A model generated the notes under the pieces. That model was not told the origin of the DNA. It worked only from the letters and a program-made list of their open reading frames with translations, and did not search any database. A stretch of 64,000 nucleotides of DNA from Cladochytrium replicatum (taxonomy: Eukaryota; Chytridiomycota; Chytridiomycetes; Cladochytriales; Cladochytriaceae): positions 248,001-312,000 of the forward strand of contig JAHLKD010000001.1 of assembly GCA_025526935.1 (NCBI GenBank), in the 5' to 3' direction. Position numbers and translations under genes: made by a program. Positions 1 through 64,000 of the stretch are shown in pieces. How positions within the stretch are numbered: the first letter of the stretch is position 1; each line of letters starts with the position of its first letter.

Positions 1-235
1 CGAGTTCGTCGTCATTGGAAAATGTGACAGCACCCTCGTCCCAAAGCCTGTGGGTCACGCGACAGAGTTGGTCCACGTCGATCTTGAAAGGTTTTGGTTG
101 TAGTTTGCGGTTACTGAGGGAGCACTCGTGTGTGTGATTCTGGAGGGAACACGGATCATGAGAAAAGACTACTTGTGGATCAAATAGATCACCATAGAGT
201 ATGTACCAGTTGGCAGTTGATTGAATGATATGGTT
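1..235 (-). CDS. Partial unidentified ORF at window edge
   Basis: Reading the minus strand, a frame is open from about 235 to the window edge with no stop. It contains the segment KPFKIDVDQLCRVTHRLWDE. No in-frame ATG is visible, so this would be an internal or first-exon fragment of a gene that continues outside the window. I do not recognise the protein. The composition looks coding, but 78 open codons without a start is weak support. Confidence 0.25.
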
Positions 236-362
236 TCAATGGAGAGCTTGAGCTCCAAGACTGTGCAAGACTTGAGCTTGATGACATCTGAGCGAACCAA
301 TCACACTTAATTGAAATTTTGCGAGGTCCGACAAACAAGCCACTGACAAGGAACACATCAAG

Positions 363-1254
363 ATGAGTTTCTTGGGGTATGGACATGCGGATTGCCTGCC
401 GGTCTTGCTGACGCAAATTGTAGAAAAATCGGACGAAGCAAGTCGAAATCGTCATACAAGCCATTGTTTTTGACCACGCCGTTTGTTGAAGCGACTCTCG
501 TTAACGGGAGTCTGCGAAAGCTCGTGGCACATCCCAGATATGTCGACCTTAACGAATGGTGCGTGTCCTTACATTAAAATTGTTTCTGTTTTCTTAATTA
601 CCAACGCAATACAGGCTCGCGGTCAATAGTATGCAGATGAGTTATTTTTGACCTTGAAATAACTTTCCCATTCGCAGCATTTGATTTCTTCAACCACACA
701 AACCATTTCTATGGATCAGTCTCGGAGTTTTGTGATCCCCGCGAATGTCCCGTGATGTGTGCTGGACCGTACGTATTGCAGATGGGATTTCGAGACGAGA
801 CATTTAACGTATTAGTCGCGCTGCAGAGTTGAATACAGCTGGGTAGATAGCAATAGGAAAGTGTCCAAGGTTTCAGCACCTCAGTATGTGGACTACGTGA
901 TGAGCGGAATCCAGAATATCTTGAACGACGAGTCAGTGTTCCCAACCAAGTCAGGTTTGTCCAAGAACTGGTGCGGTGGATGTGTTGTATTCATCAATGT
1001 CGGACACAGGCATCGATTTCTCCCGGGACTTCATCAGTCACATTCGCGTCATATACAAGCAGCTCTTCCGAGTGTTTGCGCACATTTACTATTCTCATTT
1101 CGACAAAATTGTATGCTTGAATGCAGAGGGACACCTGAATACGCTGTTTGCGCATTTTGTGTGTTTTGCGAGAGAGTTTGATTTGTTGGACAAGAAGGAG
1201 TTGACGCCGATGGCAGAGTTATTGGCCGAATTCGAAGCTCAACAGCGAATGTAA
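363..1254 (+). CDS. MOB1: MOB1/phocein-family kinase activator
   Basis: MOB1 is the adaptor that activates NDR/LATS (Dbf2/Orb6-type) kinases in the mitotic-exit or Hippo pathway. Six exons join in frame: 363-376, 424-558, 615-628, 678-768, 827-954 and 1010-1254 (627 nt, 208 aa, the usual MOB1 length). Family hallmarks are visible in order: the MSFLG start, EATLVNGSLRKLV, VDLNEWLAVNTFDFFN, the Zn-ligand part SEFCDPRECPVMCAGP, SAPQYVDYVM, IYKQLFRVFAHIYYSHFDKI with its Zn-binding histidines, HLNTLFAHF, and the LDKKELTPMAELL tail. Two exons are only 14 nt long, and both are required for the conserved sequence. The introns are 46-58 nt. The gene is tail-to-tail with TBCA. Confidence 0.93.
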
Positions 1255-1390
1255 GGGTTTGAGACTTTGGGATTGGTGGATCCATCAGCGAATGTAGAAG
1301 GGTTGCGGCTATTGCACATTGAATGTAAATATCAAAGAAGTTTTCAGAGGTCTCCAGAAAGCAATAGTTTATCTCGTTTCACAATGCATT

Positions 1391-1879
1391 TCAGTGAGAT
1401 TCGACTAAATCAAGCACCTTCTTAGCGGCATCATATTCCTCGCTCTCCAGAATCGAAACGTCTGCTTTCGCCTGACAAGAGACGTTCGAGTTGATAAGTT
1501 TGCATTGCTCGCTGTCAGCGCACGCACCTCAAGATTTTGGAGCAATTCAGTCAGTTCTTGCCGAGCCTTGGCCAGCCTTTGTTGATTGTCAGGAATCATT
1601 TGGTTGGTTTCCTCCAAGACTTCCTTCTACGAAAAATATGCGTGAGACTCGCAAGATGGTTCCCATTTCGGGTATATACCTGCTTGCGAATGGTGTGGAA
1701 GTCCTCACCTTTCTCAATCAGGCTATCAATTCTGTGTTGCTGCGTGACCGCTTCTTTGCGGTAAGAGAGCAATTCCTTGTACGTCCTAGCAAGGAGATGT
1801 CAACAGCGGACTTTGTTGAGCCATGTACGACTGACCTGTTCACAACTCCCGTCTTGATCTTCAGTTCGCGGATGGACAT
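1391..1879 (-). CDS. TBCA: Tubulin-binding cofactor A
   Basis: TBCA (yeast Rbl2) is the chaperone that captures beta-tubulin released by the CCT complex and hands it to the tubulin-folding cofactors. Four exons on the minus strand (start ATG 1879; about 1879-1836, a second ending near 1678, 1626-1528 and 1471-1391) give a 109-aa protein, the normal family size. The start is MSIRELKIKTGVVNRTYKEL, followed by a helical charged core. The diagnostic segment is EETNQMIPDNQQRL, and the C-terminal helix contains EEYDAAKKVLDLVES. The fold is a three-helix bundle in known members. YAE1 lies immediately upstream on the same strand. Confidence 0.93.
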
Positions 1880-1916
1880 TGTGGTCTTTTAAGTATCAAG
1901 CCACCTGCTCAACCAT

Positions 1917-2495
1917 TCAACACTTGACTTTCGATATTAATGATTTTGCAAGGTCCAAAAGTGCATTTAACTGTTGCATGGCTTCTTCGTCAAGCTGTTC
2001 ACCAAAAATAAAGCTGGCATTGTCACGCGTTGATGCGGCTACCATGCGCCAGAATATCTCGGGGAAAACGTCGTCGAATGAATACGTGGTCAGCTTGTCA
2101 TGAACATCCTTGAGCTCAGCATGGTACGGACTCTCTGAGTTCTTCATCGTCAAAAGCAATCTTTGGACTTTGCGTCAGAAAGATGCACAGTATGAGGAAA
2201 TACTCTCTCACGGTACCTGAGTTGACCCTGCAATCTCCCAAGCTCTTTTGCGGCTCGCAGCCCGACCTCGTATCCTTCATCAAAGCCCTGCTGGAGCATG
2301 CTCTCTTTCCCTGCGGTTACGCCATCCTTGTATCCTGCCTGATATTCAAAACTAAAGTCCGACTGTCGTCCATGCAGCTTCGGTCCAGCAACATACCACT
2401 CCGTGAATGTCGTGCAGTCTCTTCCAGTTTCTCTCTGCTATGTTTCTGTCGTACTCGCTGTCTCCAACTTCGTCGTCCCAGATGTCGTCGTCCAT
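1917..2495 (-). CDS. YAE1: Yae1-domain protein (ABCE1/Rli1 Fe-S maturation)
   Basis: Yae1 with Lto1 recruits the ribosome-recycling ABC protein Rli1/ABCE1 to the cytosolic iron-sulfur machinery. The start MDDDIWDDE at 2495 is typical. The N-terminal part continues DRNIAERNWKRLHDIHG, and after a 58-nt intron the repeat GYKDGVTAGKESMLQQGFDE carries the deca-GX3 pattern (GYxDG...GKxxxLQxGFDxG) that defines the family. A second intron of about 56 nt precedes the C-terminal exon, which ends at 1917 after LDLAKSLISKVKC. The ATG lies 47 bp from the ATG of the divergent PIH1 gene, so the two likely share a promoter. Confidence 0.85.
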
Positions 2496-2542
2496 TTCCG
2501 TGGTGGCTTGGTTTGCGCAGCTCTTCACCCACAGAATATACA

Positions 2543-4060
2543 ATGAGGAACTCGTTAGGCCCAGGGTCGACCATCTCCGCTGAGCTGGGGCTGCCCAACA
2601 TCTCGGACATACACTCCTCGCCTGGTGTAGACGGGAACGAAACAGCAGATCTGGACAGATTCCTCTCCGAAATATCAAAGCAACTTGCCCTTAACCCCGA
2701 CCTGGCTAAACAGGTGTTGGGTGGGAAATCCGATAGCAACCCCGCAGACACTTCACCGTCCGAAGACTCGGTGTCCAGTCTTCTTACTGCTGCCGCAGCA
2801 GCTGGTATCAATCCTACTGATTTCCTGGATGCGCTCGGAAAGGAGGCTCTCACGGAAATCGTTCCCGAACCAGGCTTTGTTGTGAAGACTGTGAATCGAA
2901 AAGCAACTCCGAAATTTGATAGTGGACTCAAGGTATTGTAGGCGTGCTCCTCAATCAGCAATCTCTGATTCCCAAAATACTTAGGTGTTCATCAACATTT
3001 GTCACAGCCCACGCGTTCCAGCTCCACCTCTTGCAACCGACGAGGAAATTCGAACGGCTTTGGAGGCTCAGGATAATGCTACGTACAAGGTTCCGCTGAG
3101 CTTGAGTCAACCCAGGGAGGATAAAGATAAAGGTTAGGCAACCGATTGCGCTTCAGGTCGATTTTTCTCATCCGGTATATCCAGTCGGACGGAAGTGTGT
3201 GGTTTTTGATGCATGTATCAACAATGCCCCACTTGAGAAGTCAAGGGACGATTTTGATTTCCAATTGTTTTTGATTGAGCTTGCTCTGGAGTGGGTTGAA
3301 GAGAAGCATGGCATGGAGCTTAGCCGCGGTAGGTTTACTTTTGGTATTCTGGTGTACTTCTCATAGTCACTTGCTTCGGTAGAGTTCTCCATTCCAAAGT
3401 TGCTAAGCAAAGGACAACTAGTGAAGCATGTGATTCGTCGGCCGGCAAGGGCGATGATATCAGAAGTCAAGCCTAACCCGAAGCCAAATCTTCTTCCGAA
3501 AGCGGCTTCACTTCGAAAGGATACACCATCAAAAAAGCAACAAGGATCAGAAAATGCTGCAAAGCAACAAACTGCTATGTCAACGAAGTCTCGGGAAGTC
3601 CAAAAGGTGCTGCCTGTGGAATTGAATCCGACCATTTCGAAATCGCAATCACCAGCAATGAATGGGAGAACGAATGCACTGAAGGGCGTGCTGTTGAAGC
3701 AAGCTTTCCCACCTAATTCTGGTGGGAGCTTTGCGTGGGCCTTATCAGCAGTACCAGATGAGAAGAAACCCAACGCTCTCATCTTAGACACACTGATCCC
3801 CGATGAAGTAGGTGGCAGCCCATTTGTTTTTCGGCTTCTTGCTCATGTTGTGAAAGATTGGTTCGATTGCCAAAGTGGATGTCAACTTGGAGCGGAAAAG
3901 CATAACTGTGTGGAGCGAGGGTTGGTTACCCATTCGTGTCGAGCTACCTGTGGAAGTTAACATTGCGGTGGAAGGAAATGGCTCACCTGAGGCCATTTTC
4001 TACTCCCAATCGCGCATCTTGAGAATCACATTGTATCCGCAAGTTCCTAAGTGTTTATGA
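2543..4060 (+). CDS. PIH1: PIH1-domain protein (R2TP-type HSP90 co-chaperone)
   Basis: PIH1 proteins link HSP90 to R2TP clients such as snoRNPs and PIKKs, and in ciliated cells to axonemal dynein assembly. The start is MRNSLGPGS at 2543. The PIH1 core follows the first intron: KVFINICHSPRVPAPP, TYKVPLSLSQPREDKDK, then VVFDACINN and LIELALEWVEEKH. After a low-complexity linker rich in K, S and P, the C-terminal CS-like beta sandwich is seen (VNLERKSITVWSEGWL, RILRITLYPQ), ending at 4060. At least four introns are needed. Which PIH subfamily (PIH1D1/Nop17 or a dynein-specific member) cannot be settled here. Confidence 0.85.
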
Positions 4061-6250
4061 TTTGTAGCATTTACTAAACTAATCGATCATGTATATGCTC
4101 CTAAAATCGCCTTCATCCCAGTGTAATCGGGTGCTAATCAGACTCATGTGATGGGTTCAGGAAATGCAAAATGACGGTGTTTATGCTTCGCTGATACTTC
4201 CTTTTGTATATTGCTTTCATCTCTTCAACTTGCTGTTCAGTCCGGTACTACTGGCACGGCCATGCAGTTTCTGCGGTGTGACACCAATCTTCTGGATAAA
4301 TATTGTCGTGGACATACCTTTAGTTGTGCTCCACGTATCAGGGATTATTGCAGGATGGAAGGGGCGATTGGGGCAGTATCAGACAGTGCTCTTCCGGAAA
4401 CTCACGACCTTTTTCTCACCCCAGAGATGGAACGTTGGCGTAAAGTGCTTCGGTTCATTATAGAAATCATAAAGATTTTGGCTTCACTGCAGTGGGACGG
4501 CAATACACGTTGCGATTGTCTTCGGCAATAATGTCAATGCCAGCCAATGTAAGAAGCCGCTATCTTGTACGTCATTGTTATTCCAACGCATAACGAAACC
4601 TTGACCCAAAATCTGTTCTAAGGTCTGTGGATTTGTTCGAGCCGGATCTACACTGCGAATTCTTCGACTCCAGCTACATACTCTCTCATAGTTCCTCAAC
4701 CTTTCCCTCCCAATGTCGCCACGCCAGTAATGCGCCTGGGAAAAGTCCTGATCCTCATGCTGTCTCTGGTCCGAATGTTATCCTGTATATTCTGGACTTT
4801 GTCGATTGATAATGGCTGCTTCAGTAAAAGGTCACTTGCTTTTGACTACAGAACAGGATGATTTGTTTTCAGCGTACGTAACGAGTATGGTCAGCTCGCA
4901 GAAGGCGATGATATTTGAACCGAGGGCTGATCTTACGGCAGTTGCACATCTACTGTACGGCTGTTTGGAGATGCTTATTGCTATCGACGTGTACGGCAAA
5001 GATCTTTGGTGCACCAGATCTGATGATGTTCATCGAATCACCTTCGTTACCTTCTTTTTGGAAGATCGCCATTCCTTTCAAGATGGGCACACTTGCGATG
5101 TATCGCACTGCCAATTTTCAACTTTTGGGTCGCCGGGCCAAAATTGTTGACGAAGTCGATATCACCGATCAGATCCAAGTAGAGTGCATCTGTCAGCGTC
5201 CTCAGAGATGTCAAATTGCGGATAGTCAATCTTCCTCATTTTAAAGCTGAACTTGTGAAGGTCCGAGAAATTCTTTCTCGTCAAATCCTTTTCAAGGATT
5301 TGCTCTTGAATACAACCATAATCGTGTTTTGATCTCACCTGCAGATCGAAAGAATAAATAGGAGATATGAGATTTCAGTTGTGTTCCGAGATATTATACC
5401 GCTTCACGTATGTTTCAACTTGATCAAACTTGAGAATCAAATTGACTGCTGAATGGAATGCCAAGCGGCTGTCTCCAGCTACTGGTCTGAGTATCATTGC
5501 TTGTCTGCAGTGGTTTATAACCCTAAACACCTAATAAGAACGTGGTAGCCTTTTTACTTGTCTCACCTTGGGATGAACTTTTTCGTACTTTTCACTGGAG
5601 AATGCAGCTAACGTTATTCGCGGTTGCTTTACATGTGAAGTTGCTCTGCTTGTGGGGTAACAAGATCAAGTACCGCGAAGGCATTGACGGGTGGTGAAGT
5701 GTGAACATTTAGTCGCAGCGCCGCATTAGCTAATACCCGCCAGAAATCGGCAGCGACTACAAAATCCAACTCAAAATTAAAGCAGCTAATTCGGATCAAG
5801 AATAGTGATTTGAACAGGTTTTTGGCTGCAGCAAAAACTGGCGATGGCAACCTTAAAGTCAGTTAGGTGAGGAAATTGAAATTTGCTGCGTCTGGATATG
5901 AGTGTCAAAGTGGAGGTCTATTTTCAGGTATGAGGCGATTCCAATGAGAACACTTGACGAGGCACAACCCGAATCCCGGTCGAACTCGGTTGGTCGCAGG
6001 AGTCGTGATCTATTCCTGAAGTTTCAGGATCGCGATTGAGCGTGGATGGACAGCGTGCTCTCCGATCTTCATCGGTCGTGTCTCCAGGAGGTGCCCCGTT
6101 GCTCGTCGAATGACGCTGGTTCAGTGCAAAAGTCTCTACGGCTGAGTACTGTTGAGAAAGTTAGTCCACTTCGGCGATCACCTTTAACAGTGATGCCTGG
6201 ACTAATTTCTCAACTTTTGCAGATGGTTACATTTTGTCAATGCTTTTTAA
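4061..6250. other. Unresolved region with coding-like fragments on both strands
   Basis: No family could be named. On the plus strand, ORFs at 4211-4531 (contains EMERWRKVLRFIIEIIKILA) and 4806-5150 (contains DLTAVAHLLYGCLEMLIAI) look protein-like. On the minus strand, segments near 5870-5350 join plausibly across small introns (SSEKYEKVHPK, then VFRVINHCRQAMILRPVAGD), and 5229-5047 contains SLRTLTDALYLDLIGDIDFV. One spliced gene per strand, converging near 5.0 kb, is possible, but no complete start-to-stop model could be built for either. From 5900 to 6250 I see nothing coding. Confidence 0.3.
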
Positions 6251-6280
6251 GTTTCATATCATTTGAGGTGCAAATTTACT

Positions 6281-9200
6281 TTATTTTCTCTCACGATCTG
6301 TGGTTGGCTGTAGACTAGGAGTCTTAAGCGGGGTGCTCAGCAGCTTGTCGAGCGAACGAGCGGCAATAGTGTGTCCCGATGACGATCCGCCCCCTATAAA
6401 CGAAAGGAATTTCTTTTTGGTTCCATGCATCGAGCTTCTGTTTTTCCTCTTTCCCTCACTCCCATGGTCGGATTTGTCTGACTTTCTTCTCGGTATATTT
6501 GCCTCATTCGAGTCCTGTTCTCGGCTCGGAGATACTTCCGATCTGTCCGCCAGTCTTCCTGCTGGCCGAATTCTCGACTCGGGTCGTCCGTAAAAGTCTT
6601 CTGCTGCGATCTCGATCCCTCCACTGGCAGGCAAACTCATACTCGCAAAGAATACCCCGTCGGAATCGTTTTCATCAGCCGTGGCATAGTATAAGCGGTC
6701 TGAAAGGGCTGACAATGGCGGATCTTGCGGGTAATTGATGCTGAGAGGCGACGCATAATCCCCAAAACCGGAATTTTCGCGTTCTCGTGAATGGGAAGGT
6801 TCGATTTGCATACCAGGAGATATTAGAGATGATGATAGAGTCGTCTCGTTGAGATCGCTCAAAAGAAGCTCTCCATTTGCAGAACGGGATGCATTCAATA
6901 CATCCACACTCCGAGCGGACCTGAATAGCTGTGACCACGAGGATGCTCTTTGGAAACTTTCGTTCTCTTCTCTGCTCTTGCTCCGATCACTGAGTGTCGT
7001 GAATCGTCTCCTTGGTGTTTGCGACGTGGGCGAAGGATCGTTATACACGGTGGGAGAGTCCAGTGAATCTGCTGTTGATTGCGCATTGTTCATGTACATT
7101 TGTTCGTAATCAAGGTATCTTGACACGAATACCCTTCGTGTTGCCTCTGCTTGAAGCAAGTAGGTGTTTTTGTCAGTGGCCGATATCGCCTGCATATTGT
7201 GCTGTTCCGTCTGCAGGTGAACAATTTGAAAACAGTTCTTGGATTCTGATGAAAGAGCATGAGTGATTGATTGATAAGTTCATTATCAATATACCTTCTG
7301 TGTCTGGGCAATCCATGAAAAGCGCAGATTCGAGGGGGATAGGAAGTTTGAACAGGACAAATTGTTGTGCCCGCTTTGGTCTGGTGATAAGAACAAGGTC
7401 GGTAAACAACATCACAACAACATCCACTGTGTTCAAGTTCCGTTTCACATAAGTAAAAGGTTTCTCGGAAACAAGCTCCCGTTCCCCATTTGCTAGCCTA
7501 AATCTCTGGAGAAGAACCACGTTCATTTTAGTACATCAAAGTGAACACATGCGCACCTCCGTGACGTTGTTAAAGTCGAGATTTTCATCTATGTATGTTA
7601 TCCGGTAGCTTGACTCGTTCTTTCCAACTACGGCATTCACGTCGTTGACACGCTCCTCCAGTTTGTTGATAAGCCCGTTGATCGCTTCCGAGGTTCTCTG
7701 ATCCAATGTATGTGATAGCAGCCGTTTTAACAGAATTGGATAACGAGTGATTCGATGCATTGGCTTCACCAATAAGTCCGACAGGTTCAGTTTGTTGAGA
7801 CGTGGGTTTGCTTCACATTGCTTCAAAAGAATTTGATAGAGTAAGAGTAGAGTAACAAAATTCCGTGGACGATCATCTCACCGCAACAAACTTTGAGAAG
7901 GTTGGTTCTGCTTTAAGCCTACCAAGCAATCTTCGTGAATGATTTTGATTCCCACAATATGCGTTATAACATGAGAAGCCCTCAATCTGAAAGGAATAGA
8001 GTGAACCACATCACAACCCATAAAAAGTGTAAATAACGTCATTCTTCACTCACTTGAGACTGAAAGACTCGAACAACAGACAATACGAAGTCTGACTTAT
8101 CGCTTGCCGTTTCCTTCAGCTCAGTAATGGGTATTAGCATAAGCTCATGCAGCTCTGCAATCTGTTTGATAGTGCTGAACAGTTCGGTTGCTTTGTCCCC
8201 GCCCAACATACCGTTGATCATCATTGGCTTCATGAATAGCTGTTAAGTCGCAAGAGTTAGTCTTCGAAATGACTCTTTTCTAAGTTAATGCATACACCAA
8301 TAAGATTGCGTAAATCTTCAACGTATGATGTCTCAGTTTCGATGATCTCAAACAGCACCGCATTTTGCTTTTGGATTTGTTCCAGCTCCTCAGGGCTGGA
8401 GTCGATCTAAATTTAAATTTTTGAGTCCTGCGTGCATGCCATCCTAAACAAGACTATACCCGTGCGCTCGCATGATTGAACTTTGCTGTTAACCAGAAGT
8501 TGTGATTTCCGTCAGAGCTTTGAAGAACCTTATCCTGCTGACGCATAGGGACATCGTCTTTAGTCGAAATGTTTAGTGCACGAATTTCAAAAATTATCTC
8601 ACTTGCCTCCATCATCTCCCCTGTATGACAAAATGAGTTCATCATCGGACGTGATGAGATACTTTTGACGAGCCAAATCGATCAATTGTTTGACTGTGGT
8701 CTCCGGGACCACAAAAACGACTTTTGTTGATTCTGACTTCTGCGTTGGATCAACATAGACAACTTTGACCACTTCTCCTTGTTCTTTCGCGGTAGCCGAT
8801 GCATCCAGCTGTTGAAGAGTGTTCAGATACACGCATAAGTGCACAATATGTGCTTACTCCATCGGCTTTTGGATTGAATGTTTCTGGGTTCAGATCCTCT
8901 TGACTTGCCACAGACGCAGTTAGTAAGGCGCTGAATTGAACTTGACATCTCTGAAGCTCGTTTTTCAACACATCCAATTTCTTGTTTGACTTTTCAATCT
9001 GCATAAGGATATCCTGCTCTGCAGCGCTCAATTTTGGCTGCTTCTTCGTTCCTGACGGAGTTCTGCTATGCGCAGGAGACGATGACTTAGAACCCGCTCC
9101 AAAAGTGAGCGACATTTTTGGCTCTGCAAACGCTGCTTTTGCACGGGTTATTCGCTCCAGCCCATCTCGGATCTTCATTTCTATCTCGATCTCGCGTTTG

Positions 9201-11177
9201 ACTGCCTGCATTTTATCAGTTATCATGCGTAGTTTATCCGAGTTTGCCTGAATGAAGTGGTTACTTGATGGAAGGAGATCTCAATTGGTGCTACCTCTGT
9301 ATCAAGATCAGCTTCCTTGGTGACAGCCACTTTTACGCAGTTCACACGCGTGAAGTTTCGACAATTTCGATGGCAAATGTAGGTGCATGCTGTGCAGTTG
9401 TTCACGTTCAGCCTCCGGTACACAAAAATAGCCCAGCTCCCTCTCTCTCACATTCACATCGATAGGGAGATGATGAATCATCGGGATTTCGCTCGTATCT
9501 TTTAAAGCAGTACTCGCAAAATTGTTGATTGCCCGCCGCCGTGTACTTCACGAATGCGTGGGAGCTGTCCACTGGCGAACTTAGGTTGAACAGGTTCTTG
9601 CGATGAGACATCATTCACGTCAACAAAAATTTAGTTTCAAATCTTACGCAGACGTACCCTTTTCCACTCTTTGTCCCTTTTCTCGGGAGATGGCGGGCCC
9701 TGGGCTTCGTCTAGTTCGTCGAGCGAGTTTCGACGATCGAGAGCTGACATGCTCTTTGTTTTGCTCGTGTGCTTTAGGAAGTATTGAAATATTCAAGGTG
9801 AAAATGAACTTCAATGTTGATTCTCAAGTGAAATGAGTGATCATTACCCGTTTTGCGGAGTTTGACCGCTGAACATTTGCACTTCTTGGGCGAAGCTGAT
9901 CAACGTCAAACCCAATCGATGATAGAAGTGACCATAATTTCTCTGCAACTTCCGTGTCTTCATAGTATGATGGTGGAAAGTCCATCAGACGTTCGCCAGC
10001 TCTCTGATGCTGTGTCGTCGTCAGATGTCTTGTCCCTCCTAACATGATGTTATTAGTCGCATTTTGGAAACATTTGTAGCTTACGCAAGTCACTCAACAT
10101 CGCCTGGTGAAAGGCGCTGTCTGTAAACGATTTGGATTCGAGCCCGGCTAACCCTTCCAGAGATGAGTTCGGTGACATAAACCCTCCGTCACCTTCCAAA
10201 GTAACCCCATTGAAAAGATCCTCTAAAACTTTTAAAATTCCGAGCGATAACTCATCGAATAAAGAAGGGTCAGGGCTTTCCATTCCCGCCTTTATCGAGT
10301 TGATGATTCTTCGAAAACTAACTGGACCGTCCCTGGGAAACTGAACGGGCAACGATGCGTTTCTTGAAAGGTAGGTGTTGAATATCCGGTATGCGAATGA
10401 CTTCCGGGAGGATGGGTGGAGGGTATGATATTCCAATCTGAACTGGTAGGTGTCCATTCGTAAGAACTGAATTTCCACTATTAAACAAACATGAAAGCAA
10501 TAAAAGAAATGAAACTTACATAGGTGCTCGCATGTCCTTTTGTGATCAAATACATAAGAAAGTAAAGCCTGCTCACAATGTCAGTGATTGTTTCTTAAAG
10601 CTCTTTAAAGGTACCTTGTGATCGGATGACTCCAAACTCCGGAAAATCCTCGATTCGCTATCCAACCCAGCACACCATCTTCCTCTTCAAGATGTTCTTT
10701 TGGTGCTTCGGACGATGCTCTCGATTTTGATGTTGGTTTTGATACGATTTTGGGAAGAGCAGACAAATCCGCAACACCATCGGTTTCATTCTCAGTGACT
10801 TTCCCCTCCGCAACAATTATGGAGGAAGTCTTGTTGCTTTCCTCACGTCCGCCCTTCTCTATTCTTTCGACCCCAACAGAGTTCTTGGATATATGGCGAC
10901 GGTGCGGCATAACCGAGCCTGGAGATGACACAGGAAGACCACTTGACAACGCATGCAACGAAAACGAAGAACGCGAGCGAACAACCGGGTGAAATGATTG
11001 TATGACCTTTTGCTTGGTTTGTGTCGGTTGACCTGCGATTGCATCAGGATCAGTTATTGGTTGGACGTGGAGGGGAGGTGCAGCTGTTTTCGCCCACGCT
11101 TTTGGCTTTCTCTCATGGAGAATTGCCAACGAAGAGTCGGACCGAGAGAGTATTGAGGAGAGTTGGAGAGATGACAT
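6281..11177 (-). CDS. Multidomain Rho guanine-nucleotide exchange factor (RGS-C1-HR1-RBD-DH-PH)
   Basis: This is a Rho-GEF that would load GTP on Rho-family GTPases. Reading from ATG 11177: a Ser-rich N-terminus (to about 10618); an RGS-like helical domain (about 10570-10090; FAYRIFNTYLSRNASLPVQF, DPSLFDELSLGILKVLEDLF); a C1 zinc finger (9600-9320; HAFVKYTAAGNQQFCEYC then CTACTYICHRNCRNFTRVNC); an HR1-type Rho-binding coiled coil (9226-8870; KREIEIEMKIRDGLERITRA and KSNKKLDVLKNELQRCQ); a ubiquitin-like Ras-binding-type domain (8844-8450); the DH domain (8400-7536; VLFEIIETETSYVEDL, LNLSDLLVKPMHRITRYPIL); a PH domain (7526-7200); and a Ser-rich tail to 6281. About ten short introns are implied. 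GPCR/G-alpha input through RGS is inference. Confidence 0.85.
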
Positions 11178-11323
11178 TCACCGGACGTTGTGAACTCTTC
11201 GGTGATAAACGAAGGATGAATAAAGAATTTCTGATTGGATGAACTAAGCTGAAAAACTATTGTTCTATGTCTCTGTGATCTGCACATATGTCGACCTAAA
11301 ACATATTTTGTGTCGCGTCCGTT

Positions 11324-12490
11324 TCACACCACCTCCGGATTAACACTATCTGGAGGTTCAGCTCGATCTTCCCAATAACCAGACGCAAGTACGGTCAAGT
11401 TATGAATGGGAAATATGTGAATACTGGTGTTGTTGAATATATCCCCGCTAAGGTATTGTTGCTTCACGGGATGTTCCTCTACAAAGGAAATGGCGTTGTG
11501 AGAGTTAAGGCCGCATCGCTGAAGAGAAAGAAAGATTGCTTTTTGGAAAGGATATTTTACTCAAGTACGGAGCCGTTCGTTCCAAGTTCGTTGCTAATTT
11601 TCTAAACATGGGTAATTTAATGAAGGATTGGAGTGGGAGACGTTTGTGAGACCTCACATTGTGTTGTATGCGTCAAAACTATTTCCGATCACTGCTATGC
11701 GAGCCAGACTTTCGGGGCTCCAGTTTGCCCACAACAAGTTACTGTAGAGCACTTCACCGCAGTGTGGCATGTAATACACAGTTGTCTTGGTGGTGCGACG
11801 TTTTCCATACTAATAACAGTACCCAGCATAAGCCTATAAAAGTCGAAGGAAAAGAAAGACGAACTTCGTTCACGCCCTCAATTTGTACATCAAATTCCCG
11901 AATGACTTGCTTGTCTATATCAGTGACGACTGGATCGAAGAATACCATTGTGCTCTGGAAAGTTCAACTTTCAGACTCAGAATCTCCTATGATGTAGTTC
12001 AAAGTGCCTTCAGATAATCCCTGAGGATCATAGCCAGAGCAAACTGGTGTTGCGAAATGGAGGAACTTTCTAAAGAGCCTATTCCATAACAGATCAAATC
12101 GGGACTTGATTCTCTTTGCATTCCGATGAGTGGCGACAGCACCTTGTCCAGTGTTTCTATCGGCGGTTTGAGCATTATAAGTTTACGACGCTTGACAGGA
12201 GTACCTCTTAAATTTGCAAAGAATTTGCTTTTTTCAAGGTCGGACCTATTCATTGATTACAGAGATATTTAGTCTTCATAATTGCTCTATCACCTTTTTG
12301 CTAAAATCTTGTCGGACAATTGTGCAGGAGTGATTGTCGGGCGCGGAAGATGGTTTGGGTTGCCCGTCGCCTTGTAATTGAACTGGCTAGTTGATATTTT
12401 CTTTTTCTGCTGTGCTGCTCCTGTTGAGCGGGTTTGTTTTTGTGCCTTTCGCGGTTTGACCAGCACAAACCCGTCGTCGTCTCCGTCCAT
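11324..12490 (-). CDS. SRR1: SRR1/BER1 family protein
   Basis: The SRR1 domain is shared by plant SRR1 (clock and light signalling) and yeast Ber1 (microtubule-linked phenotype). Its biochemical role is unknown. The start is MDGDDDGFVLVKPRKAQKQ at 12490, with a basic linker. The core has LICYGIGSLESSSISQHQFA, then FFDPVVTDIDKQVI, the family signature YYMPHCGEVLYSNLLWANW, and IAVIGNSFDAYNT. The C-terminal part needs two more introns, the last about 82 nt with a strong polypyrimidine acceptor, giving ERTAPYL followed by a segment ending FNNTSIHIF; the stop is at 11324. The gene is head-to-head with LSC1, 146 bp between ATGs. Confidence 0.85.
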
Positions 12491-12636
12491 AATTCGTCCA
12501 GAGAAGTCAGCCGCAGTCCAGCTAGGGCTTGGGTCGCAAATTCAAAAATCAAAACTTCAAATTCAAATTTCGGAACGCGTGCCAAAAAACTCGGGTCATC
12601 TTACTCCCAGAGTGCACCGAAAGCAAGTCAGCAAGA

Positions 12637-14021
12637 ATGGCATCAAGGACTTCCACCGTGCTTGGCAAGGCCCTGCGCTCTCAGATCAATGGTAATGCAT
12701 ACTCAAATGCATGCTTGGCTTCGAGAGTCGACCTTTCACTTAACACTCCGCATGGCCAGTTTCGCAGAAACGGGCGTTCGGAACTACTGGATACGATTCC
12801 ACGTTCCCTAACTTGATGGTTAACAAGAACACGAAGGTTCTCTGCCAGGGATTCACTGGTAAACAGGTACGCATATGTATCAGATCCCCGGTTTTCTGTA
12901 ACACAATTCGAAGGGAACTTTCCACTCGGAACAAGCTATTGCTTACGGAACCAACATGGTGGGAGGTGTTAATGCAAAGAAGGCCGGCAGCCTTCACCTT
13001 GGTCTGCCCGTCTTCGGGTCCGTCAAAGAGGTGCATAATATATTTTGCCTGCTCCGAGAAATGTGCTAATATCATCGAAAGGCCGTTGACAAAGTCAAGC
13101 CCGATGCCTCAGTAGTTTACGTTCCTCCGCCTGCTGCTGCCGCCGCCATTTTGGAAGCGATTGAGGCCGAAGTTCCCCTTATCGTAGCCATCACAGAAGG
13201 TATTCCGGCGCAGGACATGGTTCGGGTATGCTATTACATTTCTTGCGTAAGATGTGGTACTAATGATCACTTTGTAAGGTCAAGCAAGCGCTTTTGAGCC
13301 AATCGAAATCTCGCTTGGTCGGTCCTAACTGCCCTGGTGTCATCAAGCCGGAGGAATGCAAGATTGGTATCATGCCTGGCCACATTCACAAGAAAGGCAA
13401 GATTGGTAAGTTTGAAGTTCAGCCCTGTGCTTGGGATAGCTAACAGTTATGCCCCAAGGTATTGTATCTCGCTCTGGTACTCTCACCTACGAGGCGGTGA
13501 ATCAGACCACCGAAGTCGGTTTGGGTCAGACCTTATGTGTTGGAATTGGAGGCGACCCCTTTAACGGCACAAACTTCATTGACTGCTTGCGTGTTTTCCT
13601 TTCGGACCCGGAAACCGAAGGTTTGAGGCTCGTTAATGTTTAGGCAACACTATCCAACTCTTCTGCTTTGTTCAGGAATCATTCTCATCGGTGAGATCGG
13701 TGGGTCTGCCGAGGAGGAAGCTGCCGAGTTCTTGAAAACCTACAACCTCACCCGCGACAAGCCAAAACCTGTTGTATCTTTCATCGCTGGCCGCACTGCA
13801 CCCCCAGGCCGTCGCATGGGTAACTCTAACTCCACCTCAGCTCTGATGAAATGATTTACAATCTTTTTCCAGGCCACGCTGGTGCCATTATTGCAGGTGG
13901 TAAGGGCAAGGCCGAGGACAAAGTTAAGGCTCTAGAAGCCGCTGGTGCATTTGTGACCCCATCCCCTGCAAAGCTGGGTTTCTTCATGAGGCAAGAAATG
14001 GAGAAAGCCGGATTGGCTTAG
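12637..14021 (+). CDS. LSC1: Succinyl-CoA ligase alpha subunit, mitochondrial
   Basis: The alpha subunit of succinyl-CoA synthetase carries the phospho-histidine and makes ATP or GTP from succinyl-CoA in the TCA cycle. The start at 12637 ([15 protein letters not shown]) has a basic, Ser/Thr-rich mitochondrial presequence. The body is strongly conserved: [105 protein letters not shown], and [20 protein letters not shown] with the active-site His in the GHAG motif. At least six short introns interrupt it. The stop at 14021 follows KAGLA. Length is near 330 aa, usual for the family. Confidence 0.96.
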
Positions 14022-14194
14022 TGCAGGCATTTTCTTGCGCTCGTTGTGATGGATTACGTTCCTCTTTGCTGTCTTCTTTTCAGCTCCTCTTAAGATCATT
14101 TTTGGGTTGCATGCGTGCTCATTTCAACTTTTGCAAAAGAATATGAGTGGCCATATCTATCCCGTGACACGCGCGTGCTTCAATTTAGGAGGTT

Positions 14195-17100
14195 ATGGCC
14201 CATTTCAACCAATATCAGACACGTCGATTCCGCGTCCTATTCAATCAATACGTGGAAGACGCCATTGCGGAAGGATCAATTGCTCTCCCAAGCTCGAATC
14301 TACCCGGTCCCTTGACGACAGATAACAGCTACTCTTATCACGCGCTGAGCCCTGATCCTGCTTTGAAAGGCCAACCCGGGCACCGAGCATCATCATCATC
14401 GTTCAATCTTTTGACCAACTGCTTGAAACGCTCAATCGTTAACCTGACACAAGCAAGCGCATTGGTTGAGGAAGGCACCGGTCCAGCTGGCTCAACTCAA
14501 AATGTCTTCGGAAAACATTCCGAAGGGGACAGTTCAAGCATAAGCCCATCAAGGTACAGAGGCAAAATAAGATGGAAATGAGCTAGTAGGGCTTTACTTT
14601 ACATCAACAGCAAAAGCATTTCGATCGACTTCAAGCTTGTTTGGAGGCTAACTGTGAAAGAGCTATGGGAACTGCTGGTACCCAGGAGCCTTTCCTCAAA
14701 AGGAGTATAACCTTACCATCAAATAAGCCTCGACTAGGGCCTCAAATGTCTCTTGAGCAAGCCCAAAAAATCATATATAAATACGACACCAGCTGCACCG
14801 GAACAATGGATTTCGAAGACTTCCTGGAGTTTCTTGCTGATTATCAGGCAACACTAACAATGAAACGAGCACAGGCGTCGGAATTCTGGGCTTCACAAAA
14901 AAAGGTGTTGGTCGTTGCTGTTGGATAGATACGGTTGTAGTTAACTTCAAACTAGGTTGCAGACACTCCAGATGCAACTCTGGTTCTGCAGCTTATGGGG
15001 AAGCACGTTAATGCTCGCCTTGGCCCGGTACATAAGCACACGATTAACAATATCAAGGTGAACTCAAGGACAAATAACCGTTAGGCAGTTGTAGCTGCAA
15101 GAGACTTCATGGAACAATATCCCGAAGTTGAATCCTATTTATCAGCTCTTAATCTTCATGACCCGGAGTATTTTTTCGGAACACCTCCGTCACTAACCAC
15201 TGAAATCTTGGAAACTGGAAAGGTGTCAGATCTTGCCATTCTAACAAGAAAGATTGCAGTACGAATAGCTGCTGTTCGAAATCTTGATGCATATCTGCGG
15301 TAAGAATTTCTCAGCAAAACTGAGCCAACATGACCCTCCATATCCAGGCTCAAAAAGCGCAAACGATATATAGAGTTCTTCTCGATAGATCCGATGGTCC
15401 GTGCAACCTGTGCAGGCTTAGTTGCTGAGACGACAGTGCTTATTGGGACGGTGAGTTTGTTTCCATTCCCAATTCCGAATGAAAAACCCGCTCAAGCTAT
15501 TCAGTCTGAACCAGAATGGAATCAGAGCATGAACTTTAAAATTTCAATTCCTCCCGGAGAGATCAATGACATCCAACATTGGGTTAATCGTCAGAGTTTC
15601 ACATTTAGCTTGTTTGATGTCAATTCTTCTGGAGTTGTACCGTAAGAATCATTCTCGATTAATATGAGAGTTCTGATAGCCTCAAATCAGACACCGTGAA
15701 CTTATCGGGCAAGCTGTGGTTCCTCTGATGAGGGTGCTTATGTCCGCTCGAAAGCCATTGTATCTGATTTTGCGTCTTTCAACCCCTGAGGGCACATTGA
15801 TCTCGCCGGAGGATCTGCCCATGCTGGAAGTTTCCCTTGTGGATCAAACACAGGAGAAGTTTGGATGGGCGAAAATTGCAGATGCATACAGCTTTCCGGA
15901 AGATAGTTGAGTTTACGCACAGCACCCAAACACGTAGTTTGACATAGAAATCTCAGCATGGTCACGATCGTATGGAGCAAAGCTGGAGTCTGATTTAAAA
16001 GAAACGGCCTCATCTCTTGTGGGAACGAAGGTGGAGTGAGGAGTGGCTAACAACTTATTCATGTGTTTAAACTTAACTATTAATTATGCTTTCATTTGAA
16101 AAGTTGGATGACGGTGAGCACGAATAATCTTGAAAGTAACGGTGCACTCATTTCTCCCAAAGATAGCTCTGATTATTCATCCGAGGTGGAGCACGCGGAC
16201 CTTCGCTAATTGCAGGAGAACTAACTCAAATACAGAGTCAATCCGTCCTTTCCGATTTGAATCATACTTTGAAGCCTCTTCGACAGATATTCCGCCGCAG
16301 AAACTTCAGTGCGGTCGCAATTGATGAATCAAACATGTTCCGGCTTCTTACAGCTTTGGTGTGCCCTATTCCAGTAAAGTACAATGCCATAGAAGCACAA
16401 TCAGAAATTCGCTTGCGTCTCGCACACGATGTCGCAGGAATTCCATACAAGGAAGCAGTGACACCCATGTCAGACATCACGTTACAAACCATTCAAGCCG
16501 CAAGCATACCGATCGCTACTACCGATGTCTTAGAGCAAGAGACTCTTCGAAGCGCTAGTATTGATGGGGGCGAAGCAGCACCGCTTCCGCCCTCTGAATC
16601 GAGTGAATCGTGGAAATGGACAGGCGGACAATTGTGGATGCACGCGACCGTCAGCTGGTGCGCACAAGTGCACTCTCCATCAACTGTCCTTATGCGCAGG
16701 CATGGAAGTTTTATGGAGCACGCAATTTTATTGTGTAGCTTGTTTCTTGGGCAAGGAATCGATGCACATGTTGCTGTTGGAGCAGGCAAGTGAGGAAACT
16801 TTCGGATTCGAGGTAATGTTTACGGAAAAAGTATTATGTAGTTAAGAGCTCTCCATACGTCTGGGTCATCACAATCGACAAAACAAACAACGAGCCTCTG
16901 AAATTTCCATCGATGGCTAATTTTGGCGATCAGCAAATCAGTGTGGCATCGTTCCCAAGAGATTCAACATCAACTCGTCCAGCGAACACCATGTCGAAAG
17001 CATGGCACACAAACGCCTCTCTAGCCAGTCGATTTTTTGGAGTCATCAAATATAAGTCGCATATTCAGAACCCGCAAAAAGACAACAACATATCACGAAG

Positions 17101-18242
17101 TCACTCGACCAATCTGATTTCAGGGTCTACAAATGATGTTCACAACCCAGATTTCCCCGAAGAGTTCGTTTTCGATCGTTCACAGTTCAAAACAGTCTCT
17201 GATTTGGTTCACGTTACATCTGTGAACTCTGGGCTGGTAGTGACACACTGGAATCCACTTACAGGTACTTACCGCTGTTGATGCCCGGCTCCTTTCTTAT
17301 TGCGATTAGGGGGACATTTCTCGGAAAATTTTGATCTTAATCTGGAAAGAATACATATGTTGTTCAACAACAGGAATGTTTATTACAATATTCAAAAGTC
17401 AGACCTGTTCTCACGGTATGTTCAATTTCCTGTCCTCTCCTGAACTGACCATTTGCTAGCCCTGCATTCTGTTGGAACATACGTGACCCAAATTACTGGT
17501 TTCCTCTGCTACCAGAAATGCAGAACGAAGCGAAACCGATGCACTCCCAAAGCTTTTGTACGGTGGTACTGACAACTTCGACATTCTGAAATAACCTCTA
17601 TGCTTAGATTCGTGCCAATCTTTGTATACATTCCGGCCAATCCAACACGAAACTTTGCTGTGGGATGACAGGTAACGACACTTGAGCGGGACTGCTCCAA
17701 GTGAACACTCAAATATTGACTCCAGGGCTTGCTTGGAGTCGCTCGTCAAACTTGTCAAGTTGTATCGTAAACATTTCTTGTACATTCCCCAAACGCAATT
17801 CCATCGCCCCGTTTCCCGTTACCTGCAACAAGAGCTGGGCTTCTTGGAACAAATCAGACGAGAAAAGGTTCTCGGCACATACCTCGCAAAGCGAAGAAGA
17901 AAAAAGGCAGAACCTTCGAAAATCTCAACAACAGCCAAGAGTGATTCAGAAGGAGATGACGCTGATCGCCCTATCCATGAGTTGCTTGGGGAGGACGTAA
18001 TCGCTCCTTACCTTCCAGACAGACACACTTGGAATGGTCGTGTTGTTTTTGTGCGGGAGGCGTCAATTGAGGAGATGATGGAGGCTCTGCTGAGCACAGG
18101 AATTCTCGATTGTAGTGTTCCAAGAGTCACATACGCATTGGGAATACGTTCTTTCAGGGAGGGTGCATTTGGCGTTAGAGGAACATGGATAGCAGTTGGA
18201 TATATCTCGGACATTGCTTTGCTCGACCGAGATGCATTCTAA
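14195..18242 (+). CDS. CC2D2A/CEP76-family ciliary protein (C2 plus transglutaminase-like region)
   Basis: The family comprises transition-zone (CC2D2A) and centriolar (CEP76) proteins with C2 domains and an inactive transglutaminase-like peptidase fold. From ATG 14195: an N-terminal helical part; an EF-hand-like stretch (DTSCTGTMDFEDFLEFLADY, 14790-14850); a C2-like region (about 15390-16020); a further Ser-rich part to 16620. The C-terminal region has MEHAILLCSLFLGQGIDAHV, PYVWVITIDKT, VTHWNPLTG and VYYNIQKSDLFSR, ending with VVFVREASIEEMMEALLSTG and VPRVTYALGIRSF. The NIQ and LLSTG...VP...AL motifs resemble CC2D2A more than CEP76. Many introns are implied; internal joins around 15.9-16.3 kb are uncertain and two adjacent genes cannot be excluded. 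Confidence 0.68.
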
Positions 18243-18329
18243 TACAGGCAGGGAAATTTGGCTCTCAAATATTGATAAATATTTCTTTGCAGTGTATTAT
18301 TTGCTTGGCATAGGTTTTTCCCAGAACAG

Positions 18330-18542
18330 TCATGAGAAAAAAATGGGAAGATTGTTGGACAACCCTTCCTTGTCCTCTGGCTTTTTCTTGGCAGCAGCGC
18401 TGGGATCTGAATCAGCCTTTGCTCCGGCTGACCGTGCAGCGGCAGCTCCAGCTGCCCTGCTGCAAGGTTTTTCTTCCTTTTGCTTCTGCAAAGCTGCGTC
18501 CTCGGTTAGGCGCATACGGCCGGTTGTTGCAGCTTTACGCAT
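18330..18542 (-). CDS. Possible small basic Ala/Lys-rich protein
   Basis: A 70-codon ORF starts at ATG 18542 (MRKAATTGRMRLTEDAALQK) and ends at 18330. It is dominated by K, E, A and S (for example AAARSAGAKADSDPSAAAKK), the composition of small disordered nuclear or ribosome-associated proteins. It has no recognisable domain. It lies tail-to-tail with the CC2D2A/CEP76-like gene. The opposite strand is also open here, so this may be a shadow of the neighbouring plus-strand gene. Confidence 0.3.
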   Translation of the reverse strand: MRKAATTGRMRLTEDAALQKQKEEKPCSRAAGAAAARSAGAKADSDPSAAAKKKPEDKEGLSNNLPIFFS

Positions 18543-18559
18543 ATACTATTATTGCATAT

Positions 18560-19870
18560 GCATGCTCCCTGTACGGGGATCCCTACAATCTACGCGAAAC
18601 ATCTCAGCTGCAGCTATATGATACTGAAGACCTCAAGGACCCCACTGGTGGAGTGTTGTACGTCAAATAATTGGACCATATGAGATCGAGATTTGCCATA
18701 ACCTCTTGTTTGGTTTTGTAGTGTGAGGATTTCAAGCGTTTGGTCATCTAAAGAATTTATTGCTAGCAAACATTCAAGAAAAAGACATCTTGATTTTTAC
18801 AGCTCCGAGATCCATCGGGCTCTTAATGACTGTGTGGACTTTATACATGGTTTCTACAAGTTTGGCGCACATCTGAATACATTCTATCAAAATAATCGGC
18901 GTTGCGTTTGTTGACCCATTGTAAGAACTCGAGTGTTCCTGAAAACACCATTCAGGGAGGTTCTTCTTCATATGCAAAGGCAATCTTACCATGTAGGATT
19001 CAAGGTCATAGAACTGTGGGATGCTGGTGTTGGTTTTTTGTTTTGATAGGTTTTCTCTCGATGCTAGATGTTAAATATCGATCAAGATTTTAATGCAAAG
19101 TATGAGCCATACATTGGAAGATTCTATGTCTTGGCAGATCACGTCGAAACTGGGGTTTCCAGAAGATGAAGTCCTAAAAGTAATATCGTACGCAATTTGG
19201 AACTCCCACACTGCCGATCAAGAGCTCGCAGCTGCAGGAACCGATGTTCACAGTTGTAATATACGCAGCGCCAGGTACTTCAGATACCGTTTTACAGGAT
19301 CCACCTCACATAAATTCTTCGGTCTCAACTCTCCATTCCTCGCGCGCACTGAATGAATATCAGGGATTTTGATTGCAACCCGAGCCGACACCTCGCCACT
19401 GCGGGAGATGACTGTAGACTGTAGTGAACGGCTTTGCAAAACCAGGTGGTCGGATAAGCCAATTATGAACCTATCAGATCATTCGAACTGGTAAAAACAC
19501 TCTGTAAAATGAAGAAAGACTGCACTAACGGGCTCGTTAACCTAAGGATTTGGAGCATTTGCTTCAAGAGTCCGGCGACGTTTCATCATCAAACGGAAGC
19601 AATGAAAGGTAAGAGTGATAAAGGTCCGTCTGCTCACGCTTTCCAAACTGTGTTCTGTTTAGACTCGACAGAAAGCCGCAGGATGGGCTCATTGCGATGT
19701 ACGACGGGCACGAATACAGTTTCTTTGCGATAGCATAGAGCGCTGCCGACCCACGGACTTTTGCATCGCTTTATTATGATGGTACCATGGTCTTCAGACA
19801 GGCACCTCGCGACCATGAATATAAAATACTTCTTCCAATCCTTTAATAGGTTGAAAATACTAATGTGTTA
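18560..19870 (+). CDS. Unidentified multi-exon gene
   Basis: No family was recognised. Several fragments splice sensibly: GDPYNLRETSQLQLYDTEDL then KDPTGGVF joins through GTACGT...TTGTAG (about 18659-18720) to VRISSV, which joins through a 58-nt intron with a TTTTTACAG acceptor to CSEIHRALNDCVDFIHG. Further protein-like pieces are FLKTPFREVLLHMQRQSYHV (about 18935-19000), AKYEPYIGRFYVLADHVETG (about 19096-19150), LQEPMFTVVIYAAPGTSD (about 19230) and DGHEYSFFAIA followed by ASLYYDGTMVF (19695-19790). The start and end are not resolved. Coordinates bracket the visible pieces. Confidence 0.4.
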
Positions 19871-20009
19871 TAAATTGCTCAAGCACTATGGTTATTTTCC
19901 AGCAACCAGACCATCATTCACGTGCCCTTTCGTGGCTGGTGGGCCAGTGGCAGTGTAAGTATAAGAAACACCGCCCAACCCAGCTAATCCTTGCCGTTCT
20001 GCAGACACA

Positions 20010-20640
20010 ATGACGGTAAGCGAATCCATCCATCCATCCATGGTGGAGAACGACAGCAGCGGAAATGGACACATTAAGGACATGCGTAGACCGAATTGCC
20101 GATGTATGGGATGAGACTGTGTGGATGGACGACGCTCTATTTGGATACCGTGATCGAAATGGAATTGGGATTGATGTAGCTGACGGGTTGCAGATTGGGA
20201 ATGCGTCGAATATTTGAATGGTTTCGGAAGCCAGACGAATTTTGAGCAGAGCATGGGACTGAATCTCTCGCATTTTTTTTTTAACCAGCTCGCAGTTGAC
20301 CTTCTTAACCCTCTCGAGTCAAGCGAACGCCGAAGCCACAAGCTTAAGCGCTTGGTGCAGAGCCCCAACTCCTACTTCATGGACGTTAAGTGCCCTGGTC
20401 AGTTTTAGTTGATTGGCATTTTCTGCTTCTGCTGACAGTAATTTGAAGGCTGCATGAACGTGACCACCGTCTTCTCTCATGCACAAACGGTTGTTCTTTG
20501 CGGTTCTTGCGCTACCGTTCTTTGCCAGCCAACAGGTGGTCGTGCACGCCTCACTGGTATGAAATTCTTCAACGACAACTGATAAATGCATGCTCAAATC
20601 ATTTGCAGAGGGCTGCCGAATTCGCAAGAAGAGTGATTAA
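20010..20640 (+). CDS. RPS27: 40S ribosomal protein eS27
   Basis: This is a small-subunit ribosomal protein with a C4 zinc ribbon. The first exon codes only Met-Thr (20010-20015), followed by a 273-nt intron (20016-20288), the longest I can define exactly in the window and ending in a T-rich tract. The remaining exons give [58 protein letters not shown] and [15 protein letters not shown], with both CxxC pairs present, ending RIRKKSD at 20640. Length (about 85 aa) and sequence match eS27 across eukaryotes. A long first intron right after the start codon is common in ribosomal protein genes. Confidence 0.95.
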
Positions 20641-20820
20641 GAAAAATTGGTCGTCTCTTTTGCAATACACCGATTCACATCCACCCTGTTGATTTTGTCA
20701 GCAACTAGCCCACCAAAAGAAACTGTGCAGAGCCCGATTCAGAGTGAAATACATGGCTTGTTACACTTAATTATTGTCGAATATGTTCCTATCAATAAGG
20801 ATGTATCATGCCAAAGCTGT

Positions 20821-23800
20821 TCAGGCTTTCTTCTCCTTTGTCCTCGCCTGCTTGTATGTGAAGTAGGAGGCGGCAAGAGCAAACAAGACAGAAACCACCA
20901 AGGCTACGATGATGGTTACTTGCAGAGCAGGAGGAATTGGAGCACCATAAACGTAAACTGCGAACTGCGTTTGGAGTGTGCAAAAGCTGTGGGACCGACA
21001 ATGAGATGAATCTCACGCAACCGTGTCAAATAGTTGTTTACCTGAAGTCTGGATCCATTACAGTTGCTTGAAATATGTACAAACCATCGTGCCCCGCCTT
21101 CCATGTCAGTGCATTATAGTTCGTCGCATTCAGAATCTGGTACGTAATGCTCGAGGCATCGTTGTTGGAGATGTTCTTTGTCAGCGATGGATCCCAGCAT
21201 GATTGATAGTTCTGAGAAAGTGGTAAGCCCACTTCAGACAAAAACCAGTTGCAAGTCCCCTTACCCAGCTGCCCCACGAAGTTCCAGGAGAACCCGTTGA
21301 AAAGAAGTCTTCCCATCGTTGTGGTTTTATCAAACATCCCGCCTAGGGGGAGAGAAACTAAGAGGATTTTCAAGCCAGATAGAATGCATTCTACCGCTCC
21401 AGCAGTTGTGTTGTAAATGAATGTGGTTTGATTCATCAGCTCCCACAGTGATATGTCCGTTGTGACATTGCGAACAAACGTATTCCCGTCGTACAGGTCG
21501 AACATAGGAACGAAGAACGACCCGTAATACGTCTTCGCGTTGCGAAACCCAAAACACAAGCAAACAAATGAGCCAAAAACATTCGACATCATCCCACGAC
21601 AATTTCACCTGAACTGGAATTCCAAATAAATTGCAAGAGTATGGGATGACGCTTGAATGGTTGCTGGATGACATCGTAGCGTAGTCTGTGATATACTCTC
21701 CGGCAGGAACGTTGAAAGTTGTGTTTGAAAGGCTCGCGCAAGAAGTTGCCAGGGGAGGGTATGTTGAGGAAGCTCGGAGAACTAATCTTCGAGCCGTGGG
21801 GCAGCCAAGGCGGACTACAGAAACCTGTACAAAGCAACGAGTCAGTCATCGTGGGGTTTACTGTTGAACAACTTTGGATCGAGTGTACCTGCTCAACCTT
21901 GTCACAACCCAGATCAACAGCCTGAGGACGGATCTTAACCTCTGTCTTTCCACTGTACCCTCGGCCTCGACTCACAAAGCTCACGTTGACAGTTCGTTGC
22001 CGAATGTTGAGGCTTCCTTGTCGGATAACACTATCCGAGATTGTTCGGTTGATGAGTATGCTCGAAACGTTACTGAAGGAGACCTAGCTCTTGAATGAGC
22101 TATGCACAATTTTGTTTCTTTGTTCAAGGTTACCGATATGGACGAAGATTCGGATTCAAAAGGTTGAACCACGGCGGTAAATGACTCAGTCTCGTCTAAA
22201 CGGATTTCGGTTGAAAGTGAACAAACAATCACTTGCGAGGAATAAATACCCATATCTAAAAAGTATTCATCTTGGATATCGGTGCTCCAACCGTAGTTAA
22301 CGCATGCTAAAGATGGGTTCAATGAAACAGGTACCCTGAAAGTCGAGTTATAGACGTGAACGGGGTATCCAAAATGAAGCTGGTCTATACCGAGGACTTT
22401 CGATCTCGTTTGTCAAGCTAATGATCCGAGAAATAATGTACGGTCCACTGACGTTGCTGTTTGTTGAGTAGACGACCAGGCGTGACAAAGCGTCAAAGCC
22501 CAATGTTGCGACTGGATGATAAACGATGAATATTTGCATGTTGAAGATCGATTAGAATCTTGTTTGCCTCACTTGCATCGATGGGAATGCCAGCTGCGAT
22601 TTCAACTGCAACATTGATTCCTGACTTCCCAGCAAAGACTCTGCCAAGCAAAGCATTATTATCAAACAACATGCCACTTCTTTCTTTCAATGTTCACCTA
22701 TTTGCGGATGTGAGGAACGCAAACGATCCTTCGAATGACCTCGCCATATCCACCACAAACTCGTTCGAGGCCAGGTTGATTGGTTCAGTAAATGGGTCCC
22801 TACTTTTGAGATCCACTTGAAACACACTCTCTCCACCATTCGGACTTGTCACCACTGAGGAGCCCCAGACATACAGATCGCCTCCACTTGCCTGGTCAAC
22901 CGCAAGCTGTCTTACTGGCTGATTCACCTTAACGGACAATACATCCAGATAAGCGACACAAAATCTTTCGTAAAATGAGATCTTACAGCTTGGCTCCGGT
23001 CCAGCATCGGAAAGTACGATGAGACGTCTCTAAATGCGAACAGATTTTCGAATTTGAGCGTTTTTGGATCGAACGATACCATCCGATCGATTCCACTCTG
23101 ATCACTGATCAACACCAGCACAACGCCTTGAGTATGAAGCACGGTGGCGTCTCTAATGAAACCCGTAACAGTCGCTTGCGTCGTCGAAAGCGGGGCAAGA
23201 CTCATCTCGATTGAAGTGAACCGAACTCCACCATTTGTTGAGAAGTAGAGTCGTCCGACATTCGAACCCCGATTCCATGCCAAAACAATGTTGTTGAACA
23301 TCGAGGCGGCTGAGAGGGAAATGTCGCAGTACGATGGCCCACGTAAGAACGCAAAGGGGATGTTGGGCAATCCTTCTGGTTTTGTGAACGTCACGAGATC
23401 TTTCGTCCAGAACATCCCTACGTCAGTGTTGAAGAATGTTGTAGCGTATGTCGCAACTATGTCTATGATCGAAGAAATCGACAGTTCCGCCGGGAGGCTG
23501 TACAGTGAGCTGGACGAGAGTTCGTTTTGAGAAAACAAGAATAACCTGGGACCGAATGATGACGAGGTGACGTAAGCAACTGTGGGAGAGCAGATGTCCA
23601 GAGCGAGGCGAAGATATGCGTCCGATGAAGAAACAGAGACATTTGTCGAGAGCTGTGTGAGAACGACTTTGGTCCCAGAGTTGTACTTTGAAACGTCAAT
23701 CACCGACTGGATAGATTCGGCGCTGCAATCAAACACGCTGATGTCCTGTCCCTCAACCTGAAGAGGTGCTGAACCTGGGGATCCGCTCTGTAACACAAGC

Positions 23801-24702
23801 GACCAGTATCTATAAAATGGTTTTGGGTCAACGGAAACCGAAATGCATCTTGCATACCCTTCAGTGGAAAAATTTGTCGAAGAAGTTTTCAAGCGATCTC
23901 CCCACAGCAGTGTCAAAACGGGCAGCTCACCAAGAGAATAAAACGAAGCCGTAACTTGGAGAGAGTACTGGAACACAAATAGTGAGAATATGCCTTTTGA
24001 CGTCTTTGGATCATTTTCAATACATCTGAGGGCTGTACAGCCCTACCTGATGCTTCATCGGATGACATTCGACTCGGATCCACGACCCATACTCTCGCTT
24101 GGATCCCAGAAGTATAACTAGGCACGCTCCCAAGATCCGATTTCTTGACCGAGTTCAAATCCTTTATCCATGTTGAGGTCGTGGTGTCCCTCGATACACC
24201 AGAAACAATGTACCACTGATAGCAACCCGGTGATTTCTTGATCGTCACATAGAATGTGTCGGCGGTGGAGGTGTTTCCATCGCGATAAACTTGGAACCAT
24301 TTCGACCCGTATGACGTGCATCGAATTCGAATCGTTTGGTTCGAGAACTTTGAAGTCGGATCTGCGGCTGTTGAACACGTTGGATCGGTTAGCCATTGAA
24401 CTGACGATGCTTGAGACGTGTACGCGGCTCTAAACTGGGAAAATTCAATGGTTTCTGGATCAATCGTGTTTTCCGTTGAGGCTCACCCATCGGTTCGTGT
24501 AGAAACTGATTTTGTCGCTTTCTAGACTCTCATAGTAAAATCTCCCGTTTCCGAAGCGTGCCGGGAGAAGTTGCGCTGAGGATGCAGCGACCGTGATCAC
24601 GATCAACCACAACCAAATCATGAGTATCACAAAAGAGGTCACTTGAAATATAGAACGACATGTTGATACAACAAATATGTTTATCCCGCAAGCTCTAATC
24701 AT
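20821..24702 (-). CDS. CatSper-type channel auxiliary subunit (beta/gamma/delta/epsilon-like)
   Basis: CatSper is the calcium channel of sperm flagella. Its auxiliary subunits are large single-pass proteins with a beta-rich extracellular head. Two ATGs are possible, 24702 and 24621; the second begins MIWLWLIVITVAASSAQ, an ideal signal peptide. A propeller-like region follows (about 24000-22500; NSGTKVVLTQLSTNVSVSSS, GRLYFSTNGGVRF, VDQASGGDLYVWGSS), then a Cys-containing stem with NALTWKAGHDGLYIFQATVM and FCTLQTQFAVYVYGAPIPP, one transmembrane helix (VTIIVALVVSVLFALAASYF) and a short basic tail ending KEKKA at 20821. The stem-TM end is the shared CatSper accessory-subunit signature. Which subunit it corresponds to is not clear. 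Head-to-head with TOM20. Confidence 0.72.
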
Positions 24703-24812
24703 AATACCTTGCGAGATCAAATCTCGTTACAAATTTCCACCAGGGTTGCTGTGGCTTCTTAACAAGCGCGCGATTGTCGAAGAAAAATCCGTTGTCGCAC
24801 ACATCAAACAAA

Positions 24813-25432
24813 ATGGTTTCAACACGGGAGCTTCTGTATGGCAGCCTAACTGCAAGTGCACTCGTTGCCGTGGGATACTTGATTTACTTTGACCAGCGAA
24901 GACAGAGGGACCCGGAGTTCAGAAAGGAAATTCGTACGTCGATGCACATGATTCACATTCGGGCCGTGTTGACTCTGAATTTCTATGGTCTATAGGGCGG
25001 AAGAGGCTGAGGGCAGAAAAGAAATACAACTTGTCCAAAGACAAGTCAAAATCAATTGCTGTCGCGGAAGCGCTGAAAGCCGCAGGACTGTCGGAAGATG
25101 AGCCAGTGCCTCACACCCCTGAAGGACGTGAGAAGTACTTCTTGAAGCACTTGCAGCTTGGAGAGGAGTTGATGATGAGAGGTAAGTTGGGAAACTATGC
25201 GAAGTACACAAAATTTGTTTACGCTGTTACTTTGTCAGGCGAGTCTTACTTCCCGGCAGCGGCGGCATGTTTCTTCCGTGGGCTGAAGGTTCACGGAAAC
25301 CCGATGCAGATGATGATGATGCTGCAGCCAGCGGTACCAGAGCCCGTGTTCAACATGATCATGGAGTTGTTAGCGGAGGACATGAAGGCTACAGAAGCGA
25401 AAGGGAAGGATGCGGCCGATATCGACCAATAA
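24813..25432 (+). CDS. TOM20: Mitochondrial import receptor subunit TOM20
   Basis: Tom20 is the outer-membrane receptor that binds amphipathic presequences. The start is MVSTRELLYGSLTASALVAV at 24813, giving an N-terminal membrane anchor, followed by YLIYFDQRRQRDPEFRK as in fungal and animal Tom20. After one intron (about 24930-25000) come a Lys-rich linker and the receptor domain: KYFLKHLQLGEELMMRGKLG, then ESYFPAAAACFFRGLKVHGN with the TPR-like helix pair, and QPAVPEPVFNMIMELL. It ends GKDAADIDQ at 25432. Length is about 180 aa, normal for fungi. It diverges from the CatSper-like gene with a gap of 110-190 bp. Confidence 0.92.
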
Positions 25433-25528
25433 AGGATGCTTATTCGGCGCGATTGCCTGGATTTATTTCGGTTCTGTTTAATGAAGACTTCAGCTGTTGC
25501 AGTTCATTTACTGGTTCCACCGGCTTGG

Positions 25529-27011
25529 TCAAGCAATTTCGCTTCTAGGAGAACTTTTTGCTTTGTCAAGAGACTCTTTGAGCTTTTCGTAGAGCCCATC
25601 AAGTTTGTTCTTTGTGGAATCAACTTGCTCTGATGCCACTCTCCACATACGCGTGAGATGCTCATTCTCGCCGTCCCTCGCTTCGGCCTTCCTTGCAGCA
25701 TCCTGTAGTACGTCTAGTTCTCTAACCAACGCTTTAACGTGATCTGCCGCACCATATTGCTGATCCTTGTTGCGATCTTCCCGTTCTTGTGCAAGTGTAA
25801 GCTCAAGGTTCCGTACCTTTGATTCCAGTCCCTGTGATTTTAGCTGCTCTCTGTAAAGCTCAAGCTCAAGGTCACGGATCTGTGATTTGAACGATTTAGC
25901 AGTGCCGGACTCTTTCTCGGCAAACTTTGCTTTAAGCGCTTTGATTTCGGTCCGGGCGGCTTCCAGGTTCTGATTTGCCTCGTTCTTCCATGCTTCAAAA
26001 GTGGTAAGAATCTTGATTTCCCGCTCATTGGCGACAGAAAGTTCCTGCTCCAAAGTCGCAATATGCATGCTTTGTTCCTTAGACGCAATTGTTAGTGCAA
26101 CCAACTGCTGCTTCAGCAGAGTGATAACCGCAGGAGAAATAGGAATTGTCTGTTCCGTGCGATCACGATGGCGTTTCGTGGTTTTTCGAGCAGCGAGTGA
26201 CTCAATCGCAGCCACCTTGGCCTTGTACTCGTTTTCAGCAGCTGAGAGGGACTCATACAGAACAGCAGGCGGCTGCACGTGTGAGAGGTGGATCGGGCTT
26301 TGAGGGTGCGATGAAGCAAAAGCAATTTGTGGTTCGATCATGGAGTTCTGGTGGTGGGTGGTGCGAGGCGAGCCAATGTTTATTTGGTCGTTATTGATCC
26401 AAGATTGTAGCAGTGTTGCCCCACCATCAACTTTTGACTGGGTAGGGAGGTTCACTGATCCCCTCGACTCTATTGAAGTCTTTGGAGAGTACCCTGTCGA
26501 CTTCTTCGCTGAAACAATGTGATTTAACTCACTGGCATAGCTGGTGTGTTTTAACCAAAGCCGGACCTTTTACCGTGTGTTTGATCTTTGCATCAGCATT
26601 TGAGCGTCGCCCAGGTTTTCTACGTCGATCGTCAGGATTATCAGGAAGGAGATTGGCTTCGGTGGGAATCCCAACGTCTTCCACAATCATGTTCGTAGAA
26701 GAATAGCGTGGAACTCCAACTGATTTAACTGGTGGCTCACCAGGGTATTGATCAAAGCTTTGTGTTTTATGCTGGTCAGGAACATTCGTCCGCTGATATT
26801 GGCTCCATCTGTCGTTCCAGTTGGAAGTAGCGGCTGAAATTCTGAGTTCACTGTCACGATGACTTTTGGTGTCAGCTGGACCAACTAAGGAAGCTTTAAG
26901 CGAAGTATCATTTCCAGCTGGGTACACTGGTGAAACTGCACTGTTCTGAGCTTGAGAGACGGAAACGTGTGGAATAAATGAAGATGTTTCTCTGGATGGA
27001 GAAGGGTTCAT
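25529..27011 (-). CDS. Coiled-coil protein, function unknown
   Basis: Not recognised. Exon 1 (ATG 27011, MNPSPSRETSSF) is polar and disordered with a basic patch (DDRRRKPGRRSNADAKIK). A 58-nt intron (donor inside AAAGgtccgg, acceptor TTTCAG) joins it in frame to a second exon. From about 26250 down to 25550 the protein is one long heptad-rich coiled coil (for example KQQLVALTIASKEQSMHIA, SKVRNLELTLAQEREDRNKD), with a short C-terminal SSPRSEIA. Predicted size is about 470 aa. It is head-to-head with GCNA (118 bp between ATGs). A centrosomal or cytoskeletal role would be a guess only. Confidence 0.6.
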
Positions 27012-27128
27012 CTTTTCAATCTTCTGTTTCAGGAGAAAGCAACTTGATCTGTTAACTGGATGATCACAACCTCACAAACGCGCTCATCCCATAACGGGCT
27101 TAATTGCAGTGAATGAACACACCCTGCA

Positions 27129-30100
27129 ATGGCCGAAGACCGGCGGACTACCCGTCGGCAAGCTCATCAACAATCGGATGTCGTGGATTGTGATGCAGTA
27201 GCAGCATCGAAAATTTCCGAACCAGTCCCTCATCCAATTCGGGTAAGACGGGGTGTAAAGTCCACCAACACCAGAGCAAATAGCAAACGTGGACCAGAAA
27301 ATTCAGCTGTAGACGAATCGACTACCATTGATGTCGACCGAAAAGTTTCAAAACAAGCCATCACGAGTGACCCAATAGTTGTCGACTCTGGAAGTGACGG
27401 AGAAAGGTGGGCAACCCTGAAACCGAATATGAAAGCACATGTTCGGAGAACGAAATCGGGCCGTCAGAGTGTAATATCAGATAGCATACTTGTTGGATAT
27501 CGTTCAAAGAACATGATTGCAGTGGAGTTAGCCACCCGAGGAAACGAATCGAACGTTATCGTTTTAGATTCGAGCAGCGATGATGACAGCAAAGCCTGCA
27601 AAGGCGATAATGTTTCCCCGAACCCAGGCCAAAACAAGGTCTCAAAGGCTTCTAGGCGTCGGGCTAGTGCTGAAGATGATGTTCCACCAATGACGAAGGG
27701 GTCAACAGACCTCGGATCATTGCTTCAATCCGAACGAAAGTACTCGGTTTCCAATGTTGAGAAGGAATTTCAAAGGAGCAGCAGAAGTCAGTTGAGTTTG
27801 GTCCCTCAAAATTCGCCGGACGAAGCAGGTTCGAGCTCGGATGAAGAGACTGCACCGTCTCAACGTGCCCCGAGCGTATTTGTTTCTCCACCACGCGAGC
27901 TCGAACAACGAGATAAGCACGTTGGTAATTATCTTCAGGCATCGCACTATCTTTTCATCTAATGAATGCGATATGTAGAGTTTTTGGTGACGACCCGGAG
28001 GCGAAATAGAATTCTCCATTTCAAGGAAGGCGAATTCGACTCCCCAGCAACCGGTATGGATGAGAATCAGCACAGAGACATTGCCAAAGCGAGCGGAACA
28101 CAGCAGAATCCAATGGTCGTTTGGTCGAGCCTTCCTCCTGTACCCAAAGAAAAGGATCAAAACCCAAATCCTCGCCTTGAACGAAAGAAGGCGGCCTCAC
28201 GCCCATCAAATCTCCTACAACAATTGCTGGGGCAGAGAGAGGAATCTCTCAAAGCTCGAACACCCTCCCGAACCACAGAAACTGGCATCGGAACAAGTTT
28301 GAAATCGAGCAATGCAGGCGATAACAATCCCTTTATTGACGAGAAAACTCGTCACAAAGACCGCACAACTGCAACAAATCGCTCGAATGATGCAAATCGT
28401 ATTCCCCATAGTTTGGATCCTGGAAAGGGCCGCGATGTGAAGAAGGACGCCAAACCTTTCGTAGTGCCTTCTGTCGTTAACAAAACTCAAGAGAATGCCC
28501 CAGGAGAACAATCGCTCTGTATTGACAGTGTTCTCAATTCCTTCAGCAATCTATCGATCTCCACAACCAAAAAGCCCATAATTGAGTTAACTGTAACCTT
28601 GAAGACAGATATTTCCAAACCGGAAGGAAATTCATCGACAAACAGCAACAACGGTCACGGTTTGTTAAGTCACACAAGAGTCGTCGAGATGATCTCACAC
28701 ATCAATTTATCAAACGAACAACAGAAGGACCAAGTGTCACGAAAGCGACAAAAAATCGTACTCATACGGGGGATTCTCTCTCATCAGCTATTTCTCGTGG
28801 CAGAGAATGTCGGTCAAACGAAAGGAACGTGGTAGAGAAGCAGATAAAACATCAAGATAGCCTTACGGACGACCTCATCGGTTCCTTCACCCAACTGAAT
28901 GTCAGCAAAGAAGGGAGAATAAAGACGACATTCGGACCAAATAGTAGGCAGGCAGAAATCGTTCAAAAGGCAGCTGAGTCAGCCGAGATTCATCCGGCTC
29001 CGGTAAAAGCGAAAGCTCAGGCGCCGAATGTTGATGGGAAAGTGAGAAGGCGATTGGTGATTCACAGTGACGATGAAGACACGGAAGGTAAACGGGGCGG
29101 AGCTAGTTTTTCTTTGAGATCACGATCTGAATTTCCTACATTTAGACGGTGTTGAGGATAGGTCTAGGCGGGCAGGGCCACCACAATCAACGCAAAAGAT
29201 TGCCATTCCGATTCCTGCCGACCAAATGTCCAGTAAAGAGCACAAAACTCAGTCGATCGAGGGCAAAAGACGACTTCATCCAATTTATCTATCGAGCGAT
29301 GACGAATTATCCCCTGTCAAGCGTAATGGCAAAAGCAGTTTGGTCACTAGTTTTCTAATATCTTAAGACAGGTGTGGATCGGCCAAAGCTTCAGCCTTCT
29401 TCGGTTCAAAAGCGAGTTGACGCAGCGAAGCAGATCCACCAGCCAGCTGGTTCATTCCATCCAACTGTTTCGACTCCACATAATATGTTCTCGTAAGGAT
29501 TCAGAAAGCAGAGCAAATAAGTTTTGACTTGTTTGTAGAGATCCTGCGGTTCCACCTGCCAGAAAAGGTCGGTCGAAAATTTGGGATTCGGAGATAAACG
29601 ATTCAACACCCGCACCAGCCAGGAATCCCCCTAAAAGTGTATGGTCCCCAGAAGATCGACCAGCGGCTGTTCCGTCCACCCCAAAAACCGTGAAGAGAAA
29701 GCTGTTCGTCAGCAATACGACAGGTTTACCGTGTGAACATCTTGTTTGAGTCGTTTTTTGTTTAACACTTCTGAAGGAACCAACCGTGAGCATCTCACAT
29801 TTAAGTTGGAACGAGAAACCATCGCCGTTCGGCTGTATGAAGAATTCAATGAAAAGATCTTCGGTTCTTTGTTGCCGGACGATCTGGAGATATCTTGGTG
29901 AGGCGACATGTGTACCATAAAACTTGAATTACACACTTACTTTTGCGAAGGTCTGCGAAGCTTGTTGCAACTGCTGGGATCAGTCGACTAGTGACGTTAG
30001 GAGCTGGTTTATCAAAGCAATTGAATCCTTAAGTCCGTTTCTTTGTAGAAGGAAAAACACAAAGACAGGAATAGTTACCAGAAAAGCAACGATAGAGCTA

Positions 30101-30875
30101 TCGAACAAAGTGCTGGATACCATAGGTGGGATATCTGGCGATGCGTTACATTCGTGGCTGACATCATTCGAACCAGATCGACTCAGGTCAACGCTAGCCC
30201 ACGAAATGTGTCATGTCGCGGCATTTTGGATCGACGGCAATACGAAGCCGCCACATGGAGCAGTGTTCAAGAAATGGGGACAAAGGGTGATGAGGTGTTA
30301 CAGTGATATCGAGGTGACCACTTGCCACTCTTATGAGATCGCGTACACACATTGGTACGAGTGTGAGAACATGTTTTGTGGACGTCGGTAAGCGTAACTT
30401 GAAGTCACTTTTTGCTGGTATTAATGCAAATCGCTGGAAGGTATGGGAGATTCAGCAAGTCGATCGACGTCAGAACACAACGTTGCGGTATATGTGGTGG
30501 AAAACTTCGTTATCTCGAGCGCAACTGCAAGGATGGAAAAGCGAGAAAAGAAAACTTGTTTCAGGCTTTCTTAAAGGTAGTTGAGATGTGCTAGCTGCGT
30601 GGGAACTAATCAGACGTTCCATACAGGAGAGACTAAAAACAACTAAAGCAATATTTCCTGGATTGCCGCACAAAGAAGTCATGCAACTTCTGAGTGACGA
30701 ATGGAAGGAAGTAAAATCCTCCTGGATTGCAGGGAGGAAGGGTTCGCAATTAGCGACAGAGGCGGTACCTTCATTTTACGGCGGCGAAGATTGGGCAGGC
30801 GAAGAGAATGATGACGAGTCAAGCGAAGAGGATCTATCGTTTGTTGTGCCAGATGATGAATCGTTTCGAGTTTGA
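27129..30875 (+). CDS. GCNA: GCNA-like SprT-family protease (DNA-protein crosslink repair)
   Basis: GCNA/ACRC is an acidic protein with a SprT-like metalloprotease domain that acts on DNA-protein crosslinks. From ATG 27129 (MAEDRRTTRRQAHQQ) a long disordered part carries SUMO-interaction-like motifs followed by acid: DPIVVDSGSDGE, NVIVLDSSSDDD and HPIYLSSDDELS. An intron at 28593-28645 (53 nt) resolves an apparent frame change. The protease domain (about 29920-30560) has LRSTLAHEMCHVAAFWIDG with HExxH, the third-ligand region TKPPHGAVFKKWGQR, TTCHSYEIAYTHWYEC, and a zinc ribbon (CGRR...SKSIDVRTQRCGICGGK). A helical, HMG-like C-terminus follows (FPGLPHKEVMQLLSDEWKEV), then an acidic end at 30875. 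About ten exons. Confidence 0.85.
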
Positions 30876-30974
30876 GTAAATTTTTCCAAAAAGATTTAAT
30901 CATGCGCAGCTCACTCTTGACTGCGAGCGAAGGATAAGGATCGCGTTTCCTCTGGCGACAACAAGTCTAACTTC

Positions 30975-32411
30975 ATGGCCAAAGACGACCACAGTGCATC
31001 TGACTCCGAAGTATCGTCGATTGAAATGGAAAGCGACGGTGAGCTCAGTCGCTCGTTTGTTTCGCGAAACAGTGTGCTGAAGCCAAATCATTCTCTAACG
31101 GTAGAAGTTCCTGTAAAGTACCCATCTGCCCAGCGACCACCAGCTAAAGTATCAAGGCTTAGCTCAGACGCAGCACGCTCAGCTTCCACACCACGCCGAT
31201 CTGCTCGAATTGCAAGTAGCACCTCAACTCCCAGCCGAAATATAGACGTCATGGAAGAGGACGATGACAGTGAGCAAGATTCTGATGACGAATCAGAAAG
31301 TGGGGATAACTTTGGTGAAGTGAATAACGACGAGGATCGTATGGCGGAAACCGAAAACAGCGGAGTTGATCAAATCGAAGATGATGAGGACGCTCCATTG
31401 ATTATCAACAGTCGCAGAGCCCCACTAGCACAGCGGTCTGCAAACCAAAAGTCAGGAATATCTAAAACGAATAGGACTAACAATCGGAAGCGGAAACTTT
31501 CAGTGGATGCGAGTTCATCCACCCTCTCAACGAAGACAGCGACGGCGTCGCGTGGCAAATCACGAAAAGCGAAAGGTGACGCGTCAGATGAAGATGATGC
31601 TGGACAACCCGAGAAACAAGCGAGCGAAGCAGGGCCATCTTCGGTGACACGACCACCGGCAAGGCGGCCTGCTTCTAAGAAGGCAAGAGTTTCGAACGCA
31701 TCCGAGAAATTGGGTTCGAGTGTGATTGGAGAGAGTGCAGACGAGGAATACCCTGCTAGAACTAATGGCTCTGGTTCGCGAGCTCCGTCGGGCAAGAAGG
31801 CGGCCAAGAAAACCGCCCCAAAGCGGCGTAAGTCGAAAGTGAAGGAGTCAGATGAAGAGGCGGCTAGTGAGTTTGATGATATCAATGACGAAGATGACGA
31901 CGATGGATCAGATTTGGAGGGGGTGATGTCCTCGGATGCGAGCATGGTCGCAGGACCGTCGCGAGTTATTGGAAGGGTGGCTCGAGCTAGAACCAGCCGT
32001 GCAGGCATGACTCGCTCGCAGAGGGAGGCTGCCAGAGTAGCTTCGATGGGTGAAAGATTGGCTGCGCGAACACGTAGAGTAGGTCAAAGCTAATTGCATT
32101 GATTCTCGATGCTAATTTTGCCAAAGGAATGGGAGGATATTTACTACCATCATCCTCGACTCGAAACAATCTGGGATGAGCTCGAAAAGTCTGTCGCAAC
32201 CATTGAAATGAAAGAAGCAGAACAGCCCGAGAATGTGCTGGTGAAGTTGCTCCCTTTTCAACTCAAAGGAGTGTACTGGTTGCGGAAGCAAGAGGAGTCT
32301 GAGGTAAATATCGTCATCCTCTGAGTCGACTATCACTGATATATTGGCAGTTCAATGGTGGTATATTAGGTAGTTACACAGGTTATTATCCGTTGACTAT
32401 CGGTTTGATTC

Positions 32412-32449
<38 letters not shown>

Positions 32450-35004
32450 TTCATTTAGCGGACGAAATGGGTATGGGGAAGACGATTCAAACCATTGGAT
32501 TGCTTGTTTCGACACCTCATATCAAGCCAAACCTTATCATTGCGCCAACAGTGTAAGTTCAAAAGATTGCTCGTTTCACAGTGCTAATTAGACAACAGTG
32601 CTATCATGCAGTGGCAAGCGGAGTTGAATGAAAGAACGAAGCCAGGGACTTTTTCGATCTACATACACCATGGTCAATCACGCACAAAGAAATCGGACGT
32701 TAACTTTAACGATTACGACGTCGTTCTTACAACGTACGCAACGCTTGAGAACGCTTTTCGGAGGCACAACTACGGAACTAAGACGAAGATTAAAACCGCG
32801 AAAAAGGCAAAGAAAGAAGATAGTGATAGTGATGATGAATTTGATGAGGAAACTGGAGAGCAAGAGTCAAAGGGCAAGGAACCGATTTCTGGTCCAACAC
32901 CAACACACAACTATGTAAAGACTCCTAGTCAGGTGCACTTAATCAAATGGGGCAGGATCATTCTGGATGAAGCGCACTCCATCAAGGATCGCAACAATTC
33001 TACTGCTCGAGCAGTCTTCGCGCTGCAGTCGGATCGCCGGTGGAGTTTAACAGGTTTGATTAACGTTTTGTTGGTTGTCTTGACTTATTCCCGAGACTTT
33101 CAGGCACACCGTTGCAGAACCGAGTGGGGGAAATATATTCACTTATTCGATTTATGGATGCTGATCCTTTCAGGTAACAAACACGCTTGAATCGTCGCAA
33201 AGGCCTGCTGATTTCAGCTGCAACACAGCTATTACTTCTGCAAGAACTGCCCATGCATGTTGAAAAGCTGGAATTTCAAAAACAGCTCAAAATGCGGTAA
33301 GTTGGAATTGTTAATAAAACACGGAGTGCAGTTTGAGTGAGCGATCATGTACAACAGAAAGCTGTGGCCATACCAGTCATCGCCACTTTTGCTGGTGGAA
33401 CATGGCAATATTGAAGGCAAGCCGTATGATGTTTATTGGGAGTGTCGAGCAACTGACATCTGTTCACAGCCTATTCAGCGCTACGGAGCTCAGGGCGAAG
33501 GCGTTGATGCATTCAAAAGTTGAGGCTGTTGTTGGATAGGATCATGTTGAGGCGCGTAAAAATAGACCATGCTGACGATCTTGGGCTGCCACCGCGGGTT
33601 GTAGTGGTGCGTCGGGACGTGTTCAACGAGCCTGAGGAAGAGTTTTACGAGAGCTTGTATACCGATTCCAAAAGGTATAATCCACCTGTTTGTTTGGGTT
33701 TGGGATTAATTTACATTTCTCAGGGAATTCGATACATATATTACCTCCAATACAGTTTTGAACAATTACGCATCCATCTTCTCTCTGCTTAGCCGTATGA
33801 GGTTAGCGGCGAATCACCCAGGTAATTAGAGCCTCGATATGGCCGCGCCGAACCTAAATTTCCGGCACAGACTTGGTTGTTACAAAGCTGGCTATTGCAA
33901 GCAACACCGCGAAAGAAACTCTTGTGTGCGGGATCTGCCAAGAAATGGCAGAAGACGCTGTGATCAGCAAGTGCAAGCATGTGCGTATGAGATCTACTCT
34001 TTTTCTTTTGGTTATGCTTACAGCTCGCTTGAAGATATTCTGCCGAGAAGATATTCGTCAGTATATACAATCGGACCCAGACGCACAGCCAAAATGCCCT
34101 AGTTGCTTTAGGGCGCTTACGATCGATCTTTCACAGCCGATGGTGGAGTCGTTGAGCGCAGCAAACTCGCATGCTAGTATTGTCAATCACATTGATATGT
34201 CAAGGTGGAGGAGCAGCACCAAAATCGAAGCGCTCGTGGAGGAGTTGGAAAAGCTTCAGCGCGATGAGGAGGGAGGAGGGGCGACGATCAAGAGTATTGT
34301 GTTTTCCCAGTTTGTGTCATTCTTGGATTTGGTAGCATGGCGGCTTTCTCGGGCGGGCATTGTAGCTGTTAAGCTTGACGGCAGAATGGGCCCGGAGCAG
34401 AGACAAGCTGTAAGTTCATGGTCATGGCCAGCTTTGGCCTTTGCTCACTCGTCTTAACAGGTGATCGATTCGTTCATGAAAGATCCTAATGTAACCGTGT
34501 TCCTCGTATCACTTAAGGCGGGAGGTGTTGCCTTGAACCTAACAGAAGCATCCAGAGTGTTTGGTATGAAATATTGATTTGGATGTCGAATCTTGCTAAA
34601 TTGTTTGCTCAAGTGTGTGACCCTTGGTGGAATGGCAGCGTGGAGGTAATTAGCTCAGTTGCACTTTGGTCTCAACTGAGAACATGTTTTTGTAGGACCA
34701 AGCATTTGATCGTATCCATCGGTAATTGTTCAACTCTATGTACGTCTGCACGCCAGTTGTCTCACTTAATTTCAGATTGGGCCAGCATAGACCCATCAAG
34801 ATCACAAGATTGATCATCGAGAACAGCATCGAGTCGCGTATCTTGCAGCTGCAAGAGAAGAAGAAGGCGTTGATCGCTTCTACTGTCGGAAAGGACATGG
34901 ATGCATTGGCGAAGGTACCGTAAAGAAATTCAAGATTCTCCACTGCAACTGACGTTCATATTCAGCTTTCTGAAGAAGATCTTAAGTTTCTCTTTGTTCT
35001 TTAG
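30975..35004 (+). CDS. RAD16: RAD16-type SNF2 ATPase with RING finger
   Basis: Rad16 with Rad7 drives global-genome nucleotide excision repair. The start at 30975 opens a 370-residue acidic/basic disordered N-terminus. A 48-nt intron then joins ARTRR to [20 protein letters not shown], the conserved Rad16 entry. SNF2 motifs follow: [18 protein letters not shown] (motif I, split by an intron), [13 protein letters not shown] (DEAH), RRWSLTG, a C4-type finger ([16 protein letters not shown]), a RING ([19 protein letters not shown] to CPSCFRAL) inserted between helicase lobes as in Rad16, then [57 protein letters not shown] and GQHRP. The end is [12 protein letters not shown] at 35004. The motif I intron holds a 37-base C run. 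Confidence 0.93.
32413..32449 (+). repeat. Poly-C tract (37 C) in a RAD16 intron
   Basis: An uninterrupted run of 37 cytosines sits in the intron that splits helicase motif I of RAD16, about 11 nt upstream of the acceptor (TTCATTTAG). It occupies the position of the polypyrimidine tract. Exact length may be affected by sequencing or assembly of a homopolymer. Confidence 0.95.
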
Positions 35005-35354
35005 TGTTTGCTTCGAGCATATGTTAAAATGGTTTCCCTTCGTGTGGTAGATGTTCTGTCGCACGCAAGGATGACAAACAAGCAAAATTAAAGAAAAGAA
35101 TCTGAACTAGCGATAAAATTTGAGCCAGAAGGCCGAATGCGTGGTAGGTAGACTGCGCCGCGCTTTTCATCACGAGCATCTGAACCCGAGCCAAATCCAA
35201 CACAAACAACCGTCGCAAACATCTCACACCTGCTCAACAGCAAAACATGGCAACAGCCTGGTACCGTCACACATGGCGACTCCTTGACTGTGGTGTCCCA
35301 ATAATACAATGATTTGGCTGAAATAGGTCCAACTCCTCACTTCCTGTTTCAACA
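35005..35354. other. Intergenic, RAD16 to eIF4E2
   Basis: About 350 bp between a gene end and the next start on the same strand. Only short, compositionally random ORFs are seen on either strand. It presumably holds the RAD16 3' end and the promoter and 5' UTR of the translation-factor gene. No clear motif is visible. Confidence 0.5.
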
Positions 35355-36437
35355 ATGATTGAACATCGAAAGTCCGCACCAATCTCGGCTTCTTTAAACC
35401 CTCCAACGACTGAACAAAATTATCGAAGTACGGCCATGAGGACCGTCTCGCGTGATTCAAATGCTGACACAAAGGAGAACGGAAACGATGATGGAACAGG
35501 GGTGCAGGAGGCTGTTTCGCCGAGCCTCGAGGTGCATCCACTCCGACACTCTTGGACATTTTGGTACGAAAATGGAAATTTGAGGAGGCATTTGGACGGG
35601 TTGTAAAACAACATGACTTGCGACTTGATTGGACGTGACTGGAGGGAACACTATGGACGTACAATGATCGTGTGGTCTAAGATCTCCTCTTGCATCTTTG
35701 ATGCATAGGTACATGCATCGACAGCCAGGGGCGAAAATTGATGACTACAGCACCGAAATTCACCGGATCGCTACAATCACTTCGGCTGAGCAGTTTTGGA
35801 GTGTGTATAGCAGATTGAAGCGTCCTCATGAAGTTCCAAACGTCAGCGACTTTCATATGTTTAAGGAGGGGATCAGACCGATTTGGGAGGTGTGTATCGG
35901 CACTAAGTTAAACTCTTCGTTCCTCACATCTGTCGTTCTGAAAAGGATAATATCAATGGCGGAAAGTGGATTGTATGATTTTCGTATTCATTTGAGAAAG
36001 ATCTTGTCTAAATTTGTGTTCTTAAGGTTCGTCTCAGGAAAGGTCTTGCATCCAGATACTGGGAAAATCTGGTAGGTTCCCTAAGTTGGCTAATCTTTGC
36101 CTTCCAACTTACTGTCTGTCTGTGAATTCAGATCATGGCTTTGGTTGGGGACCAGTTTGATGTTGGCGCGGAAATATCAGGTGCTGTGATTTCTGTGCGA
36201 CACTCGGAAGACATATTGTCAGTATGGAATCAGAACGCGGAGGCAATCCGGGTCAACATGAAGATTAGGTGAGAGTCCGTTTTCGATCGGCAAGAGAATT
36301 TTTGTTGACTCCCACTCACTAGGGACACATTGAAGCGAGTACTGAGCCTGCCACCAAACTGTATTGTAGAGTATAAGGCGCATCGTAGCTCGCTGTCGGA
36401 TGCGTCAAGCTTCCGCAACACTAAGCAATATATTTAG
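35355..36437 (+). CDS. EIF4E2: Class II eIF4E-family cap-binding protein (4EHP-like)
   Basis: Class II eIF4E proteins (4EHP, nCBP) bind mRNA caps but often repress rather than start translation. From ATG 35355 a disordered N-terminus leads to HPLRHSWTFWYEN, which joins after an intron to RQPGAKIDDYSTEI. Then come SAEQFWSVYSRLKRP, the class II hallmark SDFHMFKEGIRPIWE, GGKWIV split by an intron from RLRKGLASRYWENL, ALVGDQFDVGAEISGAVISV, ILSVWNQNAEAI, and RDTLKRVLSLPPNCIVEYKA. The stop is at 36437. At the first cap-stacking position class II proteins carry an altered aromatic in the TFWY motif; this protein has SWTFWYE. At least five introns, mostly 50-100 nt. Confidence 0.92.
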
Positions 36438-36946
36438 ATCTTTGCACATGTATCAATTTTCGTTGTAAATCATGCGCAAACAAGCGTGAATACTGAATAT
36501 GATAGATCTGGTCTATTTTTCGTTGCCAAGTACGAGATTTTCATGGGATGATCGGAACGGTATTGAGTTGCATCCTCATATAGCAATCGTTAGGTTCTGT
36601 GATGAGTGCGTCGCGGAAGTAGTTTTGTGCCGATCTGAGTGTTCCGGTTTTGTGTCGCGTCCTTCGGTTCCGATTTGTGTCGTGGTCTGCGGGTCGCAGT
36701 CTAGTGTCGTGTCTTTCTATTTTGACGAAAAGTTCATTTCTCTTTTCGGGAGGGTTGGAATGTATTTGAAGCATTTCCCACGAGCCTTCCAACCCAAGCC
36801 CGCCGGCATTCCTCACTTAACAGGACACATCCCAAACGTGGAAACTCTGTATCGTCCACTTTTGGTTCTATCCGGCTTGTTTGTCCCCAGCCTGTTTGCT
36901 TTGTCATCATTTCAATAATATCGTGGCTCTCCGGACAATCTCACAC
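36438..36946 (+). other. Gap with an unconfirmed 139-codon ORF
   Basis: An ATG-started ORF runs 36499-36918 (MIDLVYFSLPSTRFSWDD...), and the opposite strand is also open (36816-36541). Neither has a recognisable domain. The plus ORF ends 28 bp before the ATG of the downstream kinase gene. It could be a lineage-specific gene or chance; I lean to chance because both strands are equally open. Confidence 0.25.
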
Positions 36947-37938
36947 ATGTCTTCTGCGGACATTTGCACTACAAGGATTGCTGAATGGTATCATGGTTGG
37001 AAAGCGCTGAATTCTACAAAGCCGATGGTTGTCGCAATCTCTGGGACTCAGGGAGCTGGTTAAGTTTCCCATTTCGTAGGAATGTACAGCGACTCATAAT
37101 TGCAAACGTAGGAAAGACTACCCTTACCGCCGCTCTGATCTCTCGCCTCGGTGACGCACCATACTCGCTTAGGATTCTGGCACTCTCCTATGACGACTTC
37201 TATCTTACTCGTGCAGAACAGGAGGAGCTTGCAAACACATATAGCAATAATGACCTTTTGCAAGTAAGGGGCCAACCTGGAACTCACGATGTTCGGCTTG
37301 GGGCAGAGATCATTGGCAATGCCGGAAAAGAATCCATTCTTAAGATACCAGTATACGACAAAATGGCACATGCCGGAAAAGGTGATCGGAAGGGATGGAG
37401 AACTGTGAAAGGACCCTTTGACTTGGTCCTCTTTGAGGTAAACTAAATCTGAAAAATAAGCGCAGCACAATCTTTACTGTGCCAACAGGGTTGGTGTCTC
37501 GGGTTCAAGTCGCTATCGGCACAATCACTGAAAGTACGGACGGAACAAGTTCTCGGTGACACACAACATTACCTCTCCCCAAATGCCCGGAATTATCTGT
37601 CCTCCAGAACAGAGAGCATCGCTGAAGTAAACGACTTCTTGAGAAGTTACGAAGAGCACTGGTATCCATTGTTCTCATGCCTCATACACTTGATTCCAAA
37701 AGAAATTGGATACGTGTATGCTTGGCGCACAGAACAAGAACAGAAAGGGAGGGCTGCGAGTGGAGGAGGGATGACTGACGACCAGGTCATTGGATTTGTT
37801 GATCGCTACATGCCTGCATATGCTGTATATCTCCCCGATCTCACCGAACATCCATTTTTTGGAGATCGGTCTGTTCCTCATATTCAGCTGTATCTCGATG
37901 CCGAGAGGCAGGTGCAGGATGTGGTAGAAATGGAATAA
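36947..37938 (+). CDS. TDA10: P-loop kinase of the D-glycerate 3-kinase/Tda10 family
   Basis: The family is ATP-dependent small-molecule kinases related to plant D-glycerate 3-kinase and yeast Tda10. From ATG 36947 (MSSADICTTRIAEWYHGWKA), the Walker A motif AISGTQGAGKTTLTAALISR is split by an intron after GTQGAG. Next is ILALSYDDFYLTRAEQEELA (the DDFY substrate motif of the family), RGQPGTHDVRLGAEI, IPVYDKMAHAGKGDR, and the Walker B-like FDLVLFEGWCLGFKSL, split by a second intron. The C-terminal half has RTESIAEVNDFLRSYEEHWY, IGYVYAWRTEQEQ and MTDDQVIGFVDRYMPAYAVY, ending VQDVVEME at 37938. Three exons, about 290 aa. The substrate in this organism is inferred from family only. Confidence 0.9.
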
Positions 37939-38059
37939 CATTCGCATTACGTCCGTAACAGCTGTGTTCTCGCACCCTAACATACACGCGACAATCGCGA
38001 AGGCAGGACGAAGCGTTAGCATCGCCGTACCAAGTAAACGGAGATACGTTGTCGATATT

Positions 38060-38630
38060 TCATTCTCTAGGGAGCAATCTCGATCTTGAAGAGGAATTGG
38101 AGGACAGACTGGAACGGGAGCGAGAAGAAGTCCCAAAGCCATTTGACGACTACGCAGTTTTGAACTTGGATCGAAATGCAAGCGAAGACGAAATAAAGAT
38201 TTCGTATCGCCGATTGTGATTGTGTGCCACATTTCACCCGAATAAACATCTTACCCCAGAGGACAAGGTGCGATTTGATGGAAATATGTGATTTGCTGGA
38301 CCGTGTAATGATTCGCTTCCATTGCACATTTAGGAAGCTGCACATCCCACGGGTTTGAAAGACCTTCGAGCCCGTCAAGTCGTATATGTGCCGCTTAATT
38401 GGATCACTGAGCACTTTTTGGAGATTAGTCCTGGCGGATTTCACCACTATCTTTATCGCACCATCATATGCACGTTGTAAGGCTTGAAAGCGACCCTGTT
38501 TCCGCAAACAGTTGATGTAAGAACGTCAAAGTTCGGTTGCAGGCGCTAAAATGTTATTCTCTTCCTCAGATTCGTGCCGAGTTTGAACGCATGACCCCCG
38601 ACACCGAACACTTTCTTCTTTCCTGGACCC
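38060..38630 (+). pseudogene. Broken DNAJC11-like gene with internally inverted segment
   Basis: On the plus strand, EVPKPFDDYAVLNLDRNASE and DEIKISYRRL start a J domain of the DNAJC11 type. A TGA follows YRRL (TTGTGATTGTGT looks like a 6-nt duplication), and then CATFHPNKHLTPEDK continues in frame. The next expected part of the J domain is missing on this strand but is present on the minus strand at about 38500-38360: RFQALQRAYD, an intron-like gap, then VLSDPIKRHIYDLTGSK. After it, plus-strand sense returns with IRAEFERM (38573-38596), matching the family's position after the J domain. So about 240 bp lies reversed in place. No downstream DNAJC11 body is recognisable. Confidence 0.7.
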
Positions 38631-38658
38631 CCGCTGGTGCCGCTTGATGAACCAACCA

Positions 38659-38678
38659 CCCCCCCCCCCCCCCCCCCC
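38659..38678 (+). repeat. Poly-C tract (20 C)
   Basis: Twenty consecutive cytosines within decayed sequence downstream of the broken DNAJC11-like gene. On the minus strand it makes a poly-Gly stretch in a small ORF that I do not believe is a gene. Confidence 0.95.
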
Positions 38679-38819
38679 GGTCCCTCACGCTCAAGCCCTG
38701 CGATCTCGTGCACTTTGTATGATGTTTCTTCCATAGGCGTAAATATATTCTCCATCCCTCAATCCCTCCGCGCTGCTGTTTCTGGGTGCCTGCCCTCTTG
38801 TTGTCCTCCCCGACATTGT

Positions 38820-39430
38820 TCCCGAGGTCTTGGTTCACTGTGACGACCCAGATGACATGCCCGAGCCCTTCGCTGAGGCTTCCCGTCCCTCATTCAAGTC
38901 TGTCCACATTGGCGACGCTAAAAAAAATAGACTTGCCTCCCCTCACTGAAGCCTTTACACCTCCAACCGACGAAATGCGCTTCAATGGTAGCGTTGCGAG
39001 TCACCCGTGCACAGTGTTGGTCGATGCCGGTTTGTTGGGCAACCTTATCGACACGCCTGTTCAAATGTAATTTGAATGCAAAATGAATCGGGGAACAATT
39101 AAAATTATTAAGGATACAAAACCAGAATAGTCATCCTTCAGCTTTGTGGGACACCAGCATGATGCGCAGTTTTCAGCACGCACTCTGCAGATTTGTATGT
39201 TTCCGTTTTTCATCGGAGAGATAATTTGGGTCCATTTGCACACCAGTTTCTGGCTTTAGAACAGCGCTTGAATTCCAACGCGGAAGTGCTTCTGCTCATT
39301 CACCGAAACTGAGCCTGCTGAGTTGGCTTTTGGCATGAAGATTTGGATGGCAACACAGTTGGGCCATTTGTTAATACGATATCTGGTTTGAGTGACCCAG
39401 CGAAGAAGCTAGTGCTGGTGTTTGAGTTCA
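38820..39430 (+). mobile_element. Possible Ty3-type retroelement fragment (degenerate)
   Basis: From about 38815 one frame reads DIVPEVLVHCDDPDDMPEPF; after a run of eight A (about 38922-38929) the reading continues one frame over as KKIDLPPLTEAFTPPTDE and MRFNGSVASHPCTVLVDAGL. The last part resembles the region around the catalytic Asp of retropepsin-like proteases (hydrophobic-LVD-small-G), but the usual D-S/T-G is D-A-G, so any protease is dead. 39270-39430 has further short coding-like pieces with stops. No LTRs or RT domain are seen. Low confidence. Confidence 0.3.
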
Positions 39431-39574
39431 ACTATGTCCAGAAGTAGTTAAGCGATATGTAATGGGTGTTGAACAACGGTGGTCTTAAATCATAAATGTG
39501 AAGGTTTATGTTTTCTTCTCCTTTGTTGCAATTCAAAAATATAAACCACCCCAACTGAACAACCGAAAATAGCA

Positions 39575-42500
39575 TCAGAGCTCAAATGCATTGATATTTA
39601 CAAATCGCGCCTGGCTCAAAATGGATTCCGGTGTGGACGGCCCATCTTCTCCCATCTCCATGCTTGCTGTTGTAGTCGTCGCGAAACTATCGACTCGTGT
39701 GAGAGAACGAGGCTGTGGAGATGCTGGACGTCTTGAAAACTTTTGTAGCGCAGAGAGGTCCGGAAGTTCGCAAGTTTGAGTCTCCTGATTGTTTTAGTCA
39801 GAACTAATTAAAAGCTCCAATAAAATTCAGACGCTCACCTTGAGAACTGAGAAATACTGCATTGAGCTTTCCATTTCAGCCCACTTTCCCGCTAGAGTAT
39901 TCCGCTCCTGTTGCAGTCGGTCCAAAACGTCCTTGTATTGACCCAAACCACTGGCAAGCTTCTCGCGTACAGCTATCAGTTCGTCCTTCTCCGCATTCAG
40001 TTTCATGATCTCAGACTTGAGCTTCGTCTCTCGCCCAGTCACTTCGGCAAATGCGCCTTCCAGGAGTGCGATACGTTCTCGAAGTGTAACTGCATTTGCT
40101 TCCAGCTCACTTGATTTGGTTGTTGAAGCTTCGCACTGAAAAGTGGTGCGTTAGCATTTTATGGTACATTTTCTGTCTCAACTTTTCATACCTCGGCTTG
40201 GAGTTCCCGAAGTTTGCCCTCAAGTTCGGTTGCCTTCGATGCACTCAGATCTGCAAACTTTCGTGACTCATTCAAGTCTGTCTGCAAGCTTGCGATCGCC
40301 TCGTCCGATGCAACCCGATCAGCATCGTAGCGCTCGCGTAGAGCGGCAAGTTCCTTTTCCGCCCCTTCCATCGCACTTCTTTCGGCTTCGATTTGGCTAT
40401 CCTTTGATAAAATCGTGGCCTGCAAATCGATCAGCTCCTGCCTCAACCCGTCGAGTTCATGTGTATGATTTGTGCGTTCAGACGCCAGCATCGCTTCCAG
40501 TTCGGCCTTTTCGGACAACAGCTCATCGCGTTCCGTCCTGGCACTTTCCAATGCACGTTCAGTCGCCTCGGTCGCTTCAGTGAGTTTGGTCTGGAGTTGG
40601 CTCTTTTCTGTCGCCACTTGCTCGTACAATTCACGGAATTTGTTGAGTTCTTGCTGCGTAGTTTCACCTTGCAAAATCTGGCTTTCTAGCTCTGTAATCT
40701 TGGATTGTGTGCTTCCCAGATCCGCTTCCAGTTGTTGTCGAACATTCTCGTGCTCCACCAGAGACACGATTTCGCTCTCAAGTTGCGCTATCCGCTCATT
40801 ACGCCGCACAATCTCGCCCTGAATCTCCTTCAGCCTTTCGTGTGCTACGTCTGCCCTCAATTGAAGTTCCTCAAGTTTAGCATTCAACTCCTGCTCTAAC
40901 AAGGCTTTCTCTTCCGCAATCCTCGCTTTCTCCGCATCTTGGCTGACTCGCTCCTGATCAACCAGATCCAATGCAATTTCTTTAGCTGCAATCGCGGCAT
41001 TCTTTCCGGCGATTTCGATTTCGAGCTGCTCGTTATGTGCGCGAACAGCATTGAAGGATTCTTCAAGCCCAGCTGCTTTGCGGACTGCAGCATTAAGCTT
41101 GCCTTCAAGCTCGCTCAACCGACTCTGCGCTTCGTCGGTGATAGCTTCAACCTGAGCTTCGATTTCATTCTCGTCGTCTACTCTCTGAGCAACAGCTGCT
41201 TTCATGGCTGCTTGCGTGGAACTGAGGCTTGACTCCAGCTCGCCGATTCTTTCCTCCAGACGCTGCCTTTGACTGCCAACAAGGAGTGCCATTACTGAAA
41301 CTTCAGTTTTTGCGATCACAACTTCAACTTCGGCAGCCTTTCCAACCGAATCCAGCTCCTGCAAGAATGTGGCTGAAACTCCGAATTCGTCCATCGACAA
41401 CCATTTCGCGAAATGCAGGGAGCTCTCAACAGTAGCACAGTGTCTCACCAGCTCGTCGCGCAAGTTGAGAGCATCTGAAAAAACAAAATCGTGCCTAAAG
41501 TCGGCACCTTCAACATCCATACTGTCGCTGTCAGTTCGTCCCATTGCTCGAGCGGCAATTTTTTTCGCGGCGGCGATAGCCAGTTGGAGAAGCGAAATGT
41601 TGTGACGGATGTCTTTGATGGACTGACCCAACAAGAGATCTGAGGTTAGATGTGATTGTTGAGCATTGTCGGACGGAGCAGGTTGGAGGCGCTCGTCACA
41701 CCCAGGAATATCGATAAAGTCGGGAAACTCATTCCTGTACTCGCCGTCGCCGTCACCGTCATCACGGTCCTCACCATCAACACCAATAATTCTAGCCATC
41801 ACGCTTGATCCGGCCCTTTGTCCAGCACTTTGAAGTTGAGCCGCCGACCTCCTTGACGGTGTCCCATCAACCATCGTCATCTGCGACGACATTTCAGCTG
41901 GACGATCGCCAACCTCAGGGTGTTGTTCTTCTTGACCGCCTTCTTCTCCTTCTTCTCCTTGCTTCATCCGAGCCACGATCTCTTTCAGTTTCTGAAGTTC
42001 GCTAGCTTGGCTCCGCAACTTTGCAATTTCATTATCCTTTTCGTCCAAAAGACGCCGCATTATCAATACGCTCTCGCGCCTGTCCCCACTCGCCGACGCG
42101 CCGCTCGTCCGTCTGCGCTTTGCCGGCGTTTGATAATCGTCGTCAACAATTTCTCCAGTAGAGTGGTCGTCGCAACTATCTTCGCGAAGCTGTGTCGCCT
42201 TGCGTTTGCGATTGGACGCGATGCTCTGTTGGCTGCGGGTCGATCGCGCAGACGGAGTTGTCGCCAGTGTTTTTGCAGCACTTCGGGTGGTAGATCGTCG
42301 CCGAGCGCTGGAGCGCAATTGCATTGGGGAGTCGTAATCATCTGGGGTAGATGTGCGGTGCGTTGGTGTGCGTGGGGAAGTACGGCCCCTTGAGACTCTT
42401 CGGCTAGAGCTGGATCGTCTAACCCCCGTGCTGGAGCGTCTCCCTCGGCTTGTGGAACGTCGTCTTTCGGGAGATGACTCTGGTGTACCCAAATCAAATA

Positions 42501-42930
42501 AATCATTGATTGTCTAGGACAGGATTAGTCTTGACCCTGCATTGAGAACATTGATGGTTACCCGATTCCCTTTCGGAGTGAGCTGGAAGCGAAGAGGATA
42601 AACTTGAGATATTAAACCGGAATCCTTCATTGCATCAATACGGCGTCTCAAGTGTTTGTGCCAACTTCCATTCAGTGACCCTAATCAAGAAATGAGCTGC
42701 CCAGGTATTGACAATCAGGAATGATCTCAAAAGTTACCTTTATCTGACGTTAATATCTTCTTGGCTTGGCTCCGAATTGAGTTCAGATGAAGATCATTAC
42801 GACGAGCAGGGGTGTTATGAACTTGGCAAACAGTTTGAGACTTTGCTTATTAAGTGTTGTATCACCTTGGCACTTACAAACTTGAAGAACCGCCATGTCA
42901 TATTGGCTGATCTTTGAAGTCATGGTGAAT
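39575..42930 (-). CDS. Long nuclear coiled-coil protein, function unknown
   Basis: Not recognised. The main exon (42510-40186) begins in a very basic S/R-rich region (RRSSTGVRRSSSSRRVSRGR), has acidic and KR-rich patches, and then hundreds of residues of heptad coiled coil (for example RIGELESSLSSTQAAMKAAV, LEAMLASERTNHTHELDGLR). Two C-terminal exons follow, ending FVNINAFEL at 39575. Upstream, short exons join in frame: AKKILTSDKGSLNGSWHKHL to RRRIDAMKDSGLISQVYPLR, then a 48-nt intron to TINDLFDLGTPESSPERRRS. This start region is helical with a basic wing-like end. The true first ATG is unresolved (candidates 42630 and about 42915). Total is about 950 residues. A chromatin or spindle role would be inference. 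Confidence 0.68.
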
Positions 42931-45107
42931 AGGGTGGGTTGTGGTGTGGGAGAGAGTTATATGCAACAAGCAGCTTCAAGAGAACAGCGAATCGAATGCA
43001 CAAACGCTAAGGTGGTGCAGCAAGTGTGACAAAGTGATGATGTGTCTGTCACTCGAGCACAAGCGATCGCGAATAGTATTTGAATAGTTCGATGTGGTGG
43101 TACAACAGCTCCTGTTCCAGATGTCTCGAGCAGGTGTCAAGTTAGAGTGGCCAGTAGAGAGACCGGAGTGGTGGTGGTACTTAATGGTTCAAAGTGGGCT
43201 AAGCCGCAGCAGCAGACAGCGCACAAGCCACAATGCGTAGTGCGGGTGGCACAGCGGCCGAAGGACACTAAAAATAATGAAAAATTGGATATTGCAGATG
43301 AATAAAATGAACTACCACTTTGTCGTTGCATATTTGTGAACTTCCGATCTGTTTGCTGCAAGGATGAACAAGCCTGATGAATATGTGCAAGAAATTGCTT
43401 CAATGCCTGAGGGTCTCGAATGCCTGAATAAACAAATCTCCAGTGGGGATCAAGATATCTCGCAAAAAACTCTCGCTCGTATCGCAATGGAAGGTATGCC
43501 CAACGAGAACTGCTACTATTTGGAGCGACGACAGTATGTTGTATAACAGTCCCAACCCAAACACCACCTATTGGCGGAGGATAGTACGATGTTTCGCGCA
43601 TCAATGACACCACATGACTATTACATTGTATTGATGGAAGATCGGGCTCGAAACAGTTCTTATCATGTCAACGGAACCCGCCAGAGATTGCGGAGTGGTT
43701 GGACGCACGTCAGACGAGCATTCTGCGAGACAGCGTGGGCAAGAGTTCTTATCATGTCAACGGGACCCGCCAGAGATTGCGGAGTGGTTGGACGCACGTC
43801 AGAGAGCATTCTGCGAGACAGCGTGGGCAAGATGACTAAGTCTCGCGGGCGGCAATCCACCTCCTCTTCCCCTCCTATCCCACCGGAGGAACTTCAGGTC
43901 CAACTTGCGGTGGGTAGACCACAGTTAGATTCCCCGGAAACAGAAACGCCAAAGAGTCAACTATGCCGCTTTAGTGCGTCGCATCAAAATCGGAGCTGTT
44001 CGAGTTTAAATTCGCAGCTACAGATTCGTGGAAGCAGAGATATCCTCGTGCTGACACCAGGACCGAGGAATTCGCTTCGACCACGAGTCCCAGATTTTTG
44101 ATGCGGTAAATCCAAGTTGTCGAGTTGATGTCCACCACCGATTAAAACACCGTTTGCAAGCCCTTCGAGAAGTACATTTAGCTATCTTTGGCGGGAAGCA
44201 AGAAATTCGGAGACCGTTTATTTCTCCAGGAAAAGATAGCTGACTGGTGTTAAGTCGAGTCCAATTTATATCTCAGCAAGACCAACCACCCCCAGTGGTG
44301 CTAATCAGGGCGAGAAAACTGTTGTCGAGTAAGTGAGATATACACGAGCGAGCGCGTGACATCTGAGTCGATTTTTTAGAATGCTGAGGACATAAGTCAA
44401 TAACAGCACATTGACACTACTCCAATTTCGCTAACCCGGAAAAAAGCTTTTGAACCATCTGATTCCCCTGGTGTTATTAAACACTTCAACTTTTTCGAAG
44501 AGAACGACCGCCAGATCGTCGACCGCAATCATACTACGTGACGAGGTGGCGGCCAGTGAAGTGCTGACGAAGTGTGGAGCACCTAGCGCAACCAGACCTT
44601 AACGAGGAGAGAAGCTGCATGAGTGAATATCCCGTCATACTTCCCGCAGAACTCACCTCGTGCACTCTAACCCACCAATTACCCGAAGGATTATTCGCAA
44701 GATTTTCTGTGACTGCTTTTAGATTCGATGTGAAATGAGGGTTGATGGTGGCGGGGAGAAACGGCGTCTATCTCTCTATCTCGAACACCTCGGCAAGTTG
44801 TTGAACGGTGGCCTTCCCGTGAAGTGGGGGAACGTATACGGTTGCGGTGTGCACTGAGGCTGCGTCAATGATACACGCACCATCTCCCAGTCTGCACGGC
44901 CGGTGATACAGTATATGGGGTCCGGGTCTCCGTCAGGAACGTCACCAACTCTCGTGGACGGACTAGCTGATGTACTGGAGCTCACGTCGTCAACCTGTAC
45001 AAGTGAAGAGCATTTTGCCAAAGCGGACCGTGAAAATTTTGACGTACGAATTTTCAATCTGATAAATCATAGCACAAAACAAAGTTATTTCAACAAATAC
45101 AACCCAA
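42931..45107. other. 2.2-kb stretch without a confident gene
   Basis: It contains an ORF with MNKPDEYVQEIASMPEGLEC (43364-43546, 60 codons), a minus ORF at 43613-43137, and an ORF at 43571-44101 interrupted by an 89-bp tandem duplication. The alternative frame reads DPPEIAEWLDARQ and MTKSRGRQSTSSSPPIPPEE, and near 44080-44240 IFDAVNPSCRVDVHHRLKHR is open. These could be scraps of one decayed gene or element. None has a recognisable domain. Confidence 0.4.
43655..43831. repeat. Tandem duplication, about 89 bp x 2
   Basis: The unit starting AGTTCTTATCATGTCAACGG at 43655 repeats at 43744. The copies differ by one substitution (acggaacc vs acgggacc) and a 1-nt length change (cagacgagc vs cagagagc), so the reading frame shifts between copies. 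Confidence 0.95.
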
Positions 45108-45999
45108 TTAATCATCATCCTCTCCCAATGGTGTCATGTCCAAAAGAACAAATTCAGCCTGCTTGTCGCTTGCCGCAGTGATCTCTAGTGGCTCTTCACT
45201 CGTGATACCATCCACAAAGAGACCGTCTCCAGGCTTCAGACTGTGCTTTCCTCCGACTATCACTCCATCGGACTGGTCGTCCATGACAACATGCATGTAC
45301 AGTTTTCGCGGTGCCGTTGTTTCTACGCCAAGTGGTGTGTGAGTGACCGAGCGAACACCGGCACCATTGGGTTCGAAGATTGTTGCGAACATGTAGAGGT
45401 CCTGGTTGATTCGAATCACTTCGTCTCCGAGCTCGGAGGCCTTAGTGTTCAGTTTGAAGGTAGGGTTGTTGAGTGCGGGTGCGAGGAGGGGGAGGAGATT
45501 GCCGATCTTTTTTTCTTCCGGGAAGTTCTTCAAGGCAAAAGCAGGTTTGAGACCAGCCTGCCATGGTTGTGCCCATAGCTGAAGGAAGTGAACCTTCTCT
45601 GATTTGCTGGCGTTCATCTGATAGGAAGAATGAGATGATGAGTTCAACTGAACTAACTTAGGCGTGGAAAACCACTCGTACCTCTGAATGTGCGATACCG
45701 GTGCCAGCAGTAGTGTGCTGCACCCACGATCGTGCGACGTTTTCCAAGTTGCCCATCGAATCACGGTGCTCCAATGCCCCTCGTACAACATAAGAGAAAA
45801 TTTCATAGTATTTGTGGGGATGGGTTCCGAAGCCTCGGCCGGGTTGCACAAAGTCCTCGTTCAGCACACGGAGAGGTCCAAAGTTGTTGAACCTGGGGTC
45901 GTGGTAGTTGGCGAATGAGAAGGTGTGGAATGTGTGAAGCCAACCGTGGTTGGCACCTCCTCGAACAGTTGCAGGTCGAATGGTGAACTTCGCGGGCAT
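45108..45999 (-). CDS. Pirin-family cupin protein
   Basis: Pirins are iron-binding bicupins, some with quercetinase activity and some acting as transcription cofactors. Two exons. From ATG 45999: MPAKFTIRPATVRGGANHGW, FANYHDPRFNNFGPLRVLNE, GFGTHPHKYYEIFSYVVRGA (metal-binding HPH motif) and SWVQHTTAGTGIAHSE. An intron (about 45683-45617) leads to MNASKSEKVHFLQLWAQPWQ, and the second cupin has GVETTAPRKLYMHVVMDDQS, SLKPGDGLFVDGI and PLEITAASDKQAEFVLLDM, ending EDDD at 45108. Metal ligands H, H, H and E are in the first cupin (HPH, QH, HSE region). A decayed second copy lies at 50.6-51.5 kb. Divergent from KGD2. Confidence 0.93.
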
Positions 46000-46740
46000 A
46001 TTAAGTATATGAATTCGGGTAGTTTGCAGTCGAACTGAATTTGACGAGAATGCATTTCCATGATGAAGCGGGCAGCTTTTGTAAGGGAGCGGATCGCATG
46101 AACTGGTACACGTGATGGGGGCGGATTCGGAACATCCCCGCGGGAATGGGAGATACTGGCTGCCAGACATCTCGAGAATCGCACACCGGTTGATCCATTT
46201 GTTTGCTTGCCGTGTTATTGTTAATGGAGCGAGCGGAATAAATCCGGGACCTCACTCATCTCATCACAAATGAAGGCGAAGCTGCACCCCACACCCCCAT
46301 CCTTTGAATGAGGAAAGACAATCTAACGTGCCTCTGAAGCGAGAATCGATGGTTAAAGCGGAAAACTTGACAAAAGTTTATTTGAACAGGATTTGGCCCT
46401 GCTTTACCAATTATATATTCGTAAATGCCATCCGGTGTTGGATGAGTTGGGATTATTTTGATCATCGAGCGGGTCTACTCAAAAACATTCTCTTCGAGCC
46501 CTCCCGCACCCAAACCCCAGTCCCACTCCACCACATACCCACCTATTTGTGGGCTCTATTTTTGCTTTTCAAATTCACCGTGCACAGCCACACGATTGCT
46601 CGGGTTCCTGCGGTCCGGTAAGAAACAAGACAAGCAAGCATAAGTGTTCCGGCACTGATTGTCTTCGAAACGGCATCGTTCGCGACCTCTCGATTCGACC
46701 AAATTTCGCATCGGAAACATTTTACAGAAATTTATCGACA
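46000..46740. promoter_or_regulatory. Divergent intergenic region, pirin to KGD2
   Basis: 740 bp between two start codons on opposite strands. Only short ORFs without protein character are present on either strand. It should contain both promoters and 5' UTRs. I see no clear TATA box or repeated operator-like element. Confidence 0.4.
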
Positions 46741-48628
46741 ATGTTGTCGTCAAAAGTGATCACATCGTTACGGGCAGGGTTATCCGTCAGTATGGCTGCT
46801 CGAAGCGCTCGTTCGGTGCATGTTGCAGCTGCTGCGACGTCGAGATTGAGTCGCGTGGCACCATTGTACAGGTATGGGATGAGCGAAAATTCCCCAAAGG
46901 AGGTGTTAAAAGTGTTGTCTCTAGGGCTGGGATACTGCCGCCTGTGATGTTTCGATCGCAGTTCCGAGGGATGGGTAATTGCCTTTCGGTTCTCCCCAAT
47001 CTTTTGGCTGATATGTCATTTTTCAAGCCGAATCGATCGTCAAGGTTCCCAATATGGCCGAATCGATCACTGAGGGTACTCTCACTCAATGGCACAAGAG
47101 TATGTGTGATTCTCTTTTTGTATTGAATGCCCATTGACAAACATGTCACTGATCAGAGGTCGGCGACTACGTCGAGCGTGATGAATTGATTGCCACAATT
47201 GAGACGGACAAAGTACGCATATCCATATCAAAAAGCTTGAAGGACTTTCTGATCCGTCGGAGATAGGTTGATATACCTGTCAACTCGCCAGAATCCGGTG
47301 TTGTGCTAGAGCTTTTCGCGGAGGAAGGCTCCACCGTAACTGTTGGAGGAAACCTTTTCAAGGTTGATAATGCTGGAGAGAAACCCGCCGGTGAATCACC
47401 TCCCGCTCCCGAGGCACCAAAACCCGCTGCGGCCCCCGCACCTGTCCCTACACCTGCACCTGCAGCGGCTGCACCGGCCGCTGCTTCTGCCGCTCCGCCG
47501 CCACAGCCGAAGTCTGCCCCTGCCCCTGCTCCAGTTGTCGTAAGTGGTTAGTATCAGTTTTCGCTCTGACTTGTCAGATTCTAACAAGCCATGTTAGCGC
47601 CGAAACCTCCACCACCTCCCCCAAGCAGGGCTGCAGTTGCCCCTCCTTCGCAATCTGAATACGAAGAAATCCCTGGCATTATACCAGGCTCGCGAACCGA
47701 GCGTCGGGTATGTCGATACCTACGCCCCGTAAGATCGCCTTAACCTCTTTTGTAAAGGTTAAAATGAACCGGATGCGTATGCGCATTGCAGAGCGTCTGA
47801 AGGAGTCGCAATCAACTGCTGCCTCGCTCACCACCTTCAACGAAGTCGATATGAGGTAAACACATTTTTGGATGCAAGTTTGGCCTTTCCGTAATCATTT
47901 TCCACAATTATTAGCAACCTGATTGATCTGAGGAAGAAGTACGGCGAGCTTGTCCAAGAGAAATACGGAATCAAGTTCGGCTACATGTCTGCATTCATGA
48001 AGGCTGCAACCTACGCCCTCCAGCAGGTTCCTGCTGTTAACGCGCGCATCGAGAACGACCAGATTGTGTACCACGACTACGTTGACATCAGTGTCGCAGT
48101 CGCCACCCCTAAGGGTTTGGTTACACCGGTCGTGCGCAACACGGAGGCAATGAACATGATCCAGATCGAGAGCGCCATGACACAACTCGCAAAGAAGGTA
48201 TTTGGATCTATCGAGATTGAATGGAGGTTGAATGGGGCGGGGTTCTGATTTCTGAATGTTAAGGCTCGCGATAACGCAATCACCATTGAAGACATGACTG
48301 GTGGCACTTTCACGGTTTCGAACGGTGGTGTTTTCGGATCTCTCATGGGAACTCCCATCATCAACCAACCTCAGAGCGCTATTTTGGGAATGCACGGCAC
48401 GAAGGAGCGCGCTGTCGTTGTTAACGGCCAGGTAAAATCGATTCAGTACAAACACAGGTGTCCGAACGCTTATTCGAGTATCATGTTTCCTAGGTTGTCG
48501 CAAAGCCGATGATGTACATCGCGTTGACGTACGATCACCGTCTCATTGATGGTCGTGAAGCTGTCACGTTCCTCGTCAAGTTGAAGGAAGTTATCGAGGA
48601 CCCCAGGAGATTGCTTCTCGAAGTTTAA
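46741..48628 (+). CDS. KGD2: Dihydrolipoyllysine succinyltransferase (2-oxoglutarate dehydrogenase E2)
   Basis: E2 of the 2-oxoglutarate dehydrogenase complex, mitochondrial matrix. The start [20 protein letters not shown] at 46741 is a presequence. The lipoyl domain follows across introns: [36 protein letters not shown] with the lipoyl Lys in ETDK, then [21 protein letters not shown] long Ala/Pro linker (47395-47660) leads directly to the catalytic domain, with no E3/E1-binding domain, as in other KGD2 proteins. Catalytic motifs: [78 protein letters not shown] and [13 protein letters not shown] (HxxxDG). It ends LLLEV at 48628. About nine exons. Confidence 0.96.
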
Positions 48629-50610
48629 ACTGGCGTTGGCTCGTATCTCGTCACCATTTGTTGTAGGAAAACCGATATGTTTTGTGCCATCATGTTTTGA
48701 TTTGGCGGGATCATCGCCAACCTCTTCTTTATGTTTTCTTTGTGTATCCCAGACTATCATGCATTTAAAACTCTTCTGAATTAGAATGCGTGATATCGAT
48801 ACTTCCTGATCTTCGGATACCAATTCTGCGTCTCTGTTGACACACAAAAGCATTATTATTAATACATACTCCATTTATGAAGCTAACATGCGGTGGGATT
48901 GCTACAATCATTCGAGATGCCACTGTCTGGGAGCACCTACAAGGACATTTCTTCTTTGCGTAAGGTATTCGGTGGACGGCGTAACAGGAGGCTCCGAACA
49001 CTAAGTCTCTACGTATACGCTTATGACATCGGAGCAATCTCATTCCTCGGTTATTCTGTCTTCGAGTACGTTTGTTGCGGGCTTTCTTGAAGCTTCTGCG
49101 TTTGGATATGTGGACTTTCCTTAACCTCACATCAGACTGTCCTCGAGAATCAAAGTGTGCCTGACAACCGTTTCGATAACTGGAGCGGTATGCTTCTTCG
49201 ATTCGGGCAGCGACTTGATAAATCGCGTTGCCGTTCCGATTCTCTTCGGCTCATTACTCGCAATCTGTCACTTGGCCGCCGTTATAGTGACTGTGATGAT
49301 TTTGCGACGGAGGTGGGTTGGAATCAACCGGCAATTTGATTATCAAATGCTGAAACACACTGGGTATGCCCCGGGGACAATGGAGAGACTATTACAGAGA
49401 TCCAAAATGACTTATTCCAACGCAACCTGATGTGCTTTTTGCGAGTCTCACTTACCTTGCGCTATGCAATGTCTTGGTAGCATTTGGCTGGGGGTTGGTT
49501 CGCCCGGTATCATGGAAATGAAGACCACATATTGTTCGTGGAAATAGCATTTGTAGGATTCTTCTTTGTATGTTTCATGGCTAATCGGATGTGGTCCGTG
49601 GTAGGCATCTTGAGACGGGGAACGGGCATTGCTGACTTGTTCATCGTTGCAGAACATCTATCATCCTTTGATCGATAATGATGCCTTTGAGCTAAGTGAA
49701 GCAGCAGTCCCACTTTGCGACTTGTGGATGTTTCTTTTCCCAGATCCAACATTCTTTTCGTGCCTTATCTAGGAAATGTATCACACTTATAATGTGCAGA
49801 TTGTAACAAAAAGTCTCAACCATCATGTTCTAAGTCGCAACATGCCGGTATCTGGAGGCTCGGACAAGGACGTTGTAACTTTGAAGGCTTTCGACGACTC
49901 TTGGTGAAATATGCTTATTTCCAAGGACTCACGATTCGGGAGCTTTTTCGATTCTCAAATTCCATATTCGAATAAACTTCTGTCCACTCTTCTCACGTTA
50001 GATTCACAACTGCCGCCGTCTGCCAGATTGTCGCGTTTGGCAACAGTTTGTGCTGCACTCTCCTCGACTAGTGGAGTATTTTGCGACTTCTAATCGTACA
50101 ACATGACTTTACCAACCAGTTCATCCTTCCAATAATCGTTCCTGTTTCCTTGGTGTTGGACACTTTGCCGCCATAATCGTTAGAGCATTCATCCTGCGAT
50201 GGAGGTATTTATCGGCCGTCGGTCAACAAGGAATGGCGTGTGCGTACCACTCAATGAATCTCAAAATGCGACGCAACTATTCATTACCTCCAGTAAAATA
50301 TAACTTGCAACATTCCTGAAACTGTCAAAGTGGATGGATTGGCTAAACTGGAATCGGATTATTAAAGCACATAACAGGCACTTGATAGTTCCGAACAGTT
50401 CAAGTAAGGCTCGAAGCAGACATTTAATAAGATCATCTACAGAAAGAAGAGAAAGGCGCTTGGATAATGCAGTAGAGCCAAATGCCTCCCAATACTTCCC
50501 TTAATATTCCCATCCTTGCCTGCAGACCCGCCAAATTTACCCATCCAAACGCACACAAAAACAAAGAAGGGGACTTATATGCTTACCCCATTCAATTCAG
50601 TCTCAGAGAG
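48629..50610. other. Mostly non-coding; possible membrane-protein gene at 48.88-49.68 kb
   Basis: On the plus strand, ORF pieces at 48893-49090 (ends YDIGAISFLGYSVFE), 49140-49430 and 49484-49678 have hydrophobic stretches, for example INRVAVPILFGSLLAICHLA followed by AVIVTVMILRRRWVG, and FVEIAFVGFFFVCFMANRMW. They could be exons of a multi-pass membrane protein, but I cannot join them with confidence and see no family signature. From 49750 to 50480 I see nothing coding. Confidence 0.3.
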
Positions 50611-51462
50611 ATGCCCGGAAAGTACACCGTCCGCTCAAGTTTTGCTCGTGATGGGGCTAACTACTGCTGGCTCCCACCTTCCACCTTCTCGTTTGCCGAC
50701 TGCTACGACACAAATTTTTGGGGTTTAGGTTTGTTGCGGGTTCTGAATGAGGACTTTGCGAAGCCTGGCAAAGGCTTCGGTACACACAAGCACTAAGAGA
50801 TCTTGGCGCAGTGGTGAGCGGCGCATTGGAGCACAAAACCTCCATGGAAACGAATGTTGCTCGATCGTGGGTTCAACATGCGACTGCCGGAAACGGAATC
50901 ACACATTCAGAGGTAAGCCAGTCCAACTACTTTTCTTGATAAGAATCTTGTATTGACCGATGATGTTCTTCTTCAGAAGAATGCTAGCAAATCAAAGAAG
51001 GAGCACTTCCTCCAGCTCTGGGCACAACAGAATCCGGCCTCTCCCATCCTTCGCTCTCAAATCATTTCCTGATGAAAGCAAGATTGGACACCTCAGTCCC
51101 GTTCTGGCTCTGACGAGCAAAAGTGAAACTCGGCACCCTCGCCGAGCTCCTTGGCGACGGCGTGGTCAGCATCAACCAGGATCTCTTCAAGTTCGCCACG
51201 ATCTTCGATGCTAACGGTGCTGGAACACGCTCCGTCACGCACATGCCCCGGGCACAGAGCCCTCTTCGAAGCGGAAGATTTACATCCATGTTGTTATGGA
51301 CGAGACATCGGATGGGGTAGTTGTGAATGGGGAGCAGACTCTGATGCCTGGTGACGGACTGTTCGTGGAGGGCGTGACGAGTTGGGAGACGATTGAGATT
51401 AACGCGGCAAGTGAAAAGCGGGCAGATTTGCTCTGTTGGACAAGACACCCATCGATTAACTT
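50611..51462 (+). pseudogene. Decayed pirin paralogue
   Basis: A second pirin, diverged from the intact one at 45.1-46.0 kb and on the opposite strand. It starts MPGKYTVRSSFARDGANYCW at 50611 and keeps LLRVLNEDFAKPGKGFGTHK, but then a TAA appears where the intact copy has the tyrosine pair of HKYYEI. Further indels follow; VARSWVQHATAGNGITHSE is intact and the intron falls at the same place. Exon 2 begins KNASKSKKEHFLQLWAQQNP, then shifts frame repeatedly (pieces ASFDESKIGH-like, VVSINQDLFKFATIFDANG, MPGDGLFVEGVTSWE, IEINAASEKRADLL). At least one stop and three or more frameshifts mean no full protein can be made. Confidence 0.9.
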
Positions 51463-51660
51463 CGTCAAGTGTATTATCAAACTTTTTCTAATAGAAATAA
51501 CGTTAAAAGAGTTCGATGGAATGAGTATTCTCAAACACACTCAGATAATGTATTTGTACTGTCTAGAAACCCCAAATACATACACATCAGCGTTGTGGCA
51601 ATTTCGACCATAGTTTAATCAGTGCTTCTAATCAGTGCTTCTGGTACCAGACGACGTCAC

Positions 51661-53272
51661 CTATTGAAGAGAATCTAAGATCGTTGACAACAATTCATGA
51701 GAGCTGCCGTCATTACCTTCGTCCTCCACAAATTTGCAGTTGTTCATAGATCTCCATAACGCAACAAAGAACTGGGTGTCATCACTGATGTAATACTTGC
51801 CAAGGACGCCCTTGACAGCTTCAGTAGCTTCCACCGCTGTTTAGACATTGAATGTTAAGATGGAATTCAACGTTGTAACGAGTGACTAACCGTGGTAGAA
51901 TGGCATGGATGCGAACAAGTGGTGAACGACGTGCGTGTCAGTGCTAAACAAAAAAACGAAACATCGCAATCGTAAGTGTCAACTACCAGCAAATTACGTC
52001 GCAAAACATCAAATTTGGCTTACATATGGTGGAAGAAGTAGTTCAGAACTGGGCCGAAGCTGCGATCCACGGTCGATAAAGCCCCACGTACAAAGTTGAA
52101 TTGCCCATCGCGGTAGTGAGGCACCTTCACGTCCGTGTGCTGCAAGTACGTCAGCATTGTGATCCAAAAGTTCACACCGAGATATCCGATCAAGTAGTAC
52201 TTCACGACAGCGACGAATCCGTACAGCGATCCCGCGTACGTGAGCGCCGAGATCGTTGCCAGGATACCGAGGTTGGAGATCACCACGCCTGTGTACTGGT
52301 GCTTCTCAAAGATCGGCGCGGTGGGAAGGTAGTGCGAGGTCCATTCGGGGTAGGGCTGGCCCGAGGCGTTGACGAGAAGGTACGCAGGCCAGCCAAAGAT
52401 GAGCATGCAGATGGTGTTGTAGAGAATCCCGAGGGGGATGTGGCCCATGATGCCGTCGCCGTCGTTGTGGTCGTCATCGTGTTTGGTAGGGAGTCCCTTC
52501 GGAGCAGTGTATTCGGTTCGGGTCGGGGGAATGAAGACTGAAAATTCAGAATTTCAGGTAGTGCAATAGTCTGAGGACTTTGAGACCTACCCATATCACG
52601 CTTCATGTGTCCGTTGCCCTTGTGGTGTTTCTGAGAATTTCATGAGTAAGTCATTTGTGATGAGGAGAGCGAAACGTCTCCTCGTTACCGCATGTGAGTA
52701 TTTCCATGAGAAAAAGGGAACGAGAAGACTGCTGTGCAGAATGAAACCAACAACATTGTTCACCGATTTGAAGTCAGAGAATCCTCCGTGACCGCATTCT
52801 ATCACAATAACAATCTGTTAGCGGTTGCACTTCCGGCCATTTCGCACTAGAATTCCATACCATGGGCGAGAATCCAGATGCCAGTAAAGAAAACGCTGTT
52901 TCAAACACGGAAAGGAAATTTGAATGAGAACTTTAGTAGTGATATCGTCATACTCTACCTCTGAGCAATCCAATAAGCGGGCCACAGAACGTACGGCAAA
53001 GACCAGTGAACTGATGCGCCGAGCGTATCGATCCATGTGCCGGCATAGAACAATGCCGCGATCAACACAAGATCATGAGCGACCCAGCCCAGAGAGTGAA
53101 CCAGGGACCTCTCAAAGCAGTGAGCCGGGATCGCGTCCTTAATCTCCTTCAAGGTAAGGTCGGCCACCACGAAATCCTTTTGTTCGTCAGGAGGGCTGTT
53201 CTTTGAAGCAGCTTTCTTCTTGGCCGAATCATGATCGCCTTTCCCGGAGCGACGGATTACAGACGGTGCCAT
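51661..53272 (-). CDS. FAD2: Delta-12 (omega-6) fatty acid desaturase
   Basis: An ER membrane di-iron desaturase that turns oleate into linoleate. The start is [16 protein letters not shown] at 53272. The three histidine boxes are present: LAH joins across an intron to ECGHGG (HxxxH; about 52870-52785), KYSHA joins to [12 protein letters not shown] (HxxHH; about 52690-52600) and [11 protein letters not shown] (HxxHH; about 51930). Membrane segments include [57 protein letters not shown] and [17 protein letters not shown]. It ends STILDSLQ at 51661. At least six exons, about 410 aa. Sequence type is fungal delta-12 rather than delta-15, but the position specificity is inferred. PXMP4 lies upstream on the same strand. 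Confidence 0.93.
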
Positions 53273-53588
53273 TATTTCAGATTGTGCACACAAGCAACCG
53301 CAAAAATCAAGATTGTTTTGTGCACACGGGTCTAAAGAAAAGGGATCGAAGGTGCGCGTGGGGCGAGAGCGGTCAATGTGGCTGATAGCCGGATGAAAGG
53401 AAAGGAAAGATGCGCAAGGCAGAGAGAGGCACCGAGAGTGAAAATTCTCCGTTAAGGTTCGGATCGACACTGGGATAAGATGCACAGGAACTACTGCAAC
53501 TGGAACGCTGTCTGTCTATGCGATGCACCGCTGTTACAGCTACTGCAAATCACTGCACTTGGCCAATCTCTACATTCCAAAAACATAT
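53273..53588. other. Intergenic, PXMP4 to FAD2
   Basis: 316 bp upstream of the desaturase ATG and downstream of the PXMP4 stop. It presumably holds the FAD2 promoter. I see no confident motif; the minus strand happens to be open through it (53485-53270) in frame with FAD2, but no upstream ATG is better than 53272. Confidence 0.4.
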
Positions 53589-54431
53589 TTACAGCTTGTT
53601 CACCCACAACAGGTCGGTGATCGTGCTGAACAAGTTCGAGTCTTCGTAAAGGTATACCATAGACGACCGGAGTGAACCTTGGAGAGTGTCGCGGTGGTGT
53701 TTGAAGAGCCACATCACAATAGCTGGCAAAAAACTTGTTCATGGGCCCTTTGGATAAACAAATCGCGCCCGACTCACCCCAAGTCAATGAAGCGAAAATG
53801 GTGTATCCGTGCGGTACAGATGGGATGACTTCTTGCTTCACCGCCAATTTCGCCATACCAACTGCAATACGAGAAAAGACGTACAGGACAATCTGGTGAA
53901 TGAGATCCGAGATGTCCAAAAAATTAGGAATTGGTATGGCATGGATCTCTGGATTTACCTGGTTGTTGATGTTCGTATCTTCACCGAACACAATGTATCC
54001 CCCGACAAGTCCCGCCAAGAAAGGATCGGCGTGGTGCTCCTTGCCTCCTCGCGCTCGCTTCAGCACCACCAGAACCGTTTTGTAGATTGTTACAAAGTAA
54101 GCAAGGTTACGGGAGTGAGTGAATGTTGCTTTGAAAATGGCACGCATCTTGACCGGCAAGCTTGTTCGGGATTACTAGTCAGTTAAACCAACGGAAGGCC
54201 ACGAATTCTGCTATTTACCTGCCCTGACGGAACATGAATGTCATCACCAACGCATGAGGGAAGCGAATCTTTGCACCTGTTGACATGCATGGATGTTAAT
54301 GAGGTCATCTAGATTGTGACTCAAAAAAGCCCACCATAGACAGCGCCATTTCTGAATCCTTTGATGATGCTGAAAAGGTCAGCGTAATCTGGGTTCGAGA
54401 TGATGGTATTGATAGTGTCGACAAGCGGCAT
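53589..54431 (-). CDS. PXMP4: Peroxisomal membrane protein 4 (PMP24)
   Basis: A member of the Tim17/Tim22/Tim23/PMP24 superfamily found in peroxisome membranes; transport role uncertain. From ATG 54431: MPLVDTINTIISNPDYADLF, SIIKGFRNGAVYGAKIRFPH (hallmark), ALVMTFMFRQG. Then come NLAYFVTIYKTVLVVLKRAR, FLAGLVGGYIVFGEDTNINN (hallmark GENxNINxQ), FSRIAVGMAKLAVKQEVIP, YTIFASLTWG and IVMWLFKHHRDTLQGSLRSS, ending MVYLYEDSN and ITDLLWVNKL at 53589. Five or six exons with introns of about 50-85 nt. Human PXMP4 has the same motif order and size (about 210 aa). Confidence 0.93.
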
Positions 54432-56165
54432 TTTTATGTTTGTACGGAAAGATGACCGGACCCTCTTTAGCACTCGCAGATGACGACCGAGGTAGCAGCG
54501 TCAGTAAGGTTTTGAGCAGCGTGGATTAATCGGTAAAGCGATGTGACCACCTCCCGATTGAGAATGAAGGTCGGCAAGAGAGATGCAACGAGCCGAGACT
54601 GACGTAACACCGCAGGTCGATCACACGTGAGAAGTTTCCCAGATGTTGATTTCACGTGTGGGATTGGACAGTTTTAGACGTTTCAGCAGGCAGCGACGCA
54701 CTTGTTGTGAAGAAAGTGATAACCAGAAATTTAGAAGGGGAACATGACACTCAACGTTCCACTTTGGTGAACCTCATCTGGAATTAATAAATCTAAACCG
54801 GAGGATAACATTGCGTGTAGAAACGGAAATGTTCCATAGGCCTTGGTCCATTTGGTTCAGGCAAGATCTCAAAGAGAGCAGGAGAGATCAAAGAAAACTG
54901 ATAAACGAAACCCAAACGTGGTTACAACTCTGAATATAAAATTTTTAGTTTCTTGATCTTACAGTGATCAACGGACAGATACGGAGATTGTTGGTCATAT
55001 TGCGTAAAGTTATCAACTTTCGCACTCATTAGTTTCATTCAAGAGATACTTTCGCATTCAGGTGACCTTTTGCCCATTTATCATTTATGTACCACGTGGT
55101 GGTGGTGGGCGATAAATAGACAATCAGCAATCCATTCATTTCTCCATTTGGAATGAATCTCCTTGGGTACGACGGTGGCGTGCAATGCTTGCGATTCGCA
55201 TGACCAACCCACCCAGCACTATGTCGCATGACCGTGCCCCTCAAGCTATAAGAACCAAAGCTCGCTGTATTGGTTAAACAAATCCCGCTCGATCAAGAAA
55301 AACTACCCCTCCCTCCTTGTGTGCTCTCATTCTTCATACGGAGGCATGACTGTTAACTTGGAGTGAGAGTAGTTTTTTCTACTCTATTTGCCATACAGTA
55401 GTTTACTTTGAAGTATTGTGTGGCTTCCGAGTACAGCAATATGTGTAAAGTTCTTTGATGCAAAACTTGCATTCCCTTGCTCCTCAACTAGATCGGGTTC
55501 GAAGATAGCTTCGTACTTATTCGTATCGTTAGTCACACCATTACGCTATGTGCGCCATTCTGTACGGTCGTTTGACGATTCGAGAAAATGGTTCTGCAAA
55601 ACCATCAACCTCCAATGCGATCGGAATTGGAATTGGTTCAGATCATGTGCTCACAACAATCAGTTGATTAATTTAAGTTAACTCAATGTCAACATTTCCA
55701 ACTCGCAACTTATCATTCTGCTCGCAATGACGGATGCATATGCAAGTGCACGATACATGGGTTGCTAATGTTCGTCATAGCGACACACATATACACCTGT
55801 ATTAACTCATAAACGTGGAAAGCGATCGATGCGCTCCAGCTTGATTCCATCGGACCTCATCATTCGAATTCTCAGGAGATTGTAGGGATGCGAACAATTC
55901 AGCGTGTTACAGAACTTACTGTAAGCGGGAAAGAATATTCACCATTGGTCCTCGAACGATTTTGACTACCCTCGTACGCTTAATGAAGTTGCGTATCGCA
56001 ATACAGTGGTTGTGGCACTCTGACCATTCCTGCTTGAATGCTTCACATTACAGCGAGCTCACTTTACCATTTCACTCACGCTCAAACTTGAGCGGATCTT
56101 AATGCCCAGAGCTCCATGCTAAATTTATTCATTTATTACTGTTTCTTCATCGAGATGCAATTTGC
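54432..56165. other. 1.7-kb stretch without a gene
   Basis: No ORF with protein character on either strand; the longest (55418-55681, plus) looks random. The 54440-54660 portion is upstream of PXMP4 and likely its promoter. The remainder is AT-richer than its neighbours. No repeat, RNA gene or mobile-element hallmark was seen. Confidence 0.5.
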
Positions 56166-56168
56166 CTA

Positions 56169-56318
56169 CTAAAGCTGGCCGTACGCTTCCTCAACGGAAG
56201 GGCGCTGTCGAATGGCAGCAGCATCGTCTTGATTTCCAGCATTTTCTGCTTCAGCATCCATATCTTCCAATAAATTCTCCTCGCATGCGACCTCTGACAT
56301 GCTCTTGAGGAGCGAAGT
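56169..56318 (-). CDS. Possible small acidic protein
   Basis: A 49-residue ORF from ATG 56318 (MTSLLKSMSEVACEENLLED...) to 56169, rich in E, D, A and N and ending SVEEAYGQL. It diverges from EXO1, with 60 bp between ATGs. Composition is protein-like, but nothing is recognised and the length makes it weak. It could also be the last exon of a longer gene whose upstream part would overlap EXO1. Confidence 0.25.
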   Translation of the reverse strand, partial: TSLLKSMSEVACEENLLEDMDAEAENAGNQDDAAAIRQRPSVEEAYGQL

Positions 56319-56378
56319 CATGCTCAATACTTGCCTCTCCTCGCATGCAATTAGGCCAAAAAAGGAAAGGGCGTGCAG

Positions 56379-58615
56379 ATGGGAATTCAAGGTCAGTGAC
56401 AAAGAACCAAACCTGCCCGCACGAACTAACGAGGAGTTGCTAGGGCTGTTGCCATTGCTCAAGGATATTCACAAGCAGGTCAACCTGAGTCAACTTGAAG
56501 CCGCTGGATTATCGCGCGTTGGGGTCGATGCTTACGTATGGTTGGTAAGGCGAGAACCTCCCTGGGGCTCATTCTTGGAACATGATGAAGCGGTCATTTC
56601 AAATAGTACCGCGGAGCATTCGGATGTGCGACGGAGCTGTTCATGGGTCAGGCCGCACACGCCAGGTTGGTGACTTTATCATCGCCGCTCCAAAATTCTA
56701 ACCCGGTATCGGGGGCTCGTAGGCAGAAATACGTGGGTTACTGCATGCGACGTGTGGAGCTTTTACGCAGACACAATCTCGTTCCGTTTCTGGTGTTCGA
56801 TGGCGGTAAATTGCTCGGCTATCAATATATTGACGGTTGTGGCTGAAAGAGAACTTCTCGCCAAGGAAACCTGCCACAAAAAGCGGGGACGGATTCTAGC
56901 CGGAAAGAGTGAGAGGCTCGGTGCTGCAGTTTACGGCTAAGTTGACCGATTTCGACATTGATAGGACTCGCGAGAGCAATCTTGCCCGAGGACGGAATTT
57001 CCATCGGCTCAGTCAATTGGACAAGGCAGAAGAATGCTTCCAAAGGTATGGAATGCATCACACCAAATAGAAGGAATAGGGCCTGATAATGGTTCACCAG
57101 ATCACTTGAAGTGACTCCAGAAATGGCGTATGAATTGATCAAGGTGATATCAGGGTCGCACTATTTTTCCTGATCACTAATCAGCGTGAATATTTCAAAA
57201 TAAAGGAGCTTCGGAGAGCTAACGTTGAGTTCGTGGTATCGCCGTATGAGGCCGATGCACAGCTGGCGTTTCTCATCAAAAATGGGCACATCGATGCAGT
57301 AATGACCGAAGATTCGGACTTGCTTGTATTCGGATGTCAGCAGGTACTTAATTCTCTACGGTGCATGTTGTCCTGCTCAATTAACAGTGATTTGTAGGTC
57401 CTGTACAAACTGGACTGGGATGGTTCGGCTTCCCACATATCCATCTCGGACCTCGGTCGTCTCTCTTGCTTCACGAATTGGACCCCCGCTCGCTTTCGAC
57501 AACTATGCATTCTCTCAGGGTGCGACTATCTTCCCTCGCCAGAAGGGATCGGACTCCGTACGGCGCTCAAAGTATTGAAGACACATGGGTCTATAGATCG
57601 CGTATTGCGGTACTGGAAATGGGGCAAAGCTGTTGGCGCACCCACCGTCCCGCCTGATTACGCGGACAGATTTCGAAGAGCAGAACTCACCTTTGCACAT
57701 CAACGCGTGTGGGATCCAAAAGCAAAGAAGCTTTGCCCTATTGAACCGTATCCGCCTGGTCTGGGACTTGAGGAAGTCGACTGGTTAGGGCCGTAAGTGA
57801 AATTCGTTTGGTCCAAAAATGCCTTCTCATGTGCACTCAGAATCATACCAAACTGCATTGCGGAAGCGATCGCAAAAGGGTTCGTAAATCCAATCACGTT
57901 GGAAGCCTTTGAGGAAGAGAACTACCATCTTCTGTTGTCCGCTTCGGTTGAAGAAGCAGAGCAGTACAAACCACATGCAGAAACCTTAGCAAAGATCGAC
58001 TCCAACAAACCGTCCAAAGAAGTACCGCCAGCTACCGAGCCACTCGATGTGGTCCCCGCCTCCTCATCCCAGCGGGATCAACCCGGGAAAGAAAACCTTG
58101 ATCCACACATTGTCTCCACTGTTCCACTATCACCCAAAGCACCACCAACGAATGTTGCTCTCAAAGCATCTCCCCTTGCAATTCCTCTCAAAGCATCACC
58201 TATGATTCCAAACACTCCAGCAAGTGAGTCCCTTCATATTAAGCAACCGTGAAGCGATGCTGACTTTGATCATGAAGAATCTGGGAAGCAAAACACACCG
58301 CAATCACTGAAACTACAGCGCGGGATTTTCAAACCATTCAGCACACCAATGCCAGGTACCCAGATCATAACAACACCAACGGTCAGTCGATACTTTCAAT
58401 CGCTCGGATCGCTCAAACAGCAGGCGGGCGGAACAAACGGAACATCGGAAGGCACTCCTTCGAAAGTTCAGCGTGGGGAAAGAACAGAGAAGTTGGTCGC
58501 AACTGGGCTGGCTGCTGGGAGAACTGGGAGCTTGGATCTGAAACGTGCCTTCAGTTTTAGTTGCGGGGATGATGCAAGTTCCTCAGTGATGAAGAGGAGT
58601 CGTTCTGGTCTGTGA
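56379..58615 (+). CDS. EXO1: Exonuclease 1 (Rad2/XPG family)
   Basis: EXO1 is the 5'-3' exonuclease and flap nuclease of mismatch repair and end resection. A tiny first exon codes MGIQ (56379-56391), and a 51-nt intron leads to GLLPLLKDIHKQVNLSQLEA. N-domain: RVGVDAYVWL (metal Asp), RGAFGCATELFMGQAAHAR, QKYVGYCMRRVELLRRHNLV and PFLVFDGG (Asp). Then LLAKETCHKKRGRILAGK, LDKAEECFQR and TPEMAYELIK. I-domain: VEFVVSPYEADAQLAFLIKN (catalytic Glu and Asp) and IDAVMTEDSDLLVFGCQQ. Next are the helix-hairpin-helix LCILSGCDYLPSPEGIGL and a disordered C-terminus with SP/TP sites, ending MKRSRSGL at 58615. About ten short introns. All catalytic acids appear intact. Confidence 0.95.
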
Positions 58616-59854
58616 ATACATAGATCTTCAGAATAGAAGAACATGAGCGCAAATATTAATAATAGCTTCGCTTTTTGGTTGCTTTTTGTTTGTTTTCTCG
58701 GCTAAATTTTGCAGTATGTAAGTCGGATTCAAGTTCAAGTCGAGATCAGTGCGACAAGTTCCCACTAGTTGTTTCTCGATATTGGCGGCTATGTAGCGAT
58801 GGTGTAAGCCCGACAAATCTAAAAGCTCCAACAGTTGCTCTGCAATGTGAGTGCACTCCTGAAACGAGCCGTGCTCTTGCTACCAAGCTGAACATAATAT
58901 TGTTTTTTTAGCTGCTCTAGGAACATCAAGAAAGCACCATTCTCACGAATTTGCCTATTCTCTCGTTGCCCCAGATATCCCAGCCGTCTACCTGCTGGGG
59001 CTCGGCGATTCGCTTTCCGCAAACCTTCATGAAGCCCTGCGAGAACAATTCCATTGCGCGCGGGGGAACAAAGTCATTACCGTTCTGGATAACCACCCGC
59101 GGTACCTTTGTGGTATCTCGGAACGCACAGATGCGGGTTACAAATCGGCAAGGGGGAAAGTGCTCTTGCTGCGCTTTGGGGACGATCATCTGCTCAGAGC
59201 TGGGACTTTCAAATCATCGGGCCTACACGCCGATAAACGGTGGGTGCATTTCAAAGTGTCGGTGAGGGGGCAAAATACATTGAGCAGATCGATAGCTGAT
59301 CTCTAAGGGAATGGAGGGTTCGGTCGGACACTGAAATTTTTTCAAGGAAGATACCTTGGGTTGTGGAAAGCTGTTATGCTGTTCATAAACACGGGAAAGT
59401 TTCCTGAACAACCGATCTTGGCTAAGTTATGATCTGTCCCGCACATTGATAATGTTATTGATCATGCAGCAATCAATAGCTAACAAATGATCGGGTTGTT
59501 TTTGATAACAGGTTTTCGTCCTTTGCAACATGGTGAATCCTGGAAATCGCGTTTGAGAATATAAGTTTGCAATGATTACCATGAAAATGGATGCCTGTCG
59601 TTAGTATGCTTGTCACCCATACGTATGTAGAAGTGTGTAGAAGTGTGGTCAAAGTTTGTTGTTGAATATGAATTGAATATCTTAACAACTGAAAGCACAT
59701 GCAACTCCCAAAACGTAGCACAAGAATATGCACAAAACACGCACCATGACCCGCCCATTCGACACAATCAACGAGTTAACCGCATTGTACAAAAAAAACT
59801 AAACCCCATTATCACTAGAAGGAAACAATCTCGCTTGCCAAAGCAGGAAGAAAT
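58616..59854. other. Mostly non-coding; weak ORFs at 58.9-59.4 kb
   Basis: The minus strand is open at 59411-59223 (MFRKLSRVYEQHNSF...) and 59189-58926 (ends DIWGNERIGKFVRMVLS); a 39-nt GT-AG gap could join them. The plus strand is also open at 58951-59265. Nothing is recognised. 59420-59850 shows only short random ORFs and presumably contains the 3' end of the repeat-protein gene. Confidence 0.35.
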
Positions 59855-60996
59855 TTAGGCCTTGGGTGCAGCAGCTCCAGCGGGAGCATTCTGAGCTGGG
59901 GCGGCCCCAGCGGGAGCTGCACCATGTGCCGGAGCAGCGCGGTTACCCCGAGCGTGGGGGCGACCGTTGTTACCAGCCGGGCGAGCGTGAGGAACGTGGC
60001 GACCACCTTTAGCACGAGCACCGTAGTAGCCGGAGCTAGAAGGTTCCTCGTAAGTGCTGGAAGTCGATCCGTACGAGTCGTCGTAGTAGTCGCCAGAGTA
60101 CGAGTCATCGTAGTAGTCACCAGAGTAAGAGTCGTCGTAGTAGCCCCCGGAGTAGGAATCATCGTAGTAGTCGCCAGAGTAAGAGTCATCATAATAGGTT
60201 GAGTCGTCAGAGTACGAATCGTAGGAACTGTACGAGTCGCAGTCCTGACCATGGGGACGGCATGTGTACTTTCCGCTGGACTTGTCAGCCTTGGCAATGC
60301 AGCATTTGGCACTGGGGTTGGAGCAGGTCTCGCTGGAGGGGTGGCAAGTCTTCCAGTCGGCAACACCGTAGTAGTCGTCGTAGGTGTTGGAGTGAGTCAA
60401 ACCATGCATGCGAGCAGGAGAGCGACCTGCGTAAGGGCGAGCACCCTTCACGTGCTTAGCCTTTGCTGGGTGACGAGGGCCGGCACCTTTAGCCTGGGGA
60501 ACGTGACGACCCTTGGCACGGGCGCCGTAGTAACCCGAAGAGTCAGGCTCATAGTAGGTGCTGGAGGTCTCACCATAAGAGTCGTCGTAGTAGTCTCCAG
60601 AGTATGAATCATCGTAGTAGTCACCGGTGTAGGAGCTATCGTAATAGTCGCCAGAGTACGAGTCGTCGTAGTAGTCGGTGGAGTACGAGCTGTCGTAGGA
60701 GCTATCGTAGTAGTCCGAAGAATCGCAATCCTTTCCGGCGGGACGGCACGTGTACTTTCCGGAGTGCTTGTCTGCCTTCGCGATACAGCACTTTGAGTTG
60801 TAATTAGCGCAGGAGTCCTTTCCGGGGTGGCAAGTTTGCCAGTCGGAAATGCCGTAAGAGTTGCTGCGCAGAGAAACAGATCTAAGCGATTGCAGATGCA
60901 TGTATACCAAATGGATTACCTTGAGTAGTCAGTTGCAGTTGCAACAGCAGCCAAGCAGGCAAGAGCAGCAGCGGCGAAGGAGACAGTGGAGCGCAT
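59855..60996 (-). CDS. Secreted protein with two six-Cys modules and YDDSYSGD repeats
   Basis: Not a known family to me. Exon 1 (ATG 60996) is a signal peptide, MRSTVSFAAAALACLAAVAT followed by ATDYSR. A 38-nt intron joins SVSLRSNSYGISDWQTCHPG. The protein is built as an internal duplication. Each half has a Cys module with spacing C-x6-C-x6-CC-x12-C-x6-C (TCHPGKDSC, NSKCCIAKAD, KYTCRPAGKDC; second copy TCHPSSETC, SAKCCIAKAD, KYTCRPHGQDC), then a tandem acidic Tyr-rich stretch of YYDDSYSGD units, then SSGYYGARAKG and a basic HVP segment. The C-terminus is Ala/Pro-rich, ending AGAAAPKA at 59855. A wall-associated or adhesive extracellular role is plausible from composition only. Confidence 0.85.
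60060..60720 (-). repeat. Tandem YYDDSYSGD-coding repeats
   Basis: Two arrays of a 27-nt unit encoding YYDDSYSGD and close variants (YYDSSYTGD, YYDDSYSGG), at about 60720-60560 and 60200-60065, one after each Cys module. Sequence identity between units is high at the DNA level, consistent with recent slippage or unequal exchange. Confidence 0.9.
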
Positions 60997-61055
60997 GATT
61001 GAAGTGTGGATCGAGGTGGTGTGTGCTGCAAAGGTAGGTGTGGGGGAATGGCAGG

Positions 61056-61061
61056 TTTATA
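61056..61061 (-). promoter_or_regulatory. Possible TATA box of the secreted repeat protein
   Basis: TATAAA on the minus strand in the context CCCTATAAACC, 60 bp upstream of the ATG at 60996. Position fits a short 5' UTR, as in a highly expressed gene. Motif match only. Confidence 0.4.
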
Positions 61062-61757
61062 GGGACAGGTGGGGAGTTGTCTCTGGGTGGCAGTGCGGGA
61101 TGTCTGTGCGGATGTTAACGAGAGAGACATTGTGAAAGAATTATGTTATAATAATCGATCACGGGATGTCACGTTAAAAGTAACATCACGTGGTGAAGCA
61201 TGTTCGCGAAAAAATGTGCTGCGGTCTATCAAACGCAAAATGCATTCAATGTTTGTGATCATGTTCAGGAGACAGCAATGGTGGGACATGCAAATGAAAC
61301 GATAGTAGTGTGTCTGGACCAAGTTGTTTGTGCACTGCGAAAAGGCAACAAATCAGTGCTTTTGTGGCTAACATAGTTGGACATTGAAGGAACAGTGCTC
61401 GGGTCAATTTACATTAAGAACCCAGTGATGTTGGTGTGGATCGGGGAGTTTAACTTAGTTTAAGCGGCTAGCTATTGGATCGCTCGGAGTTCGCCCCAGT
61501 TCAAGGGCATCACGAAAGCCATGTATACTACAGAGATATACATAGGCTATTTCGTAGTACCTGTTTGGATTGGTTGCTCAAAGGAAGCTGGAGAGCGTTG
61601 ATCCCAATAAAATGACTTTCACCACAAATTGCGCTGGATACAAAAAAAGCTCTTCTGACACTGATGGTGTGGGAACTCCTATGAAATGCTTTGAAATGGT
61701 TCGGCCAAGGTGCAAAATAAAATAAGATGAGAATTCAAATCATTTCGTATCAGATCC

Positions 61758-61763
61758 TATAAG
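61758..61763 (+). promoter_or_regulatory. Possible TATA box of the SDR gene
   Basis: TATAAG about 76 bp upstream of the ATG at 61839, followed by a C/A-rich, ATG-containing 5' leader. Motif match only. Confidence 0.3.
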
Positions 61764-61838
61764 AAGTGGAATCGCAACCAACATGCTCTCATCTTTTCAA
61801 CACACAAACACTTTCTACAACCTCCAGCATCCAAAATC

Positions 61839-62722
61839 ATGTCTTCTCTGATCTACCTTATCACTGGTGCCAGTCGCGGCATTGGATTCGGCCTTGCCGA
61901 GACGCTCTTGAAGCGTCCTGGAACCACTGTCATCGCTGGCGTCAGGGACCCCACGAAGGCGGCGAAAGCGCTTGCCGCCCTTCATGTCGCAACTGGATCT
62001 CGCCTGATCACGGTCAAGATTGATTCGGCTTCGGAGACAGATGCTCTGGATGCCGTGAACGAGCTGACCACCAAGCACGGCATCACGCACATCGATGTCT
62101 TAATTGCGAACGCCGGAACTGGCAGCGTGGATGGACATGCGATGGAGATCACGGTGAAGTCGATGCGTGAGTATTGGGAGGTCAACACTCTCGGTCCACT
62201 GCTGCTGTTCCAGGCGACTTGGCCACTGCTTCAAAAAGGATCGCACCCCAAATTTATTGCAATTTCGACTCTTGCTGGGTCTATTGGTGCATTGGATAGT
62301 TTCCCCATTAGTCTTCCCACCGGGGCGTACGGATCGAGCAAGGCGGCGTTGAACTATCTTGTGCGAAAGATTCAGCTCGACTACAAGGACAAACTTATCG
62401 CCGTTGCTATCCATCCGGGGTGAGTGAAGTGAATGACATTGATTGATCGGTACAGATTGCATATTCATTTTGCTCTTCAGTGCGGTTGCGACTGATATGG
62501 GACTCGAAGTCCAGGGCATACTGTCAAAGCGGTTCGGTCTGGAGATGCCTCCAATCTCTGTCGAAACTTCCGTCATTGGTATCATGGACAAGGCAAGTGT
62601 TTTATGGTAGATCGACAATGAATGGTTTCTAAGGTGCGGCAAAACCATAGATTGACAATGCGACCAGTCCCGACTCATTCAAGACCATGATTACGTATGA
62701 TGGGGAGGCACTCCCGTGGTGA
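61839..62722 (+). CDS. Short-chain dehydrogenase/reductase (SDR)
   Basis: NAD(P)-dependent oxidoreductase of the classical SDR fold, of the small C-factor/sniffer-like kind. From ATG 61839: YLITGASRGIGFGLAETLLK (TGxxxGIG cofactor motif), GVRDPTKAAKALAAL, DVLIANAGTGS (NAG motif), YWEVNTLGPLLLFQATWPLL, KFIAISTLAGSIGAL (catalytic Ser), TGAYGSSKAALNYLVRKIQL (YxxxK), AVAIHPGAVATDMGLE. Three exons; the second intron (62593-62650) starts with GC, not GT. It ends TYDGEALPW at 62722, about 250 aa. The substrate cannot be told from sequence. Confidence 0.92.
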
Positions 62723-64000
62723 ACAGAGCATTCTCGCACATGTGAACAATAAATTCTGCTTCAAACAACAGCCATATTCCAAAGACTTCTCGGTTTTTCT
62801 AAAAGTTGTCACAAAAAAGCTGTTAACGCACAGCTGCTACTACGATAAGCTGTAGCCCTAGCTGCCTCATTTATTTTTGCCTGGCCATGGTGAGGCATTG
62901 TATATTGTTCTACCGGTACAAGACAGAGAAGCACTACTCCTAGCGGGTCCCCATCCACAAAGCCCGGCTTGGAATCAATTAAACTTGCGCAGAGTAATCT
63001 CGTCCTTTGTCGAGAACCCCAGGCGAGCCTGCCACCGAGACGCTCCGTTGATATCCCACTGGTGCGTTGGGTGGGCCGCGTGGTGAAAGCGGTCAACCCG
63101 GAAAGACCGTGCCTCGCAGTTTAACGACGTAAGCATCCTCGGTCGGATCTTGAGTTTTTCGACTTCCCCGTAGCTGCCTCATCATAAGGTCTCATGGGGC
63201 AACAGTGGGACACTGCTGTCACAGCAAAGTTCCTGCAGTCACCGCGAGTCACTGCACAAAGCAAGTCCATCTTTTCACTGCACAAAGCAAGTCCATCTTT
63301 TCACAACCAGCAGATGAATGGCTCTCCTGTGGCGATGAAGATGTGGTTCTTTGTCGGGCAGTGGCGCCCGGATGGGACCGGCCATTGAGACACCAACGAC
63401 ATCAACGTTAATGAAGAATGATTACAGCTTGATCTCCTAAACAAATATGACTAAATCACGCTTTGAAATTTAAGCGTAGGGAACCAGTCCAAAGGTTCTG
63501 CTCGTTTCCATCTCTTAATGGAGCAATCTGGTCCAGAATTTGTAAGTAAACTATTGTATGGCAGAGCGAGGTCGGCGAGGTTGGAGCACAGAAAAGAGTG
63601 CAGCAGCAGAGGCGGAGAAGAAGGTGTGCAGCGGAGGAGGCACAAGCACAAAAGTTGCCACATCGGAAAGAGCTTGTTCCTTGCGACAACTTCCACAATA
63701 AAAGCTTGATCCATGCGGCAAAAGTACCACAGGATCGCAGATCCGATCTCAACACATACAAGATAATGACAACTCCATATCAAGGTGACCGATTAGTAGA
63801 TATTCCTCCATACGGTACACCAGGGATGTTATCTTGCACGGTCCAGCAGCTCTAAACTTGTTGGAGTCGCGGCACTGCCCATGTTAATCAAGACACATTG
63901 TCCCAAAATACGTTTATGTGAACTCCCTATTAGTGCGTCTCCACTACCACATGCGATATAAACAAACTAGAGCATTTACTTTGCAACAAAGCCCTTAATG
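62723..64000. other. 1.3-kb end stretch without a confident gene
   Basis: The minus strand near 63080-62980 reads HHAAHPTHQWDINGASRWQA followed by a run ending DEITLRKFN, which looks coding, but no start, stop or flanking exon could be placed. Other ORFs (63598-63855 plus, 63783-63451 minus) overlap each other and look random. A 26-bp tandem repeat is listed separately. Confidence 0.35.
63251..63302. repeat. 26-bp perfect tandem repeat x 2
   Basis: The unit ACTGCACAAAGCAAGTCCAT plus CTTTTC occurs twice head-to-tail (63251-63276, 63277-63302) with no mismatch. Confidence 0.95.

Follow-up and report, generated by a model that had tools for sequence, protein, structure and literature searches.

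Does a fungal genome encode an auxiliary subunit of the CatSper calcium channel, and, if so, which of the known kinds of subunit is it? CatSper has been studied almost only in sperm. The question was raised by a locus at positions 20821..24702 of a 64,000-nucleotide stretch of DNA (the whole stretch analysed, referred to below as the window), where a sequence-only reading had proposed a CatSper-type auxiliary subunit of the beta/gamma/delta/epsilon group in a fungal genome. We report herein that the locus holds one spliced gene whose product is homologous to CatSper epsilon and delta, and that genes which match the pore subunits, beta and gamma also occur in this genome. The gene very probably codes for an epsilon-type auxiliary subunit of the CatSper channel, most likely with a role in a roof above the pore of a flagellar channel.

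As late as 2008, one study traced the CatSper complex back to early animals (PMC2572835). Another study, in which the flagellated fungus Allomyces macrogynus was among the genomes searched, states that epsilon dates back as far as CATSPER1-4, beta and gamma, and that delta was added afterwards (PMC5362262). Most CatSper genes were gained and lost jointly across 1952 eukaryotic species (PMC12638846). Flagellated fungi have CatSper subunits such as CATSPER1 or CATSPER2, although not all of these fungi have kept them, and the subunits fall outside the minimal flagellum (PMC13358043); the accessible main text of that paper does not name CATSPERE. The evidence from oomycetes, which form zoospores too, is mixed, with multiple CatSper homologs reported in two genomes (PMC4820453) and no CatSper2-like protein among the channel proteins from Phytophthora parasitica zoospores (PMC12223298). 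The accessible parts of PMC3410928, PMC7935092 and PMC4685582 contain nothing on a fungal epsilon gene, and the open literature on CatSper in fungi, chytrids or zoospores, taken without supplements and as far as its text was accessible, yielded no paper on such a gene. The present case is in line with an ancient epsilon and with CatSper subunits in part of the flagellated fungi; unlike the accessible text of PMC5362262 and PMC13358043, it provides the epsilon-type gene of a probable chytrid with its exons.

Gene structure and protein features

The gene lies on the minus strand and runs from 24621 to 20821, where its 13 exons join into 1031 codons from ATG to TGA. Its 12 introns, placed manually on the evidence of shifts in frame and of GT-AG sites, are all of the GT-AG type and 50-76 nt long, and the G+C content is 0.48 in the exons and 0.42 in the introns. 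A custom spliced alignment of the 1031-aa protein against the window returned the identical 12 introns, which is a test of consistency only. No internal stop interrupts the 1031-codon reading frame, where about 49 would be expected in non-coding DNA of equal composition; the corresponding chance of finding none, ~1.5e-22, makes the test look stronger than it is, as the introns had been picked to keep the frame open. The span originally proposed for the gene stands at its lower end, with the stop codon exactly at 20821. Its upper end, 24702, is an in-frame ATG 27 codons upstream of 24621, and the latter is the likelier translation start because it results in a compact signal peptide (judged by eye).

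CatSper epsilon has a beta-propeller and an Ig-like domain, and carries NTD1 as one of two N-terminal domains ahead of the propeller. Against this plan, exon 1 (24487..24621; all exons on the minus strand) provides the start codon, a signal peptide-like start and the first ectodomain residues (aa 1-45), and exon 2 (24047..24434; aa 46-175) the N-terminal ectodomain. The presumed start and most of the propeller would fall in exon 3 (22987..23993; aa 175-510), with further presumed propeller in exon 4 (22698..22927), both assignments being taken from the family. Exons 5 (22573..22640) and 6 (22453..22511) follow from the gene model, exon 7 (22134..22379) would lie between the propeller and the Ig-like part, and exon 8 (21889..22083) presumably carries the Ig-like part itself. 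According to the Pfam and PDB matches described below, the CATSPERD-E C-terminal domain begins at aa 828 in exon 9 (21609..21824; aa 777-848), and the conserved stem continues through exons 10 (21395..21532), 11 (21265..21342) and 12 (21042..21211), the last of which contains NALTWKAGHDGLYIF. Exon 13 (20821..20986), as judged from the Pfam match and hydropathy, encodes the end of the stem with FAVYVYGAPIP, a single membrane helix, a short basic tail and the stop codon. Both motifs that had been quoted for the stem are therefore present, in the order given and ahead of the helix.

The N-terminus, MIWLWLIVITVAASSA, resembles a signal peptide by eye, and hydropathy windows 1-3 are high. Towards the C-terminus, one strongly hydrophobic stretch stands out (windows of 19 residues with starts at 989-1004 and a mean of up to 2.64), which confirms the single C-terminal membrane helix that had been claimed; beyond these two regions, a value of 1.6 was passed barely, at 595 and 597 only (1.61 and 1.68). 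The protein contains 16 cysteines and 15 N-glycosylation sequons. A signal peptide-like start and a single C-terminal helix fit a membrane-anchored ectodomain. That this ectodomain is rich in beta-strands is presumed from membership of the family, and the presumed propeller and NTD assignments follow length and order. A predicted structure of exon 3 alone, with no relatives in the input, was unusable (pLDDT 32, pTM 0.23). Elsewhere in the window, ten further frames were compared with Pfam, in addition to four pieces of this gene, and a TOM20 and an SNF2-type domain scored over their cut-offs.

Relationship to CatSper epsilon and delta

At full length, the protein matches the Pfam family CATSPERD-E_C (PF22850) with an E value of 1.1e-35 and 123.5 bits, far over the cut-off of 27.4, and the match joins aa 828-1026 to profile positions 18-213 of 215. 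The other full-length Pfam matches at E <= 1 were CATSPERB_C (E 6e-4, below its cut-off) and an unrelated family (E 0.094). Across all PDB chains, four distinct sequences were found at E <= 1, two of CatSper epsilon and two of CatSper delta, and nothing else. The epsilon chains 9ubw_H and 7eeb_H, the latter of which we take to be the mouse protein, scored 93 bits (E 1.2e-25 and 1.3e-25), while the two delta sequences scored 75.4 and 72.9 bits (E 2.7e-20 and 1.4e-19). A search with the CATSPERB/G/D/E profiles had been named as a check on the earlier idea, with the lack of any hit as the outcome that would speak against it; this outcome did not occur. These matches, together with the partner genes described below, support a CatSper-type auxiliary subunit in a fungal genome.

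The position of the aligned block within each protein further distinguishes epsilon from delta. With epsilon chain 7eeb_H, the block starts at residue 829 of 1031 here and at 770 of 985 there; with delta chain 7eeb_G, it starts at residue 769 here and at 491 of 805 there. The shorter, delta-type ectodomain is thus absent, as 768 residues precede a block that begins at 491 in 7eeb_G. Because the block starts resemble those of 7eeb_H and not those of 7eeb_G, the extended N-terminal region is epsilon-like. A second piece of the delta alignment, at residues 321-464, reached 7.7 bits and is not significant alone. The original list of beta, gamma, delta and epsilon was accordingly right as to the CatSper auxiliary family, and can be narrowed to the epsilon type by the scores (93 versus 75 bits) and by the length of the ectodomain.

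The likeness to CATSPERE (7eeb_H and 9ubw_H) consists of the same C-terminal stem and membrane helix, with 194 residues aligned (829-1022), a similar total length (1031 residues versus 985 in 7eeb_H) and a single C-terminal membrane helix in both. Unlike in CATSPERE, the regions corresponding to NTD1, NTD2, the propeller and the Ig part are unrecognisable by sequence at accepted cut-offs, and the host is a fungus. CATSPERD (7eeb_G and 9ubw_G) shares the CATSPERD-E_C family, with ~260 residues matched. A weak CATSPERE_NTD2 match spans the end of exon 2 and the start of exon 3, where this domain is expected (E 0.0079 and 0.022; 16.7 and 15.2 bits, under the cut-off of 27), and is not among the full-length Pfam matches at E <= 1. 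Otherwise, the first ~750 residues yielded no significant match: the N-terminal 749 residues gave three chance matches in the PDB (E 1.4-1.5), and a Pfam scan of three ectodomain pieces gave, apart from NTD2, two unrelated families (E 0.064 and 0.55).

Partner genes, duplicated segments and host

Partner genes were sought in the whole genome (50.5 Mb, 198 contigs). With the Ion_trans profile, 25 candidates led to 19 matches. Pore motifs serve to sort CATSPER candidates, and four loci were picked by eye from six channel-like places by these motifs and their S6 segments, with the exon pieces also joined by eye. Four distinct single-domain pore subunits were found in this way, each with a single Ion_trans domain that lies in one exon piece or is divided between two. 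Compared with the PDB, the locus on C83 matches CATSPER1 (120.0 bits, query 17-241 in a single stretch), C65 matches CATSPER2 (120.6 bits versus 60.4 for CATSPER4 and 50.8 for CATSPER3), C101 matches CATSPER3 (116.8 bits) and C27 matches CATSPER4 (79.2 bits). No other CatSper type was present in the best 60 of 128 PDB matches for CATSPER1, of 125 for CATSPER3 and of 119 for CATSPER4, and CATSPER1 was absent from the best 60 of 125 matches for the C65 query. By whole-sequence score, a CatSper chain stood in row 2, 21, 29 and 22 of the lists for CATSPER1, 2, 3 and 4, respectively, behind multi-domain Cav/Nav chains, which rank higher because several domains are summed. The best single Cav/Nav domain in the top two or three chains reached 50.1 bits for CATSPER2, 48.5 for CATSPER3 and 44.3 for CATSPER4, a comparison that covered these three lists, with some of the alignments truncated; in the CATSPER4 list, some one-stretch Cav/Nav chains scored slightly above 79.2 (e.g. 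82.7 and 82.1). A complete absence of pore genes, which had been named as an argument against the CatSper assignment, is therefore not what the genome search for CATSPER1-4 found.

Of the remaining membrane subunits, CATSPERB_C was matched with 94.3 bits on C131, where a 492-aa open frame of the gene had no PDB match at E <= 0.01, and CATSPERG_C was matched above its cut-off of 27.6 on C56 and C32 (pieces of 35.7, 35.0 and 27.7 bits). The CATSPERG beta-propeller profile had no match in this genome, which is uninformative because none was found in any of 14 control genomes either. Nor did the controls match CATSPERB_C, CATSPERD-E_C or CATSPERG_C; those named are prokaryotes, and gauge false alarms, not misses. 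No separate delta gene was seen with the CATSPERD-E_C profile and a protein search of the genome, both of which work exon by exon and can miss genes; the profile result alone is no proof of the absence of delta, because the profile overlooked the second copy on C58 described below. Genes matching CATSPER1-4, beta, gamma and epsilon are all present in the same genome. The CatSper of sea urchin sperm contains 1-4, beta, gamma and epsilon at a 1:1 ratio (PMC9205950), and the same seven membrane subunits are matched here, as genes only.

The protein search revealed one further epsilon-type place, on C58 at ~188305-191797, with the best piece 56% identical. The copy is interrupted by 15 stops where it aligns with residues 1-266 and by 5 where it aligns with residues 259-605, each of these two matches crossing two intron sites, and by 2 over residues 969-1031. 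No DNA match to exons 6, 7, 8, 10 or 11 was found, and exon 12 was covered over 62 of its 170 bases; the loss of exon 10 is less sure, since a weak protein match (33%) to residues 837-891 touches it. With so many stops and unmatched exons, two working D/E paralogs, as an independent delta/epsilon pair, were rejected. The surroundings of the copy, within 49 kb of C58, match window positions 14754-56201 in 32 blocks of 65.5-83.2% identity, with some rearrangement, which indicates that it arose with a large segmental or whole-genome duplication and not alone. A tandem duplication was rejected for the same reason.

The segments around the two CATSPERG loci match each other as well (eight blocks of 71-80% identity within 9 kb), and both stems have matching stretches free of stops, in a listing that left out rows with stops or <=25 residues. 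At E <= 1e-5, the protein search gave one extra partial place each for CATSPER2 (C30, 36 residues, 61%), CATSPER3 (C9, 141 residues, 59%, one stop) and CATSPER4 (C56, pieces of 45 and 40 residues, 74% and 69%). The same search gave no extra place for CATSPERB, and none for CATSPER1 except the CATSPER3 locus itself. Perhaps, as a tentative reading with somewhat less than even chances, this fungus keeps the ancestral CatSper membrane core of seven parts (1-4, beta, gamma and epsilon, without delta) and, once large segments had been duplicated, returned to a single functional copy of almost all of them, gamma alone having two C-terminal loci.

LYS2 is a marker of fungi. A LYS2-type alpha-aminoadipate reductase, in pieces on C55, spans profile positions 1-1388, i.e. 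the whole profile, which supports the fungal host named in the original proposal. No single exon exceeded the whole-protein cut-off, and five pieces summed to 1586.7 bits versus 1030.1. Because parts of the profile also match in 12 of the 14 control genomes, it is the completeness of the gene, and not a match as such, that argues for a fungus. The LYS2-type gene, the short introns and the CatSper set are consistent with a flagellated fungus, probably a chytrid.

Possible role, alternatives and meaning

In mice, the whole complex disappears when any one of the reported pore or other membrane subunits is missing, and the roof above the pore consists mostly of the propellers of beta, gamma, delta and epsilon (PMC9205950). 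Given how the mammalian channel is built and that the partner genes are present, the protein would probably join a similar roof. It would most likely enter the secretory pathway and sit next to one of the four CATSPER pore subunits, held in the membrane by its last helix; together with the ectodomains of CATSPERB and CATSPERG, its own ectodomain would most likely form the roof over the pore on which assembly and delivery of the channel depend. Such a channel would most likely reside in the membrane of the zoospore flagellum and admit calcium, thereby changing the beat, in steering or in speed. Assembly, place in the flagellum, gating and any effect on swimming are thus put forward by analogy with the mammalian channel.

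The protein could instead be of the delta type, or an ancestral delta/epsilon form that never split and takes both positions in the complex. The genome searches yielded a single intact D/E gene, the stem matches delta too (2.7e-20) and delta arose later than epsilon in evolution (PMC5362262), all of which would suit this alternative; it is nonetheless unlikely, as epsilon outscores delta (93 versus 75 bits) and the ectodomain is 278 residues longer ahead of the common region than that of 7eeb_G. It is less likely still that the gene codes for an adhesion or sensing protein, secreted or anchored in the membrane, that is CatSper-like in the stem alone and has another job. The lack of a significant sequence match in the first ~750 residues points that way, but the matched part takes in the membrane-near stem and the helix, genes matching CATSPER1-4, B and G are in the genome, and CatSper regions beyond the membrane segments and the pore loop are poorly conserved from one species to another (PMC5362262).

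It is equally improbable that the gene comes from contaminating DNA or from a non-fungal segment that became part of a fungal assembly. Local G+C is lower at CATSPERB (0.375-0.435 per kb) and CATSPER2 (0.353-0.376 per kb) than in the surrounding sequence, which would suit this reading. Against this, the window is part of a 1.5 Mb contig and even in composition (G+C 0.444-0.507 per 2 kb), a broken second copy of the gene lies in a matching duplicated segment of the same genome, and the LYS2-type gene covering its whole profile is present. An epsilon-type subunit of CatSper is therefore the reading that we prefer.

As the general idea is already in print, what is new is a well-defined epsilon case and not a concept. 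The occurrence in a fungus of genes that match the pore, beta, gamma and epsilon subunits speaks for an early origin of the membrane core as a whole, delta excepted. Zoospores offer a place in which to test the role of the channel in a flagellum unconnected with fertilisation. If the seven-part core has indeed been kept as tentatively suggested above, chytrid zoospores, as free-living cells, would allow the function of CatSper before the advent of sperm to be studied.

Surroundings of the CatSper genes

The gene adjoining that for CatSper epsilon encodes the mitochondrial import receptor TOM20 (MAS20), as identified by a Pfam match, and lies on the plus strand at window positions 24813-25432. 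Its start codon, placed by eye, is about 190 bp from the start of the CatSper epsilon gene, and the two genes point in opposite directions. The CatSper epsilon gene has a second copy on another contig of the same genome (C58:188305-191797, locus L042), but this one is broken: it carries many stops, and no DNA match to it was found for five exons of the CatSper epsilon gene. The G+C content per kb is below that of the surroundings both at CATSPERB (0.375-0.435; C131:59000-64000, locus L023) and at CATSPER2 (0.353-0.376; C65:46000-48000, locus L028).

Other channel-like genes

The protein encoded at C1:1484696-1485085 (loci L022 and L029) has two stretches that look like voltage sensors, and no pore was seen in it; judged by eye, it resembles a tandem Hv1-type proton channel. 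A similar stretch occurs on C19 (locus L027). Two channel genes with the look of HCN/CNG channels, likewise recognized by eye, are located on separate contigs (C122:35883-36737 and C117:33757-34431, loci L005 and L006). They appear almost identical, and are perhaps another duplicated pair.

Matching segments of the genome

DNA comparison revealed 32 blocks common to window positions 14754-56201 and C58:170369-214980, with 65.5-83.2% identity and some rearrangement. Similar matching blocks were found within 9 kb between C56 and C32, the contigs of the two CATSPERG C-terminal loci. These block matches are signs of a large-scale or whole-genome duplication, or of a hybrid origin, of this genome.
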